Source: Chitinophaga sedimenti (GTDB lineage Bacteria > Bacteroidota > Bacteroidia > Chitinophagales > Chitinophagaceae). From it: a DNA stretch of 64,000 nt. Of the stretch, positions 1 to 64,000 are shown piece after piece. The notes under the pieces were generated by a model. That model was not told where the DNA came from, searched no databases, and worked only from the letters and a program-made list of their open reading frames with translations. How positions within the stretch are numbered: position 1 is the stretch's first letter; every line of letters begins with the position of its first letter. The stretch is from the NCBI RefSeq assembly GCF_023156195.1, contig NZ_JAKUKA010000001.1:4154001-4218000 (forward strand), in the 5' to 3' direction. Made by a program: the position numbers and the translations under genes.

Positions 1-1143
1 CACCTGGTAAAACTGGGTATTAGCCCCCGCGCGTTGCTGCCAGCCGTCCAACGCCGGCACATACTGTTTCGGACCGCTTACGGAAGTCAGGTATACCGGC
101 CCTGTTAGGCTGATCTTTTTGCCGCGGGCCGACTGTTCGCCGATACCACGACCATAAGTATGATCATGTCCTGTCAGCACCAGGTCCACATGATACTTCT
201 CGAACAACGGGCGCAACGCGTCGCGGAGCGATTTGTTGTCGCGGCCCTCTTTGGACGAAAACACCGGGTGATGCATGGTGACTACGGTCCAGCGGTTGGG
301 GTTGTTTTTCAGCAGCTCCTCCAGCCAGGCCATCTGACTTACGCTATCGGCTTTGTTCAGCAAGAATGATTGAGAACAGATGGAAATAATACGCATTTGC
401 TGATAATCCACATGATAGGCGCGCTCCTCCAGTCCATGGGGACCATTTTCCGGGAAGGCGAAAATCGGGCGCCACAGTTTAGTCACCGTAAGCGTACGAT
501 TCTCATCGCGGTAGTACTCGTGGTTACCGGGTGTTGCGATCGTAGGCATCATCCCGTAAATCCAGCCACCTGCGTAAAAGAACTCTCCCCATTCGCTGTC
601 CACGTTCGTGCGGTTGCAAAGGTCGCCGGCATGCATCATGAAACGGGCATGCGGATCGTGTGCATAAGCTGCGCGGATGGCGCGGCTCCACAAACTTTTA
701 TGATCGTTTTGCGCATCTCCCAAATAGATAAAAGAAAAAGGCGTAAAGCCCCGCGAAGCTGTTTTAAAATGCAGCCACTCGCTCCAGTTGCGGCCGTCGC
801 CTACGCGGTACATGTACGCGGTGGCAGGTTGCAAACCGGTAAAGTTCACCGTATGGTAATGAGCAGTGGCGCCGGGCAGTTGCAGTAATTGCGTAGCGGC
901 ATCAAACACTTTTGGCGTCACTTCGCGCGATGGATGCGGCGAAGCGGGTTTCAGTTCCGCAATGCCCTTCGCGGTCAGCGAATCGGTGCGCCAGGTCACG
1001 GCCTGCGTGGTGGCGGGTTCACCGGCAAAGGTGAGGATTATGCGATCCGGCACCGGCGTAGCCGGGAACAGCGGAGCTATTTCCTGCGCTTGTATAACTG
1101 CGGGCAACAGGACGCCCAACCATAACATCGTCTTTTTCATCAT
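1..1143 (-). CDS. Purple acid phosphatase-like metallophosphoesterase (3' end outside window)
   Basis: Secreted phosphohydrolase of the calcineurin-like superfamily with an N-terminal fibronectin-like domain, as in purple acid phosphatases. The frame is open from the ATG at 1143 to the left edge, so the C-terminus is missing. Residues 1 to about 18 form a signal peptide ending AVIQAQ. The early part resembles the purple acid phosphatase N-domain. The metal-site motifs follow in order: GDAQND, AGDL, GNHE, MHH and GHDH, which together provide the two-metal centre. No frameshift is seen. It starts 24 bp after the TonB receptor stop on the same strand, so the two are probably cotranscribed. This suggests release of phosphate from an organic phosphoester at the cell surface or in the periplasm. 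Substrate is unknown. Confidence 0.9.
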   Translation of the reverse strand, partial: MMKKTMLWLGVLLPAVIQAQEIAPLFPATPVPDRIILTFAGEPATTQAVTWRTDSLTAKGIAELKPASPHPSREVTPKVFDAATQLLQLPGATAHYHTVNFTGLQPATAYMYRVGDGRNWSEWLHFKTASRGFTPFSFIYLGDAQNDHKSLWSRAIRAAYAHDPHARFMMHAGDLCNRTNVDSEWGEFFYAGGWIYGMMPTIATPGNHEYYRDENRTLTVTKLWRPIFAFPENGPHGLEERAYHVDYQQMRIISICSQSFLLNKADSVSQMAWLEELLKNNPNRWTVVTMHHPVFSSKEGRDNKSLRDALRPLFEKYHVDLVLTGHDHTYGRGIGEQSARGKKISLTGPVYLTSVSGPKQYVPALDGWQQRAGANTQFYQV

Positions 1144-1167
1144 CTGGTATCGTATCAATCTAAAAAA

Positions 1168-4100
1168 TTAAAAACGGAAGCTCACCCCTGCACTGCCCCA
1201 CCAGCCATCTACATAAGTATTCAGCGGATAGTTTTTGCTGCCAAAGTAGTCGCTGCGTTTCGCGCGGGTCAGGTTGCTCAGGTTCAATGTCAACTTAAAG
1301 TGTTTGCCGATTTGTTGAGAAGCGGAGAAGTCCAGCTGCGTACGGCCCTGTTCATGTTCATCGAAACGCGCTTCATCACCCACTTCGGTCAGGTAGCTGG
1401 CGAAAAAGTAGGAAGATACGCGGCCGGAGAATCCATATTTCTCATACGTAAGCGATACGTTACCCACATGCGGACGCATTTCCGGCATAGCGATTTTACG
1501 CGCAGTTTCCACTGTGGGTGTAGTCAGCTCAGACTGGATATAAGTGTAGTTGGTATAGATACCGAAACCGTTCAGGAAACCGGGCAGGAACGTGAATTGC
1601 TGCTGCCAGGCCACTTCAAAGCCATACAGTTTACCACGGCCGCCATTTGTTTTTGTGTTGATGCGATAGCCATCGAATTCGCCACCTTTCTGCTCATACG
1701 AATAATCGAACAGCACTTTATCAACATCCTTATAAAACACGCCACCGCTCAGCAAACCGATCGACTGGAAATAGTGCTCGCCCAGGAGGTCGTAGTTGAT
1801 CGCAGGTTCTTCCACCAGGCCGGGATTACCCTGGTTGATGCGCTTTCTTCTTTTCTCAATTTCCTGCCAGGGCACAAGATCGTAGTAGTTTGGACGGGAA
1901 AGCGAACGGGTAACAGCAGCCCGAAGGTTGGTGCGGTTGCTGATCTTATACTTCAGGTTCAGGGAAGGATAGAAACCCGCAAAGGAGTTACCATTATCGA
2001 TTTTAGTAGTAGAAATGTACGTACCGGTTTCATCGAGCAATACCTGGTTGCCTTTATAGTCGAACGAAGTACGCTCGAAACGTACACCAGCCACAAGATC
2101 CAGCTTATTCGTTTTCAGAGTACCCATTACATACGCAGCCATCATGTCTTCCTTACCCTCGTAGGAATCCGGATCGGTGTTCTGGCGCGTGTAAGTAGGA
2201 TCATCCGAAAATTCACCTTTGTTCGCCTGGAAGTATTGCTCCATGCGCTCCGTTTCAGGAAAGCCATTCAGGTTCATGAAGTCGTTCAGGAAGTTGTCTC
2301 TTTTGTAGCCAGACATGAACTCCGACAAGGTAAATGCATCTTCGGATGCCAGCAATACGTGGTTATAGTAGTTGCGGAAACGTTCGTTGGTTTTGTAACG
2401 GTAACGGCCACCGAATTTCAGATCGATCCTGTTTTCGTTCCCGAGTTTAAACTCGCGGATCGCGTTAAAGGAAGCCTGCGCATCCTTATCGTCCACGCGC
2501 TCGTGACGGTTAATGTAGTTACGCGTCGTGTATTTAGACATGTCTGAAGCATCGGCGCCATCGTACGTCAGCACCGGCTGCGAAGGATCGGCGAGGTTGA
2601 TGCGGGCAGACTGGTCACCGAGGTTAAACGAAGCATTCCAGTATTTAGGCTGATCATACAAACCTTTATTCAGGTTGATATCATAAGCAATTTTCATTTT
2701 ACCGGCAAGGGATTTACCTCCGAAGTTCAGGGTAAAGATATCGCGGTGATAATCGCGCCAGCGGCCATCGCGGTAAATGGTGATATCGGAAGCCCGGTCC
2801 GCGCTGTTCCATTCTCCAATGCTGTTACCAACACTGCCCGAATACTGGAACTCATAGTATTTGTTATAGATCACACGCAGGTACAGATTCGTGTTTTTAC
2901 CCGCATCATAATTCAGGTCGATGTTTAAACCGAGGTTTTTACGATCAATTTTAAATGTTTCGTAAGTAATGCTTTCCGGCTTACGTGTATCCACACCTCC
3001 GAGTTCATAATCATCATAAGAAATATCGATACGGTCCTGCCGCGGGTGCTCTGAAAATAGCTCGCGCTCAGCAGGTAGCCGAATTTATTTTTCTTGCGAC
3101 CGTAGGAAGCCGACAGGTCATAATTCGCTTTCTCCGTAAGACCGTTATAACCTACCAGCACCTTGCCCGCCAGTGCCGGCTTTTCGTCCTGCGCACTTTT
3201 CGTGATGATATTGATCACACCACCGGTAGCATCCGCATCACGGTCTGGTGTAAGGGTTTTGATAATTTCGATGGCTTCCACGGTGTTGGACAATACACCG
3301 TTCAGGTCCGTGGTACGGGACTGTGTTTCGGTAGCAGGTACACGGTTGCCGTTCATGTTTACGGCATTACGGGTCGGATCGAGGCCACGGATAATCACAT
3401 CACGCGCTACACCATAGCTGTAACCTACCGCCACCCCGGGTACTCGTTGCAATGATTCGGCCACCGTGTTATCCGGGAACTTTTCAATCTGCTCGGCAGA
3501 CAATACATACTTGATGTTATCCGCATTGCGCATGGAAGTCAGCGCCTTCACCTCACCACGGCGGATACCCGAAATCGTTACGCCGCCCAATGCTTTGGTG
3601 AGCGATTCCAGCTTAAACGACACCTGCATGGTTTCGCCGCTGCCTACTGTTACCTGCTTTTCGGCAGTACCGAAACCAATGTAACCGGTAACGATCGTAT
3701 ATGTACCGGGACGAACATTCGCAATTAAATACACTCCGTCCTTATCGGCGGTGGCGCCCATTTCCGTACCCCGGATGCGCACAGTGGCATAAGGAAGCAC
3801 CTGGTCCGCGGCATCGCGTACGGAGCCTTTCACCACACCATAACGCACCGGTTCGGGTTTACGCACGGCGGTGATGAACACTTTGTTCCCATGCAGCGCG
3901 GCTGCCAGGCTACGGCTGGGCAGCAGGCGATCGAGCACCTCGTTCAGCGGCGCATTGCTGACGGTTAAGCTCACCGGCGCGGCATGTTTAATATCATCTT
4001 CAAAATAGGTAAAGGCAAGGCCCGTATTCTCCTGCAGATTATTAATCGCTTCTTTCAGCGGGCGATTGCTGAGACGGAGCGACACTTTGTAGTCGTTTAG

Positions 4101-4193
4101 CTTCGACTGCGCCTGCAGTGCGCAACACGAAAACAGAAAGGCCAATAGGAATCCCGTACGCTTTAAGAAAGCGCAGGCTTGCAGTTGCTTCAT
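1168..4193 (-). CDS. TonB-dependent receptor with N-terminal STN domain (one frameshift)
   Basis: Outer-membrane active transporter of about 1008 residues once the frameshift is repaired. The N-terminus has a signal sequence ending LQAQ and a secretin/TonB short N-terminal (STN) domain (about 35-105), which in this family signals to a FecR anti-sigma factor. A carboxypeptidase-like regulatory domain (about 120-200), a plug with RGLDPTRNAVNMNGNRVP, and a beta-barrel ending GWWGSAGVSFRF follow. The reading frame breaks near 3036, where one G in a GG run (minus strand) appears to be missing. Restoring it gives RGRDRIDISYDDYELGGVDTR and joins both halves. It lies 10 bp after the FecR gene, which points to cell-surface signalling. 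The substrate is unknown; the adjacent phosphatase hints at a phosphorylated compound. Confidence 0.9.
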
Positions 4194-4203
4194 ATAAGGT
4201 TGT

Positions 4204-5196
4204 TTAAATTTTCTTTTTCAGATAGATAACACTATCGCGTATGATATAATCCACTTTATTTGCTACCCTCACGGCCTGCAGGATTTCCCGCAGCGAGGGT
4301 TTGGAAAACATGCTGGAAAAGCGCAATTGCTGGAGCTGCGCGTCCTGGAACACAACTTTTACATCGTAGTAATTCTCCAGCAGTCCCGCCACTTCTTTTA
4401 AAGGCGTGGCTTTAAAAACAATGCCACCGTTTTTTATGACAGCAGCTTCCTGGGCAGTAAAGCGCTTTACCTCCCAGCTGTCGTCTTTAGCCTGGTAGCG
4501 GAGCGACTGGTTCGGTATTAAAACGGCGAGCGACTGTGCAGTATCTGCCGACTCCTTCAGTACCTGCACTTTACCTTCTACGAGGCTTACGCACACTTCT
4601 TTATTATCATTGGCATTTATACTAAAAGCAGTACCCAGCACACGGGTGGTAATATCGCCCGCATGCACCAGGAATGGATCATTATTTTTCTTCACGCTGA
4701 AATAGCCTTCACCATGGAGGTACACTTCGCGCAAGCCACCGGCAAACTGGTTGGGAAAGCGAATGGTGCTCAGCGGAGATAATCGTACTGTGGAACCTTC
4801 CGGGAAGGTTACCGTGGTAAGCCTGCCTGTACCGGCTTTAATCTGTTGCCAGGTTACAGTTTGCGGCGCGGGCATCGGTTTCAGTCCCGACAAGTAAGCG
4901 GCAATGCCACAGCAAACGAACAATATAGCCGCCGCCTGCCAGTAAGGAAAACGTTTGACTTTCGCAGGCGCCGGCGTGGGTGTTTCGTGCAGGCGGGAAA
5001 TGAACTGTAAGCGCTGCACGGTACGGGGATCGGCTTCCGCCGCCAGGAACGAAGGTTTCAGCTCCTCGTAAAGATTGCGGTAACGTTCCTGCGTGAGAAA
5101 CAATTCGCGCCACTGCGCCTCCTGCTGCTCGTCCGCCTCACCGGCAAGTATGGCGTATACCAGCGTCCAGTCTATATGGTCCTGTGCTTGTTTCAC
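4204..5196 (-). CDS. FecR-type anti-sigma factor
   Basis: Inner-membrane anti-sigma factor of 330 residues that holds the adjacent ECF sigma factor and receives a signal from the STN domain of the TonB receptor. A cytoplasmic N-terminal region (1-85) is followed by one transmembrane segment (about 88-106, WQAAAILFVCCGIAAYL), a FecR domain (about 115-215, with TTVTFPEGSTVRLSPLS) and a C-terminal DUF4974-type domain (about 260-330) ending VIYLKKKI. The start is GTG at 5196, and it overlaps the sigma-factor stop TAG by one base, so the two are probably translationally coupled. The gene is intact. Confidence 0.92.
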   Translation of the reverse strand: MKQAQDHIDWTLVYAILAGEADEQQEAQWRELFLTQERYRNLYEELKPSFLAAEADPRTVQRLQFISRLHETPTPAPAKVKRFPYWQAAAILFVCCGIAAYLSGLKPMPAPQTVTWQQIKAGTGRLTTVTFPEGSTVRLSPLSTIRFPNQFAGGLREVYLHGEGYFSVKKNNDPFLVHAGDITTRVLGTAFSINANDNKEVCVSLVEGKVQVLKESADTAQSLAVLIPNQSLRYQAKDDSWEVKRFTAQEAAVIKNGGIVFKATPLKEVAGLLENYYDVKVVFQDAQLQQLRFSSMFSKPSLREILQAVRVANKVDYIIRDSVIYLKKKI

Positions 5197-5758
5197 TATG
5201 CTGAAAATTGGCCGGTTCGTTTTAATAATCCCTTAAAATGTTCTTTCAGCTTTTTGTTCGCCTTATGCAGCTGAAAATTCACGGTCCCTTCCGAAAGCTG
5301 TAACAGCTGCGCGATTTCAGCGGCATGATAACCCTGGAAGCGATGCAGCCGGAATATTTCGCGTTGCCGCGCCGTGAGCTGGCTCAGCGCCCGCTGTATG
5401 CCCTGTTCTATATCTTTGGATTCCGGTGGTCTACGGCATCCGTACTATGCTCATTGGCCACAGATTCGGTGAGAGTTTCCATCACCAACATCTTTTTCCG
5501 GAGGATATTGAATGTCGCATTCCGGGTGGCTACGTTCAGGTAGGCCTTCAGGCTGCTGGCGATTTCCAGCGTGGCGCGCTTCTGCCACAGGCTGTGCAGC
5601 ACGTCGGCGGCGATTTCTTCGGCTTCCTCGCTGTTACTGTTGTAATAGAAAGCCACATTGGTGAGCTCTTTGTAATACTTTACAAACAGCACCTCAAATG
5701 CCTTGTGATCATCCTGCCGGATATATTCCCATAAAAGTTCATCTACATGCTGGCTCAT
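5196..5758 (-). CDS. ECF RNA polymerase sigma factor (one frameshift)
   Basis: Sigma-70 family, extracytoplasmic-function type, 187 residues after repair. Region 2 is at about 15-85 (AFEVLFVKYYKELTNVAF), and region 4 is in the second frame (LTARQREIFRLHRFQGYHAA). The frame breaks near 5425. Adding one C (minus strand) turns DHRNPKI-stop into DHPESKDIEQGIQRALSQL and reaches the TAG at 5196-5198. The chosen start at 5758 (MSQHVDELLWEYI) has an AGGG-rich stretch about 11 bases upstream. A longer start at 5791 is possible. It heads the sigma, FecR, TonB receptor, phosphatase operon and probably drives that locus. Confidence 0.88.
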
Positions 5759-6017
5759 AACCGGTATATCCCTGTTCACATAAAAAGACACATTTCGGCG
5801 GGGATTTTTATATGGGTGCGTGTTACCTTAAGGTTAACAAAGGGCTGGGGCTAAAAACAACGATGCCGCACCGCCCGAAGGCAGTACGGCATAACATGTT
5901 CTTCGATCCGTGTTGCTGGCGTGCATTAGCTTTCCGGCGCCGGCTACATGGAGAGAATTCTCGCCTGAAGGATTTCCGCGACCATCAACAAATTTCTCTT
6001 GATAAGGCCCCGTCCTG

Positions 6018-7614
6018 TTATTTCTTGTAATCCGGGTTCTGCTCCAGTTTCGCATCCTTATTCAGGTCGATCTCCGATTGTGGAATAGGTAGCAGGTTGT
6101 TGTGTGGCGCTATCGTAGGACCCGCCACCGGGTTGTATAACTTCGTCCGGTCTACCAGTTTGCCGGTACGCATCAGCGTCAGCCGCCGGTTCTCCTCACC
6201 CGTAAGCTCCCGCGCCCTTTCGTCCAGGATAAAGTCCAGCGTTACATTGGCGCCGGTAATATCATCTACGCCCGCACGACGCCGTACCTCGTTAATGCTG
6301 GCAGCGGCATCGTCCGTGTGCCCCTGCATCAGCTGGGCTTCGGCCTGCAACAGGTAGGTTTCCGCCAGGCGCATCATGATGCGGTCTTTGTAGGTATTGG
6401 TCACCAGCACATCGCTCGCTTCACTGTAATACCATTTAGTGTTGTGTGCGTACGCATTCTGCATGGTATCCAGGTTGCCCGTCAGCACCACCCGCTGGCC
6501 ATATTTGGCGCTGGAAGGATTGTTATAATAGTAATAGCGACGAAGGTTATATGGTGAATTGCGCATATCTTTCGCTTCGTATAACTGGTACACCCACCAG
6601 TTGGTCGGACGGATACGCCCGATACCACGGCCGCCAAGAGAATCTGCCACCAGCATACCCGATACGTTTATAAAAAGGCACCCATTCGCGGCGGTGTTGA
6701 TCACCGGTATTGTCGGCGGGCAGGCCGCCACCGTTTACCAGGTACTGCTGTTCCACTACCCAGATAGATTCGGTGTTGCCCTGGCTGCGGCGTTGATTGC
6801 CATACAGGAACATGTCATAAAACGCATCACCCGGCTGCGTTCTTTTGATACCATAACGGGTTTTTACCAGGGCAAACTGGTTACCGCCAATAATAGCCTT
6901 CGTCGCCAATTCGGCACTGTCGCCCTTACCGGCGCGCAGATATGCTTCGGCCAGCAGCTGGGAGGCCGCTGCCTGGTTAATACGGCCCTGCGACGCTACT
7001 TTCGTAATATCCGGCAGATAGGTCGTTGCGAATTTCAGGTCGCTGATCACAAGGTTAACTACCTCCTCCTTCGTTGCCCGTACAAAATCTGTCTTGGGGG
7101 CGCTCAGCGGCTCCGTTATAATAGGCACACCGCCGAAGAGCGTACCTAAAAAGTTATAGGCATAAGCGCGGAAGAAACTGGCCTCCGCCACGTACAAGTT
7201 ACGCTGCGCCGCTGTAATAGTCGCTTTGGGAGCATACGCCGCCTGTATAATATTATTGGCGCCGTTAATCACGCGGTAACACCACTGCCAGCAATACTTC
7301 GAAGTAGCATCTTGCGGGATCAACTGTTTGTAATCCTGGAAAGGCGACATGTAAGCACCAACCACCTGGCCGCCCGAAGCGATGTCGGTGCCGATATTCA
7401 GCGCGGCCAGGCCCCCTTGTATACTGGAATAATCTGTACGAAAGGTGTTCTGTAATCCCGCGACAGCGGCTTTAAATCCATTTTCGTCGGTGATAGCTTC
7501 CACGGAGTAACCGGATTTATAATCCTCATCCAGGAAACTTTTCTTGCAGGAATTGAAGGTAGCGGCCACCATCAAAGCAGCGCATACACGATATATGATG
7601 GTTTGTTTTTTCAT
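6018..7614 (-). CDS. SusD/RagB family nutrient-binding lipoprotein (one frameshift)
   Basis: Surface lipoprotein of about 531 residues that captures a nutrient and hands it to the SusC channel encoded just upstream. The start at 7614 gives MKKQTIIYRVCAALMVAAT, then the lipobox NSC with the lipidated Cys near residue 24. The SusD-like N-terminal helical domain (FRAYAYNFLGTLFGGVPII) and the C-terminal RagB/SusD domain (DFILDERARELTGEENRR) are present, ending LEQNPDYKK. The frame breaks near 6672-6676. Here a T5 run (minus strand) appears one base too long, and removing it gives VPFINVSGMLVADSLGGRG. It is the last gene of its operon, and no hydrolase follows. Confidence 0.93.
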
Positions 7615-7637
7615 GTTGATGAGCTTTGAAATGATCA

Positions 7638-10600
7638 TTATTGTAAACCGATATTCACGCCGAGAATGATGGTACGTACCTGCGGATAATAACCGCTTTC
7701 CTGTTGGGGAGCACGGGCAGAGGGATCCGCCTCGGGGTCCCAGCCGATCCAGTTGGTAAAGGTGGCCAGGTTACGGCCGCTCAGGAACACGTTCATGTTA
7801 GCAATTTTATAACGTTGCAAAGCCTCTTTCGGTAAGTTGTAACTCAGGGTTACATCTTTAATGCGGATGTAGGACGACGACACCGGATATTCGTACCCGC
7901 GCGGGTTCTGGAATGCCAGTGACGCATACTGGCTGTTTTTGTTCTGCGCCGTCCAGTAGGGCAAATCTGCCGGCAGGTTAATGCGGCCATTCTGATCACG
8001 GTTGTCGTAAATCGGGTTCGGCTTTAAACCACCCTGCGATGTTTGTAGAAATACATTCAGGGTAAAGTCGCGGTACGTAAAGGTGTTCGTTAACCCTGCA
8101 AGGTACTTCGGCAGTTGTGTGCCCAGGTAAGTGCGGTCAGCCGTGGATATTCCTTTTACGCCATCGAGGTCTGCAAACTTCAGGTAGCCGGGCTTCGCAG
8201 TGGCGTCGCTGGAGAAGTCCTCCCCTTCCTGCCACACACCTGTCTTCCTGTAATCATACACGGCATTCAGTGATTTACCAATAAACAGCTTGTTCCCGAT
8301 ATCATCTTTATTATCTCCATACAGGTCTACAATTTCATTCCTGTTGAAGGAGATATTAAAGTTGGTCGTCCAGCCGAAATTACGGCGGCGGATATTTTCG
8401 CTATTGATGCTGATCTCGAGTCCCTTATTTGCCGTTTTGCCCACGTTGTCCAGGATACTGGTGTACCCCGAAATCACAGGAATACTGCGGCTCAGCAACA
8501 AATCGTAAGTATTGGTTTTGTACACCTCGATGCTGCCGCTCAATCGTGAATCGAGCAGGCCGAAGTCTACCCCGAGGTTAAGCCCCTGGTGCTTTCCCAA
8601 CGGAGATCTTTATTACCCATCGTGGATGGTGCAACGCCAATAGCGGTAACACCGTCATAGATGTAGGCAGATGTGGCAAACTGGCTGATGGTGCGATAAG
8701 GTGTAACACCCATATTACCGCTTAAACCATAACTGGCGCGCAGCTTCAGGTTGCTAACAGCGGTCACACTTTTCATAAAAGCTTCATTCGACAAATTCCA
8801 GCCTACCGCCACTGAGGGGAACGTGCCATATTTATTACCATCCCCAAAACCAGAGAAGCCATCGTGGCGTACGGTAGCGGTAAACAGGTAACGACTGTCG
8901 TAGTTGTAGTTCACCCGCGCCATCTGCGATACCAGCTGGCTCGCGCTGTTCGTGGAGGCCGTGAACTGGTTCTGCGCCGCGGAGAGATTGTGATACGTCA
9001 GCGCATCATTGATAAAAGTATTCGCGTTAGCAGTGGTAGATTTTGATCTTTCTTTCTGCGCACTGTACAGCAATGTTACGTCGAAATTATGCAGCTGAAT
9101 TGTTTTAGTGTACGACAGGATATTCTCTACCAGCCAGTTTACGGACTCTGAATTCACAACACTGGCAGTACCTCTCAGGTCGCCCATATCGCGGCCGGTA
9201 TATGATGCCGTGCCGCCGTTAATGAAGGCGCCGGATAAATTCAGTTTGTATTTTAATCCGCGGATAAAGGGCGACAATTCGAGATAGGTATTGCCACTTG
9301 CGTTGCGGCTGCGGTTCTGCTGGGGATTGTACAAACCAAGCAGCGGATTGGTGTACAGCGTTTCCGGGTTCATCGGGTAAATGGCGTATTTGCCATTGCT
9401 GCCGTACAAATCGCCATAAGGACTCATCACGCTGGCCATATACAGGTTCGCCTGTCCGCCATCATAATTATTATTCGTGAAAAACACATTGGTGCCGGAT
9501 TTCAGCCACGGCGTAAGATTCGCGTCCAGGTTGCTGCGCAAAGAGAAGCGGTTATATTGATATCCTTTCAGCACGCCTGTTTCTTTAAAGTATCCACCGG
9601 AGAGGTAGTACTTAACGGCTTCGGTACCACCAGAGATATTTACTTCGTGGTTGCTGATAATCCCCTGCCGTGTAATTTCATCCATCCAGTTGACCGACTG
9701 CCCCTTTTCATAGTTCGCCTGCTCGGCGAGATTGGGCACTACCGGGGATTGGAAATACCCGATTGCGCCGCGTAATCCGCATACTTCTGCACATATTGGG
9801 CAGGACTCATCGGCTCCATGACGTTCCCGCGATTTTCGACACCCACGTAACCGCTGTAGCTGATAGCAGGCTTACCGGTTTTACCACGTTTGGTGGTGAT
9901 GATCACCACGCCATTAGCGCCGCGCGCACCGTAGATCGCCGTGGCCGAAACATCTTTTAAAATATCAACCGAAGCAATATCAGAAGTAGGAATATCATTA
10001 AAGGAACCACCGAACGGCGCGCCATCAAGCACGATGAGCGGATTATTACTGGCGGTAATGGATTTTAGTCCGCGGATGTTGAAGGATGCCACTCTTCCCG
10101 GCGCGTTGCTGCCGGCAGCAATATTTACCCCGGCCACTACGCCCTGCATGGCCTGCAGTACGTTGGTAACAGGTAGTTTCGTAAACCTGCTGGCCGGGAT
10201 CGACGATACCGACCCCGTTACATCACTCCGTTTGCGGGTACCATAACCGACGACCACTACCTGTTCCAGCTGTGCACGGTCCTCTTTCAACGTAACGTCG
10301 ATCGCAGCACGTCTATTCACCGGTATCTTTTCCGTAGTGAAGCCCATGTAGCTGAACACCAGTGTTGCATTTACCGGTACGTTCTTCAATACGTACGTTC
10401 CCTGTGAACTTACGACCGTAGCCTGTTGCAGGCCCATCACCAATACCGTAGCCCCCGGCAGCGGGCCGCCTTTTCGTCACTCACTTTACCAGTAACGGTA
10501 ATGAGTGTGTCCAGGGCGGCAGGAGCTGCAATAATGGGGCGTGATCTCGTAATGATCATATTGTGTTCCACGGTGTAACCAATCGGCTGGTTTTTCAAGG

Positions 10601-10898
10601 CTTCGTCAAGTACCTGCCGGATCGGCGCATTGTCGACGTTAATGGTAATAGGTGTAGTATTTTCAAGCAGTTTCTCCTTGTATACGATGGATACGCCCGT
10701 TTGGCGCGAAATCTCTTTAAACAGCCTGCCCAATGGCGCATTTCGCAACGACAGCGTCACATTTTGCGACACGCCTTTGGCACTAATATGTAAACAGGCG
10801 ACCAGTAACAGAAATGCGGTCATTTTCATAACCAATACAATTTTGGCTGATAAAAACTTTGTGGCGCACAAAGTCTTACCACGAAAGCGTAAATTCAT
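7638..10898 (-). CDS. SusC/RagA family TonB-linked outer membrane protein (three frameshifts)
   Basis: TonB-dependent importer of about 1087 residues paired with the SusD gene that starts 24 bp downstream. Order of parts: signal sequence (LLLVACLHISAKGVSQ), STN domain (about 50-120), carboxypeptidase-like domain, the SusC hallmark VVVVGYGTRKRSDVTGSVSS, plug with FNIRGLKSITASNNPLIVLD, and a barrel ending ILGVNIGLQ. Three single-base losses break the frame: near 10469 (restored: EKGGPLPGATVLV), 9744-9747 (SNPPVVPNLAEQ) and 8588 (WESTQGLNLGVDFG). The STN domain fits regulation by the upstream FecR and ECF sigma pair. The start at 10898 is uncertain. An overlapping 26-codon open frame at 10876-10956 precedes it. 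Confidence 0.93.
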
Positions 10899-11066
10899 AC
10901 TTTTGCAGTGTTTGGGAGATGCTGGAATGATGTTCTTCGCGGAATAGTTGTTTCATGGGTATCCCGAACTTTTAGGCAGGGAGTGTTACCAGCACTCCCT
11001 GTTTTTGTGTCCGGGCGTCCCCTCAGAACATAGATCTACATATTGACTTTTATTTCTTTGGTTGTG

Positions 11067-12212
11067 TTATAAAACGATCACTTTTCGCCCTTCGATACGG
11101 CACTCCACGCCGTTTACATGCAGGGCGCGCAATATATCCGACAGCGGAACGTGCCGGCTGATGCGGCCACCGAAGCTCTCGGTCTGGTTGCTTCCTTTAT
11201 AAACTATCTCTACATCGTACCATCGTGCAATCTGTCGCATGAGCACGGGCAGTTCTACATTATCGAATTCGAAGAAACCTGTTTTCCAGGCAATGACTTT
11301 ATCCAGGTCTACCGCCTGCACCGTTTGCGTCCCCTTTTCATAATGCACGAGCGCCTGGTAACCGGGCTTCAGCACATTTTGTGCGCTGGCGGCCACTACT
11401 TTCACCGCACCCTCCAACAACGTGGCTGCGCCGGCCTGTTCGTCCGGGTACGCCATCACGTTAAAACTGGTGCCTAACACCTGTACCTCCATGCCATTCG
11501 CTTTTACTTTAAATGGCCGGGTGCCCGGGGCTATTTCAAAATAGGCTTCGCCGCTCAGGGTGACGAGGCGTTCTTTACCGTTATAAGCCGTGGGAAATGT
11601 AATAGAAGATGCGGCATTCAGCCACACGCGGCTGCCATCGGGCAGTGTAAGCTGGTACTGACCGGCCTTGGGGGTGGTCAGCGTATTCATTACCGGTTCA
11701 GTGCGCTCAGCAGCTACATCATATTTGAGATGTCCCTTTTGTTGGTTGATGCCCGCACCAATGTTGCGGATAGCAGCGCTATCCAATTCCACGCGGGTGC
11801 CGTCGCCCAGGGTGAGTACGGCTTTGTCGCTGCCGGGTGCTACATCGTCCAATACGATAGCCTGCTGCGGCGCAGCGGGCTTGGGTGTCATCCAGCGATA
11901 AGCGCCTGCTGCGGCGAGCAGTAAAAAAGCGGCGGCGGCATAACGGAACCATGACCTGCGCAGTAATACCGGTTTACGTACCGGGCGTATCCGCTCCATA
12001 ATCCGTTCCTGCATACGCACGCTCGCCTGGTGGCTAACATTTCCGGCAGCGGCCATAGACTGGTTAAACACATCGCGGCTGTGCGCTGCCAGGTCGCGCG
12101 TCAGCTCGTCGCTTTCCAGGTAGCTGAAAAGTTCCGAAGCCTCTTCGGGCGTGCAGGTACCGTCGGTGTACCTTTGCAATAATTGCCTGTAATACTGGGC
12201 ATCCTGCTGCAT
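11067..12212 (-). CDS. FecR-type anti-sigma factor
   Basis: Anti-sigma factor of 381 residues, intact. It has an N-terminal cytoplasmic segment (1-90), one transmembrane helix (about 96-112, WFRYAAAAFLLLAAAGAY), a periplasmic FecR domain (about 180-280, with YQLTLPDGSRVWLNAASS and FKVKANGMEVQVLGTSFNV) and a C-terminal DUF4974 domain (about 310-381) ending CRIEGRKVIVL. It sits between the ECF sigma gene and susC on the same strand, the usual order in Bacteroidota. The likely role is to relay receptor occupancy, sensed by the SusC STN domain, to the sigma factor. Confidence 0.93.
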   Translation of the reverse strand: MQQDAQYYRQLLQRYTDGTCTPEEASELFSYLESDELTRDLAAHSRDVFNQSMAAAGNVSHQASVRMQERIMERIRPVRKPVLLRRSWFRYAAAAFLLLAAAGAYRWMTPKPAAPQQAIVLDDVAPGSDKAVLTLGDGTRVELDSAAIRNIGAGINQQKGHLKYDVAAERTEPVMNTLTTPKAGQYQLTLPDGSRVWLNAASSITFPTAYNGKERLVTLSGEAYFEIAPGTRPFKVKANGMEVQVLGTSFNVMAYPDEQAGAATLLEGAVKVVAASAQNVLKPGYQALVHYEKGTQTVQAVDLDKVIAWKTGFFEFDNVELPVLMRQIARWYDVEIVYKGSNQTESFGGRISRHVPLSDILRALHVNGVECRIEGRKVIVL

Positions 12213-12288
12213 AATTGGCGGCGCATTTTACACGCTACAGGAATAAGACAAAAAGTAAAGGGGTAAGGTGGGTCGGTCTTAAAAAAAT

Positions 12289-12879
12289 TTAAATTTTCCC
12301 TGCCAGCAACACTGCGAAGAGTACAATATCGCCATTTTCGAAGAGGTATACTTTGAGAAACCGCATCGCATGCACCATGTGTTCTTTAACGGTATTGCGC
12401 GACAGGCCCGGGATCTCCGCTGCTTCCGCATAGGTTTTGCCTTCTTCGCGGCACAGCACAAACACTTTCTTCCGCTGCGGCGGCAACTGATCGATCGCGT
12501 GTTTTACCAGGCGCTCGTACTGCTGCAGCTTTTGCCCGCTGACAGTGGCATCGGGCAGGTCGTGACCCAGATGTTCCAATATCCGTTCGCGCTGTGCACG
12601 ATCGCTGGCAATTTGTTTTAAACGATTGATGGCATGATTGCGGCTGGCGCGGTAGAGGTAGGAAGCAAAAGAACTGCTCACGTGAATGCGGCCGCGCAGT
12701 TCCCAGAGTTTTACAAATACATCCTGCACAAGGTCTTCGGCCAGGTCGGGCAGTTTTACGAAACGCAGCAAATAAGTGTATACACCGGCATGGTAACGGT
12801 TATATAATTCCGCGAAGGCCTCTTCGCTTCCCGCGGCAAAAAGTTTCACCAGTTCTTCTTCGGATGCGCTATTTCTCAT
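12289..12879 (-). CDS. ECF RNA polymerase sigma factor
   Basis: Sigma-70 family ECF regulator of 196 residues, intact. Region 2 covers about 20-90 (AFAELYNRYHAGVYTYLL, then DLVQDVFVKLWE), and region 4 covers about 125-180 (LPPQRKKVFVLCREEGKTY, LSRNTVKEHMVHAMRFLK). The last 15 residues are hydrophobic (IVLFAVLLAGKI), which is unusual for a soluble sigma factor and could be a tail that docks to the membrane or the anti-sigma factor. It is the first gene of the sigma, FecR, SusC, SusD set and 77 bp upstream of fecR. Confidence 0.93.
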   Translation of the reverse strand: MRNSASEEELVKLFAAGSEEAFAELYNRYHAGVYTYLLRFVKLPDLAEDLVQDVFVKLWELRGRIHVSSSFASYLYRASRNHAINRLKQIASDRAQRERILEHLGHDLPDATVSGQKLQQYERLVKHAIDQLPPQRKKVFVLCREEGKTYAEAAEIPGLSRNTVKEHMVHAMRFLKVYLFENGDIVLFAVLLAGKI

Positions 12880-13028
12880 TGTAAAACGTTTGCCGGCAAC
12901 GGCAGGTCGATTTAGATGGTCTTTCCTGGAACATTAATATACAGGCATTCCCGGCTTACCTGTAATCACAGCGCGTCCTCACCCGCTGACGGCGGAGTCA
13001 AAAATAGGAAAATGTTGGGAAAATGCAG

Positions 13029-13899
13029 CTAAGGCTTACACTTCCAGTCTGTGTAGTAAGTGTGACTGGCGCCGCTGTTACTTACGGCCTGGTAGCTGGT
13101 TACGTAGCCGATGTTATTGACTACATGGTTGGAGTAATCTTTCCGTTCCACCCGGTAATTGCCGGACCATGACTCGGCCGAGCGGCGCAGATGATTGGGT
13201 GAAAGGTGCAGATACCCCAGTGATTCCAGCAGATCGAAGGTGATCATGGCGTCGCCGCGTTCCCTGGTCGTATACTACGCCTTTAACAGCAGAACGGGTA
13301 TAATCATAGGTGTAGATCAACCGTAAACCGGTAGAATCGCGGTCGGCAATGGAAAGTACGTTGCCGTACTGATCGTAGCTGACTTTAAATGTTCCGCTCA
13401 GGTCGTTTCCCCAGGTGAATTTCACGAGGCGGCCGTTGGCGTCATATACATAATTGACCAGCAGGGAGAAGCCCGGCTGCCCGTCCGGTGTGGTCCTGAA
13501 CAAACTTTGCGTTACCCGCCCTTTATTGTCAATCGTGGCCGACAACATCCGGTGCCCGTCCGAAGAACGTTCCAGGAACAGCTTATCGCCGCTGTGCAGT
13601 ACTTTTAAATCGAAGTGACGGCCGTAATTGGCGGCTGTATTGCTTTGCAACACATACGGTTCCCCTGCCGCATTATATGTTTTGCGAAAAATATATGGAT
13701 AACCATTGGCGATTTTCTCTGTACCGCTACCATTGCCCATCCCAAAACGCTCCGGTTCACACCGGACCATTGTTTCGGATGTATCAACCGCCACCACCGG
13801 CGCTAACTCCTCATCGGTCTTTTCGCAGGAAAACCCGTGCGAACACAATACTGCCAACAATACCACCCGTAGCATAATGCTTACGTTTTTTGGACTCAT
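13029..13899 (-). CDS. Putative lipoprotein with YD-like repeats (one frameshift)
   Basis: Not assigned to a named family with confidence. About 289 residues after repair. The N-terminus MSPKNVSIMLRVVLLAVL is followed by SHGFSC, a plausible lipobox, so a lipidated envelope protein is likely. The middle carries RHS/YD-like units: YVYDANGRLVKFTW, VSYDQYGNVLSIAD and IYTYDYTRS. This resembles DUF4595-type domains common in Bacteroidota lipoproteins. The frame breaks near 13262-13264, where a GGG run (minus strand) looks one base too long; trimming gives YDQERGDAMITFDLLESLG and continues to the TAG at 13029. It stands alone between the SusCD operon and fabF. Confidence 0.7.
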
Positions 13900-14090
13900 A
13901 ATACAAATTGCATTAAGCAATAAATGATGCGAATAAATGGTGGAGATTCAAAAGATATGAGTTAACAGAAAGGGGCTTATAGTAATAGTTTAACAAAAAT
14001 AGGCAACTTATGGTTGTCCGCGGTATAAGGGCTGTTATATTTTTCGATATAATATTTAAAATAGACTAATATCTTCTGGCCGAAAACAGA

Positions 14091-14118
14091 AAACCGGGCG
14101 CTATCAGCGCCCGGTTTT
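14091..14118 (-). terminator. Rho-independent terminator of fabF
   Basis: A GC-rich hairpin, with stem AACCGGGCGC and its complement around a short TATCA-containing loop, ends in a T run when read on the minus strand. It lies 20 bp after the fabF stop. The stem is near perfect. Confidence 0.75.
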
Positions 14119-14138
14119 GCTATCAATTTAAGTACAAT

Positions 14139-15401
14139 TTACTTTACAAACTTCTTGAACACCGCGATGGCATTGTGTCCGCCGAAACCAAAGGTATTGC
14201 TCATGGCTACATTGACCTCTTTAGGCTGCGCCTGTCCAATGGTCAGGTTAATGCCCTGCGGAACGTTAGGGTCCACGTTAGTGGTGTTGATGGTCGGCGG
14301 TACGATGCTGTCCGCAATTGCTTTTACACAAGCAATGGCTTCGATCGCACCGGCTGCGCCCAGCAGGTGACCGGTCATGGATTTGGTAGCGCTCACATTC
14401 AGTTTGGAAACGTGTTCGCCAAACAGGGTGTTGATCGCTTTCAGCTCGCTCAGGTCGCCCAGCGGGGTGGAGGTAGCATGCGCGTTGATGTAGTCAACGT
14501 CTGCCAGTGTCAGCTCTGCATCTTCCAGTGCCTGCTGCATACCCAGTCTTGCCCCAAGGCCTTCAGGGTGTGTAGCGGTCAGGTGGTAAGCATCAGCGGT
14601 CATGGCGCCGCCTACCATTTCGCCGTATATTGTTGCACCACGGGCAATGGCGTGGTCGTAATCTTCAAGAATCAGCGCACCAGCGCCTTCGCCCATTACG
14701 AAACCGTCGCGGTCTACGTCAAAGGGACGGGCAGCGCTGGTAGGATCGTCGTTGCGGGTAGAGAGGGCCTTGAGGGCATTGAAGCCTGCAATCCCCGCAC
14801 GGGTTACAGGTGCTTCGGAACCACCTGCTATAATCATGTTCGCTTTACCGAGGCGAACATAGTTAAACGCATCTACAAGCGCACTATTAGAAGATGCACA
14901 GGCAGAAATGGTACAATAGTTAATACCCATCAGGCCATATTTCATCGCGATCTGACCGGCAGCGATGTCGGAAATCAGCCTGGGAATGAAGAAGGGATTG
15001 AACTTCGGTACAAAGTTAGCCTGTGCAAACTCGATGATCTGGTCTTCGAACGTTTGCATACCACCGTTACCGGAAGCCCAGATCACACCAAATTTGGTAC
15101 GGTCGATTTTTTCCAGTTCTACATTGGCGCTTTTAATGGCTTCTTCAGCCACTACCATCGCATATTGAGTGAACAGGTCCATTTTGCGGGCCTCTTTCTT
15201 CTCAATAAAATCATCTATGTTCAAGCCTTTCAGCTCACAGGCGAATTTTGTTTTGAAGTCTGTAGTATCAAACCTGGTGATAGGTCCTGCACCACTTTTT
15301 CCGGCTTTCAGATTGTTCCAGAATGTATTAACGTCGTTACCAAGCGGCGTTATCGCTCCCAGGCCGGTAATCACTACTCTTCTCAGTGTAACAGTGCGCA
15401 T
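14139..15401 (-). CDS. fabF: 3-oxoacyl-ACP synthase II (beta-ketoacyl-ACP synthase)
   Basis: Condensing enzyme of fatty acid elongation: adds two carbons from malonyl-ACP to acyl-ACP in the cytoplasm. About 420 residues from MRTVTLRRVVITGLGAITPL, the usual length. The catalytic triad is visible: Cys in ISACASSNSALV, His in NAHATSTPLGD and His in KSMTGHLLGAAGAIE. The C-terminus NTFGFGGHNAIAVF is typical. The start at 15401 is preferred to one 33 bases further upstream because a -7 promoter-like box lies at 15432-15439. Intact. Unlike many bacteria, no acpP or rnc is adjacent. Confidence 0.96.
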   Translation of the reverse strand: MRTVTLRRVVITGLGAITPLGNDVNTFWNNLKAGKSGAGPITRFDTTDFKTKFACELKGLNIDDFIEKKEARKMDLFTQYAMVVAEEAIKSANVELEKIDRTKFGVIWASGNGGMQTFEDQIIEFAQANFVPKFNPFFIPRLISDIAAGQIAMKYGLMGINYCTISACASSNSALVDAFNYVRLGKANMIIAGGSEAPVTRAGIAGFNALKALSTRNDDPTSAARPFDVDRDGFVMGEGAGALILEDYDHAIARGATIYGEMVGGAMTADAYHLTATHPEGLGARLGMQQALEDAELTLADVDYINAHATSTPLGDLSELKAINTLFGEHVSKLNVSATKSMTGHLLGAAGAIEAIACVKAIADSIVPPTINTTNVDPNVPQGINLTIGQAQPKEVNVAMSNTFGFGGHNAIAVFKKFVK

Positions 15402-15431
15402 ATTGTTTTCTTTCAATAAGATTAAGAGCCG

Positions 15432-15439
15432 CAAATTTA
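15432..15439 (-). promoter_or_regulatory. Bacteroidota -7 promoter box upstream of fabF
   Basis: Minus-strand TAAATTTG fits the TAnnTTTG consensus and is 31 bases upstream of the fabF ATG. No clear -33 TTG element was found at the expected spacing. Confidence 0.4.
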
Positions 15440-15515
15440 GTCACTTATTGTTAAGATTATGCATATACATAAAGAAAAATATCTATGTCTTTAATTTTAA
15501 TTTAATTCCTATAAA

Positions 15516-15548
15516 ACAGCCATGGTTGGTCATTTCCGACCAACCATG
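15516..15548 (-). terminator. Terminator hairpin after the MBOAT gene
   Basis: A perfect 11-bp inverted repeat (CATGGTTGGTC, six-base loop, complement) lies 23 bp past the MBOAT stop. On the minus strand it is followed by GCTGTTTTA, a weak T tract. It closes the acyltransferase operon. Confidence 0.6.
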
Positions 15549-15570
15549 AAATTCTTTATGAAAAATCATC

Positions 15571-17059
15571 CTAAAACTGAAGATAAATCGGGAGCATGAC
15601 CTCGCTCGATTTCACCTGGGAAAGCACCCAGATGAACAGGACCATTACCGCTATGCTACCCCATAAAGGCAGTCTTGCCAGCCGCATTTCCATCTTCTCC
15701 CAGGTGAAATTCGGCATAAAATGAAGCACAAATCCCAATGCCATCAGGGAAAATACCATGGGGTAGTTCTTCAGTAATTGCACGAACAAATCGGGACGGA
15801 AGTCATAAGCTATTTGGTGCAACAGTGTTGCCGCCACATCAAAGTTGGGCGCATGGAAAAATATCCAGCAGAAACATACGAAGTGGAAAGTGAACAAGAC
15901 ACCGGCAATCTTTAACGCCCGGCGTTTTGCACCTGTCCATTTGTCCCAGCCCCGCGCCTTCATAAAATTGACGCGTGTTTTATCCAGCCCCAACATAATG
16001 CCGTGCAAACCGCCCCATACCATGAACGTCCAGTTGGCGCCATGCCAGAAACCACCGATCAGCATCGTCAGAAACTGGTTCAGGTACTGGCGGGCCTTGC
16101 CTTTACGGTTGCCGCCCAGTGGAATGTACAGGTAATCGCGCAGCCAGGACGACAGCGAAATATGCCAGCGGCGCCAGAATTCTGTAATGCTGGCGCTCTT
16201 ATAAGGAGTGTCAAAGTTTTGCGGGATCTTGAAGCCGGTCCAGCGGGCAATGCCGATCGCCATATCTGAATAGCCGGAAAAGTCGCAGTAAATCACCAAC
16301 GCATAGCCATATACCGCCAACAGGCACTCAACGCCCGTGTATCGGCTGGGATCATCAAATATATATCTTACAAAATTGCTGTTGATGAGATCTGACAATA
16401 CCACCTTTTTAAACAGGCCGGCCAGTATCAGGTACATTCCTTTACCCAAATCTTCCGCATCCACATGGTAAGGTTTGTAAATCTGCGGGATAAAGTCGGC
16501 AGCCCGTACGATAGGGCCCATCATCAACTTGGGAAAGAAAAGAAAGGAAAAACACGTAATCCAGGAAGTTGGTGACCGGCGTAATTTCCTTCCGGTACAC
16601 ATCGATGGTATAGCTTAAGTTTTCAAAAGTGTAAAAGGAAATACCGATCGGCAGTATCAGTTTCAGCAACGGCACGTGCCCCTGTGCCACCTCGTTATAT
16701 ACCCCGATGAAGAAATCCGTGTATTTGAACAGGAACAACAGCCCCAGGTTAATAATAATACTGAAGATGAGCAGGCTTTTCCGCGTTCGCTGTTTTTCGC
16801 TCCGATGAATGGCATTCGAGAGGAAGAAGTCGACCACCGCAGCTACGATCACCAGTCCTACATACCAGCCACAGGCCTTGTAAAAGAAGTACAGGGAGAA
16901 TAACGTAAATACCCACACGCGTCCGCGGATGCTGTTGCTCACCGCCTGGTAACAGACGAGGAACGCCGCGAAAAAGAAGATGAAGAAGGCGCTGTTGAAA
17001 AGTGCCGGCTCCTCCGGGTTATACAACACTTGCTTCAGGAGATTGTCCAGTGTGAACAT
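15571..17059 (-). CDS. MBOAT family O-acyltransferase, AlgI/DltB-like (one frameshift)
   Basis: Polytopic inner-membrane protein of about 495 residues that passes acyl groups, usually acetyl, from the cytoplasm to a glycan in the periplasm. Many hydrophobic segments are present. The family motifs are WRRWHISLSSWLRDYLYIP and GGFWHGANWTFMVWG, and each contains one of the conserved His residues. The frame breaks near 16538-16541, where one T too many in a T4 run (minus strand) separates the halves; removing it gives FLSFFPKLMMGPIVRAADF. It begins 6 bp after an SGNH hydrolase gene, the arrangement of AlgI/AlgJ or PatA/PatB-type acetylation systems. The target polysaccharide is unknown. Confidence 0.92.
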
Positions 17060-17065
17060 GGCGAA

Positions 17066-18328
17066 TTACAGGTTATGGTACTTTTTACATGCTTTGATGA
17101 TGGCTTCCGATAATAATGTGCCCTGCAGGCGGTACCCGTTGGCGTTAAAGTGCAGATGATCGTTGCTCCAGCCGCTGCGGAAGCGGTCGTCACCAATCAT
17201 CACACCGTAAAAGTCCCAGCAGGCCAGGCCATTATCTTTACAATAGTCGAGAATTTCGTTGCGCAGCACATTCACGTGCGGGTTGGTATGAAACCGGCTG
17301 CGGTAGTAGGTTTTGTACTTACCGTTCACTTTTTGCGGTAGGGCGTACGTACCGCTTTGCCCATACCGCTGGGCGGCGTGGTGAGCAGGAATACGGTTCC
17401 CTCGGGACAACTGTTGCGCAGCGTGGTAACGGCATTATCTATTTCTGCACGGAACTGCGCGGCGGAGATATACCCGAATGCCTCGTTGGTGCCGAGCGAC
17501 AGGATCACCAGGTCCGGGTGCAGCCAGCGGGCCTGCACCTGCAGGCTCAGGTCCATATTATTGTAGTTGGAAAAGGTAGCGCCGTTTACACCGACGGTAT
17601 GATACAGTAGTCCTTTATGACCATTGTGTAATACCGCACCATAAAACCGCGTGCCCTGTACACCCGACCAACGCAGGTTCAGGTTACTGGAGCCGTCCTG
17701 GAAACTGAGAGTGGCCAGGGACAGGCCGCTGGGTAATTGCTTTACGGGTGCATCGCCCAGGCTGCCGCCTTCATATAATACCTCCGCACTATCGAAGTTG
17801 CCCCCCGCATGGTCAGCGATAAGTCGGGCGAAGGCTGCTGCGTGTAAAGTACAATCCCACCCGGACCAGTATACATACTCGTTTTTCCACGACCCTGGCC
17901 GCCTGCCATCGCGAACTGCTCGTCCACCGCGGATCATCCGGCCCGTTAGTGCCCGCCACGTTGTAGGGGAATACAAAACCGCGACCGGCATTCCCAAACT
18001 GCTCCTGCAACCGTTCTGCTACCACACCGGGAAAGAAGCCGGCCTGCAGGTGCGAATCGCCGAGGTGCAATACGGATACTTCATCTACCTCGTTCACCTT
18101 CTCAAAAAACGGGCGCAGACTACTATCGTTCAACAACCGGTTGATCTCCGGCGCCACCTTCGGCGCAACGGCTGTTTTTGCCGGGGCTTTCGCTTTGGTA
18201 GTGGTTTTCGCCTTTGACTTAACCGGTGTTTTCTTTGTTGTTTTGCGTTGCGCCGTTACCGTTACTGCTCCAAAAACCAGCATCAGGCAGGCCGCCATTT
18301 TAATGATGCGCTTCCTGCTCATATTCAT
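17066..18328 (-). CDS. SGNH/GDSL hydrolase-type acyltransferase partner (three frameshifts)
   Basis: Periplasmic SGNH-fold enzyme of about 421 residues after repair. A signal peptide (MNMSRKRIIKMAACLMLVFG to VTAQ) is followed by a Lys/Thr/Ala-rich spacer, then block I LHLGDSHLQAGFF, LSLGTNEAF with the Gly and Asn blocks, and block V NDHLHFNANGY with catalytic Asp and His. Frame breaks: T5 at 17882-17886 (restored: VVEKTSMYTGPGGIVLYT), C6 at 17801-17806 (TMRGGNFDSAEVLYEG) and near 17355 (GMGKSGTYALPQKVNG), all missing one base. It overlaps the preceding SGNH gene by 29 bp. It probably transfers or removes acyl groups with the MBOAT protein. Confidence 0.85.
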
Positions 18329-19691
18329 CCATAATAGCTTTATACAGCAGCCCTGCCACTTTGGAGGCGCCGCGGAAGTTAAAGTGCGTATAATCTTTGT
18401 TCGCCAGCGCGGTGTCGGACTCTACCCATTTTTTCATAGCGCCTTCGCCTCCCATCGCATGAAAGAGGTTCCAGTAGGCGAAACCGTATCTGCTGGCGAT
18501 TTTCTGTTGTGTTTTTAAAAGCGCCTTTACACCGGGCGCGGTGACATACTCGCCGTCTTTACGGTACGACTTATCCGCGCAGCCGATTATAAGGATCGAG
18601 GTGTGAGGCAGGCGGCTGCGAAGGGAGTCCGCTACTTTGCTCATAGGCTTCTCGAACCAGTCGTAGTCGGTCAGTTCGGGCTTCCAAAGTACGTTGGCGC
18701 CATAGTGCAGTACGACCAGGTCGTACGGACGTACCCGTTGTACATCCTCCCACATATCGCGGGAGAGTTTGGCCAGTTCGATGCCGCTGATGCCGCGGAA
18801 AGAGAAGTTATCTACATATACACCACCGTCGCTTTCGAACGCAGCGCCGTATACGGGCAGCGATTCGTCGCCATTGAAGGTAAGCGTAACGTCCGGGCGG
18901 GCGGTATCGGCATAAAGGGTAATGGCGTTTAGCACTTCCCCGCCGGTGAGCGATACGCTCCGGTTGTTTACCTGGACGTTACCGGCCGCTTTGCCGTAAA
19001 GGATGCTCACCTCGTCGAAACGGTCCAGGTGCGGACGTTTTACGGGCGAATATTTTATCCAGCTGGAGCCGGCGGGAAAAAACGTATGCCCGGATAAGCC
19101 CAGCACAACGTTGGCTGGTGGTTCATTTTTATAACTGTAATCTGTCCAGTTCCGGGAAAAAGTATGTGTGATACTCGTTCTGAAAGATGCTACGACCGAA
19201 GTTGCCGGCACAAAACCTACACCGCTACCGCCAAAGTATTCCTGCAACTTTTCGCGCAGGTCCTGGGTAATGAGGTCGCCCTCGATCATAGAGTCGCCGA
19301 AGTAAGCGATGCGTACCTTTTTGCGTTTGCCGGCTTTGAGGTCGCGCAGGGCGGTCATGAAGTATTCGATACCAGCGGCGGAGTCGGCGGGTTTGGTAAT
19401 GCCGTAATCCACGATGCCGTCGTAGGTGAGATAATTGCGGGGAGTGATCGTGGTAGTGGCCTGGGTAGTATCGCCGGGCTTCTTTACAACGGGTAATGCA
19501 GCAGGATCATCTTCTTCCGGCAGGGAAGAATCAATGGGTTGGTGCTTCAGCTCGGACAGGATGTCCAGTTTACGAAATTCGTACCCGCCAAACGAAAAGC
19601 TTTTGCCAGCGAGCGAGATAATAACCGGGCATCCCAGAGTGGCAGCTACAATGATGAGCGGGTAGGGATTTTTATTTCCTGTTGATGACAT
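18300..19691 (-). CDS. SGNH/GDSL hydrolase, first gene of the acylation operon
   Basis: About 463 residues, intact. The start at 19691 gives MSSTGNKNPYPLIIVAATLG, with a single N-terminal hydrophobic segment (about 12-30) that is an anchor or uncleaved signal. The SGNH block I is AYFGDSMIEGDLITQ; VVLHYGANVLW carries the Asn block, and KDYTHFNFRG the Asp/His block. It is a paralogue of the downstream SGNH gene, with which it overlaps by 29 bp. Two different SGNH partners for one MBOAT protein could act on different positions or in sequence. Confidence 0.85.
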   Translation of the reverse strand: MSSTGNKNPYPLIIVAATLGCPVIISLAGKSFSFGGYEFRKLDILSELKHQPIDSSLPEEDDPAALPVVKKPGDTTQATTTITPRNYLTYDGIVDYGITKPADSAAGIEYFMTALRDLKAGKRKKVRIAYFGDSMIEGDLITQDLREKLQEYFGGSGVGFVPATSVVASFRTSITHTFSRNWTDYSYKNEPPANVVLGLSGHTFFPAGSSWIKYSPVKRPHLDRFDEVSILYGKAAGNVQVNNRSVSLTGGEVLNAITLYADTARPDVTLTFNGDESLPVYGAAFESDGGVYVDNFSFRGISGIELAKLSRDMWEDVQRVRPYDLVVLHYGANVLWKPELTDYDWFEKPMSKVADSLRSRLPHTSILIIGCADKSYRKDGEYVTAPGVKALLKTQQKIASRYGFAYWNLFHAMGGEGAMKKWVESDTALANKDYTHFNFRGASKVAGLLYKAIMDEYEQEAHH

Positions 19692-19768
19692 ATGCAAAAT
19701 AAGTTCTTAGGTAGTGGACATATCCAAAAACGGGTCTGGTTCTTTGGATATTGTTTCCGCGTACAAAA

Positions 19769-20290
19769 CTATTCTTTTGCCAGTTTTAAATCGTCATCGA
19801 GTTCATACAATTTATAACGTTTAATCATCCCCGATACCCTGGTTATCCATATATCGCCCGCGCTGGAGTAACCGGAGTGCGACATTTTTTTGAGCCAGGC
19901 GGCGGTATCGGTCGTGCCTTTCAGCTGGGCGAACCATTTCTTTTTAGCGATCACTCTTGTAAAGTGTTCGTAAGAATCGGCGACGGATTTGTACTCCTTG
20001 TATTTGGACCTGTAGGTCGCATGTCGTTTGGCCAGGTTATTCTTGCCCACAATGCCGAAGTGGTTCTTCAGCATTTTTGCATTGCGGCTGGTGCCCATAC
20101 CGGACTCCAGCATCGCTACGCCCATAATCACACTGGCCGGGATACCGGTTTCCTGCATCAGGGAAACGGCTACCGGGGAGTACTCTTTAATGTAAGCCTT
20201 GCCGGTCCTCGCTTGCGCATGCGCAAACAGGGAGCTGACACAAAGCCCGCCGATGAGTAAATTCCTTCTGATATGTTTTCGAAGACGCAT
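19769..20290 (-). CDS. Glucosaminidase-domain protein (FlgJ/LytD-like peptidoglycan hydrolase)
   Basis: Secreted protein of about 173 residues. The start at 20290 gives MRLRKHIRRNLLIGGLCVSS followed by LFAHAQA, a standard signal peptide; starting at 20386 would put an unlikely extension in front. The domain matches mannosyl-glycoprotein endo-beta-N-acetylglucosaminidases: SPVAVSLMQETGIPASVIMG, AMLESGMGTS with the candidate catalytic Glu, KNHFGIVGK and YEHFTRVIAKKKWF. It likely cleaves the glycan strand of peptidoglycan during growth. Intact and monocistronic. Confidence 0.85.
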   Translation of the reverse strand: MRLRKHIRRNLLIGGLCVSSLFAHAQARTGKAYIKEYSPVAVSLMQETGIPASVIMGVAMLESGMGTSRNAKMLKNHFGIVGKNNLAKRHATYRSKYKEYKSVADSYEHFTRVIAKKKWFAQLKGTTDTAAWLKKMSHSGYSSAGDIWITRVSGMIKRYKLYELDDDLKLAKE

Positions 20291-20386
20291 CAAAGTTGAC
20301 AAATTATAGGTTGTACCGGGGGCAATATTAAGACAAATTGCAGAAAAAACGGATATATATGACATGAAAATGTAATGATTTAACAT

Positions 20387-20910
20387 TTTGCCGCTGTTCG
20401 GCCGGACATAAACGGATGGGTTACAGCCGGTTAGGGCAGTATGTTAAAAACAGGGAAGATTTCCACATTTAAAAAAATGATTACGGTTGAGACTGGTCAA
20501 AAAAGTGGTAAAGGAGACTGGATAAATTGGATTACCATGGGATAAGTCTGTCCGCAAGGGACGAGCCTGGCGAGTAATCCTCCGTAAGCTGTCAGGTCCT
20601 TCTACGTGTAAACCTTTACCCGGATTATTTAACAGGGGTGTAAACCTGGTTTAGGACGTGACAGGCGGTAGCACCGTTGCGCGATCGTTCAGACATACTA
20701 GGTTCATCCTAGGTTCATCCTAGGTTCAAGATAGGTTCGGGTTAGGTTCAGGAACCTAGCTTCAACCTAGGCACAACGAAGTATAAACGAACTATAAACG
20801 AAGGATGCAGCAGGGATGCTTATGGGGTCATTACAGCGGGGCTGAAGGGCGTAAAGGCGTTGAAGGGAGCGACGCAACGGCGGCTGGGAAGGGTTTTACG
20901 GCTGGTTGCC
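20387..20910. other. Intergenic region between the glucosaminidase gene and aspS
   Basis: No convincing coding frame. It holds an 11-bp repeat array (separate entry). The part at about 20540-20625 can fold: GTCC-GCAAG-GGAC near 20548-20560, and CCTGGC near 20568 can pair with GTCAGG near 20596. This may be a structured RNA or the glucosaminidase 5' leader. No known riboswitch was recognised. Confidence 0.4.
20698..20803. repeat. Degenerate 11-bp direct repeat array
   Basis: Five consecutive 11-bp units with core TAGGTTC begin at 20698, 20709, 20720, 20731 and 20742 (first two: CTAGGTTCATC). Inverted copies of the core (AACCTAG) follow around 20752-20770. A second family then appears, again at 11-bp steps: CACAACGAAGT, ATAAACGAACT, ATAAACGAAGG from about 20772. 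Unit length equals about one helical turn. Function is unknown. Confidence 0.8.
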
Positions 20911-20946
20911 AAAAAAGAAAAGCGGACCACCTGCCGGTGATCCGCT
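20911..20946 (-). terminator. Terminator of aspS
   Basis: Hairpin AGCGGA-CACC / GGTG-TCCGCT with one internal mismatch and a TGCC loop. On the minus strand it is followed by a T-rich run (TTTCTTTTTT). It lies 25 bp beyond the aspS stop. Confidence 0.75.
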
Positions 20947-20971
20947 TCCAATATGTACTTACTACCAAAGT

Positions 20972-22716
20972 CTATTTTTTCAATACCAGCTTGAGTTCGT
21001 CCAGTTGGGCCTGGTCGATTTCGCTGGGGGCATCGAGCATTACATCGCGGCCGGAGTTGTTTTTCGGGAAGGCGATGAAGTCGCGGATACTTTCTGAACC
21101 GCCGAGCAGGGAGCAAAGCCGGTCGAAACCAAAGGCGATGCCGCCGTGAGGAGGTGCACCGTACTCAAATGCGCCGAGCAGGAAACCGAATTTGTGGTTG
21201 GCTTCTTCGGGGCTCATACCCAGTGCGGCGAACATTTTTTCCTGCAGATCGCGCTGGTAAATACGGATAGAACCACCGCCGATCTCGGTGCCATTCAGCA
21301 CGATATCGTAAGCATTGGCTTTAATGTCCGCGTATTTGCTCAGGTCGTTCATCCACTCGATCTGCTCCGGTTTAGGGAAGTGAACGGGTGGTGACGGGCT
21401 ACCCAGCGGTTTTCTTCCTCCGCGTACTCGAACAGCGGGAAGTCGATCACCCACAGCGGAGCGTACACATTTTTGTCACGCAGGCCCAGGCGCTCGCCCA
21501 TTTCGAGACGCAGTTCGCTCATGGCTTTGCGGGTACGTTCTTCTTTACCGGCCAGCACCAGGATCAGGTCACCGGGTTCGGCTTTCGCCAGTTCCACGAA
21601 ACCTTTCAGTTTGGACTCGTCGAAAAATTTATCTACAGAGCTTTTCAGGCTGCCGTCGGCGCCGTAACGGATGTAGATGAGGCCACTCATGCCGATCTGC
21701 GGGCGTTTTACCCAGTCGGTGAGTTCGTCCAGCTGTTTACGGGTGTATTCGGCGCAACCTTTTGCGGCAATGGCCACTACCAGCTCTGCATCGTCGAACA
21801 CTTTAAAACCGTTGCCCTTAGCGGCTTCGGTAAAGTCTACCAGTTTCATTTCGAAACGGATATCCGGTTTATCGTTGCCGTAATATTTCATGGCATCGTC
21901 CCAGGTCATGCGCGGAAACGCTTCGCTGAACTCGATTCCCTTAATTTCTTTGAAGATGTATTTGGTCATGCCCTCAAACGTATTGAGGATGTCTTCCTGC
22001 TCCACGAAGCTCATTTCACAGTCGATCTGCGTGAACTCGCTGCCTGTCCGCACGCAAATCCTCGTCACGGAAGCATTTTACCACCTGGTAGTAACGGTCG
22101 TAACCGCTCACCATCAGCAACTGCTTAAACGTTTGCGGGCTTTGCGGCAGGGCGTAGAACTGGTTGTCGTTCATACGGCTGGGCACCACGAAGTCGCGCG
22201 CGCCTTCCGGGGTAGATTTGATCAGGAACGGCGTTTCGATGTCCATAAAGCCTTTGCCATCGAGGTAGTTGCGGGCAGCGCGGTTCACGCGGTAGCGCAG
22301 TTCGATGTTTTGCTTTACGGCGTTGCGGCGCAGATCGAGGTAGCGGAATTTCATCCGCAGCTCGTCGCCACCATCGGTATCGTCCTGGATGGTGAAAGGG
22401 GGCGTTTTGGCGCCGTTGAGTATAGTATATTCTGTAGCGGTGATTTCGATTTCACCGGTGGGGATATTTTTATTTTTAGCGGTGCGTTCGGTCACAGTTC
22501 CTTTCACTGGATCACGAACTCGCGGCCCAGGGGCTGCTCATCGAGCTGGGCGCTCAGGGTTTCGCCCAGCAACAGTTGTGTGATGCCGTAGCGGTCGCGC
22601 AGGTCAACGAAGGTGATGCTGCCAAATTTTCTTACCGTCTGAATCCAGCCGGCCAGCGTAACCTGCTGACCAACATGCTCCATGCGCAATTCTCCGCAAG
22701 TGTGCGATCTATACAT
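20972..22716 (-). CDS. aspS: Aspartyl-tRNA synthetase (four to five missing bases)
   Basis: Charges tRNA-Asp in the cytoplasm; about 582 residues when repaired, the normal bacterial length. N-terminal OB-fold anticodon domain ([20 protein letters not shown]), then class II motif 2 ([12 protein letters not shown]), the bacterial insertion domain, and motif 3 (GIAFGFDRL). Breaks: near 22507 (restored [16 protein letters not shown]), near 22036-22043 (the invariant RADRQPEFTQID needs one C and one G added) and near 21375-21377 ([14 protein letters not shown]). An essential single-copy gene cannot be this damaged in a living cell, so these are data errors. Confidence 0.95.
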
Positions 22717-22801
22717 ATACTTTGATTGTTCCTTTTAATATTGAGCCTGGCGGCGAAACCGTCAGGGCGTCAAATATACGGTTTGGTCCCCTTAATTTCT
22801 A

Positions 22802-23851
22802 TCAGGGCGCGTTAAAATACCGTTTAATATCGGTTTCGGGCAGCATCGGCTGGCCTTTCACCAGGTTTTGCGCGAACATCCAGGCCAGGTAAGGCGCCAG
22901 GGAGCAACCTTTCGTGCCCAGGCCATTCAGCACCCCCAGCTGCGTTACTGTAGGGTGCAGGCCCACTGCCGGACGGCGGTTCTTCGTACTCGGACGGATG
23001 GCCGCTATATGCCCCTCTACGGTGTAGGGTATCTTTAACAGCTCTGCCACCGAGGCCTCCAGGGCTGCACGCTGATCATCGCCCGGCGTGGCGTCTTCAA
23101 AATCCCAGTCGAAGTTGGAACCAGCCCAGTACAGGTCGTCGCCCTGTGGCACAAGGGTAATGCTTTTCTTTATAATATGCTGGTTATCAAGTCCGGGCGC
23201 TTTAATCAGCAGCGCCTCGCCTTTATTAGGCAGGAATGGAATTTCGTTCAGATAATAGTTACCGGTAATATCGGCGCCTTCGCAGAAGATCACGTAATCG
23301 GCAGTGATATCGCCATATTTCAGGCAATCACCGTCCATCGCCAGCTGCATTACATCTACCTGCTCTTCGTGCAGGCAGCCCATTTCCTTCAGGCGGTTGC
23401 GCCAGGCGGGCAGCAGGGTACGCAGGTTCACCGTGGCGCCCTGCACCCTGGCGGTACCGAGGGGCTGGTGAAACAGATCGGCAGTAGCTTCGGCCGGCGC
23501 AGGCTTAAAGTAAGCGTTCTGCGGGGCAGTATTTTGTCTTTTGGCAAAGGCGTCGCGCATTTGCTCCGACGGCCATACGTGCAGTATGTCGCGTTCGGAA
23601 AAGCAGCTGATGCCCAGTTCCTTTTCCATTTTGCGGTAGGTTTCCACGGCAAAAGGATAAAAAGTATCGTACATCCAGGCCAGCTCAAACTTGCGGCCCG
23701 AAACGGGATTGATAATGCCCGCCGCTACACGCGAGGAGCTGTTAGGCTTTTCCACGTCAAATACGTGGACGCTTTTTCCTTCCTGCATCAGGAACCAGCT
23801 GAGCATGGTGCCTGCAATGCCTTGTCCTACAATGATAAAATCGGTCTGCAT
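22802..23851 (-). CDS. FAD-dependent oxidoreductase of the D-amino acid oxidase family
   Basis: 349 residues, intact. The N-terminal dinucleotide-binding motif is IIVGQGIAGTMLSWFLMQEG, followed by RVAAGIINPVSGRKF and a DAO-family C-terminal region (HIAAIRPSTKNRRPAVG, LGTKGCSLAPYLAWM). These features resemble glycine oxidase and the C-terminal oxidase half of MnmC, but the methyltransferase half is absent. Substrate is unknown; it could be a secondary amine or a modified tRNA base. It is transcribed alone, downstream of a terminator hairpin. Confidence 0.8.
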   Translation of the reverse strand: MQTDFIIVGQGIAGTMLSWFLMQEGKSVHVFDVEKPNSSSRVAAGIINPVSGRKFELAWMYDTFYPFAVETYRKMEKELGISCFSERDILHVWPSEQMRDAFAKRQNTAPQNAYFKPAPAEATADLFHQPLGTARVQGATVNLRTLLPAWRNRLKEMGCLHEEQVDVMQLAMDGDCLKYGDITADYVIFCEGADITGNYYLNEIPFLPNKGEALLIKAPGLDNQHIIKKSITLVPQGDDLYWAGSNFDWDFEDATPGDDQRAALEASVAELLKIPYTVEGHIAAIRPSTKNRRPAVGLHPTVTQLGVLNGLGTKGCSLAPYLAWMFAQNLVKGQPMLPETDIKRYFNAP

Positions 23852-23882
23852 CCGGCAAAGGTGAGAAATTCTACCAAAAAGA

Positions 23883-23914
23883 AAAGCGGGTATGCATGAC
23901 TACATACCCACTTT
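23883..23914 (-). terminator. Terminator of the alpha-2-macroglobulin gene
   Basis: Stem GTGGGTATG / CATACCCGC with one mismatch, around a TAGTCATG-containing loop. On the minus strand it ends in CTTTTC. It lies about 20 bp past the A2M stop. Confidence 0.6.
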
Positions 23915-23931
23915 CTTTTATGTTGATGTGT

Positions 23932-26900
23932 TTATTCGGTTACCCTTACGGTAAGGCCCTCACTATGCGCACTAAACTCCGGCGCATACATGCTCTGCAC
24001 CGTACTGATGCCATTGGAATAAGTACCCGTATGTGTTACAACACCGGGTACTCGAACACATAAGTGCCCGGCCGTATATCGGAGAAGAAGAAGTTGGTCG
24101 ACGCATCTTTCGTGCTTTCGTAATACCCCGCCCCATCGCGCCAGCGGTAGCCGCTTAACACGTTTACCGGCTCAAAGCAGGCGGCGCGCAGGTCTTTGAG
24201 ATGCAGGTATTCCATTTCCCTGTGCACTTTCATGATGATACGCACCGTTACTTTATCGCCCACCTTTAAGGTATTGCCGCCAGTGATTTTTGTGAGCACC
24301 GACCCTTTTTATCGGTGCGCTGTATGTACAGTTCCTTTTCCAGGGTAAGCGGGGTGGACGAAGCAGTAATTTTGTCCATATCCTCGGAAGTACTGCCAGT
24401 ACAGGCCGCCCCATGCAGGCTGACCGTTACTGTTTTCCAGTTGCAGGGTTACGGCGCCCATATCGGCTGTTACTTCCTTGCCTTCGAAACGTTTGCGGAA
24501 ATAACCGGTACCAGCTTCACGCTGCCCGTTGCGGGAATCGATCAACTGTTTGCCAAGTGTTATCCGCACCTGCTGTTCTTCACTCAGCCAGTTGTTACCG
24601 ATCAGCAATGCATAACAGGCTTCTGAAGTGGCCTTGGTGGTGCTCCAGCTATTGGTCTGCTTATTTTTAAGCAACCATGTTTTAAGCGCGGTCACAAATG
24701 CACTGTCTTTCGTGACCTCATTAAACGCTTCTATCATTAATGACTGCGTTTCCACCGGCGCCTGATACCAGTAGTAACCCCCGCCCTCTTTCCAATACGC
24801 ACCTTCACCGGGTGTTGCTACGGCATGTTCTTTTACAGCGATTAATATCTCCTTCGCTGTTTTCGTGTCGCCGTCGCGATACAACGCGAGTGCGGCCAAC
24901 CCTTTGCTGTAGGTGTTATAATTGCTCCAGTTTGTTTTCAACTGTTTCAGGTAATACGCGTAGGCAGGTTTGCTGGCGGCGGGTATTACCCAGTCTTTAT
25001 AGAAACTGCGCATGTATAAATGATATACCATCCCGTAATATGCGGAGCTTTTATTTTTAATGTCGCGCTGGTACTGTTCCAGGATTTGCTGATCGAGATA
25101 GTTCAATGCATCGTGCATCATCACTTTAATCTCTTCATCATTCTCCACTCCTGTAATGCCCAGTTGCCGCAGGTGTCCGAACCCGGAAGCAATGTATTGT
25201 GTGATGTAGTAACTGCCGGGCATCCCTTTAAACCAGGAGAAGGAACCATCGCTGTTTTGCAGTGACCTTAGTTTACCTTTTATCGAATTCATCGAGCGCT
25301 CCATCAGTGAGAGATCGAATAACAATGCCAGCCGACGGCGTTGTTCCTGTTCATTTTTCGCCTCCAGCACCCAGGGTGTTTCCTGTAATAAGGCTGAGCG
25401 GAGATCTTCGTTCAATTCCAGCTTGCCGGACATTCCCGTCGTATCGGCCTGCCATTTTTCGAATACCGTTTTAATACGTGGCGTACTGTTCATCACATGT
25501 GTTCCGATAGCATTGGCATAAAGGCGGTTGAAGCTCTGTTCCGCACACTCGTACGGGTACTCCATCAGGTAAGGCAATGATTTAATCGCATCCCATACCG
25601 GGTTCGCGGTAAACTCCACGGTTAACGCATGCTGTTGTAAACCTTCGATCGTATCGCTTTGCAGGAGCTTTTCCATTTTGAAGGTGACAGGTTGACTTCC
25701 CTGAACCGGCAGTGGCATTGTTTCGGTAACGAGTATGCGGTTGCTGAGTACAGGCAGCGCATTTTCTTCACCATCGCTGTAATTACCCGCTTCGGCAATT
25801 ACACGGTACACCAGCGCATCGTTATATCCAAACGGTATTTGCAGCGGGAAACTCACCGCGGCACTTTGCTTTGCCTTTACCGTGAAATGCTGCACCGGAA
25901 AGATGTTCTGGAACCATCCGTCTACCGGCTGCATGGTAGTGGCATTCAGCAGTTCAAGCCGGGCATTGCCAATGAGTAGCGTATCGGCCAGACTGCTCAC
26001 TTTCACGGTTAATTCGATCTTATCACCTTCGCGGAGGAAGCGTGGCGCGTTAGGTTGCACCATAAGTGTTTTTTGGGTAACAACGTTCGTTTCTGTGTAT
26101 CCCACCTGCATGTCTTTGTTATGTGCCAGGGCCATGAATCGCCATTTGGTGAGCGCTTCCGGTGTGGTAAAACTAAAGGTAATGCTGCCCTTTGCATCGG
26201 TGCGTAATTGCGGAAGGAAGAAGGCTGTTTCGTTAAGATTTTTGCGGACGAGGGGAGTTGGTGTTGGGGTGGACGATGCCGGAGACGGCGGCGGTGCAGG
26301 AGCCAGCATTGCAGCTGAGAAATCGTCACTGGGCAAATCCCGTTGCTCTCTTATCACAACGCTGGTTGCCGCCCCGGTTACACTCCTTTTTGCTGTGCGC
26401 CATATCCGACTACCACCACTTCGTTAAGACTATCCTGCAGCGTGGATGTAGGCAAACCATACCCTTTGTTGTTAATCCGACCATCGGCCCTGCCAAGGTA
26501 ATTCCATCCGAACCAGTTCAACTGCGCATCATAAAAAGGCTTCGTAAGCTGCTGGCTATTCGGCCGCAGGTTCCAACCCTGGCTGTAACCGGCCCCGAAC
26601 CCGTCGTTGGACCATCGACTATATTGCCGGTAGGGCACACTCACAAAAGACGGTGTGGTCCAGTAATGCAGATACAGCTGATCGAGCGAGGCATCGTACA
26701 TGGCCGCCAACATTTCAGCCGCCACCTTTTGTTGCTTTTCATCGCGGATATTGATTGTCCAGGTTTGCTTTTCACCCGGCTCCAGTTTACTACGGAAGGT
26801 GGCGAACCGGAGCCCCAGGACTGTATTATCCCACTGTACGGAGATATTGCGCCGGGTACTATACAGGCGGTTATCTTTTACAAAAACATAATCCACTTCC

Positions 26901-29900
26901 AGCCCATCACGGTCCTCGTTGGTCAGCGTGAATGCTGTACGTTTCTTCTCCTGCGAAAGATGCATCCAGTTAATGGTCTGTTTATTCCGCCGCGTCACCA
27001 GTTCCAGCACATTTACATGTTGGGCGGATGTGCCGATAGCCATGCTGACTTTTTCACCGGGCTTACCTGCCGTATTGTTCTGCGAACTCCATAAGTAAGC
27101 TGGTACCGTTATAGATGGCTTACTTTCATCTTCCAGCAGCTTTGTTGTTTTCTGGTATACAGTATCTCCACGCGCATCCACGCCGGCCAGTTCAAACAAG
27201 TATACACCATCTTTCCAGTCCTTCACATTTACTTTTATCAGACTGCCAATACTGTCATAACTTTTAGACCATACCTGCTCCGCACGGGGCCAGTTATCTT
27301 CTGTCAGCGCTGCTTTATAATGATCGTAGGGGAAGTACTTTTCAAACTCCTCCTGTGACATCACAAACTGGTCGGGCACCTGCCAGAGACGATCCCGTTT
27401 TATGGTTGCGGGCGGCTGCAGGCGGGTGATGCGCACGGTAACCGGTACGGCAATGCGATACCCGGCCAGGTTCTGCGTACCTGTCCACAACCGCACGGTA
27501 TCTTTTGCGGCATCTTCCATTACCGATATTTGCGCCGCAACACCTTTGCGTGCCACGCTCACATATTGTTGTTCTTCCCTGGTTTCGCCGTTACGGTCGG
27601 TAACACCCGCATTTACCACGTAGGTCGCCATTTCCCTGCTACCCTGGTAACTGCCCGTATCGGTAGGAAAATGCAGGTAAAAATTACCGGCGCTGTCCGT
27701 AAACGTTTCTCCTTTCGCCACCAGTTCCTCCTGTTGCGCACCAGGCGCGATGCCACGCCCATAGTAGTTATACGTTCGCGGAAGCGTCACCTTATATTCC
27801 ACCTGCGCACCGTCGACCACGGCGCCACTCAAGGCCGTAGCCGTACCTTTAAGGTGGATAGTATCTCCGGCGCGGTAATGAACCCTGATCGTATCAAACG
27901 CAATGGAAAACTTAGGGCGTTTATACTCTTCCACTTTTATTGAATGAACACGCCCTTCCTCTTCATCTTCGATTTGAAACTCACCGTTCAGGAGTCCTGT
28001 TGGTATTTTAAGGCTGCCCGCATAAGACCCGTACTCATTCGTTTTTACCTTGATGGAATCTACTTCATCGCCATTGGCATTCAATAGTGCGATGCGGCTT
28101 GTATAACTCGCTTTCAATTTATCTTTACCTGCCTTCGCCGCGTTATGTTCTGTAACAATGCCTTTGAAATACACTGTTTGACCAGGACGATAAATGCTTC
28201 TATCGGTGAAGAACCATGTTTTGACTTGTATATTATTTGGTGTCGATGTGGGTAGTCGCGGATAGAAGGCCGCGCTTCTCAATGTGTCGTCATCCTTGCT
28301 GATTACCAGTGACTCGTGCCAACCGAGTGGAACAGGTATTATCGCCATTCCCATCGTGTCGGTATATAATGTTTTTGCGCTTGTGGTGCACAATACTTTC
28401 GCCTTGGAAACGGGCTTTCCGCTTTCACGATCCACGACAAATACCTGGTTGCCGTTATGAAAATAAGCGAGCGAAGAAATGCTTGTTTCGTGGGAAGCCA
28501 GGCTGCTGGAGTCAAGTTCAAAAGAAATAGTGTTAGCCGCCAGGATGATGTACTGTCCCACCGGCAGCGCATCTATTTTCACTTCCGCCGAGTGACTGTT
28601 GTAATCAAGCGGATCGGGCACCGGCTGCGCCCAGGACCGGACGGACGGCTGTTCCCGCAGTAACTTCCAATTATCTTTATAGCTATAATTCCGGGCGGCC
28701 GCCATCGCTTTTTCAGTCCCGCTGTTAAACGGATAATGCGGAAGTGCACGGTATTTATATTCCTGTATTGAACATACGCCAGAAAAGGTTTACCCGGTAG
28801 GTTCACCTGGCCGGTTCGAAACGATAACGTAGGATTCGTAATACTTAACAGTAACCGTTCGCTGTTCACCGCCCCGCTTGTACCCGGGTAACGGGCGATC
28901 GCCTTTTGCAGTAAGCGATCACCGCTTCCAGTTTAACCTCCCGGTTGCCGTCATCCACGGTGCCATAAATGTATTGGGCCAGCAGGTAATATACCTCACC
29001 CTGTTCTGGTAAGCCATCATATTCCTTCAACATCCGTTCCAATGCCTGCTGGTACGCGCTGGTATTTCCTTCTTGCGGAATGGCATCGTTGGCCCGCACA
29101 AAACTGATGCGGGCAAGGTCGGCATGCAGTATTGCCTGTTTATTGCCGGTGGCCAGCTTAAAAGCAAGCACCTGCTGGTGCAGTTGCAGCGCTTCGTAGC
29201 TGAGCGTGGAAAGCGTATCGGGATTAGCGAACCTGGATTTAATAAAAGTGGCCACGGGGGCGTAGCCTGCTTTATCGCTAATATAGAACCGGGAACGGGC
29301 ATTGTACGCCGATGATCCACCGGAGCTGTAGTAGGCCAGTGCACGGGAACTAAGCAGATCATACAGGGTGGGCTGCATGCTCCGGGTATTCTCTTCATTA
29401 TAAAGAATATCGTCGTACCGTTTGATGTCGCGTTGTTGCAGCATCTTCACATCGGCCAGGGAGGCGTGGTATGCCTTGCTGATTTCGCTATGCAGCCGGT
29501 CGGCACCCCAGCTGTTCATATCGCGGGCTGTGTCTATATCGATCCGGGTGCGGTTTTGAATCTTATAACTGTTACGCTGCAGGAATTGCCAGAGCACCTC
29601 GCCTTTCATGCTGTATAAAATGGCCCTGGCAGCTGGTTTTGCTTTAGGGAGATTTTTATTGATAAGGGTAAGATAGTTATCAAAGTTTTCCCGGTCGATG
29701 TTTGACTGCATGCGTATTTGCAGCAACATGGCCTTTAACCAGTTTACTTCGCTGTCGTCTTTCAGCGCACGGGCGTAGATGATGTCCAGTTCCTTTAAGG
29801 CCGATTTAGGCTGTGATTTTTCATAGTACTTGTTAACCTCGGCCCAGTGGGCGTCGTAATTAAACTGCTGTGCGGCCAGCCGCAGGGTAAAAAGCAGGCA

Positions 29901-29930
29901 GGTAAGTACAATGGCCGGGCGATGAAGCAT
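23932..29930 (-). CDS. Alpha-2-macroglobulin family protein (about 2000 residues, six frameshifts)
   Basis: Large envelope protein that in related bacteria traps proteases in the periplasm or at the surface. Start 29930: MLHRPAIVLTCLLFTLRLAA-QQ, a signal peptide without lipobox Cys. It has an N-terminal alpha-helical region, MG domains (MG2 with FFTDRSIYRPGQTVYFKGIV), a Pro-rich linker, the A2M core (KNLNETAFFLPQLRTDAKG), a thioester motif YPYECAEQSFNRLYAN, terpenoid-cyclase-like repeats and the end domain WQYFEDMDKIT. Breaks: 28904-28907, 28709-28713, 26387-26391, near 24386 (extra base), 24306-24310 and near 24042; the true stop is at 23932-23934 after GLTVRVTE. The linker carries NEVVVVGYGAQQKRSVTGA, the SusC-family signature. 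No penicillin-binding protein 1C gene is adjacent. Confidence 0.92.
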
Positions 29931-30060
29931 AATCAGGTTTTTATAGTAATGTAATGATTTTCCTATTGGGTGTATGATGACGAAAACGGGCAAATTGCAT
30001 AACAAGATGCAGAAAAGAACGGCGGCGGCTGAGGAAAGGGTTATTGCCGGTAACCACATA

Positions 30061-30091
30061 AAAAAAAGAGAGGCGCATAAAGCACCTCTCT
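30061..30091 (-). terminator. Terminator of sucD
   Basis: Stem GAGAGGTGC / GCGCCTCTC (one wobble) around TTTAT, followed on the minus strand by seven T residues. It lies 26 bp after the sucD stop. Confidence 0.8.
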
Positions 30092-30116
30092 CACCATATT
30101 AAAAGAGCTGAATTTA

Positions 30117-30995
30117 TCAGGCAGGAACACCTTTCAGTACTTCGGCCATTTTCTTGCCGAGGTCTGCCGGGCTGGCCACAACGTGTACGCCACATTCAGC
30201 CATGATTTTCATTTTCGCTGCTGCGGTATCGTCCGCACCACCGATGATGGCGCCGGCGTGACCCATGCGGCGGCCGGGAGGCGCTGTTTGGCCGGCGATG
30301 AAGCCAACCACGGGTTTAGTACCGTTTTCTTTGATCCAATGTGCTGCATCTGCTTCCATGCTACCGCCGATTTCGCCGATCATGATAATCGCGTCGGTTT
30401 CGGGATCGTTCATCAGCAGTTCCACCGCTTCTTTGGTGGGGGTACCGATGATCGGGTCGCCACCGATACCGATAGCAGTAGAAATACCGAGACCGGCTTT
30501 AACAACCTGGTCAGCGGCTTCATATGTGAGGGTACCGGATTTGGATACGATACCGATGCGTCCTTTTTGAAGATGAAGCCAGGCATGATACCTACTTTAG
30601 CTTCTTCCGCGGTGATTACACCGGGGCAGTTAGGCCCGATGAGGCGGGTATTTTTGCCCTGCAGGTAGTTTTTGGCTTTCACCATGTCCTGAACGGGGAT
30701 ACCTTCTGTAATACATACTACCAGCGCAATTCCGGCGTCGGCGGCTTCCATAATAGCATCTGCAGCAAAAGCGGGAGGTACAAAAATGATGGATACATCA
30801 GCCGCGGTAGCTTTAACCGCATCGGCCACGGTGTTAAATACCGGGCGCTCGGTGTTTGGAACCACCTTTACCGGGCGTTACGCCACCTACTACCTGTGTA
30901 CCGTACTCAATCATCTGTGTAGCATGGAAGGTACCTTCAGTTCCGGTAAATCCCTGCACAATTACTTTGCTATGCTTATTAACTAAAACACTCAT
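30117..30995 (-). CDS. sucD: Succinate-CoA ligase, alpha subunit (two frameshifts)
   Basis: TCA-cycle enzyme subunit of about 292 residues that converts succinyl-CoA to succinate with ATP or GTP formation. The N-terminal CoA-binding Rossmann domain starts [18 protein letters not shown], with GGVTPGKGG; the ligase domain carries GPNCPGVI and the phospho-His region [20 protein letters not shown]. Breaks: near 30855-30857 (one extra base; repaired [13 protein letters not shown]) and near 30562 (one missing base; [19 protein letters not shown]). The beta subunit gene sucC is not adjacent, so the subunits are encoded apart, as is common in Bacteroidota. Promoter-like box at 31045-31052. Confidence 0.95.
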
Positions 30996-31044
30996 CGCGC
31001 TTGGTTTATTGATTAATTTATTTGAACTATTGAAAACAGCCGGA

Positions 31045-31052
31045 CAAAAATA
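31045..31052 (-). promoter_or_regulatory. Bacteroidota -7 promoter box upstream of sucD
   Basis: Minus-strand TATTTTTG matches TAnnTTTG, 50 bases before the sucD ATG and downstream of the mlaF stop at 31081. No good -33 TTG was found. Confidence 0.4.
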
Positions 31053-31080
31053 AGGAAAAGGAGATAAGAAATGGGGAAAT

Positions 31081-31918
31081 TTAGGGTTTCCCCTCTTCGC
31101 CGGGTACGCTTCCGTCCGGACGCTGCTGGAGACGATCGCGCCAGTTTTTGTCCTTAAAAGTGTCCAACTGCCTCATTTCCTTGGCATCGCGGAGGAATTC
31201 GGAGGCGAAAATAAAGTCGTTCAGGCGCTTGTCTTTGCTGAATATGATTTCTTCGTTATTTCCCTCCCACTGTTTTTTACCCTCGAACATATACACGATA
31301 TGATCGCCGCTTTCCATTACGGTATTCATGTCGTGGGTGTTGATTACGGTGGTAATATTGTATTCTACAGTAATATCTTCAATGAGTTGGTCGATTACCA
31401 GGGAGGTTTGCGGATCCAGGCCGGAGTTGGGTTCGTCGCAAAACAGGTACTTCGGGTTAAGCACGATGGCCCGGGCAATGCCCACCCTTTTTTCATACCA
31501 CCGCTGATTTCCGCCGGATATTTGCGGCCGGCGTCTTTCAGGGCTACACGCTCCAGCACTTCCTGCACACGCCTCTTCTTTTCTTTGGAGCTGTCGCGCG
31601 TGAACATGTCCAAAGGAAACATAATATTTTCCTCTACGGTCATGGAATCAAACAGGGCTGAGCCCGGAACAGCATTCCTATTTCTTTACGGATCTCCTTA
31701 CGCTGGTTGTTATCCATGGCCGAAAAGTTTTTCCCGCCATAACGGATTTCGCCGCTATCGACCTCCATGAGGCCTACCATACACTTCATCATCACGGTTT
31801 TGCCGCTTCCGCTGGCGCCGATGATGAGGTTCATCTTACCGGCTTCCATCGTAACGGATACATCCTTCAGGATCTCTTTATCGCCAAAACCTTTTTTTAC
31901 ATTGACCAGTTCTATCAT
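31081..31918 (-). CDS. mlaF: ABC transporter ATP-binding protein, MlaF-like (two frameshifts)
   Basis: Cytoplasmic ATPase of about 279 residues for an Mla-type phospholipid transporter that keeps outer-membrane lipid asymmetry. Walker A is [16 protein letters not shown], the signature is [16 protein letters not shown], and Walker B is [13 protein letters not shown], followed by [13 protein letters not shown]. Breaks: 31663-31665 (restored [16 protein letters not shown]) and the A7-to-A6 run at 31489-31494. It starts 14 bp after the permease gene. The substrate-binding MlaD gene is not in this stretch. Assignment as mlaF rests on the pairing with an MlaE-type permease. Confidence 0.88.
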
Positions 31919-31932
31919 GCTCGTCGGTATTT

Positions 31933-32672
31933 TTAGAGGAGTAAAGCCGTGAGGGCATAGTCGGCAATAAGAATGAGCACACAGCTAACCACAACGGCCG
32001 TGGTGCCCGCCTTGCCTATTTCAGGGCGCCACCCTGTACATTGTAGCCATAATAGGCCGGCACACTGGATATGATAAAGGCGAAGGTGAATGCTTTAGCG
32101 AGGGCAAAAAAGACGTTATAGGCTTTAAACTCTGGCGGAGGCCCTGTGTATATTCTTCGTTGGAGATGATACCCGCCATTACGCCAGCCGCCTTACCGCC
32201 CCAGATGCCGAGGAACCCGGCGAGCATTACGAGACAGGGGATGGTGATGAGGGCTGCCACTATTTTGGGCGCCAGCAGGTAACCTTTGTGTTGATGCCCA
32301 TGATCTCCTGTGCGTCTATCTGTTCGGATACGCGCATGTTACCGAGCTCGGAGGCTATTTTAGAGCCAACCACCCCGGCCAGGATTACGCAGGTAAGCGT
32401 AGGGGCAAATTCAAGTATGATGGTATCCCGTACTACCTGTGCAATGGTCGCTTTGGGAATGATGGGACTTACCAGCTGATAAGCCGTTTGGAGCGTGGTT
32501 ACGCCCCCATGAAAAGGGAGATGATAAAAACTATGCCGGTAGACCCTACGCCAATGTCGTTACACTGTTGCATGAACTCCTTCCAATACATCCGCATGTT
32601 TTCGGGCTTCGTGAACATGCCTTTCAACATCAGCACGTACTTACCAAAATGGTAGAAAAACTTAAACTCCAT
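31933..32672 (-). CDS. mlaE: ABC transporter permease, MlaE-like (four frameshifts)
   Basis: Inner-membrane permease of about 247 residues. The start at 32672 gives MEFKFFYHFGKYVLMLKGMF. MlaE-family motifs visible in the pieces include FIISLFMGGVTTLQTAYQL, LILEFAPTLTCVILAGVVGS, and NMRVSEQIDAQEIMGI, plus EYTQGLRQEFKAYNVFFALA when repaired. Each of the four breaks is one missing base: C5 at 32504-32508, T3 at 32285-32287, near 32131 and near 32021. The end is ADYALTALLL. It forms an operon with mlaF directly downstream. The heavy damage hides the gene from simple open-frame searches. Confidence 0.88.
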
Positions 32673-32767
32673 AACTGTTCAAAGATAGGAAAATCGGGTT
32701 ACCCCGGTCAGTATTAATGGGAAAAATGTTCCCGCTGAGGGAGATGGCGCAAGTATTGGGCCAAGCC

Positions 32768-33799
32768 CTACCGCAAACTCTTCACCAGCAGCCGTTTCAA
32801 ACTCCGCTCGATAATTTCCCCCATAGTGCGGCATTTTGCAAACACCGGGTCTTCGTAATGCAGGGCCAGTTCTTCCCCCAACTGTTGAATCTTTTCGGGG
32901 AAGGATACACGGTCAGACATGATCACATCCCGAAGGTCTTTGATGCGGTGGCGCTGTACCTTAATGCGGCGGGCAATCAGTGAACGTTCCTCCTGCTGGT
33001 ATTGTTTTACGGTTTCCGCATTCAGGTGTTGCATGGCCAGCTCAACAAACACCCGGTTGTCTTTGAAGAACTGCGGCATATACAGGGTTTTCTTTCCCTC
33101 GTAAAACTGCTGGTCAAAGTCGATGGCGCGGATGCGGAACTGCACATCATCGAAATCGGGGGTAATATCAAACACGAAATTATAGGAGCGCATATCGCCC
33201 AGTAGCCGCACGAAACACCGCTCATTAAATTTCACGAATTCTTTTGCAATACGTTTCGGGTTAAATTCCGGCCGGTCGAGATAGTCGGTAATAAACTGGT
33301 CGCCGGGTACGCCGGCAATATGTTCTTCGATGAGCGTGTTACCATCTACCAGGAAGTTCATCCAGTAGGGACTGAGAATATGTTCCAGCTCCAGGCCATA
33401 CAACCGCGAGGCATCGGCTATCTTAACATAGAAATAGTCATATACCTCGTTATAATTATTGACCACCTTTACCCGGAAGGGATGCGAGTTACCGAAGGTG
33501 CAATAATCAATCCGCTCGATGTGCAAATGCTCTTCCGCCGCCTGGTCGCCTCCTGCTTTAAAGATGGAGTATACCCGCTTAAGCCCCGCATGCAACTGCG
33601 CCACCATGTTTTGCGGGTACACCACGGTTTCCCACAAGGTGTCCTTGCCCTGTTTGTCGTATAACGGGAACCCATATTCGTAATACCGCAACTCTTCGTA
33701 GGATACTGGAAGTTTTATTTCCCGTTCATACAGCCGCAGGTAGTTCCTGAAAGCCGGGTTAAGCGGAAAGAATATCTTTTTCCGGGTGATGTCTTGCAT
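32768..33799 (-). CDS. Conserved Bacteroidota protein of unknown function, kinase-like motifs
   Basis: 343 residues, intact, no signal peptide and no membrane segment, so probably cytoplasmic. I do not recognise a named family. The segment RLLGDMRSYNFVFD (about 200-213) followed by IRAIDFDQQF (about 226-235) resembles the catalytic loop (D-x4-N) and metal-binding D-x-D of protein-kinase-like folds such as the HipA or CotH types. No clear Gly-rich loop or nucleotide-binding Lys was identified. The C-terminal third is helical and charged (QYQQEERSLIARRIKVQRHR). It lies just upstream of mlaE on the same strand with a 96-bp gap, so a link to envelope lipid transport is possible but unproven. Confidence 0.7.
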   Translation of the reverse strand: MQDITRKKIFFPLNPAFRNYLRLYEREIKLPVSYEELRYYEYGFPLYDKQGKDTLWETVVYPQNMVAQLHAGLKRVYSIFKAGGDQAAEEHLHIERIDYCTFGNSHPFRVKVVNNYNEVYDYFYVKIADASRLYGLELEHILSPYWMNFLVDGNTLIEEHIAGVPGDQFITDYLDRPEFNPKRIAKEFVKFNERCFVRLLGDMRSYNFVFDITPDFDDVQFRIRAIDFDQQFYEGKKTLYMPQFFKDNRVFVELAMQHLNAETVKQYQQEERSLIARRIKVQRHRIKDLRDVIMSDRVSFPEKIQQLGEELALHYEDPVFAKCRTMGEIIERSLKRLLVKSLR

Positions 33800-33902
33800 G
33801 ACCTGAAATTACGAAAAAGCCGGGAGCAAATGTCCCGGCCTTCGTTTATGCTGCTTTTGCAAGTGTTTCGTTGTCTTGTAGTCGCCCCTTCATTTCAGCG
33901 CC

Positions 33903-36215
33903 CTACTTCTTCTTTTTGACCTTTACGTCCTGCGGCTCATTCTGGCAGCATTTAGTCTGCGCATCCACCACAGCGATCAGCACCACGTTCACAATCTGGC
34001 GAACGGTACTTCCCAATTGCAGGATGTGTACCGGCTTCATCATGCCCAGCAACACGGGACCGATCGCATCGAAACCGGCTACTTCCTGCAACAGATTGTA
34101 GGCCACGTTACCAGCGGTCAGGTTCGGGAAGATGAGGGTATTGGTATCGCCTTCGATGAGTTCGGAGAAAGGATAGTTATCTTTCAGTATCTCTTTATTG
34201 AAGGCCATCGCCGCCTGGATTTCACCATCCACACACAGTTCCGGCTCCGCCTTTTTCACCAGTTCGCGCGCTTTGCTTACCAGCTGGGCTTCCGGCGTTT
34301 GACTGGAACCGAAGTTGGAGTAAGATACCATTGCAATTCTTGGTGTGATGTTAAACTGGCGCACTTCTTTAGCTACCATAAGGGTGATTTCCGCCAGTTC
34401 TTCCGCCGTGGGATTAAAGTTTACCGTGGTGTCGGCGAGGAACAGCGGACCGCGCTTCGTGTTGATGATATACATACCAGCCACACGCTTCACGCCCTCT
34501 TCCATACCGATTACCTGCAGGGCGGGACGGATCGTATCGGGGTATTTCCGGGTCAGGCCGGAAATCAGCGCATCCGCTTCTCCTGTTTCCACCATCATAC
34601 AGCCGAAGTAGTTACGCTCGCGCATGATCTTTTTGGCTTCATACAGGTTAAAGCCTTTACGCTGGCGTTTTTTGAAGAACAGCTCACCAAAGTAGTGGCG
34701 TTTGTCCTGCATTTCATCGCTCTTCGGATCAATGATCTGGATGTCTTCGATATCGATGCCATTCTCTTCGGCCAGGCTGCGGATGCGTTTTTCGTTACCC
34801 AGCAGGATCGGGAAGGCGATGCCTTCGTCGTTCACTACCTGTGCGGCCTTGAGGATTTTCAGGTTGTCGGCTTCCGCAAACACTACGCGGCGCGGGTCTT
34901 TACGGGCTTTTGTGCCAATTACGCGGAACAGCTGGTTGTCCAGGCCCAAACGTTTGTTCAGCACATCTTTGTAAGCCTCCCAGTCGGTGATAGGCGCAGT
35001 AGCCACACCGCTGTCCATGGCGGCCTTTGCCACCGCAGGCGCTACAGTGCTTAACAGGCGTGGGTCCAGCGGTTTGGGGATAATATAATTCGGGCCGAAA
35101 ACGAGGTTTTTCTCGTTATATGCCATGTTAACGATATCGGGCACCGCCGATTTGGCCAGTTCGGCCAGGGCGCGCACGGCGGCGAGCTTCATTTCTTCGT
35201 TGATCTGGGTGGCACGTACGTCCAGTGCTCCACGGAAGATATAGGGGAACCCCAGTACGTTGTTTACCTGGTTAGGGTAATCCGAACGGCCGGTAGCCAT
35301 AATCACATCAGGACGGGCGCCGATAGCCACATCGTAGGGAATTTCCGGATCGGGGTTCGCCATGGCGAATACGATCGGGTGTTTGGCCATTGATTTCACC
35401 ATATCTGCAGTTACCACGTTGCCTACAGAGAGGCCTACGAACACGTCGGCGCCCTTCAGTGCTTCGGTAAGGGTGGTTACTTTGGAAGAAGTGGCAAATA
35501 CCTGCTTCATCGCATCCAGGTCGGTGCGGGCCTTGTTTAATACCCCGTCCTTATCGAACATGATGAAGTTTTCCGGCTTCGCACCAACGGCTACGTAGAG
35601 TTTTACGCAGGCCATGGCCGCTGCGCCGGCGCCGTTGATCACGAACTTTGTTTTTTCTATTTTCTTTTTAACGAGTTCCAGTGCGTTCAGCAGGGCAGCC
35701 GAGGAAATGATGGCCGTACCATGCTGGTCATCATGCATGATGGGTATTTTCAGCTCTTTGCGCAGGCGCTCTTCAATAGCGAAGCACTCCGGGCTTTTGA
35801 TATCTTCGAGGTTGATGCCGCCGAAAGTAGGCTCCAGCGCTTTCACTACCTGAACAAATTCATCTACGTTGCGGCTGTTCAGCTCGATATCAAACACATC
35901 AATGTCCGCAAAAATTTTGAACAGTACGCCCTTGCCTTCCATCACCGGCTTGCTGGCCTCGGGGCCGATATCACCCAGGCCAAGCACCGCTGTACCATTG
36001 CTGATTACCGCTACCAGGTTGCCCTTGGCGGTGTATTTATAAACATTCTCCACATCTGCATGAATCTCCTTACAGGGTTCCGCTACGCCGGGAGAATAAG
36101 CGAGCGACAAGTCCCATTGTGTTTTGGTGTTCTTCGTAGGAATGACTTCTATCTTCCCTGGTTTACCATTAGCATGGTAATCCAGTGCATCCTGCTTGTT
36201 TAATTTTCTTGCCAT
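33903..36215 (-). CDS. maeB: NADP-dependent malic enzyme with phosphotransacetylase-like domain
   Basis: Decarboxylates malate to pyruvate, producing NADPH. 770 residues, intact, the length of MaeB-type two-domain enzymes. The malic-enzyme half (1-430) has [17 protein letters not shown], the catalytic-site region [10 protein letters not shown], and the NADP-binding [16 protein letters not shown]. The second half (about 440-760) resembles phosphate acetyltransferase ([35 protein letters not shown]-like) and usually binds acetyl-CoA as a regulator rather than catalysing. The C-terminal tail is Lys-rich (DVKVKKKK) and follows an odd [17 protein letters not shown] stretch. Transcribed alone. Confidence 0.95.
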
Positions 36216-36325
36216 AGATTCCTAATTGGGCGTGCAATATACGAAGTCTGGCACTACTGCCCGTAGAACGTTCGTGCAGGTTCGTAATATTTATTTACTT
36301 TTACATTATTAACTAATTGGAGATA

Positions 36326-36775
36326 ATGATACAACGCATACAAAGCCTTTATCTTTTGCTGGCCGCCGCGGCGGGCGCAGCCACCTGGTTTTACAATCTT
36401 TGGAAAGCAACCGTGAATGCGGGTACCGCGAGTTTTGTAACCTATTTTAACGCGCAGTCCAGCTACCTGGTTTTTATTGTATATATGGTTATCGTAGCGC
36501 TTGCGCTGCTTTGCATATTTCTCTATAAGAACCGTAAACTGCAGTTCAGGCTTACCGTATTAAACGTTTTCCTGACAGCTGCGGCTATTGTGCTGCAGTA
36601 TTTTAAGGTGCAGGATACCGCTAACCAGATCGTTGCAAGAGGTCAGCAGATTATATCTTCGTCGTATCTCCCGGCAGCTTTTCTGCCCGTGCTCATGCTC
36701 ATCCTGTTGGTATTGGCGGCACGAGGTATTTACAAAGATGAGAAATTGATCAAGTCACTCGACCGCTTGAGGTAA
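36326..36775 (+). CDS. DUF4293 family membrane protein
   Basis: 149 residues from MIQRIQSLYLLLAAAAGAAT at 36326, the typical start of this Bacteroidota-specific family; an ATG nine bases upstream (36317) is also possible. Four hydrophobic segments are visible at about 5-22, 45-68 (LVFIVYMVIVALALLCIFLY), 76-92 and 112-132 (LPVLMLILLVLAARGIY), so it is an integral inner-membrane protein. Function unknown. Only plus-strand gene in this stretch, divergent from maeB. Confidence 0.85.
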   Translation: MIQRIQSLYLLLAAAAGAATWFYNLWKATVNAGTASFVTYFNAQSSYLVFIVYMVIVALALLCIFLYKNRKLQFRLTVLNVFLTAAAIVLQYFKVQDTANQIVARGQQIISSSYLPAAFLPVLMLILLVLAARGIYKDEKLIKSLDRLR

Positions 36776-36807
36776 AAAATGTTAATGATTGGTCAAAAGT
36801 GTTTATA

Positions 36808-36840
36808 AAAGCGCCTGGCAGAGATGCCGGGCGTTTTGCT
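36808..36840. terminator. Bidirectional terminator between DUF4293 and HTH genes
   Basis: Hairpin with stem GCGCCTGGCA / TGCCGGGCG (one or two wobble or mismatched pairs), GAGA loop, T-rich plus-strand side GTTTTGCTTT, and TTTTATAAA on the minus strand. It lies between the convergent gene ends at 36775 and 36841. Confidence 0.7.
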
Positions 36841-37361
36841 TTAGCTGTCGGCCTGGAGTTTCCGGCGTACAAACGGTTTTTCAGCCTTGCGACGGGCCTT
36901 GCTGGTGGTAATTTCGTGCTCGCGGCGCCTTTCCACGAGTTTATACCAGTTTTGAGCTGGAATAACATTGTTGGAGTGGATTTCGAGCCGGAAGAAGATA
37001 TAGTCTGGCGGATCGCGGCGTTCGTTGATTAACTGGCTCAGGAGGGTTTCATCGATACTGATTTCATCGGCGAAGACCTTTCGTTTTTTGTCCGGAGGTT
37101 GATGTATTCTTTCAGGTATGATCCGAAACCACATTCTTTGCGGTATACGCGCTCTTTGAGGCTTGCTTCAATTGTCAACCTAAGACGCAATACCCGCAAT
37201 GACAAACGGTCTTCAGGAGTCATTTCCGCCTGAGACTTGGCGCGAGCCAGCCGCAATTGTTCATCAGCCTCCTGCCGCTCTTCCTCCGGGAGTTCAACAG
37301 GAAAAATATAGGCCTCCGCCAAATCTTTCAACCGCTCTTCTCTTGGTTGTCTCTTACTCAT
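36841..37361 (-). CDS. HTH-type protein, putative antitoxin (one frameshift)
   Basis: About 173 residues after repair. The N-terminal half is highly charged (EELPEEERQEADEQLRLARA-type helices). The C-terminal half resembles a lambda-repressor-like HTH: SYLKEYINLRTKKRKVFADE, EISIDETLLSQLINERR with the recognition helix, then IHSNNVIPAQNWYKLVER. The frame breaks at the T6 run 37084-37089, which needs one more base. Its ATG overlaps the stop of the GNAT-like gene by one base (TAATG on the minus strand), so the two are coupled. An HTH protein coupled behind a small acetyltransferase-like gene fits a type II toxin-antitoxin pair; this is inferred from layout and motifs. Confidence 0.65.
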
Positions 37362-37872
37362 TATTTGTAAATTAGAATGAAATGACGTAAATGTTGCCCA
37401 TCCAGATAAAGCCGCGGCCCTGCTTCTTTCATGCCGTAACGGTCCATGTAGTGATGGCGTAATATCGATTTAGGGACCAGGGAAATACAGGCTTCTTCTC
37501 CATAACACATCAACGCATGATCACAGGCGAATGCAATCAGACATCCGGCTATACCGTCATATTTTTTATCGCTACCTAAATTTTCTTTTGACACTGCCAA
37601 TAACTGCACTTCCACGCGTTTGTCCGTATCTATATAATCCAAGCACACAAGCCCAAGTATATCTTCCCCATCCGCCAAACACAACTTAAAAACCTTATCC
37701 CGTGGATACATCTTCCACTAAAAAAATACCGCCGCACCGTTATTCTCTTAAAGTCTCTTGCCTCAACCGGCACGATAATAACAGCATGCTCCATCCCGGT
37801 AGCCACCTCCATTATACGCATATGCAATATACAGAAATTTACATTTTTTGCCAAGTCAATCTCCAATACCAT
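37361..37872 (-). CDS. GNAT-like acetyltransferase, putative toxin (one frameshift)
   Basis: About 170 residues after repair, start MVLEIDLAKNVNFCILHM at 37872. Features that fit the GNAT fold: a central strand DILGLVCLDY, the strand VEVQLLAVSKEN, then the cofactor-loop-like NLGSDKKYDGIAGCLIAFAC, and a C-terminal YGMKEAGPRLYLDG. The usual Q/R-x-x-G-x-G/A pyrophosphate loop is not canonical, so the family is tentative. The frame breaks near 37713, where one added base gives FFSGKMYPRDKVFKLCLADG. It overlaps the HTH gene by one base. GNAT toxins of the TacT type acetylate aminoacyl-tRNA; whether this one does is unknown. Confidence 0.6.
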
Positions 37873-37911
37873 AGGACCTCACCAACGAATTTACCGTACG
37901 ATATGCACATA

Positions 37912-37940
37912 AAAAAGCGTGCGGTGTATACACCGCACGC
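37912..37940 (-). terminator. Terminator of uvrA
   Basis: Perfect 10-bp stem GCGTGCGGTG / CACCGCACGC with a four-base loop, followed by a T6 run on the minus strand. It lies 22 bp beyond the uvrA stop and insulates the GNAT/HTH pair. Confidence 0.85.
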
Positions 37941-37961
37941 CGTCAATTATTTACAGATTTA

Positions 37962-40767
37962 TTACAAAAACTTACCCGTATAACTCTCCTTTACCTTTTT
38001 CAACCCTTCGGGCACACCCGCATACAACAGGTTACCGCCACCTTCCCCACCTTCAGGCCCCAGGTCAATTAACCAGTCCGCCGATTTAATCACGTCCATA
38101 TTATGTTCAATAACCAGGATCGAGTGCCCCTGTTCAATCAGCGCATGGAAGGAGTTCAACAGCTTTTTAATATCATGAAAATGCAAACCGGTAGTGGGTT
38201 CATCGAAGATAAACAGGATATGCCCCTGCGCCTTGCCTTTGCCCAGGAACGATGCCAGTTTCACACGCTGCGCCTCGCCACCGCTCAGGGTATCCGACGA
38301 TTGTCCCAGCTTCACATAACCCAGCCCCACATCACTCAGCGGACGAATTTTATTCACCACATCCTTGTCATCTTTAAAGAACTCAATCGCATCATCCACC
38401 CCCATCTCCAGCACATCGTAAATATTTTTGCCTTTATAGGTTACTTCCAGTACTTCTTCCTTAAATCTTTTACCACCACAGCTTTCACACTGCAGATGCA
38501 CATCGGCCAGGAACTGCATTTCCACGATCACTTCGCCCTCACCTTTACAGGTATCGCAACGACCGCCATCAACGTTAAAAGAAAAATGTTTCGGCTGGAA
38601 ACCGCGCATTTTACTTACCGGCTGCTTCGCATACAGGTCACGAATCTCGTCGTAAGCCTTGATGTATGTAACCGGGTTTGAACGGGATGATTTACCGATC
38701 GGGTTCTGGTCGATCATTTCCACCTGCGTCACATCATCCACGGCGCCTTTAATCGCGCGGTGTTGTCCTACACGGTCTGTAAACTCGCCTTTCATTTTCA
38801 TCAGGGCGGGATACAGGATCTGTTTCACCAGGGTGGTTTTGCCCGATCCGCTCACACCGCTCACCACACACAATACACCCAGCGGAAACTTCACATCAAT
38901 ATTCTTCAGATTGTGCTGACGCGCCCCTTCCACCTCTATAAACTGCTTCGCCTTCCGTAACTGCTGCGGCGGTTCAATCTGCAATGCACTGCTCAGGTAG
39001 CGGCCGGTAAGGCTTTTCGGATCTTTCAAAATCTGCTCGTAAGTACCTGCAAAAATCACTTCACCGCCTAAATGGCTTGCCAGCGGCCCCATATCAATAA
39101 TATAATCCGCTTCTTCCATCAGCTGCTCGTCATGCTCTACTACGACCACCGTATTACCGAGGTCACGCAGCTCTTTCAGCACACCAATCAACCGCAGTGT
39201 ATCGCGCGCATGCAAACCAATACTGGGCTCATCCAGGATGTAAAGTGAGTTGGTAAGGTTAGAACCCAGCGTACGCGTAAGTTGAATACGCTGACTTTCG
39301 CCACCGCTCAATGTATTCGCCACACGATTCAGGGTAAGATATCCTAAACCCACGTCCAGTAAAGTTTTTAACCGGTGATTGATTTCAATCATGATGCGTT
39401 TGGACACCTGTTGTTCGTATGCACTCAATTCGATGCTATCGAACCAAACCTTCAGCTTCTCCACCGGCATCTCCACCAGGCGGGAAATATCCGTTCCGCC
39501 CACTTTTACATACAACGCCTCTTTACGCAAACGGGCGCCGTTACAGGTGGGACAAATCGTTCGTCCGCGATAACGCGCCTGCAGCACACGATACTGCACT
39601 TTATACAGGTTTTGTTCCACCATCTTGAAGAACTCGTTCAACCCGTAAAAATGCTCGTTGCCTGTCCACAATACCTGGTACTGTTCGTCTGTCAGTTCCG
39701 AAATAGGTTTATGCACCGGGAAACCGAATTTCCGCGCTACTTTGATCAGCGCTTCTTTATACTCCCCCATCTTTTCCCCACGCCAGGGCGCAATCGCATT
39801 TTCGAATACGCTCAGGCGTTTATCCGGAATAACCAGGTCCGCATCGATCCCTAATACCTGCCCGAAACCTTCACAGGTCGGACATGCACCATACGGATTA
39901 TTAAACGAAAACAAATTGGGCACCGGCTCTTCGAACTGCATGCCATCTAATTCATAACGATTAGAAAAATGCGGCTGCAACTCACCATCCACCTCTAAAT
40001 GGCATTCGCCCTCACTTTCATAAAAAGCCGTTTGCACACTGTCCGCAATGCGATGTTTTTCATCGTCGTCGAAATTGCGCACGACGATACGGTCGATCAG
40101 CACAAAAGCATCCTTTGCCACTTTCGGCTTCTTTTCTTCCATCAGTTCTTCAATACGCTGCAGGCCTTTTCCGGGAAGGTACAAGCGCGAAAAGCCTTTC
40201 TGCATCAGGATATTCAGCTCCTCGCTCACTTCCCGTTTCGCATGATGCGGAAATGGTACAATGATGTGCACTTTGCTGCCTTCCTTCAGTTTGCTGATGA
40301 AATCCACCACATCGGCCACCTCGTGTTTTTCACCAGATCGCCCGAAATGGGGCTATATGTTTTGCCCGCCCTGGCAAACAGGAGGCGCAGGTAATCGTAA
40401 ATTTCGGTCATGGAACCTACGGTCGAGCGTGGTGTGCGGGTAATCACTTTCTGCTCGATCGCAATAGCAGGACAAATCCCCTTAATGTAATCCACATCGG
40501 GCTTGTTCATACGCATCAGGAACTGGCGCGCATAGGCGCTCAGACTTTCGGCGTAACGACGCTGGCCTTCAGCGAACAGGGTGTCCATGGTAAGTGAGGA
40601 CTTTCCGGAGCCCGATACGCCGGTAACAACTACCAGCTTGCTCCGGGGATCGAAACAGTCACATTTTTCAAATTGTGCGTGCGCGCTCCTTTGATAAAAA
40701 TATGGTCCTGCGGACTAACTACCTCATCTTCAGTATTTTTCTCCTGGGTCTTAACTTTTGTACGCAT
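37962..40767 (-). CDS. uvrA: Excinuclease ABC subunit A (two frameshifts)
   Basis: DNA-damage recognition ATPase of nucleotide excision repair, about 935 residues after repair, the normal length. The start at 40767 gives [20 protein letters not shown], then [12 protein letters not shown]. Walker A sites: [15 protein letters not shown] and [15 protein letters not shown]. Signatures [16 protein letters not shown] and [16 protein letters not shown]. Zinc-finger Cys pairs: [32 protein letters not shown]. Breaks, each one missing base: 40645-40648 (restored [16 protein letters not shown]) and the T5 run at 40326-40330 ([14 protein letters not shown]). A -7 box TACATTTG sits 8 bp upstream of the ATG. 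Confidence 0.96.
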
Positions 40768-40774
40768 AGAAATA

Positions 40775-40782
40775 CAAATGTA
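40775..40782 (-). promoter_or_regulatory. Bacteroidota -7 promoter box of uvrA
   Basis: Minus-strand TACATTTG matches TAnnTTTG, and its end is only 7 bases from the uvrA ATG, so the transcript would be leaderless or nearly so. No clear -33 element. Confidence 0.4.
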
Positions 40783-41160
40783 AGGATTGTTCGGCTCCCG
40801 AAATCACCTCCTTTTTAGTTCGATTTTCATTCCATTTGATCACCGGCGATAGCATCCTCTGCTGTGTGTTGCCGGCAGCTCATTTTGACCATTTTTTTCC
40901 TGCTGTATCCCAAGAGAATATCGGGAGGATCGTAACTAATTGTAACTAAAATGTAGCTAATTAGCACTAAAACACTATGGCTTCAGTTACCATTCAGTTA
41001 GGATGCACTTAGGATGGTCTTAGGATGATGTGCCAATAAGCCCTGCTGTAAGGCAGCCGCCAGGCGCGGCCGTAGCTGCTCCAGTGCCCGCTATGGTAGC
41101 CTGTTTATGATATTTTTGTGTCATTTTGTTCTACAACGGGCCGAATTTTATAGGTCGTTC
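40783..41160. other. Intergenic region between divergent uvrA and sigma-factor genes
   Basis: No coding frame. It holds an 11-bp-spaced repeat array at 40931-41030 (separate entry) and a GC-rich block at about 41040-41100 with several GGC/GCC complementary stretches. The sigma-factor promoter follows at 41161-41190. Confidence 0.5.
40931..41030. repeat. Degenerate 11-bp-spaced repeat array
   Basis: First half: CTAA cores at 40936, 40946, 40957 and 40967 (spacing 10, 11, 10; examples GTAACTAA, GTAGCTAA). Second half: CAGTTACCATT, CAGTTAGGATG, CACTTAGGATG, TCTTAGGATGA with TTA/TTAGG cores at 40987, 40998, 41009 and 41020, spaced exactly 11. The two halves are roughly inverse complements (TTAG against CTAA). 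It resembles the array at 20698-20803 in period and core. Confidence 0.75.
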
Positions 41161-41190
41161 TTGTTTTATTCAACAATTCCTTTATATTTG
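41161..41190 (+). promoter_or_regulatory. Promoter of the sigma-factor gene
   Basis: TTG at 41161-41163, a 19-base spacer, then TATATTTG at 41183-41190, a full match to the Bacteroidota -33/-7 pattern. The start site should be near 41197, giving a leader of about 125 bases before the sigma-factor ATG. Confidence 0.5.
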
Positions 41191-41320
41191 CATTGACCAT
41201 AATTTATTACTCAAACCTGTAAATAGTACGATTATAGCATAAACCTCTACTCAAAACTCTTATACTTTACCTACAGACTGTTACGGTCCTGTACTTATTT
41301 TATAACCGCTATTTGGTAGA

Positions 41321-41908
41321 ATGTTTATGCAAGTAATGTACAAACTCAACGACGAACAACTCATCACACTGTTCAAGAAAGGGCACTCCTCCGCTCTTGA
41401 AGAACTGGTTTACAGGCACAAAGACAAACTTTACACCTCTATAGTATTGCTCGTGAAAGATGCATTCCTGGCAGAAGATATTTTCCAGGATACCTTCATT
41501 AAAGTAATCGATACCATTCGTGCAGGACGCTATACTGAAAAAGGTAAGTTTCTCCCATGGGCCATGCGTATTGCGCACAACCTCTGTGTGGACCATTTCC
41601 GCAAAATCAAACGTACGCCGCTGATTAAAACCAGCGACGATAAAGATATCTTCAATGTACTGAGCTTTTCGGAGTCCAGCGCGGAGGAAAAAATGATCAC
41701 GCGCCAAAGCCACGACAGCGTTCGCAAAATGCTGGACCTGCTGCCGGAAGAGCAACGCGAAGTAATTATCCTGCGTCACTATGCCGAATTGAGCTTTAAA
41801 GAAATTGCTGACCTTACCCAGGTTAGTATCAATACTGCGTTGGGTCGTATGCGCTACGGCCTGATAAACCTCCGCAAAATGATGACGGAGAAACAGATTT
41901 GTTTGTAA
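41321..41908 (+). CDS. Stand-alone ECF RNA polymerase sigma factor
   Basis: 195 residues, intact. Region 2 at about 25-95 (ALEELVYRHKDKLYTSIVLL, EDIFQDTFIKVIDTI, WAMRIAHNLCVDHFRKIKR); region 4 at about 130-190 (LPEEQREVIILRHYAELSFK, VSINTALGRMRYGLINLR). The start could instead be ATG at 41327 or 41336 (MYKLNDEQLI). No anti-sigma factor or TonB receptor follows, so it differs from the two other sigma genes of this window and is probably a general stress or envelope regulator. Confidence 0.92.
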   Translation: MFMQVMYKLNDEQLITLFKKGHSSALEELVYRHKDKLYTSIVLLVKDAFLAEDIFQDTFIKVIDTIRAGRYTEKGKFLPWAMRIAHNLCVDHFRKIKRTPLIKTSDDKDIFNVLSFSESSAEEKMITRQSHDSVRKMLDLLPEEQREVIILRHYAELSFKEIADLTQVSINTALGRMRYGLINLRKMMTEKQICL

Positions 41909-41966
41909 AACCCTTTTTGCTTGCCATCAACGGGCGGCCTGATGCAAATCCGACCGCTCGTTATTT

Positions 41967-43172
41967 TTACACCTTCTCGAACACCATCGCCGCGCCCTGT
42001 CCCACTCCCACACACATGGTTGCCAGTCCCCGCTTTACATGCTGATGCCTTTTCATTTCATGCAATAACGTTGTAACGATCCGCGCACCGCTGCAACCCA
42101 ACGGATGCCCAATGGCTATGCTGCCGCCATTCCGGTTGATCTTTTGCTCATCCAGCTGCAACTCATGAATGCAGGCCAGCGCCTGCACGGCAAACGCCTC
42201 GTTCAACTCGATCAGATCGAGGTCATTTACGCCAATACCTGCGCGCTGCAATGCTTTCTGCGTAGCCGGTACCGGGCCTATGCCCATAATCGCGGGATCT
42301 ACACCTGCCACCGCCATGGAGCTGATACGCGCCAGGGGCCGCAGGTTAAATGTTTTCAGCGCTTCTTCCGAAACAACCAGTACTGCCGAAGCCCCGTCGT
42401 TGATACCAGCGGAGTTACCTGCCGTTACCGAACCATCTTTCAGGAACGCAGGTTTCAGCCCGGCGAGCTTTTCCAGCGATGTATCGCGGGGATATTCATC
42501 TTTAGAAAAAATGACCTGGTCCTGTTTATTCGGCGTAATCGTAACCGGGATAATTTCATCTTCCCACTTACCGGCCAGCAGCGCGGCTTTATATTTTTCC
42601 TGGCTGCTTAAGGCGAAGGCATCCTGCGCTTCGCGGCTGATCTGCCAGCGGCTGGCGATATTTTCAGCGGTTTCGCCCATGGAATAGGGATGATACATGG
42701 CAGCGAGCTTCTTGTTGGTAAAACGCCAGCCGATGGTCGAGTCGTGCACTTCCGTATGCCGGCTGAAGGCGCCTTCGGCTTTGGCCATCACAAAAGGCGC
42801 GCGGGTCATGCTTTCTACGCCGCCGGCAATGTACACCTCGCCATCCCCGCACATCACACCACGGGCCGCATCCATAATGGCCTGCAGTCCGGAGGCACAA
42901 AGGCGGTTAACAGTGTTGCCGGCTACCGTTACCGGAAAGCCAGCGAGCAGCGCAGCCATGCGGGCCACATCGCGGTTATCTTCGCCAGCCTGGTTGGTAG
43001 CGCCGGCAATTACATCTTCAATTGCAGCGGGATCCAGGCCGGGATTGCGTTTCATAAGGCTGGTAAGCATCAGCGCGAGGAGATCGTCGGGCCGTATAGT
43101 GCTGAGCGTGCCGCCGTAACGACCTATGGGCGAACGTACGGCGTCGGCGATGTATGCAGTTTTTCGTAACAT
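41967..43172 (-). CDS. Thiolase family acetyl-CoA C-acyltransferase
   Basis: Thiolase of 401 residues from MLRKTAYIADAVRSPIGRYG at 43172. The nucleophile is the Cys in VNRLCASGLQAI. The C-terminal His and Cys lie in NGGSIAIGHPLGCSGARI and MCVGVGQGAAMVFE. Closest in look to 3-oxoadipyl-CoA or acetyl-CoA acyltransferases (PcaF/FadA type), because of MTRAPFVMAKAEGAFSRH. No other beta-oxidation gene is next to it, so the exact substrate stays open. Intact; an upstream ATG at 43199 would add nine residues and is less likely. A TACCTTTA -7-like box sits just before the start. Confidence 0.93.
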   Translation of the reverse strand: MLRKTAYIADAVRSPIGRYGGTLSTIRPDDLLALMLTSLMKRNPGLDPAAIEDVIAGATNQAGEDNRDVARMAALLAGFPVTVAGNTVNRLCASGLQAIMDAARGVMCGDGEVYIAGGVESMTRAPFVMAKAEGAFSRHTEVHDSTIGWRFTNKKLAAMYHPYSMGETAENIASRWQISREAQDAFALSSQEKYKAALLAGKWEDEIIPVTITPNKQDQVIFSKDEYPRDTSLEKLAGLKPAFLKDGSVTAGNSAGINDGASAVLVVSEEALKTFNLRPLARISSMAVAGVDPAIMGIGPVPATQKALQRAGIGVNDLDLIELNEAFAVQALACIHELQLDEQKINRNGGSIAIGHPLGCSGARIVTTLLHEMKRHQHVKRGLATMCVGVGQGAAMVFEKV

Positions 43173-43312
43173 GGCATTAAAGGTAGGATTTCCCGGCAAA
43201 ACATGACAAAAGGGAGTAACAATCTATAAATCAGCATCTTAACCAACACAGCGTTAATTAAAGATTACATTTGTATTAACACGCCGTTGACCGGATATTG
43301 CTTTTTTACACC

Positions 43313-43320
43313 TACCTTTG
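43313..43320 (+). promoter_or_regulatory. Bacteroidota -7 promoter box of rlmN
   Basis: TACCTTTG matches TAnnTTTG and ends 7 bases before the rlmN ATG at 43328, implying a leaderless or very short leader transcript. The nearest upstream TTG (43287) is 23 bases away, longer than usual. Confidence 0.35.
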
Positions 43321-43327
43321 CAGCGAA

Positions 43328-44398
43328 ATGAGGAAGCAAAATATACGCGAGCTGAGCCTGCAGCAGTTACAGGAATACTTTGTAAAGATCAACGAAAAAC
43401 CATTCCGCGCCAAACAGGTGTATGAGTGGTTGTGGCTGCGCCATGCCCGAAATTTCGAATCCATGTCCAACATTTCCAAGCAGTTACGCACCACACTCGA
43501 AGAGCACTTCGAGCTCCCGGCGATCAAAATCGATGTAACGCAGCAAAGCTCCGATGGCACCATCAAAACGCGCTTCAAAACGGCAGATAATGAGCTGGTG
43601 GAAGGCGTACTGATCCCCACCGAAAGCCGCCAGACCGCCTGTGTATCTTCCCAGGTAGGCTGCAGCCTGAGTTGTAAATTCTGCGCTACCGGCTACATGA
43701 AGCTCCGCCGCAACCTCAATTACGACGAAATTTATGATGAAGTGGCGCTGCTTAACCAGCAGTCCCCGGAATCTTCCGGTAAAAAACTCACCAATATCGT
43801 GTACATGGGTATGGGTGAGCCGTTACTGAACTATAAAAACGTTCTTAAATCCATCGAGAAAATTACTTCTCCCGATGGTTTGGCGATGTCGCCGCGCCGT
43901 ATTACCGTTTCTACAGCCGGCGTAGCAAAAATGATCAGGCAGCTGGGCGATGACCAGGTGCGCTTTAACCTGGCGCTGTCGCTGCACGCGGCAAACGACC
44001 AGAAGCGTAGCGAGATCATGCCCATCAACGACACCAACAACCTGAAGAACCTCGTGGAAGCGCTCAACTACTTCTACAAGGCTACCAACAATGAAATCTC
44101 TTTCGAATATATCCTGTTCCACAACTTCAACGACTCGCTGAAGGATGCGGACGAGCTTATAAAGATTTACCGCCAGGTGCCGGTGGACCTCGTGAACATC
44201 ATCGAGTACAACCCGATTGACAATGCACGGTTCCAGAAGCCTTCGGCAGAAACTACGCAGCGGTTTATGGAATACCTTGGCAAAAACCGCGTGAACGCGC
44301 GTTTGCGCCGCAGCCGTGGTAAAGACATTGACGCCGCTTGCGGACAGCTGGCCAATAAGGACACGCAACCGCATCTCGAAGAAAGCGAGAATGCTTAA
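43328..44398 (+). CDS. rlmN: 23S rRNA (adenine-C2)-methyltransferase, dual-specificity
   Basis: Radical-SAM enzyme that methylates C2 of adenine 2503 in 23S rRNA and adenine 37 in some tRNAs. 356 residues. The iron-sulfur cluster motif CSLSCKFCATGY (about 112-123) and upstream TACVSSQVGCS are clear; GMGEPLLNYKNVLKSI and the Cys of DIDAACGQLANK (the methyl-carrying catalytic Cys near the C-terminus) are present. The ATG at 43328 is chosen over one 30 bases upstream, since the -7 box lies between them. Intact. Confidence 0.96.
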   Translation: MRKQNIRELSLQQLQEYFVKINEKPFRAKQVYEWLWLRHARNFESMSNISKQLRTTLEEHFELPAIKIDVTQQSSDGTIKTRFKTADNELVEGVLIPTESRQTACVSSQVGCSLSCKFCATGYMKLRRNLNYDEIYDEVALLNQQSPESSGKKLTNIVYMGMGEPLLNYKNVLKSIEKITSPDGLAMSPRRITVSTAGVAKMIRQLGDDQVRFNLALSLHAANDQKRSEIMPINDTNNLKNLVEALNYFYKATNNEISFEYILFHNFNDSLKDADELIKIYRQVPVDLVNIIEYNPIDNARFQKPSAETTQRFMEYLGKNRVNARLRRSRGKDIDAACGQLANKDTQPHLEESENA

Positions 44399-44441
44399 AA
44401 ATATACCGTACTGCAGGAATGCAGCATGCTAAACAAAACAC

Positions 44442-46036
44442 ATGAAGAAGAACAAACCAGGCACTTCCAAAAGCACCGGCAAGGGCTTTTCACCATTTAA
44501 GGAAAACAAGTCGGATGCCCGCAAAACGGATGCTGCGCGGCCTTTTGCGAAATTCGAAAAGAAACCGAAGCCGCAATTCCGCGATTCTGACGCCGATAAC
44601 CAGGATGATAAGAAGCCTTTCAGCAAAGGCGATCGCAAACCTTTCGGCGATAAAGAAAAAAATCCTTCGACCGCAAACCTTTCGGTGACCGTGAGAAGAA
44701 GCCGTTCGACAAAGACCGCAAACCCTTTGGCGACCGCGAGAAAAAGCCCTTCGATAAAGATCGCAAACCCTTTGGCGACAGAGAAGGCAAGTCTTTCGAC
44801 AAAGACCGTAAACCCTTCGGCGACAGAGATCGCGAGAAAAAACCGTTTGACAGAGAGCGTAAATCTTTTGGCGATAAAGAAGGTAAATCCTTCGACCGCG
44901 AGAAGAAACCGTTTGACAGAGAGCGTAAGTCGTTCGGTGACAAAGAAGGCAAATCCTTCGATCGTGAGAAAAAACCTTTCGATAAAGACAAGAAATTCTC
45001 CAAAGATAAAGGCGACCGCAAAGGCCGTAAAGGTGATGATCAGAAACCCAAATCATTCTTTGACGGAATGGACATCTGGGCCAGCGACAAGCCACGACGC
45101 GACGACCTGCATGAGCAACTCCCCGATTTTTCCAAACACATCGATGACGACTGGACCGATAACGCTCCTTACACCAAAGAAGGAGAGAAAGCCGAAAAAG
45201 GCCGCCGTCCCGAAGGTGCACAAACCCGCGCATCTATCCATCGCAAAAAGAAAACAGAAGAAGATCGCAGGCCCGGCCGCAAACGCATCGAAGTAAAAGA
45301 TAAAAGTGCTAAAGAAGCCAGCGACGAAATGCCGCTGAACAAGTACCTCGCACACTCCGGCCTTTGCTCCCGCAGGAAAGCCGTAGATTATATCAAAGAC
45401 GGTAAGGTTACTGTAAACGGCGTACAGGTACTGGAGCCAGCGACCAAAGTAACGCCGAAAGACCTCGTAAAGCTGAACGATAAAAAGCTGACGATCTCTA
45501 AAAACCTGGTGTACGTGTTGCTGAACAAACCGAAAGGTTATATCACCACCACTGACGATCCGGAAGGCCGCCAGACCGTAATGGAACTGGTTGCGGATGC
45601 TACTGACGAACGCGTGTTCCCGGTAGGTCGCCTGGACCGCAACACCTCCGGTTTGCTGCTGCTCACCAACGATGGTGACCTGGCGCAAAAACTGGCGCAT
45701 CCTAAGCACAACATCAAGAAGATATACCACGTTGGCCTCGACAAACCGTTGACCAAAGCCGATTTCGAGAAAATCATGAACGGCGTGGAGCTGGAAGACG
45801 GCGTAGCGGGTGTTGATGCACTGGGTTATGTAGATAACAAAGACAAAACCCAGATCGGGATTGAGATCCACAGCGGTAAAAACCGTATCGTGCGACGTAT
45901 TTTCGAACACACGGAATACAAGGTGGAGAAACTGGACCGTGTGATGTATGCGGGTCTTACTAAAAAGAACGTCAACCGCGGCAAATGGCGCTTCCTGACA
46001 GAGAAGGAAGTGATCTTGCTGAAACATTTTAAATAA
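44442..46036 (+). CDS. rRNA pseudouridine synthase (RluB/RsuA type) with long repetitive N-terminus (one frameshift)
   Basis: About 531 residues after repair. The first 280 or so are low-complexity and highly charged, with repeats such as KPFGDREKKPFDKDR and ERKSFGDKEGKSFDREK, predicted disordered. The S4 RNA-binding domain follows (PLNKYLAHSGLCSRRKAVDY), then the RsuA-family synthase domain with the catalytic Asp in GRLDRNTSGLLLLTNDG, and KKIYHVGLDK. The frame breaks at the A7 run 44656-44662, which needs one more A; the rest of the repeat and the enzyme then read through. The domain order matches RluB-type enzymes that modify 23S rRNA. The N-terminal tail may aid RNA binding. Confidence 0.9.
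44690..44985 (+). repeat. Tandem repeat encoding the charged N-terminal segment
   Basis: Imperfect in-frame repeats of about 42-48 bp, each with the pattern AAACC(C/G)TTTGGCGA followed by GA-rich codons, give alternating acidic and basic peptides with Phe at regular spacing (KPFGDRE, KPFDKDR). Repeat number may vary between strains. Confidence 0.75.
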
Positions 46037-46043
46037 CGATCGT

Positions 46044-46073
46044 ACAGTCCCGGCCACACCGGGACTGTTTTTT
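46044..46073 (+). terminator. Terminator of the RluB-type gene
   Basis: Stem ACAGTCCCGG / CCGGGACTGT with a short CCACA loop, then a T6 run. It lies 8 bp after the stop. Confidence 0.85.
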
Positions 46074-46088
46074 ACATACAGATTCCAT

Positions 46089-46811
46089 ATGCGAATAGAA
46101 GACATCATCCTGTTTGAAAACGATGATTTAGTAGCGCTTAACAAACCCTCCGGCCTGCTTACCATCCCGGACAGGCACGACAATGAACTGGCTTCCTTAC
46201 AAGGCTTGTTGAAAAAGAAGTACGGGCAAATTTTCACGGTACACCGCCTGGACCGCGATACCAGCGGGTTGATACTGTTTGCGAAACACGAAGCGGCGCA
46301 CAAGTATCTGTCGCAGCTGTTTGAATCCCGCGGTGTACAGAAATATTACCTGGGACTGATCAATGGCGAGTTGCCTAATGAAAAGGGGAGCGTAGACCAG
46401 CCGATCATGGACCATCCTGTACAGAAAGGTAAAATGGTAACCAACGCCAAAGGACGCCCGTCGCTTACAGACTATGAGGTATTGGAAAACTTCAGCCTTT
46501 ACAGTCTGGTTAAACTACAGCTGCATACCGGCCGCACGCACCAGATCCGCGTACACATGAAGTACCTGGGCCATCCGATTGCAGTGGACGAACTATACGG
46601 AACAGCCACGCCGGTTAAATTATCGGCGATCAAAAAGAAGTTCAAACTGGGAAAACATACGGAAGAAGAACGTCCGTTATTGAGCCGCCTTGCCCTGCAC
46701 GCGTTCCAGCTGCACTTTACAGATATGCACGGTCAGAAGATGACCCTGGAAGCCCCGCTGTCGAAAGATATGCAGGCGGTACTGCAACAATTACGAAAAC
46801 ATAAGGCATAA
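46089..46811 (+). CDS. RluA family pseudouridine synthase
   Basis: 240 residues, intact. The catalytic Asp lies in HRLDRDTSGLILFAKHEAAH, with the RluA signature LHTGRTHQIRVHMKYLGHPI near residue 155. There is no S4 domain (length and start MRIEDIILFENDDLVALNKP), so it is the short form, like RluE/RluA-type tRNA or rRNA modifiers. It sits 52 bp downstream of another pseudouridine synthase gene but behind a terminator. Target RNA unknown. Confidence 0.9.
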   Translation: MRIEDIILFENDDLVALNKPSGLLTIPDRHDNELASLQGLLKKKYGQIFTVHRLDRDTSGLILFAKHEAAHKYLSQLFESRGVQKYYLGLINGELPNEKGSVDQPIMDHPVQKGKMVTNAKGRPSLTDYEVLENFSLYSLVKLQLHTGRTHQIRVHMKYLGHPIAVDELYGTATPVKLSAIKKKFKLGKHTEEERPLLSRLALHAFQLHFTDMHGQKMTLEAPLSKDMQAVLQQLRKHKA

Positions 46812-46815
46812 AAAA

Positions 46816-46836
46816 ACGGGGAAAAATCCCCGTTTC
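46816..46836 (+). terminator. Terminator of the RluA gene
   Basis: Stem ACGGGG / CCCCGT around AAAAAT, with T residues after it on the plus strand and an A6 run before it, so it may also work in the opposite direction. It starts 5 bp after the stop. Confidence 0.7.
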
Positions 46837-46920
46837 GTAAAATCAAAAACCAACCATTAAAAAAACAATTCAGGGAGTTACCCCAGTATATTTAGCTTAC
46901 GCTTTTAAGTTTTGCAAACC

Positions 46921-47555
46921 TTATTTATTCGGCTGAGGTGTTGTTCTCAGGTAAGGTTTGATGATTTTGTGCCCTTTCGGGAAGCGGCTCGGAATTTCGT
47001 CCGTAGGAACCGACGGCACAACGATTACATCTTCACCATCTTTCCAGTCAGCCGGTGTGGCTACGCTGTACTTGGCGGTCAGCTGCAGGCTGTCAATCAC
47101 GCGCAGTACTTCTACAAAATTCCTGCCGGTTGAAGCCGGGTACGTGAGCGTCAGCTTTACTTTTTATCCGGGCCGATCACGAACAGCGAACGTACCGTAA
47201 ATGTTTCTGAAGCGTTCGGGTGGATCATACCGTAGAGATTAGCCACGGTGCGGTCTTCGTCCGCAATGATCGGGAAGGTAACGTTACAGTGCTGTGTCTC
47301 GTTAATATCACCTACCCACTGATTATGTTTGTCTAAAGGATCTACACTTAGTGCCAGTACTTTCACATTACGTTTCTCGAATTCACCGTTCAGCAAAGCC
47401 GTTTTTCCTAATTCAGTTGTACAAACCGGCGTAAAATCGGCAGGGTGAGAGAACAGGATACCCCAGGAGTCACCGAGGTAATTGTAGAAGTCTATTTCGC
47501 CTTGCGTGGTTTGAGCCTTGAAATTTGGAGCTATATCACCTAACCTTAAACTCAT
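46921..47555 (-). CDS. Peroxiredoxin, 1-Cys (Prx6) type (one frameshift)
   Basis: Thiol peroxidase of about 211 residues after repair. Start MSLRLGDIAPNFKAQTTQG at 47555. The peroxidatic Cys is in FSHPADFTPVCTTELGKTA. The C-terminal extension characteristic of the Prx6 class continues in a second frame: KLTLTYPASTGRNFVEVLRV and PKGHKIIKPYLRTTPQPNK, with a TAA at 46921-46923. The frame break is the T5 run at 47161-47165, which lacks one base. No resolving Cys is seen in the pieces. Upstream -7 box TATTTTTG at 47578-47585. Confidence 0.92.
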
Positions 47556-47577
47556 GATCATATCAGTTTTACGGTTT

Positions 47578-47585
47578 CAAAAATA
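47578..47585 (-). promoter_or_regulatory. Bacteroidota -7 promoter box of the peroxiredoxin gene
   Basis: Minus-strand TATTTTTG fits TAnnTTTG, 22 bases upstream of the ATG at 47555. No canonical -33 TTG at the usual distance. Confidence 0.35.
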
Positions 47586-47994
47586 CCGATTTCCTATAAA
47601 TATTATAGACTTATGGCACTTTTTTTGGCTTTTTTTGATGAATGGGGCCATGATATTGCAGTTCAGCGAACCACTCCTTGCCTGTTAAGGGTTTCCGGGC
47701 GATTTCACCTCCAAAAAAGGGGGATTATGGCCAATATTTTTAGGGGCCATTCACCCCAACGTGATCAAAAAAACGGCCCCGGACTATGTAGCAGTAAAAA
47801 AGAAGAATTTTGGGGTATGTTCATCGTTTCGTCCGGAGCCGAATAAGCTGATGATTGCGGGCGTGGGGTTTTAGAGGGCTTCATGGGTAACAAACAAAGG
47901 GCATTTGAGGGTAACGAACAATGCCACGCACCGCAATCATGTCACTAATTTTTAATTCGTTGCTGATTTATCACCAGTCGTATTGATAGAACGA
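47586..47994. other. Intergenic region with nested inverted repeats
   Basis: No convincing gene. Three inverted repeats: GGGGCC (47743) with GGCCCC (47775); GGCCCCGGAC (47775-47784) with GTCCGGAGCC (47831-47840); and the 16-bp ATGATTGCGGGCGTGG (47851-47866) with its complement at 47924-47940, one bulge. The first two share an arm and could be alternatives. The loop of the third holds two copies of GGGTAACRAACAA (near 47885 and 47910). Confidence 0.55.
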
Positions 47995-48586
47995 TTAGAT
48001 ACTTTCCTGTTTCCAGGCGTAGTATGCCAGGGTATATTTTACGTCGTCGGCCAGTTCTGCCTCTTTACGGGCATACAGGTCGTCAAATTCCAGTTCGAGG
48101 TAACCGAGGTAAATCCGGTAGCATTGAGCGAGCTGGCTCATGCAATTGCCGATTTCTTCGGTATAGGGAGCGGCAGGCGCAGGCAGTACCTCGGCATTAT
48201 CGATGTAGAAACAATGCTCATTTACATAATCCACCCATTCGTCCTGGCGCGTGTAGTGCGGCTTAGACAGGCTGAAGCGGATGTTATCAAATACCACGGG
48301 CGCGCCAAACTGTGCTTCCAGGTCGATCAGTTCAGGACCGTCCTGCATTTGCTCCAGTTTCTGAACGATGGCCATTTGCATGGCTTCACTCTTTTCTTCC
48401 ATGGCGCGGAACATGTTGTTGAGTACCTCGTAGTTGGTTACGAAGTCGCAACGCTTCCAGCCTTCGGCTGTTTCAGGTAACCCCAGATCGTGAGATAGTG
48501 GGAGTTGTCAAGTATGATCTGGCCTACAGAGATGGCCGCTGCTTCTGGATCCTCGCTGTTTGTGTAGTTACCTTTTTCATATTCAT
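47995..48586 (-). CDS. Conserved hypothetical protein (one or two frameshifts)
   Basis: About 197 residues if two A/G runs are repaired; not assigned to a known family. Pieces read EDPEAAAISVGQIILDNSHY, then (after adding one base at the C4 run 48481-48484) GLPETAEGWKRCDFVTNYEV, then FRAMEEKSEAMQMAIVQKLE, ending AYYAWKQESI. A start at 48586 (MNMKKGNYTNSED) needs one more A in the run at 48573-48577; otherwise the start is at 48620. Acidic, no signal peptide, no membrane segment. It is transcribed away from the WYL regulator, which could control it. Confidence 0.6.
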
Positions 48587-48721
48587 ATCGATTAATAACA
48601 CTACAAAAGTATAAGGTCATTACGCACAGGATTTGCGTGGTGATTTATCATCAAAAAAATGCTGAAAAAGTTTCCTCCCCGGAGAATTGCCTTATTTTTA
48701 GCGCGACTAATTTTAGCCTGT

Positions 48722-49727
48722 ATGCCTAAAAACAAGGACGCCCTTTCCCGATACAGATGGATCGACGAGCGCCTGCGCAACAAGCGCCAACCCAGGCCCA
48801 CCCTGGAAGACCTCATTAAATACGTGTCCGATAAAATGGATACGGATATCTCCATGCGCACCATGCAGAAAGATATACAGGACATGCGCAGTGACAGGGA
48901 GCTGAATTATATGGCCCCGATCGAGTACGATCGTAAAACCAAGGCCTATCATTATACGGATGAAAACTTCTCCATCAACAGCATCCCGATCGACGAAGCC
49001 GACCTGCAGGGGCTGGAAATCGCCATCGGCATCTGGAACAGTTCCGCAGCCTGCCAGTGATCCAGCAGTTTGAGGACGCCATCCTCAAGATTGCCGCCGG
49101 CCTTAAAATGAACCGGGAAGCCCGGAGAATCAGGGCATGATCAAATTCAGCCGGACCAACCAGTACAAAGGAGCGGAACACATTGCCACCATCGTGGACG
49201 CGATCAAAAACCTGGAAGTGATCCGTATTGCGTACCAGAGTTTTGGTCGCAACGAACCCAAGGAACACTGGGTGGAACCCTACCACGTACGCGAGTACCA
49301 GCACCGTTTTTATTTGATCGGCAAAAGCCAGAAAGCGAAAGAGGACGGCGCACTGCTGACGTTCGCACTGGACCGTATGGTTGATATATGGCCCACCAAT
49401 AAGCACTTCGACAAAAAGAATTTTGATGATGCCTCTTATTTCCAGCATGCCATCGGTATTACGGTGCCGGGCGGGGAGCCGGAACAGATAGAGCTGTCGT
49501 TTACTCCCTTACAGGGAAAATATGTGAAGTCGCAGCCGCTGCACCCCACACAGCAAACCACCATCGATAATGAGCAGGAATGCCGGGTAACGTTAAATAT
49601 CGTGGTGAATCACGAATTACTGATGCTGCTGCTGAGTTACGGGGCGAACGTGAAAGTGCTGCAGCCTGCAACATTGGTGCAGCGCATAGCGGAAGAAGCA
49701 AAAGCGATGACAAAGTTGTACAAATAA
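48722..49727 (+). CDS. WYL-domain transcriptional regulator (two frameshifts)
   Basis: About 335 residues after repair. N-terminal winged-helix region (MPKNKDALSRYRWIDERLRN, TMQKDIQDMRSDRELN), then the WYL domain (IAYQSFGRNEPKEHWVEPYH, RFYLIGKSQ) that binds a ligand or nucleic acid, and a C-terminal extension domain (WCX-like) ending RIAEEAKAMTKLYK. Breaks, each one missing base: near 49032 (restored IGILEQFRSLPVIQQFED) and near 49124 (EARENQGMIKFSRT). A start 63 bases upstream (48659) would add a basic hydrophobic segment and is less likely. Regulators of this class often respond to DNA damage or phage. Confidence 0.85.
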
Positions 49728-49730
49728 AAA

Positions 49731-49750
49731 AGGCCGGCATATACCGGCCT
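49731..49750. terminator. Bidirectional terminator between WYL regulator and LolA-like genes
   Basis: Stem AGGCCGG / CCGGCCT with a CATATA loop; A-rich on one side (AAATAAAAA) and T-rich on the other. It separates two convergent genes. Confidence 0.7.
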
Positions 49751-49757
49751 CCCTGTT

Positions 49758-50471
49758 TTATTTTGCGGGCTTCTTAAATAGCGCGTCGTCCAATGGTTTA
49801 TTCACTTCCACTTTCGTGAGTTTGATCGTAGCCATCTCTCCCTGCTCCAGGGTATACGGCACCACCAGTCCTTCCGGTGTTTTGTGATAGTCAGACATCT
49901 TCAGCGTTGTGGCCACGTCCTGTCCCTCTACGTTCGCATCGATATCTATTTTGTTGATGTAATAGGTATGTGCATCCACGTACAGGTCCATTTTAGCGCC
50001 TGACGCTTTTTCCAGGTGCAGTTTGAATTCATCCTGCCCGCCATTACTTTCTTTGCCAAGCAGCGTCACTTTCCAGCCTTTTTCGGCATAGTTGAACAGG
50101 TCTGTGGACAAATCAGTTTGTTTCAACAGTTCGTCCAGTTTATCAGCCGGCAGGTCCTGCGGCTCGGACATCCCCATGATCGGCATCAGCATCCAGCCGG
50201 TTGTTTTATGGATCGCCTGAATGTTTTTGGCGCCCATCACTTCAAACTCGATACGTAATGACTCCTTGTTCTTTGTATACACCTTCATTGGCAAATCCAT
50301 GCCCATCGTGCCGATGGTACCTTCGGTATAAAGTGTTTTAATGTTATCATAGATCTTTTCGCCGCCCATAGCCTTTTTATGACTGGCGATAATCTGGTCT
50401 GCTGTCTGTGCCATTACACTGCCGCTAACAAACAGGCAGGCCGCAAAGGACAGGGATTTTAATAAATTCAT
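49758..50471 (-). CDS. LolA-like outer membrane lipoprotein-sorting family protein, copy 1
   Basis: 237 residues, intact, start MNLLKSLSFAACLFVSGSVM at 50471, signal peptide ending AQTADQ. A periplasmic LolA/LolB-like half-barrel is suggested by IIASHKKAMGGEKIYDNIKT, YVDAHTYYINKID and the closing KLTKVEVNKPLDDALFKKP. It shares order and wording with the neighbouring copy (both have AMGG, WMLMP, PADQ/PADK and a VEVNKP tail). Exact role unknown; proteins of this fold carry lipids or lipoproteins across the periplasm. Confidence 0.8.
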   Translation of the reverse strand: MNLLKSLSFAACLFVSGSVMAQTADQIIASHKKAMGGEKIYDNIKTLYTEGTIGTMGMDLPMKVYTKNKESLRIEFEVMGAKNIQAIHKTTGWMLMPIMGMSEPQDLPADKLDELLKQTDLSTDLFNYAEKGWKVTLLGKESNGGQDEFKLHLEKASGAKMDLYVDAHTYYINKIDIDANVEGQDVATTLKMSDYHKTPEGLVVPYTLEQGEMATIKLTKVEVNKPLDDALFKKPAK

Positions 50472-50543
50472 TCGGTCGTGTTTCTGTAAATGTATAAAAA
50501 AATGGCCCACTGTATCAGCAGGCCTGTGTTAAAGTTTTACCAA

Positions 50544-51265
50544 TCAGGACGGCTTTTTGAAAAGCGCTTCGTCGATCGGTTTATTTACTTCAATTTTAGT
50601 CAGTTTAAAGGTGATGGGCGGACCAACGCTTTCCTGTACCATCGAGTAGGGAAATACATACCCTTCAGGCGTCTTTTTAAAATCACTCATGCTGGTCTTG
50701 ATAGTAACGCTCTGCCCGCTCACTTTCAGATCGGCTTCACTGTGTACCATATAATAGGTGGTAGCGTCGATCAGCATGGTAGTGGACAACCCCTCCGCGT
50801 CCGTGAGTTTTAATTTGTAGGTCTGTTGTCCGCCGGTGGTTTCTTTGCCTACCAGCTCCAGCTTTTTATTGAGTTCTTTGTAATTGACCAGCTCTCCACC
50901 CAATGCCAATCCACGTTTGGCAAGTTTGTGCTGGTCGGCGGGGAGATCAACGGGCGAAGACATCTGCTGAACCGGCATCAGCATCCAGCCAAAATCGGAA
51001 GTGACAAACTGGATGTTTTCTTCGCCATTATACTCGAATTGCAGGCGCATCGCTTTATTGTTGATCTGGTAAAGTTTCATTGGCAGTTCGGCGCCGGGAA
51101 CCTCCATGCTGCCTTCGGAGTAAACGCTGTTGAGGGTTTTGATTTTTCTGCGCCGCCCATGGCGTCGATGTGTTTTTGTACGATTTCTTCGGCGGTCTGT
51201 GCCTTCGCGCTGGTTATTACGGTGAGCGTAACCAGTGAAAGGGCTAACATCTTTAAAGCTCTCAT
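50544..51265 (-). CDS. LolA-like outer membrane lipoprotein-sorting family protein, copy 2 (one frameshift)
   Basis: About 240 residues after repair. Start MRALKMLALSLVTLTVITSA at 51265, signal peptide ending KAQ. The frame breaks at the T5 run 51143-51147 (one missing base), restored as GGAEKIKTLNSVYSEGSMEV. The C-terminus TFKLTKIEVNKPIDEALFKK is nearly the same as copy 1, so this is a tandem duplication. The 72-bp spacer between the copies suggests cotranscription, with this copy first. Confidence 0.8.
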
Positions 51266-51343
51266 AAATGCAGTTTAAGAATGGTGAATATTTGTAGTTG
51301 ATACCTGTCAACTAAAGATACGTAAAACCATTAGATTTACGGA

Positions 51344-52987
51344 ATGAACACATTTACGCTGACGGCCAACCTGGTCGACATTCCGGGCAAACGTACCTGG
51401 CCCGCTCACATCGCCGTTGAAAACGGCCGCATCCGCAGTATTACGGCTGCGGAAACCGCCACAGGCTATGTGTTGCCGGGCTTTATAGATGCACATGTGC
51501 ATGTGGAAAGTTCTATGTTAATTCCTTCTGAATTTGCGCGGCTGGCCGTGGTGCATGGTACCGTAGCCACGGTGTCCGACCCGCATGAAATTGCGAACGT
51601 GCTGGGTGTGAAAGGTGTAGAATATATGCTGGACAATGGCAAACAGGCGCCTTTCAAATTCTGGTTCGGAGCTCCGTCGTGCGTACCGGCAACGGTGTTT
51701 GAAACTGCGGGGGCGGCGGTTACAGCGGAAGATGTAGACCAGCTGCTGCAAAGACCCGACGTAGTGTATCTTTCTGAAATGATGAATTTCCCCGGCGTTT
51801 TGATGCAAGACCCGGAAGTGATGCAAAAAATAGCTTCCGCGAAAAAGTATGGGAAGCCTGTAGATGGGCATGCGCCCGGACTTCGGGGTGACGATGCACG
51901 CCGGTATATTGCAGCCGGCATCAGCACGGACCATGAATGTTTTACGGCGGAAGAAGCGTTGGACAAACTGCAATACGGCATGAAGATATTGATCCGCGAA
52001 GGCAGTGCGGCGCGCAATTTTGAAGCGCTGGCACCTTTGTTGGACGAGCACTATGCGAACATGATGTTTTGCAGTGACGATAAACACCCGGACAACCTCG
52101 TGGAGGGACATATCGACGTACTCGTGAAACGCGCATTGGCAAAGGGAATTGACGTGTACAAAGTATTACAGGTGGCCTGCATCAATCCCGTTCAACATTA
52201 TAAACTGGATGTAGGATTGTTGCAGATCGGCGATCCGGCTGACTTTATCGTCGTGGATGATCTGCAAAACTTTACAGTGCAGGCTACTTATATCAATGGA
52301 CAGCAAGTAGCGGAGGGTGGGCAAACACTCATCCCCAGCATACCTTCGGAGCCCGTAAATTACTTCCATGGCCGGCACTGGAAGCCGTCGGAGTTTCGCA
52401 TTCCCGCACCACCAGACGCGGGCGATTACGTTACTGTAAAAGTGATAGAAGCACTCGACGGGCAACTGATCACCAATACTATCACCGCCGAACTGCCTGT
52501 CATCAATAACTTCGTCACGACAGATGTGGCGCACGACGTATTGAAAATCGCCGTGGTGAACCGTTACAAAGAAGCGCCGGCAGCCATCGGCTTCATCCGC
52601 AACTTTGGCTTGCAGGAAGGCGCGATCGCCTCGTCGGTGGCGCACGACAGCCATAATATTATCGTGGTGGGGGTGAGCGACGAAGATATCTGCGACGCTG
52701 TGAACGAAATTATCCGCCACCAGGGCGGCGTTACGGTGACATTAAACACATCTTCCCAAACTTTACCTTTACCGGTAGCTGGCTTGATGAGCCCACTCGA
52801 CGGCTACGAAGTAGCACGCAGGTACAGCGAAGTGGATGCTGCGGCAAAAGCCCTGGGCAGCACGCTGGAGGCGCCTTTCATGACATTATCGTTTATGGCG
52901 TTGCTGGTCATCCCACATCTCAAACTCAGCGACCTGGGGTTATTTGATGGTGATACGTTTTCCTTCACCGAAGTGCTATTAAAATGA
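51344..52987 (+). CDS. ade: Adenine deaminase
   Basis: Converts adenine to hypoxanthine and ammonia in purine salvage. 547 residues, intact, the normal length of bacterial AdeC-type enzymes of the amidohydrolase superfamily. Metal-binding motif [19 protein letters not shown], the following [33 protein letters not shown], and [19 protein letters not shown]. The conserved SDDKHPDNL and C-terminal [16 protein letters not shown] complete the set. Single-gene unit; shares its terminator with anmK. Confidence 0.95.
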
Positions 52988-53020
52988 AAGACGCCCGGGC
53001 ATGTGCCCGGGCGTCTTTTT
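52988..53020. terminator. Bidirectional terminator between ade and anmK
   Basis: Perfect stem AGACGCCCGGGCA / TGCCCGGGCGTCT with a two- to four-base centre and T5 on the plus-strand side. It lies directly after the adenine deaminase stop and 18 bp from the anmK stop. Confidence 0.9.
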
Positions 53021-53037
53021 AATGTTGATATTTTTAT

Positions 53038-54141
53038 TTACGCTTGGCCCATCCACAACGCTCCACCAACGCTGTTGCGCGAAGCGCCGGTTACAGACGA
53101 TAACACATTTTCTTCCTGCCTCCAACGCAATGCGCCGATTAAGGCCATAATAATCGCTTCTTTGTAAGCCACCGTTTGCTCGTCCGGCACCACCACATCG
53201 ATACCCAGTTGCTCCAATTTGTCATGAATTCGCTGCACGAGAAACGTATTGAATGCGCCACCGCCCGTTACCGGGAGTTTCCTGGCCGGCACCGTGGGCG
53301 TAATACCCGGATGAATTTTCAGGATCGCTTCATATACCTGCTGCGCCACGTGCTCTACGTACGTGCGTAGTTTACCCTGGATTGAAATACTGTGCTCGCG
53401 GATGATTGGCAGCACAATGTCGGTTCCGAATTCGTTAGCCAGCGACTTAGGGAAATTTTGCCCGTAATATGGCAAGGCGTTAAGTCGTGCAAGCAACGCT
53501 TCGTCCACAATACCGTTGGACGCCAGGACGCCGTTTTCGTCGTATTCGCGGCCCAGCTGCTGCGACAACGTGTTCAGCACACGATTAGCGGGACAAATAT
53601 CAAATGCCACAAATTTACCGGCGGCTGTTTCCGCAGAAATATTCGCGATGCCGCCGAGGTTAAGCCAACCCGAGAAGCCCGGCAGCAAAAGCTTTTCGCC
53701 AATCGGTACAATAGGCGCCCCTTGTCCGCCCAATGCCACATCCATCGCGCGAAGGTCGCTGATTACCGGCAAGTTGGTAACCGCACTGATTGCAGCGCCA
53801 TCGCCAATCTGGGCGGTCATACGCTCTGCGGGAGCGTGAAACACGGTGTGGCCGTGCGATGCAATAAAATGCACCTGGTGGTCCAGTTGATGTTGCTGAA
53901 TAAAATCATTCACCTGCTCGCCCAGGTAGTGCCCGTAGGCGCTGTGCAGCAACAGGTATTCTTTAGCGGATAATTGCGGGGCGCCGGCAAGTTTCCCGAG
54001 CCATTCGGCGGTGTAGGGTTTGCAATCGGCCGCCACAATGGCGTACGTCCACTGCCCCCTGACTTCCGTTAACTCTGCAAAAACGATGTCCAGCCCATCG
54101 AGCGAGCTGCCGGACATTAAACCGATCACCTTATATACCAT
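53038..54141 (-). CDS. anmK: Anhydro-N-acetylmuramic acid kinase
   Basis: Phosphorylates 1,6-anhydro-MurNAc released from peptidoglycan turnover, for wall recycling. 367 residues from MVYKVIGLMSGSSLDGLDIV at 54141; an upstream ATG at 54270 would add 43 residues of unlikely leader. The family motifs are the N-terminal GLMSGSSLDGLD, FIASHGHTVFHAP, GDGAAISAVTNLPVISDLRA, and LNLGGIANI. The C-terminus VTGASRNSVGGALWMGQA is characteristic. Intact. Confidence 0.94.
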   Translation of the reverse strand: MVYKVIGLMSGSSLDGLDIVFAELTEVRGQWTYAIVAADCKPYTAEWLGKLAGAPQLSAKEYLLLHSAYGHYLGEQVNDFIQQHQLDHQVHFIASHGHTVFHAPAERMTAQIGDGAAISAVTNLPVISDLRAMDVALGGQGAPIVPIGEKLLLPGFSGWLNLGGIANISAETAAGKFVAFDICPANRVLNTLSQQLGREYDENGVLASNGIVDEALLARLNALPYYGQNFPKSLANEFGTDIVLPIIREHSISIQGKLRTYVEHVAQQVYEAILKIHPGITPTVPARKLPVTGGGAFNTFLVQRIHDKLEQLGIDVVVPDEQTVAYKEAIIMALIGALRWRQEENVLSSVTGASRNSVGGALWMGQA

Positions 54142-54261
54142 GCCTGTTTTTTTGCGCAAAGGTAAAGTCATTGGCGGAAAAAGAAATTTTGAAAAAAGAG
54201 GATCGTGTTTATGGAATACCTGATTTCCACTGCATCCTGTTGTCAGAACAAAGAAAAAACC

Positions 54262-56119
54262 ATGAAGCATACATTTGTCACCCTACTGATATTATTACTG
54301 GGCATTGGCGCCCAGGCGCAAACCCGTGTGGTAAAAGGATTGGTAAAGGACGAAAACGGGCAACCTTTGCCTGGTGTGAGCATCCAGATTACCAATACCA
54401 ATAAAGGCTATACAACAAACACCCAGGGTGTTTACTCGGGCGCTTTCCCACAGTTGGCGACATCGCTGACGATAAGCTATATCGGATATGATCTGCAGGT
54501 GGTGCGCCTTCCGGCGGGTAAAAGGGATACGACGGTTAACTTTTCCCTGACACCCAGTCAGCAGCAGCTGAAAGATATCGTGGTGGGCTACGCAATGCAG
54601 GAGAAAGCTGCCGTAGCAAGCGGCTACGTTCAGGCACAGCGCCGGGAACTACGTAGAAGCAAACGCGAAGCCCCGGCCCCCCGCCCCATGAACACGGAAG
54701 ACTACAGCGCCATCAACGAAAACATCTTCCACCAGGTTAAAAACCGGCCACTGAGCACATTTTCAGCGGATGTGGACAGGGCTTCGTACTCCAACGTGCG
54801 CCGCTTCCTGAACCAGGGTTTGATGCCGCCGAAAGATGCGATCCGCACAGAAGAAATGATCAACTACTTCGATTACCAATATGCGCAGCCAACGGACGAC
54901 GCGCCGGTGGCGATACATACAGACATGGCGGTTTGTCCCTGGAACAGCGCGAACCGGCTGGTGCGTATCGGCATACAAGGAAAAAAGTAGATGTAAAGGA
55001 CCTGCCAGCCTCCAATATTGTATTCCTGCTCGATGTATCCGGCTCGATGAGCGATGAAAACAAACTGCCGCTGGTGAAACAGGCGTTCCGCGCACTGGTG
55101 GCACAGTTGCGCGCGCAGGACAAAGTGGCGATCGTGGTTTATGCAGGGGCTGCCGGTCTTGTGCTGCCTGCGACATCCGGCGAACACAAAACCCGTATCC
55201 CGGATGCGCTGGATAAATTGTCGGCCGGCGGCTCCACGGCGGGCGGACAGGGTATTGAACTGGCCTATAAAGTGGCAGTAGAGAATTTCGTAAAAGGCGG
55301 CAACAACCGGGTGATACTGGCTACAGACGGAGATTTCAACGTAGGCTCTTCCAGCGATGCAGACATGCAACGGCTGATCGAATCAAAGAAGGAAAGCGGC
55401 GTATTCCTGTCCGTACTCGGTTTCGGCATGGGCAACTATAAAGACAATAAACTGGAAACCCTTGCCGATAAAGGTGATGGCAACTATGCTTACATCGACA
55501 ATTTTGAAGAGGCGCGCCGCATTTTTGTGACCGAATTTGGTGGCACGCTGTTTACCATTGCGAAAGACGTGAAACTGCAGGTGGAATTCAACCCGAAGCT
55601 GGTAGCAGCTTACAGGCTGATTGGCTATGAAAACAGGGCGCTGAATGACGAAGACTTCAACAATGATAAAAAAGATGCGGGCGATATGGGCTCCGGCCAT
55701 ACCGTTACGGCTTTGTACGAAGTGGTACCTGTTGGCACCCCCATGGCTGCCGGGCAGGTGGACCCGCTAAAATACCAGCAGTACATTACCGGTCCGGGAG
55801 CGACCAGTGGCGAAGTACTCACCGTAAAAGTACGCTACAAAAAACCGGATGGTAACAAAAGCATGCTCTTATCCAAAGTATTGAACAGCTCTTCGCAGCC
55901 TATCGACAATGCACCGGCCGACTTCCGGATGGCGGCTGCCGTGGCCGAATTTGGGATGCTGCTCCGGGATTCGGAATTTAAGGCGAACGCCAGCTACGGC
56001 CAAGTGATTAACATGGCCGCCGGGGCGAAGGTACAGACGCGGAAGGTTACAGGGCCGAATTCATTCAATTGGCAAAGAAGGCCGCCCTGCTGCACCCGGA
56101 TGTGGCAAAAGCAGAATAA
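54262..56119 (+). CDS. von Willebrand factor A-domain protein with carboxypeptidase-like domain (two frameshifts)
   Basis: Exported protein of about 619 residues after repair. Signal peptide MKHTFVTLLILLLGIGAQAQ, then a carboxypeptidase regulatory-like fold (VVKGLVKDENGQPLPGVSIQ), an Arg-rich linker, an N-terminal YfbK-like domain (TFSADVDRASYSNVRRFLNQ), and the VWA domain with the MIDAS motif DVSGSM and a GGNNRVILATDGDFNVG strand. Breaks, each one missing base: the A6 run at 54981-54986 (restored GKKVDVKDLPASN) and near 56030 (KGTDAEGYRAEFIQLAKKAA). The true stop is the TAA at 56117-56119 after HPDVAKAE. Probable surface or periplasmic adhesive or stress protein; partner unknown. Confidence 0.88.
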
Positions 56120-56153
56120 GCAAATTTTTCACCAGGAAGATAAATTAACCCGG

Positions 56154-56182
56154 GAAGCGGCCACAAGGCCGCTTCTTCTTTT
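56154..56182 (+). terminator. Terminator of the VWA gene
   Basis: Stem GAAGCGGCC / GGCCGCTTC with ACAA loop, followed by TTCTTTT. It lies 35 bp beyond the VWA stop. Confidence 0.85.
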
Positions 56183-56250
56183 AAAACAACACGTATTTTG
56201 CAGTCGGTTTGCCAATAAAGTGGTATTTTGAAACAGTAAACGGGCAATGT

Positions 56251-56904
56251 ATGATCATCAATCTCAGTGAATTAAACTCTCTTGTAGGCGATTGGCTGGC
56301 AGATATCCGCGACGTGGAAGTGCAGAACGACCGCATGCGTTTTCGCCGAAACCTTGAACGGGTGGGCGAAGTAGCAGCTTATGAAATCAGCAAAATGCTG
56401 GATTTCGTAGCCAGGGAAGTGCAGACCCCGCTGGGTACCGCCAACTGTATGGTCATAAAAAACCAACCGGTTATCGGCACAATATTAAGGGCAGGGTTAG
56501 CGTTACATCAGGGTTTAGTCAATTATTTTGATAAAGCGGACCATGCGTATATCTCGGCCTACCGGAAACACAACCACGACGGTTCGTTCGACATTAGCCT
56601 GGAATATGTTTCATGCCCTGCGCTGGATAACAAAGTGCTTATTCTATCGGATCCTATGCTGGCGACCGGCGCCTCACTGGTAAAAACGATCGAACACCTG
56701 ATGGTTTATGGCAAACCCGCTCATATTCACATCGTTACGGCCATTGCCTGCACCATCGGCATCGAATACGTGCAACGCATCACCGATGTGCCGCTCACGA
56801 TCTGGGCAGGTGATGTGGATGACGAACTAACTGCTAAAGGATACATTGTTCCCGGACTCGGTGATGCAGGCGACCTTGCATTTGGGGCAAAAATGCAGCA
56901 GTAA
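56251..56904 (+). CDS. upp: Uracil phosphoribosyltransferase
   Basis: Makes UMP from uracil and PRPP in pyrimidine salvage. 217 residues from MIINLSELNSLVGDWLADIR at 56251. The PRPP-binding loop is VLILSDPMLATGASLVKTI; the uracil-binding end is GYIVPGLGDAGDLAFG. The upstream part RFRRNLERVGEVAAYEISK matches the family. The form is the longer eukaryote-like one seen in many Bacteroidota. Intact and transcribed alone. Confidence 0.95.
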   Translation: MIINLSELNSLVGDWLADIRDVEVQNDRMRFRRNLERVGEVAAYEISKMLDFVAREVQTPLGTANCMVIKNQPVIGTILRAGLALHQGLVNYFDKADHAYISAYRKHNHDGSFDISLEYVSCPALDNKVLILSDPMLATGASLVKTIEHLMVYGKPAHIHIVTAIACTIGIEYVQRITDVPLTIWAGDVDDELTAKGYIVPGLGDAGDLAFGAKMQQ

Positions 56905-57024
56905 AGGGCCTTTTTACCTGGTAAATCGATACTTATTATATAATTTTAATTTGAAATATGACATTATTCATGTACTTTCACATTGTATAGTGTCTGGAGT
57001 ATCTACCCTATACGAAGAACCTGT

Positions 57025-58040
57025 ATGAAACGATTACTACTATCTTTAGCCATAATCTTGTTTTTGACACGGACTGCCAGTGCACAGGATCCGCACTTCA
57101 CGCAATTTTTGCGTCACCGCTGACACTGAACCCGGCTTACACCGGCTACTTTTCCGGAGATGTCCGTTTTGCAGCCAACTACCGCTCCCAGTGGCGCAGC
57201 ATAGCATCGCCGTTTATTACCGGTACTGCGTCTGCCGACTTTTCCATCTTAAAGAATGTAATTGCTTATAATGATATATGGGGTGTGGGCGTGATTGGCT
57301 TGTATGATAAAACAGGCGCCGGTGCGCTGACATCCAACTATGTTGGCCTGAGCACTGCCTACCATAAGGGACTTGACCCGGAAGGCCTGCACACACTGGG
57401 TTTAGGCGTCCAGGTAGCGTGGGTGTCTAAACGTGTAGACCCGACGAAGCTGATTTTTGAGAACCAGATTGATAACAACGGTTACAACCCTTCTATTCCA
57501 AGCAACGAAAATATTCCCAACCCGAGCATCGGTTACCCGGACTTCAATGTAGGCCTACTTTACAACGGCCTGATCGGCGAAAACTCCAACATGTTCCTGG
57601 GTGCTTCCTACTACCATATTACCCAGCCCACAGAAACTTTCATGGACCAGAACAACAACCGCCTCAGCTACCGTTATACGTTCCAGGGTGGTGGTTCGTT
57701 CCCTGTAAACGGCAACAACCGCATTCACATGAGCGCGCACTACATGCGCCAGAATGAGGCCACAGAAACTGCGTTCGGTGGCGCTTACGGCTTTTTGCTG
57801 AATGGTATGCCCGAAGATCCGACCACCTTTTACATTGGCAGCTGGTATCGTTTAAAAGACGCGGTAAACCCATATGTAGCGCTGGAAATAAACGGCCTGC
57901 AGGTGGGCATCAGCTACGACATGAACGTATCTACCCTGAAGCCAGCATCGCAGTACAGGGGCGGCTTTGAACTGTCGATCATCTACATCCGCCGCCACAA
58001 CGAAAATTCAAAATATAAAACATTGTGTCCCCGCTTCTAA
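57025..58040 (+). CDS. PorP/SprF family type IX secretion system membrane protein (one frameshift)
   Basis: Outer-membrane protein of about 338 residues linked to the type IX secretion and gliding apparatus. Signal peptide MKRLLLSLAIILFLTRTASA, then DPHFTQFF-ASPLTLNPAYTG, the hallmark of the family. The frame breaks at the T5 run 57106-57110, one base short. The rest, GLYDKTGAGALTSNYVGLST to FELSIIYIRRHNENSKYKT, is a predicted beta-barrel. PorP/SprF genes often follow a large adhesin gene; here none is adjacent, so its secreted partner is unknown. Its TAA overlaps the stop of the opposite-strand glycosylase gene. Confidence 0.9.
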
Positions 58041-58660
58041 AGCGGGAGTGCGTTGAGCCCTTTTCCTCTGCTGACCCATGGATTATTTTTCAGGGAAAAG
58101 CGATAGGGCAATAAAGCATCTTCTTTTGCGTAGGCCACGCCTACCCGGGTGCCAGCTACAATTTGAGTAGCTGGCACTTTTGTTTTGCCTTCTTCTATCC
58201 AGATTTCGTTGCCGGTTAAATCCGTGCCCGTATGACTGGTGTGGATGCCCAGCGCTTTGGTTAAACTACCGGGGCCGCCGGTGAGCGTATAATCCAGCTT
58301 CGTTTTCTTACACCTTTCCAACATGACATCGATCCCCTCGAGTGGTTGCAAAGCCCTTACGAGCACGGCATGCGGCACGTCACGGTGATTGGTGACCACG
58401 TTAAACAGGTGATGAATACCATAGCAGAGATATACGTAGGCGAGTCCGCCCGGGGCGTACATAATTTCCGTGCGGGCAGTGCGGCGGCCGCCAAATGCGT
58501 GCGAAGCTTTGTCCTTTACACCGGCATAGGCCTCGGTTTCCACGATCACGCCACTTGTTCGCATATTGTTAAATTGTGTTACCAATATTTTTCCGAGCAA
58601 TGATTTTGCTATCTTACACACGTCCTGTTGCTCGTAAAATTCGCGGGCTACTTTATCCAT
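58037..58660 (-). CDS. DNA-3-methyladenine glycosylase, AAG/MPG type
   Basis: Base-excision repair enzyme of about 207 residues from MDKVAREFYEQQDVCKIAKS at 58660; an ATG at 58714 would add 18 residues. The signatures are GVIVETEAYAGVKDKASHAF, with the catalytic Glu and the conserved Tyr, and the core GGLAYVYLCYGIHHLFNVVT, then VLVRALQPLEGI and GGPGSLTKALGI. Intact. It converges on the PorP/SprF gene, with overlapping stop codons (58037-58040). Confidence 0.93.
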   Translation of the reverse strand: MDKVAREFYEQQDVCKIAKSLLGKILVTQFNNMRTSGVIVETEAYAGVKDKASHAFGGRRTARTEIMYAPGGLAYVYLCYGIHHLFNVVTNHRDVPHAVLVRALQPLEGIDVMLERCKKTKLDYTLTGGPGSLTKALGIHTSHTGTDLTGNEIWIEEGKTKVPATQIVAGTRVGVAYAKEDALLPYRFSLKNNPWVSRGKGLNALPL

Positions 58661-58715
58661 CCTGTAAAAATGCATTAATTTAGAATGCAGGTCTAAGTTA
58701 CTGGTAAAGCTCATT

Positions 58716-59503
58716 ATGTCACATATAAAAAATTAATAGGTTTTGTTTTCGTTCAGAGAGTTCTGGGTGCGTTGCAGGCGTATGGCAAAGCACATCAATT
58801 CATCATCAAACACCGGTTATGGAAGTGGATTATCATTCCCGGTGTGATTTACTGTTTGTTGTTTATACTGGGCACGTTCTTCGTGTGGAGTTATTCTGGC
58901 GAGTTCGTGGAATATCTTTTTAACCTGTTGCCGCTAAAAATGTGGATCGCAGACCTGGAAAAAGTTGGGTCAACTTTTTGTTCCTGCTACTGGGCTTTTC
59001 TATCCGCATTATATTTTTCCTGTTATACGCCTCCTTTTAAGTATTTGTTTTTAATAGTGGGCTCACCGGTTTTTGCCTACCTCTCGGAGAAAACGGAAGC
59101 CATTATCCAACATAAAGATTTTCCTTTTAGCTGGAAACAGTTGATGGAAGATATTATCCGCGGTATAAAACTTTCGTTCCGCAATCTCTTGTACCAGACG
59201 GTATACATGTTCCTGGTTTTCCTGCTGGCCTTTATTCCCGTGGTGGGGTGGATTACGCCGCTCATTGCACTGATTTTAGAAAGCTATTATTTTGGATTTT
59301 CGATGATGGACTACAGCTTCGAGCGCCGCCGCTGGACCATGGGACAGAGTATTAATTATATTGGCCAGCACCGCGGTATGGCCATTGGCAACGGTGTAGT
59401 ATTTTATATCATGATGCTGGTGCCTGTTATCGGCTGGATCGTAGCGCCCTGCTACGCTGTAATCGCCGCTACTATTCACCTGCAACAACAACGCCTGCCA
59501 TGA
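58716..59503 (+). CDS. EI24-domain (CysZ-like) membrane protein (three frameshifts)
   Basis: Polytopic membrane protein of about 262 residues. The true start is the ATG at 58716 (MSHIKKLIGFVFVQRVLG), joined by one added A at the A6 run 58727-58732. Hydrophobic segments: WIIIPGVIYCLLFILGTFFV, FLVFLLAFIPVVGWITPLIA and VVFYIMMLVPVIGWIVAPCY. Between about 58967 and 59038 the displayed frame is wrong: the alternative frame reads VNFLFLLLGFSIRIIFFLLY, a further membrane helix, so a loss and a gain cancel out. The family resembles CysZ sulfate permeases, but EI24 proteins vary in role. Its stop TGA overlaps the next gene's ATG. Confidence 0.85.
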
Positions 59504-60208
59504 GCCAATTAGGAAAAGTTTACCTGCTGCCGACGGTATTAAGTCCGGACGCACTTTTTACCATACCCGCCTACATTACTGACCGCTCGCGGCAGATCAA
59601 AGTATTTTTGTAGAAAATGAACGTACTGCGCGGCGCTTCCTGAAAGCGCTGGACCGCAACATCAATATAGATGAACTGGAGCTGCACCTCATGCACGAAA
59701 ACCATGCACCGGACCTGAATGTGGCGAAAAAAGCACTGCAGGCGGGAAAAGACATCGGGATATTGAGCGAAGCCGGATGCCCTGCTATTGCCGATCCGGG
59801 CAACCTCGTGGTACATGCGGCGCACAGTATAGGCGCTACCGTGGTTCCCATGGTGGGACCGAGTTCTATATTATTAGCATTGATGGCATCGGGGATGAAC
59901 GGGCAGAATTTTCAGTTTATCGGTTACCTGCCAATAAAACCGCCGGAGCGTGGCAGAGCCATTAAGGAACTGGAGTTAACAAGCCAGAAAAACGGGCAAA
60001 CACAATTGTTTATAGAAACGCCTTACCGGAACGGCCAGATGTTTAAAGATATTCTCGCTAACTGTAAAGACCAAACGCTCCTCTGCATAGCGGCCGACCT
60101 GACCGCACCGCAAGAATACATCCGCACATTACCCATTAAAGAGTGGAAAAAATGCCGGAGCCTGCATTACACAAGCGTCCGGCAATATTCTTAATCATGG
60201 CGGGTTGA
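59500..60208 (+). CDS. SAM-dependent methyltransferase, tetrapyrrole methylase fold (RsmI-like) (two frameshifts)
   Basis: About 236 residues after repair. Start MSQLGKVYLLPTVLSPDALF at 59500, overlapping the EI24 stop (ATGA). Motifs of the RsmI/TP-methylase family: GILSEAGCPAIADPGNLVV, VVPMVGPSSILLALMASGMN, GYLPIKPPERGRAIKELE, and LFIETPYRNGQMFKDIL. Breaks, each one missing base: near 59583 (restored ITDPLAADQSIFVENERTAR) and the A6 run 60147-60152 (EWKKMPEPALHKRPAIFLIM, stop 60206-60208). It is shorter than RsmI of E. coli, as are other Bacteroidota copies. Likely rRNA 2'-O-methyltransferase, but the substrate is not shown. Confidence 0.85.
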
Positions 60209-60283
60209 GCGCCTTGTTGCGGTTGAAGTGAGTGACACAGCGGCGGCTGAAAAAAGATCAGCGGCTGGTCACATTAAAAGCCA

Positions 60284-60673
60284 CTATGGTAAAGTAGTGC
60301 TGGTGGGAGACGGGCTTACGCTGATCACACTGTCCACAATATATTTGCTCATCCCCCGCCAGGGCAATGCGCCCCGGTACTCCCTGTAATGTACATTTAC
60401 CCATTTGCCGCTGTTGGTCATCAGCTGCTGGGCAACTCTTTCGTCCTCCACCGAAAACTGGAACTCGTTGGATTGAAACGATCCGGAGGCGCCCTTGAAG
60501 CCGACCTGTATGATTTTTGCTTCGTAGGTTTTCCAGATGTAGCCTTTTTTCATGATGTAGTTGAGCTCTCCTGCGCGCGGGCCTTCGCCAAACACGAAAA
60601 AGAACTGGAACCAACCCCAACCCAGGATCAGCAGTACGATGACCACCGTAATAATTGTAATGAAACGACGCAT
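60284..60673 (-). CDS. Small membrane-anchored protein of unknown function
   Basis: 129 residues with one N-terminal hydrophobic segment (MRRFITIITVVIVLLILGWG) and a soluble domain: GEGPRAGELNYIMKKGYIWK, QSNEFQFSVEDERVAQQLM, YREYRGALPWRGMSKYIVD. This is a conserved Bacteroidota family that has been labelled 6-phosphogluconate dehydrogenase in some databases; nothing in the sequence supports that, as there is no dinucleotide-binding motif. It lies just downstream of the M28 peptidase on the same strand with a 9-bp gap, so they are probably cotranscribed. Confidence 0.7.
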   Translation of the reverse strand: MRRFITIITVVIVLLILGWGWFQFFFVFGEGPRAGELNYIMKKGYIWKTYEAKIIQVGFKGASGSFQSNEFQFSVEDERVAQQLMTNSGKWVNVHYREYRGALPWRGMSKYIVDSVISVSPSPTSTTLP

Positions 60674-60682
60674 ATGTTAGTT

Positions 60683-62056
60683 TTATAAACCATATTGATC
60701 CACCAGGTACAACAACGCCGCCATGCCTACTGCACCAAGCTCCAGCTCGCGCTTGTTCACCGCTTCAAACACATCGGACGCTGCATGATGCACGTCAAAA
60801 TAACGCTGGGAGTCCGGAGAAAGTTCACCCATGGGTGTACCCAGTGCGCGATGCAGGAAGCCCACATCTACACCGCCGCCTTCTTCATCAAAATCGTACA
60901 GGCCGTAAGGCAGCAATAGCGGCTTCCAGGAAAGTACCTTTGCTCTTTTCGCGGGTTCCATTTCCAGCATAAAACCACGGGGTGTAAAGCCTCCCGCATC
61001 ACTTTCGAGGGCAAATACATGCTTTTCGTTTTTTGCTTTGGCCTCGTCGGCATACTTGGCCGCACCGCGGGCGCCGTTTTCTTCGTTAGCAAATAATACT
61101 ACGCGCAGCGTGCGTTTGGGACGAATACCCAATGCTTTATAAGCTCTTAAGATTTCGATGGATTGTACACAACCGGCACCATCGTCATGCGCACCTTCGG
61201 CGAGGTCCCAGCTATCGAGGTGACCACCAACGGTGATATACTCGTCGGGGAATTCACTGCCGCGGATGTACCCGATCACGTTATGGCCAATGGTATCGGG
61301 CAGCTTCTGGCAATTCGTGCGCAGGTACAACTGCATCGATGGATCGTTGCCAATGCGCTGGCTGAAGCGGTCGGCATCTTTCAGGCCAATGGCTACCGCG
61401 GGGATCTTAGGCGCGTCTTCCGCGTAGTTCACTGAGCCGGTATGCGGGTGGTTGTCTGCACTGTGCGACATAGACCGTACTACCACGGCTACAGCCCCGT
61501 ATTTGGCAGCGCGGCTGGCGCCCGAACCGCGGTACTTCACGGCATCGCCGTAAGAATGAAAGGTCTTAACATGCGTATCGATAAAAGGATAATTGTAGAA
61601 CACGATTTTGCCTTTCACTTCATCTTTGCGCTTCTCCAGCTCTTCGAAAGATTTTACCTCGATCACAGCTGCCGTAACGCCTTTGGCGCCCGTACCCACG
61701 GAGTTGCCGAGGGCGGCGATGTTCAGCGGCGGTACGAAGTCGCGGCGTTTGGAAATGATGCGGGCCTGTTCTTTGGCGCCCCTGATCCAATGCGGTACCA
61801 TACATTCCTGCAGGTATACGGAGTCGGCACCGGCGGCTTTCAGCGCGGCCACGCCCCATTTTTCGGCTTTCACCATGCCGGCAGATCCCGCCAGGCGGGC
61901 GCCCACCGTTTTGGTGAGTACTCTCAGATCCTCATAGGCATTACTGTTGGAGAGAATTTCGTTGGCAATCCTGCGTATCTCTGCGGAGTCCTTTTGCTGT
62001 GCGTAACTAAACTGGAAAGCTCCGCAGGCCAGGGCAATTAATAAGTGTTTTTTCAT
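60683..62056 (-). CDS. M28 family metallopeptidase (carboxypeptidase Q-like)
   Basis: Secreted zinc peptidase of 457 residues, intact. Signal peptide MKKHLLIALACGAFQFSYAQ. A PA-domain-like insertion (about 130-230) lies before the catalytic domain. Zinc ligands: GGHLDSWDLAEGAHDDGAGC (His and Asp), the Glu pair of FANEENGARGA, the Asp of ALESDAGGFTPRG and a late His in VHHAASDVFEAV. The layout resembles carboxypeptidase Q-type exopeptidases that release amino acids from peptides outside the cell. Confidence 0.92.
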   Translation of the reverse strand: MKKHLLIALACGAFQFSYAQQKDSAEIRRIANEILSNSNAYEDLRVLTKTVGARLAGSAGMVKAEKWGVAALKAAGADSVYLQECMVPHWIRGAKEQARIISKRRDFVPPLNIAALGNSVGTGAKGVTAAVIEVKSFEELEKRKDEVKGKIVFYNYPFIDTHVKTFHSYGDAVKYRGSGASRAAKYGAVAVVVRSMSHSADNHPHTGSVNYAEDAPKIPAVAIGLKDADRFSQRIGNDPSMQLYLRTNCQKLPDTIGHNVIGYIRGSEFPDEYITVGGHLDSWDLAEGAHDDGAGCVQSIEILRAYKALGIRPKRTLRVVLFANEENGARGAAKYADEAKAKNEKHVFALESDAGGFTPRGFMLEMEPAKRAKVLSWKPLLLPYGLYDFDEEGGGVDVGFLHRALGTPMGELSPDSQRYFDVHHAASDVFEAVNKRELELGAVGMAALLYLVDQYGL

Positions 62057-62272
62057 TCAGCTGGTCCGGATTTTAAATTAAAGCTAATTAATTACCGCTG
62101 CTCCTGCAAATAGCCCGGAATTGATTTTTGTAGTTTACCTTCGCAGGCGAAACAGCGAATTGTTGTGCGGCCTTACGGGCCGGCGTAATAAAGGAACCAG
62201 CCGGGGCATGTTTCCACGTAAAAGCCGGACCTTTCGGGGTCGCAATTGTGTAATTATCTTAAAAACAACTTC

Positions 62273-63394
62273 ATGCGTATAGGTATCGTATGTTATCCAA
62301 CGTATGGGGGAAGCGGAGTACTGGCAACAGAACTGGGCAAAGCGCTGGCGGATAAAGGGCATATGGTGCACTTTATTACTTACCAGCAACCGGTGCGACT
62401 CAACGCTTTCCATGCGAATATTTATTACCACGAGGTACAGGTGCCTACCTATCCTCTTTTTGACTTTCCACCCTATGAATCTGCGCTGAGCAGCACCATG
62501 GTGGATGTGATTTTGAACCAGCAGCTGGACCTGCTGCACGTGCATTACGCTATCCCACATGCCTCTACCGCTTATATGGCGCAGCAGATCGTAGCGAAAC
62601 AGGGCCGACACATACCGTTCATCACAACCCTTCACGGAACCGATATCACCCTGGTAGGCAAGGATAAAACCTATGCTCCCGTGGTAACCTTCTCCATCAA
62701 TGAATCGAACGCCATCACGGCGGTATCCAGCAACCTGCGCGAAGAAACATTTAAATCATTTCCGATTGATAAAGAGATTGAAGTGATTTACAACTTCGTA
62801 GACACGGCACGATTCAAACGCCGCGAATTACCGCACTTCCGCCAGGCCATTGCGCCCAAGGGAGAGAAGATATTGTTGCATGTGTCCAATTTCCGTAAAG
62901 TGAAACGGGTACCGGATGTGATCAAGATCTTTAAACAGGTACGGGATAAAATGCCGGCGAAACTGTTGCTGGTAGGCGATGGCCCCGACAGACCCATGAT
63001 CGAATGCATGTGCCGCGAAATGAACCTGTGCGACGATGTTCGTTTCGTTGGTAAGCAGGAGCAGCTGGAAGACGTCATGTCGATTGCCGACCTGTTTATC
63101 CTGCCTTCGGATTATGAGAGCTTTGGCCTGGCAGCACTGGAAGCGATGGCTTCTGAGGTGCCGGTTATTTCCTCGAATGCAGGCGGCCTGCCAGAGGTAA
63201 ACATCAACGGAGAAACAGGCTACACCAGCGCTGTAGGCGATGTAGACCGTATGGCGGCGCATGCGATCGAAGCACTGCAGAATGAAGAACTGCTGGCCCG
63301 TTTAAGGAAAGGCGCGCTGGAACAGGCGTTACGCTTCCATATCGATAATATCATACCGCAGTATGAAAAACTGTATGAGAAGTTGATTAAATAA
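62273..63394 (+). CDS. bshA: N-acetyl-alpha-D-glucosaminyl L-malate synthase
   Basis: First enzyme of bacillithiol synthesis, a GT4 glycosyltransferase that joins UDP-GlcNAc to L-malate. 373 residues from MRIGIVCYPTYGGSGVLATE at 62273; the ATG at 62246 is an unlikely leader. The acceptor region is the GGSG loop and VHFITYQQPVRLNAFHANIY; the donor site has LLVGDGPDRPMIECMCRE, and the E-x7-E motif is in SDYESFGLAALEAMASEVPV. Intact. bshB and bshC are not in the window. Presence implies bacillithiol is the low-molecular-weight thiol here. Confidence 0.92.
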   Translation: MRIGIVCYPTYGGSGVLATELGKALADKGHMVHFITYQQPVRLNAFHANIYYHEVQVPTYPLFDFPPYESALSSTMVDVILNQQLDLLHVHYAIPHASTAYMAQQIVAKQGRHIPFITTLHGTDITLVGKDKTYAPVVTFSINESNAITAVSSNLREETFKSFPIDKEIEVIYNFVDTARFKRRELPHFRQAIAPKGEKILLHVSNFRKVKRVPDVIKIFKQVRDKMPAKLLLVGDGPDRPMIECMCREMNLCDDVRFVGKQEQLEDVMSIADLFILPSDYESFGLAALEAMASEVPVISSNAGGLPEVNINGETGYTSAVGDVDRMAAHAIEALQNEELLARLRKGALEQALRFHIDNIIPQYEKLYEKLIK

Positions 63395-63410
63395 AAACGC
63401 TTTCAAATAA

Positions 63411-63447
63411 AAACTCCCGCAATTGATGCAATTGCGGGAGTTTTCTT
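63411..63447. terminator. Bidirectional terminator between bshA and the M23 gene
   Basis: Stem AAACTCCCGCAATTG / CAATTGCGGGAGTTT, TTTTCTTTT on the plus strand, and an A-run to T-run on the other. It lies between convergent gene ends (63394 and 63466). Confidence 0.9.
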
Positions 63448-63465
63448 TTATGCTGATGACTTAAA

Positions 63466-64000
63466 TTATCTCGGAGCCAACCACAGGCGGGGATTCATGT
63501 TATTATCACCGCTATCTTTATAAATCTCGAACTGGAACAGGGAGGCATTTTCCTCCACGTTAAACAGCACCGTTCCCAAAGCCTGGCCGGTTTTCACCTT
63601 ATCACCTTTTCTCACAGAATAAGAATTCAAGTGCACATAGTTGGTAAAGTAGCGGCCGTGTGATACGATCACCCCCATCCGCCACCTGGACCGGTATTAT
63701 ATACCATCAACACTTCACCATCAAACGAAGCGCGTACCTGTGCCCCTTTAGGTGTAGAGATAAGAATGCCATCCAGCTGGGTCGTAATTTTGATCTCCTC
63801 CAGTTTTTGCTTCCCCACTCGCCTACTACCGTGCCCGAAATCACCGGCCATGGTAGTTTGCCTTTATTGTCCTCGAAACGACCGGAGAGATTCGCGAACT
63901 CGGAACCGTCGTTAAACATTGTTACCGGCTTTTCCGGCTTCGGCGTTTCTTTCGGTGGCGGAGGCGTTACCGGTGTAGCAGGTTTCGTTGGATTATTAGC
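63466..64000 (-). CDS. M23 family peptidase domain, EnvC-like murein hydrolase activator (5' end outside window; two frameshifts)
   Basis: C-terminal portion only; the N-terminus, probably coiled-coil, lies beyond 64000. A Pro-rich linker (PVTPPPPKETPKPEKPV) leads to the LytM/M23 domain: LPWPVISGTVVGEWGKQKLE, ISTPKGAQVRASFDGEVLMV, VIVSHGRYFTNYVHLNSYSV, and FQFEIYKDSGDNNMNPRLWL. Breaks: C4 at 63813-63816 and near 63679, each one missing base. The full set of active-site zinc ligands (the first His in HxxxD) is not seen: GEWGKQK replaces the usual HxxxD and QFEIYKD replaces HxH, so this is probably a degenerate, non-catalytic activator of amidases. Confidence 0.85.

Follow-up and report, generated by a model that had tools for sequence, protein, structure and literature searches.

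An array of 11-bp units located between a glucosaminidase gene and an aspS-type gene of Chitinophaga sedimenti, in the window (the whole stretch of 64,000 nucleotides that was analysed), is one of 20 similar copies dispersed along the genome. It very probably belongs to a dispersed element whose cores resemble protein binding sites. In the longer chain, the array forms the inside of a composite element that is non-coding and dispersed, in the manner of a REPIN or a MITE; the element would have spread by transposition, and recognition of the array by a DNA-binding protein would have preserved it. In our estimation this chain has about an even chance of being right as a whole.

Architecture of the array and its copies in the genome

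The array was read directly from the sequence, and its parts and neighbours are collected in Table 1. The left-arm TAGGTTC cores start at 20699, 20710, 20721, 20732, and 20743, and the right-arm units are, in order, GAACCTAGCTT, CAACCTAGGCA, CAACGAAGTAT, AAACGAACTAT, and AAACGAAGGAT. Tandem Repeats Finder gave period 11 for the left-arm as well as the right-arm stretch. The lag-identity score of the intergenic region 20387-20971 reached a z of 8.8 at period 11, while 2000 dinucleotide-preserving shuffles of this region went no higher than 4.7 at that period, or 5.5 when all periods from 7 to 20 were considered. The exact 11-bp spacing described in an earlier note on this DNA is borne out, now with five units on the left and five on the right, and both the helical phasing and the non-coding nature of the array hold. 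The note had also distinguished two repeat families with inverted cores between them; the inverted cores are real, but the families are the two arms of a single dyad. It was also possible to see that the neighbouring aspS is read in three overlapping frames, the aspS frames of relatives being open; these breaks, together with an assembly completeness of 80.49, suggest insertion or deletion errors in the assembly.

Table 1. Features of the composite element in the window and its neighbouring genes.
Feature	Positions	Strand	Basis or remark
Leader unit 1, GTGTAAACC-N6-CGGATTA	20606-20627	+	Pattern match 20608-20627, alignment of copies
Leader unit 2, GTGTAAACC...AGGACGTGACA	20638-20663	+	Alignment of copies
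Whole leader	20606-20663	+	Upstream of left arm
Left arm, five TAGGTTC cores with 4-bp spacers, exact 11-bp period	20699-20749	+	Direct sequence reading
Dyad centre, 2 bp	20750-20751	.	Direct sequence reading
Right arm, five NAAC[GC][AT]A-NNAT units, exact 11-bp period, inverted with respect to left arm	20752-20806	-	
T, REP-like repeat facing the array, GCCGCCGTTGTGTCACTCMCTTCA with 2 mismatches	20861-20884	-	
Glucosaminidase (PF01832) gene	19769-20386	-	Array neighbour
aspS-type class II synthetase (PF00152/GAD), three frame-shifted pieces	20972-22507	-	Array neighbour

The genome carrying the window (G000, 6.42 Mb) was searched for TAGGTTC-N4-TAGGTTC. There were 72 matches, and none with the reversed control. 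They group into 21 places, 20 of which are alike; the other one (L010) was left out of the copy set because its surroundings are unlike those of the rest. The left arm has five units in 17 of the 20 copies, six in two, and four in one, and the 5+2+5 layout is common to unlinked copies. Every position of the four innermost left cores is identical in 19-20 of the 20 copies, and every position of the outermost left core in 15-19, a fixity that is partly ascertainment, since two adjacent perfect cores were required by the search. In the two inner spacers the final two positions agree in just 9-11 of the 20; the outer left-arm spacers are mostly ATCC, and the right-arm consensus of Table 1 is that of all the copies. 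The conserved positions were contiguous over 29 arrays, some of them mutually related (Stouffer z 4.4).

According to crude ORF calls, the copies adjoin differing genes in mixed orientation (9 >>, 6 <<, 3 <>, and 2 ><), so that the role bound to aspS or to the hydrolase gene which had been proposed for the array is unsupported. With respect to replication the orientation is about 10:10, by our own reading of the GC skew, and a few copies lie near the switch points. As a post hoc observation on contig C1 of G000, the minimum distance between TAGGTTC elements is 68 kb and 8 of the 20 intervals measure 68-107 kb; random placement of 20 elements reaches that minimum spacing in 1% of cases. A search of viral contigs for TAGGTTCATYCTAGGTTC gave 0 matches.

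The left arm is preceded by a leader. At least one GTGTAAACC-like leader motif lies within 330 bp upstream in 16 of the 20 copies, the other four being without it, and repeated motifs are mostly 30-34 bp apart. The leader also stands ahead of arrays with other cores (G015, G020, G024, and G032). Its doublet pattern matches 7 of 79 Chitinophaga genomes (control 0), with 12 matches in G000, 6 in G015, 2 in G020, 3 in G032, 9 in G086, 14 in G089, and 14 in G094, the nine matched strings of G086 being identical; this leader is therefore absent from most Chitinophaga genomes. Outside the genus, the doublet was found in 2 of 294 genomes of the class, with a single match in each. We do not claim helical phasing between leader and centre: the Rayleigh p was 0.002 with 13 copies but 0.1 on distinct distances. 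For leader plus array, no target-site duplication, clean ends, or transposase was found.

The REP-like repeat T and the RAYT-like protein

The repeat T (GCCGCCGTTGTGTCACTCMCTTCA, up to 5 mismatches) is found within 450 bp of 7 of the 20 copies, the expectation being 1.2% per 900 bp, and is absent at that distance from the other 13. All 15 of the T copies lying within 450 bp of an array point inwards; L253, whose T is about 1 kb from its array, was excluded from this count. At L245 the interior is enclosed by an inverted pair of T, as in REPIN and BIME structures, but most other T-bearing copies have a single T nearby. The parts of the composite element are ordered (T) - leader - 11-bp dyad array - (inverted T). 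G015 has 135 copies of T and G000 has 23 when up to 2 mismatches are allowed. The stem, GCCGC then GCGGC, is present in some copies and missing in others. Further T copies were seen in the window at 60224-60247 (1 mismatch) and 10465-10488 (4 mismatches), with no 11-bp array near either.

Across 60 genomes of the genus, T tracks a RAYT-like protein: at least two T copies are present in 13 of 13 genomes with the protein versus 2 of 47 without it (Fisher 2e-11, phylogeny not corrected), and a single copy is present in another two of the 47. The NCBIfam model REP_Tyr_transpos gave E values of 3.1e-15 for the G000 protein and 9e-18 for that of G015, below the family cut-off, and the two genes share both neighbouring reading frames. 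RAYT-like proteins were seen in 13 of the 60 genomes, at 15 loci (L286-L300), several of them beside pyrH by our own reading. HxH is kept only at L286 (G000) and L287 (G015), and in both of these the tyrosine of YIHxNP, a motif taken from PMC6006769, is replaced; at the other 13 loci HxH is lost although T copies persist.

With REP sequences and their RAYT the present repeats share an intergenic, dispersed, many-copy distribution, besides the association of T with the protein. They differ from them in that the aligned T copies carry no GTAG-type tetranucleotide 5' of the hairpin foot, and no T (up to 5 mismatches) was found within 1.5 kb of the 15 RAYT-like loci; taking into account this last result and the catalytic motifs, which are mostly lost, we call T REP-like and not REP. 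REPINs have, to our knowledge, no interior 11-bp dyad array or leader. For the TnpA-REP subclass 2.6 of Bacteroidetes, PMC6006769 describes atypical flanking structures. The arrays themselves are independent of the RAYT-like protein: G007, G020, and G024 have arrays and no such protein, which rules out RAYT as the sole mobiliser.

Orthologous sites and the wider class of 11-bp arrays

Five orthologous sites were compared between G000 and its sister species G015, and at four of them G015 also has an 11-bp array, with other cores or in the opposite orientation. Downstream of aspS, G015 shows two other 11-bp arrays and then T (4 mismatches), while no array lies within 700 bp of the aspS locus in the other 28 genomes returned. 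The TAGGTTC arrays that both species carry at the PiT-rfbA site point in opposite directions, and the site is devoid of arrays in six other genomes; L024/L176 is a second pair of this kind. In the pair L130/L233 the cores are different and T adjoins both, and a change of core between the sister species at the same site is seen at L083 as well as at L233. The aquaporin site holds an array in G000 and is empty in G015; in G026, where the aquaporin gene has other neighbours, an array with a different core lies downstream of it. Three of the sites (aspS, PiT, and aquaporin) were picked blind to G015, and 2 of these 3 are co-occupied; the pairs L024/L176 and L130/L233 are biased, as they surfaced because the G015 locus had an array. 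In G015 arrays occur at a background density of roughly one per 86 kb, which amounts to about 1.6% of intergenic gaps if about 5000 gaps are assumed. Hot-spot insertion and inheritance with rewriting are both compatible with the co-occupied sites.

A period scan was carried out on 464 kb of G000, made up of 20 even samples and the window, which had been picked for its array. It gave 9 period-11 places at z≥6, versus 0 in five dinucleotide shuffles; among the other periods, 7-17 gave 0-1 places, 18 and 19 gave 3 each, and 22 (twice 11) gave 5. The ten G000 arrays at z≥5.5 all have their midpoints outside crude ORFs; of the arrays listed for the other samples, three overlap with a short ORF. Cores differ widely (e.g., TGCCCTTTNNC, AGTGCACGGGG, and TAATTCTACTN), several unrelated ones occurring within one genome. 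A second 11-bp array, with core TTAGGATGNNN, was seen in the window at 40966-41046, with GTAACTAATT-like units ahead of it at 40932-40962.

In 400 kb of G007 there were 6 period-11 places, several of them near-perfect palindromes. The G032 sample had 3, but periods 9, 22, and 27 also gave 3, so that 11 is not prominent there, and twenty Chitinophaga genomes sampled at 13-20 kb each (393 kb) gave 1 period-11 place versus 4 for period 21. From these counts it follows that array abundance differs strongly between species. Samples from outside the genus (279 kb, partly N) contained no genuine period-11 array, five rows having been discarded (four runs of N and one with a z of 5.0). The earlier note had recommended searching the genome and its relatives, holding that an array unique to this place, absent from relatives, and no more periodic than shuffled DNA would count against it. 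The array is not unique, such arrays are present in several congeners, and their periodicity exceeds that of shuffled sequence. Among the matches listed, no description of 11-bp arrays in Chitinophaga was found in the open-access literature.

Possible nature of the element

Considering the fixed 7-bp cores and the free 4-bp spacers, the cooperative protein binding suggested in the earlier note is plausible from the sequence. Each core would be the putative site of one protein subunit, the spacer being little read by the bound protein, and the subunits could occupy both arms cooperatively along a single helix face, coming together at the 2-bp dyad. The element may have spread through transposition, T perhaps by way of the RAYT-like protein, and the array would be retained through its recognition by a DNA-binding protein that belongs to the host or to a mobile element; the cores would then change between sister species along with their binding protein. 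DNA curvature, suggested at the same time, is unsupported, since runs of four or more A or T are absent from the array. A partial likeness is offered by the parC centromere of plasmid R1, where 11-bp direct repeats form two sets of five at one plasmid locus next to the par genes; here there are 20 dispersed chromosomal copies, and the arms are inverted. The TAACTGA heptamer repeats of Beggiatoaceae, Cyanobacteria, and some Bacteroidetes are likewise short intergenic direct repeats in many places of the genome, described in PMC4679880 as one fixed heptamer, often right upstream of start codons; unlike them, the present arrays have an 11-bp period, variable cores, a dyad, and a leader.

The arrays might instead serve an OmpR/PhoB-type response regulator as operators from which it controls the genes nearby, a regulon which we consider unlikely, though it fares better than the other alternatives. 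According to PMC4832192, PhoP of M. tuberculosis, a member of this family, recognises repeats of a 7-bp motif with a strictly required 4-bp spacer, and the series of motifs can extend to a trimer and a tetramer. The same 7+4 geometry in direct repeat, extendable beyond two units, is found here exactly, with fixed cores and in 20 copies. However, the present arrays have five plus five units with a dyad, their context is mixed and, judged from crude ORF calls, does not look promoter-bound, one genome holds several unrelated cores, and the arrays are tied to a leader and to the REP-like T. The mixed gene orientation, the about even orientation with respect to the replichores, and the cores that change between sisters speak for a dispersed and probably mobile element rather than a regulon.

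It is improbable that the array represents the subterminal sites of an autonomous transposon, at which the transposon's own transposase binds, with the copies as deletion derivatives. An IS3-family gene pair lies inside the leader at L011, a related pair is found in the same order just upstream of leader and array at L070 (G015), and five leader copies of G094 lie no more than about 320 bp from where a contig begins, as happens at the border of a long repeat. At L011, however, leader units flank the IS on both sides, which looks like an insertion, and by our own frame reading the leader loci L054, L057, L062, L063, and L077 have no such gene. A remnant of the L011 gene pair was seen at L029.

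The inverted arms would also allow a long transcript hairpin, acting as a 3' end, a processing site, or a small RNA. Against 200 shuffles the window copy folds better (z -3.8), and some G007 arrays are near-perfect palindromes, but in a permutation test of Watson-Crick pairs over the 20 copies of G000, arms from the same copy did not pair better than arms taken from different copies (core p 0.34, spacer p 0.64). In addition, GA is often kept in right-arm cores where pairing needs CT, and the 5 Rfam matches in 19700-21200 are none of them near the gathering score. The near-fixed 7-bp cores, the variable 4-bp spacers, and the lack of arm covariation argue against a selected RNA hairpin, which is unsupported and, as an account of the array, very improbable.

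Chance tandem duplication, or an extreme of the roughly 11-bp periodicity of bacterial intergenic DNA (seen near 11 bp for ApA/TpT in E. coli, PMC516772), is the least credible account even if some arrays are short and single in the sample, since the arrays are near-exact unit repeats, unlike AA/TT periodicity, shuffles do not reproduce their number, unlinked copies share one layout, and conservation is block-like.

Returning to the dispersed element with a protein-site interior, we put forward only tentatively a Chitinophaga class of elements in which the 11-bp period, and often the genomic place, is kept while the core or the orientation differs between sister species (four of the five orthologous sites compared), the arrays being putative scaffolds for co-changing cooperative DNA-binding proteins. 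If true, this would be a protein-addressed repeat system linked to REP/RAYT yet independent of it, self-spreading or chromosome-organising. The arrays would be ready-made baits, offering ten sites on the same side of the helix in numerous copies, with several core variants independent of one another, and a pull-down could identify the partner protein and reveal a joint change of repeat and protein. REP-like termini around an elaborate phased interior would then also bear on the origin and upkeep of intergenic mosaic elements.

Other repeated structures were seen close to the arrays. At L255, in G015, a unit of about 270 bp that contains an 11-bp array is repeated three times behind one T. L116, L129, and L130 carry strings of about 10-bp units containing TGTCG, which at L129 and L130 are placed between T and the 11-bp array.
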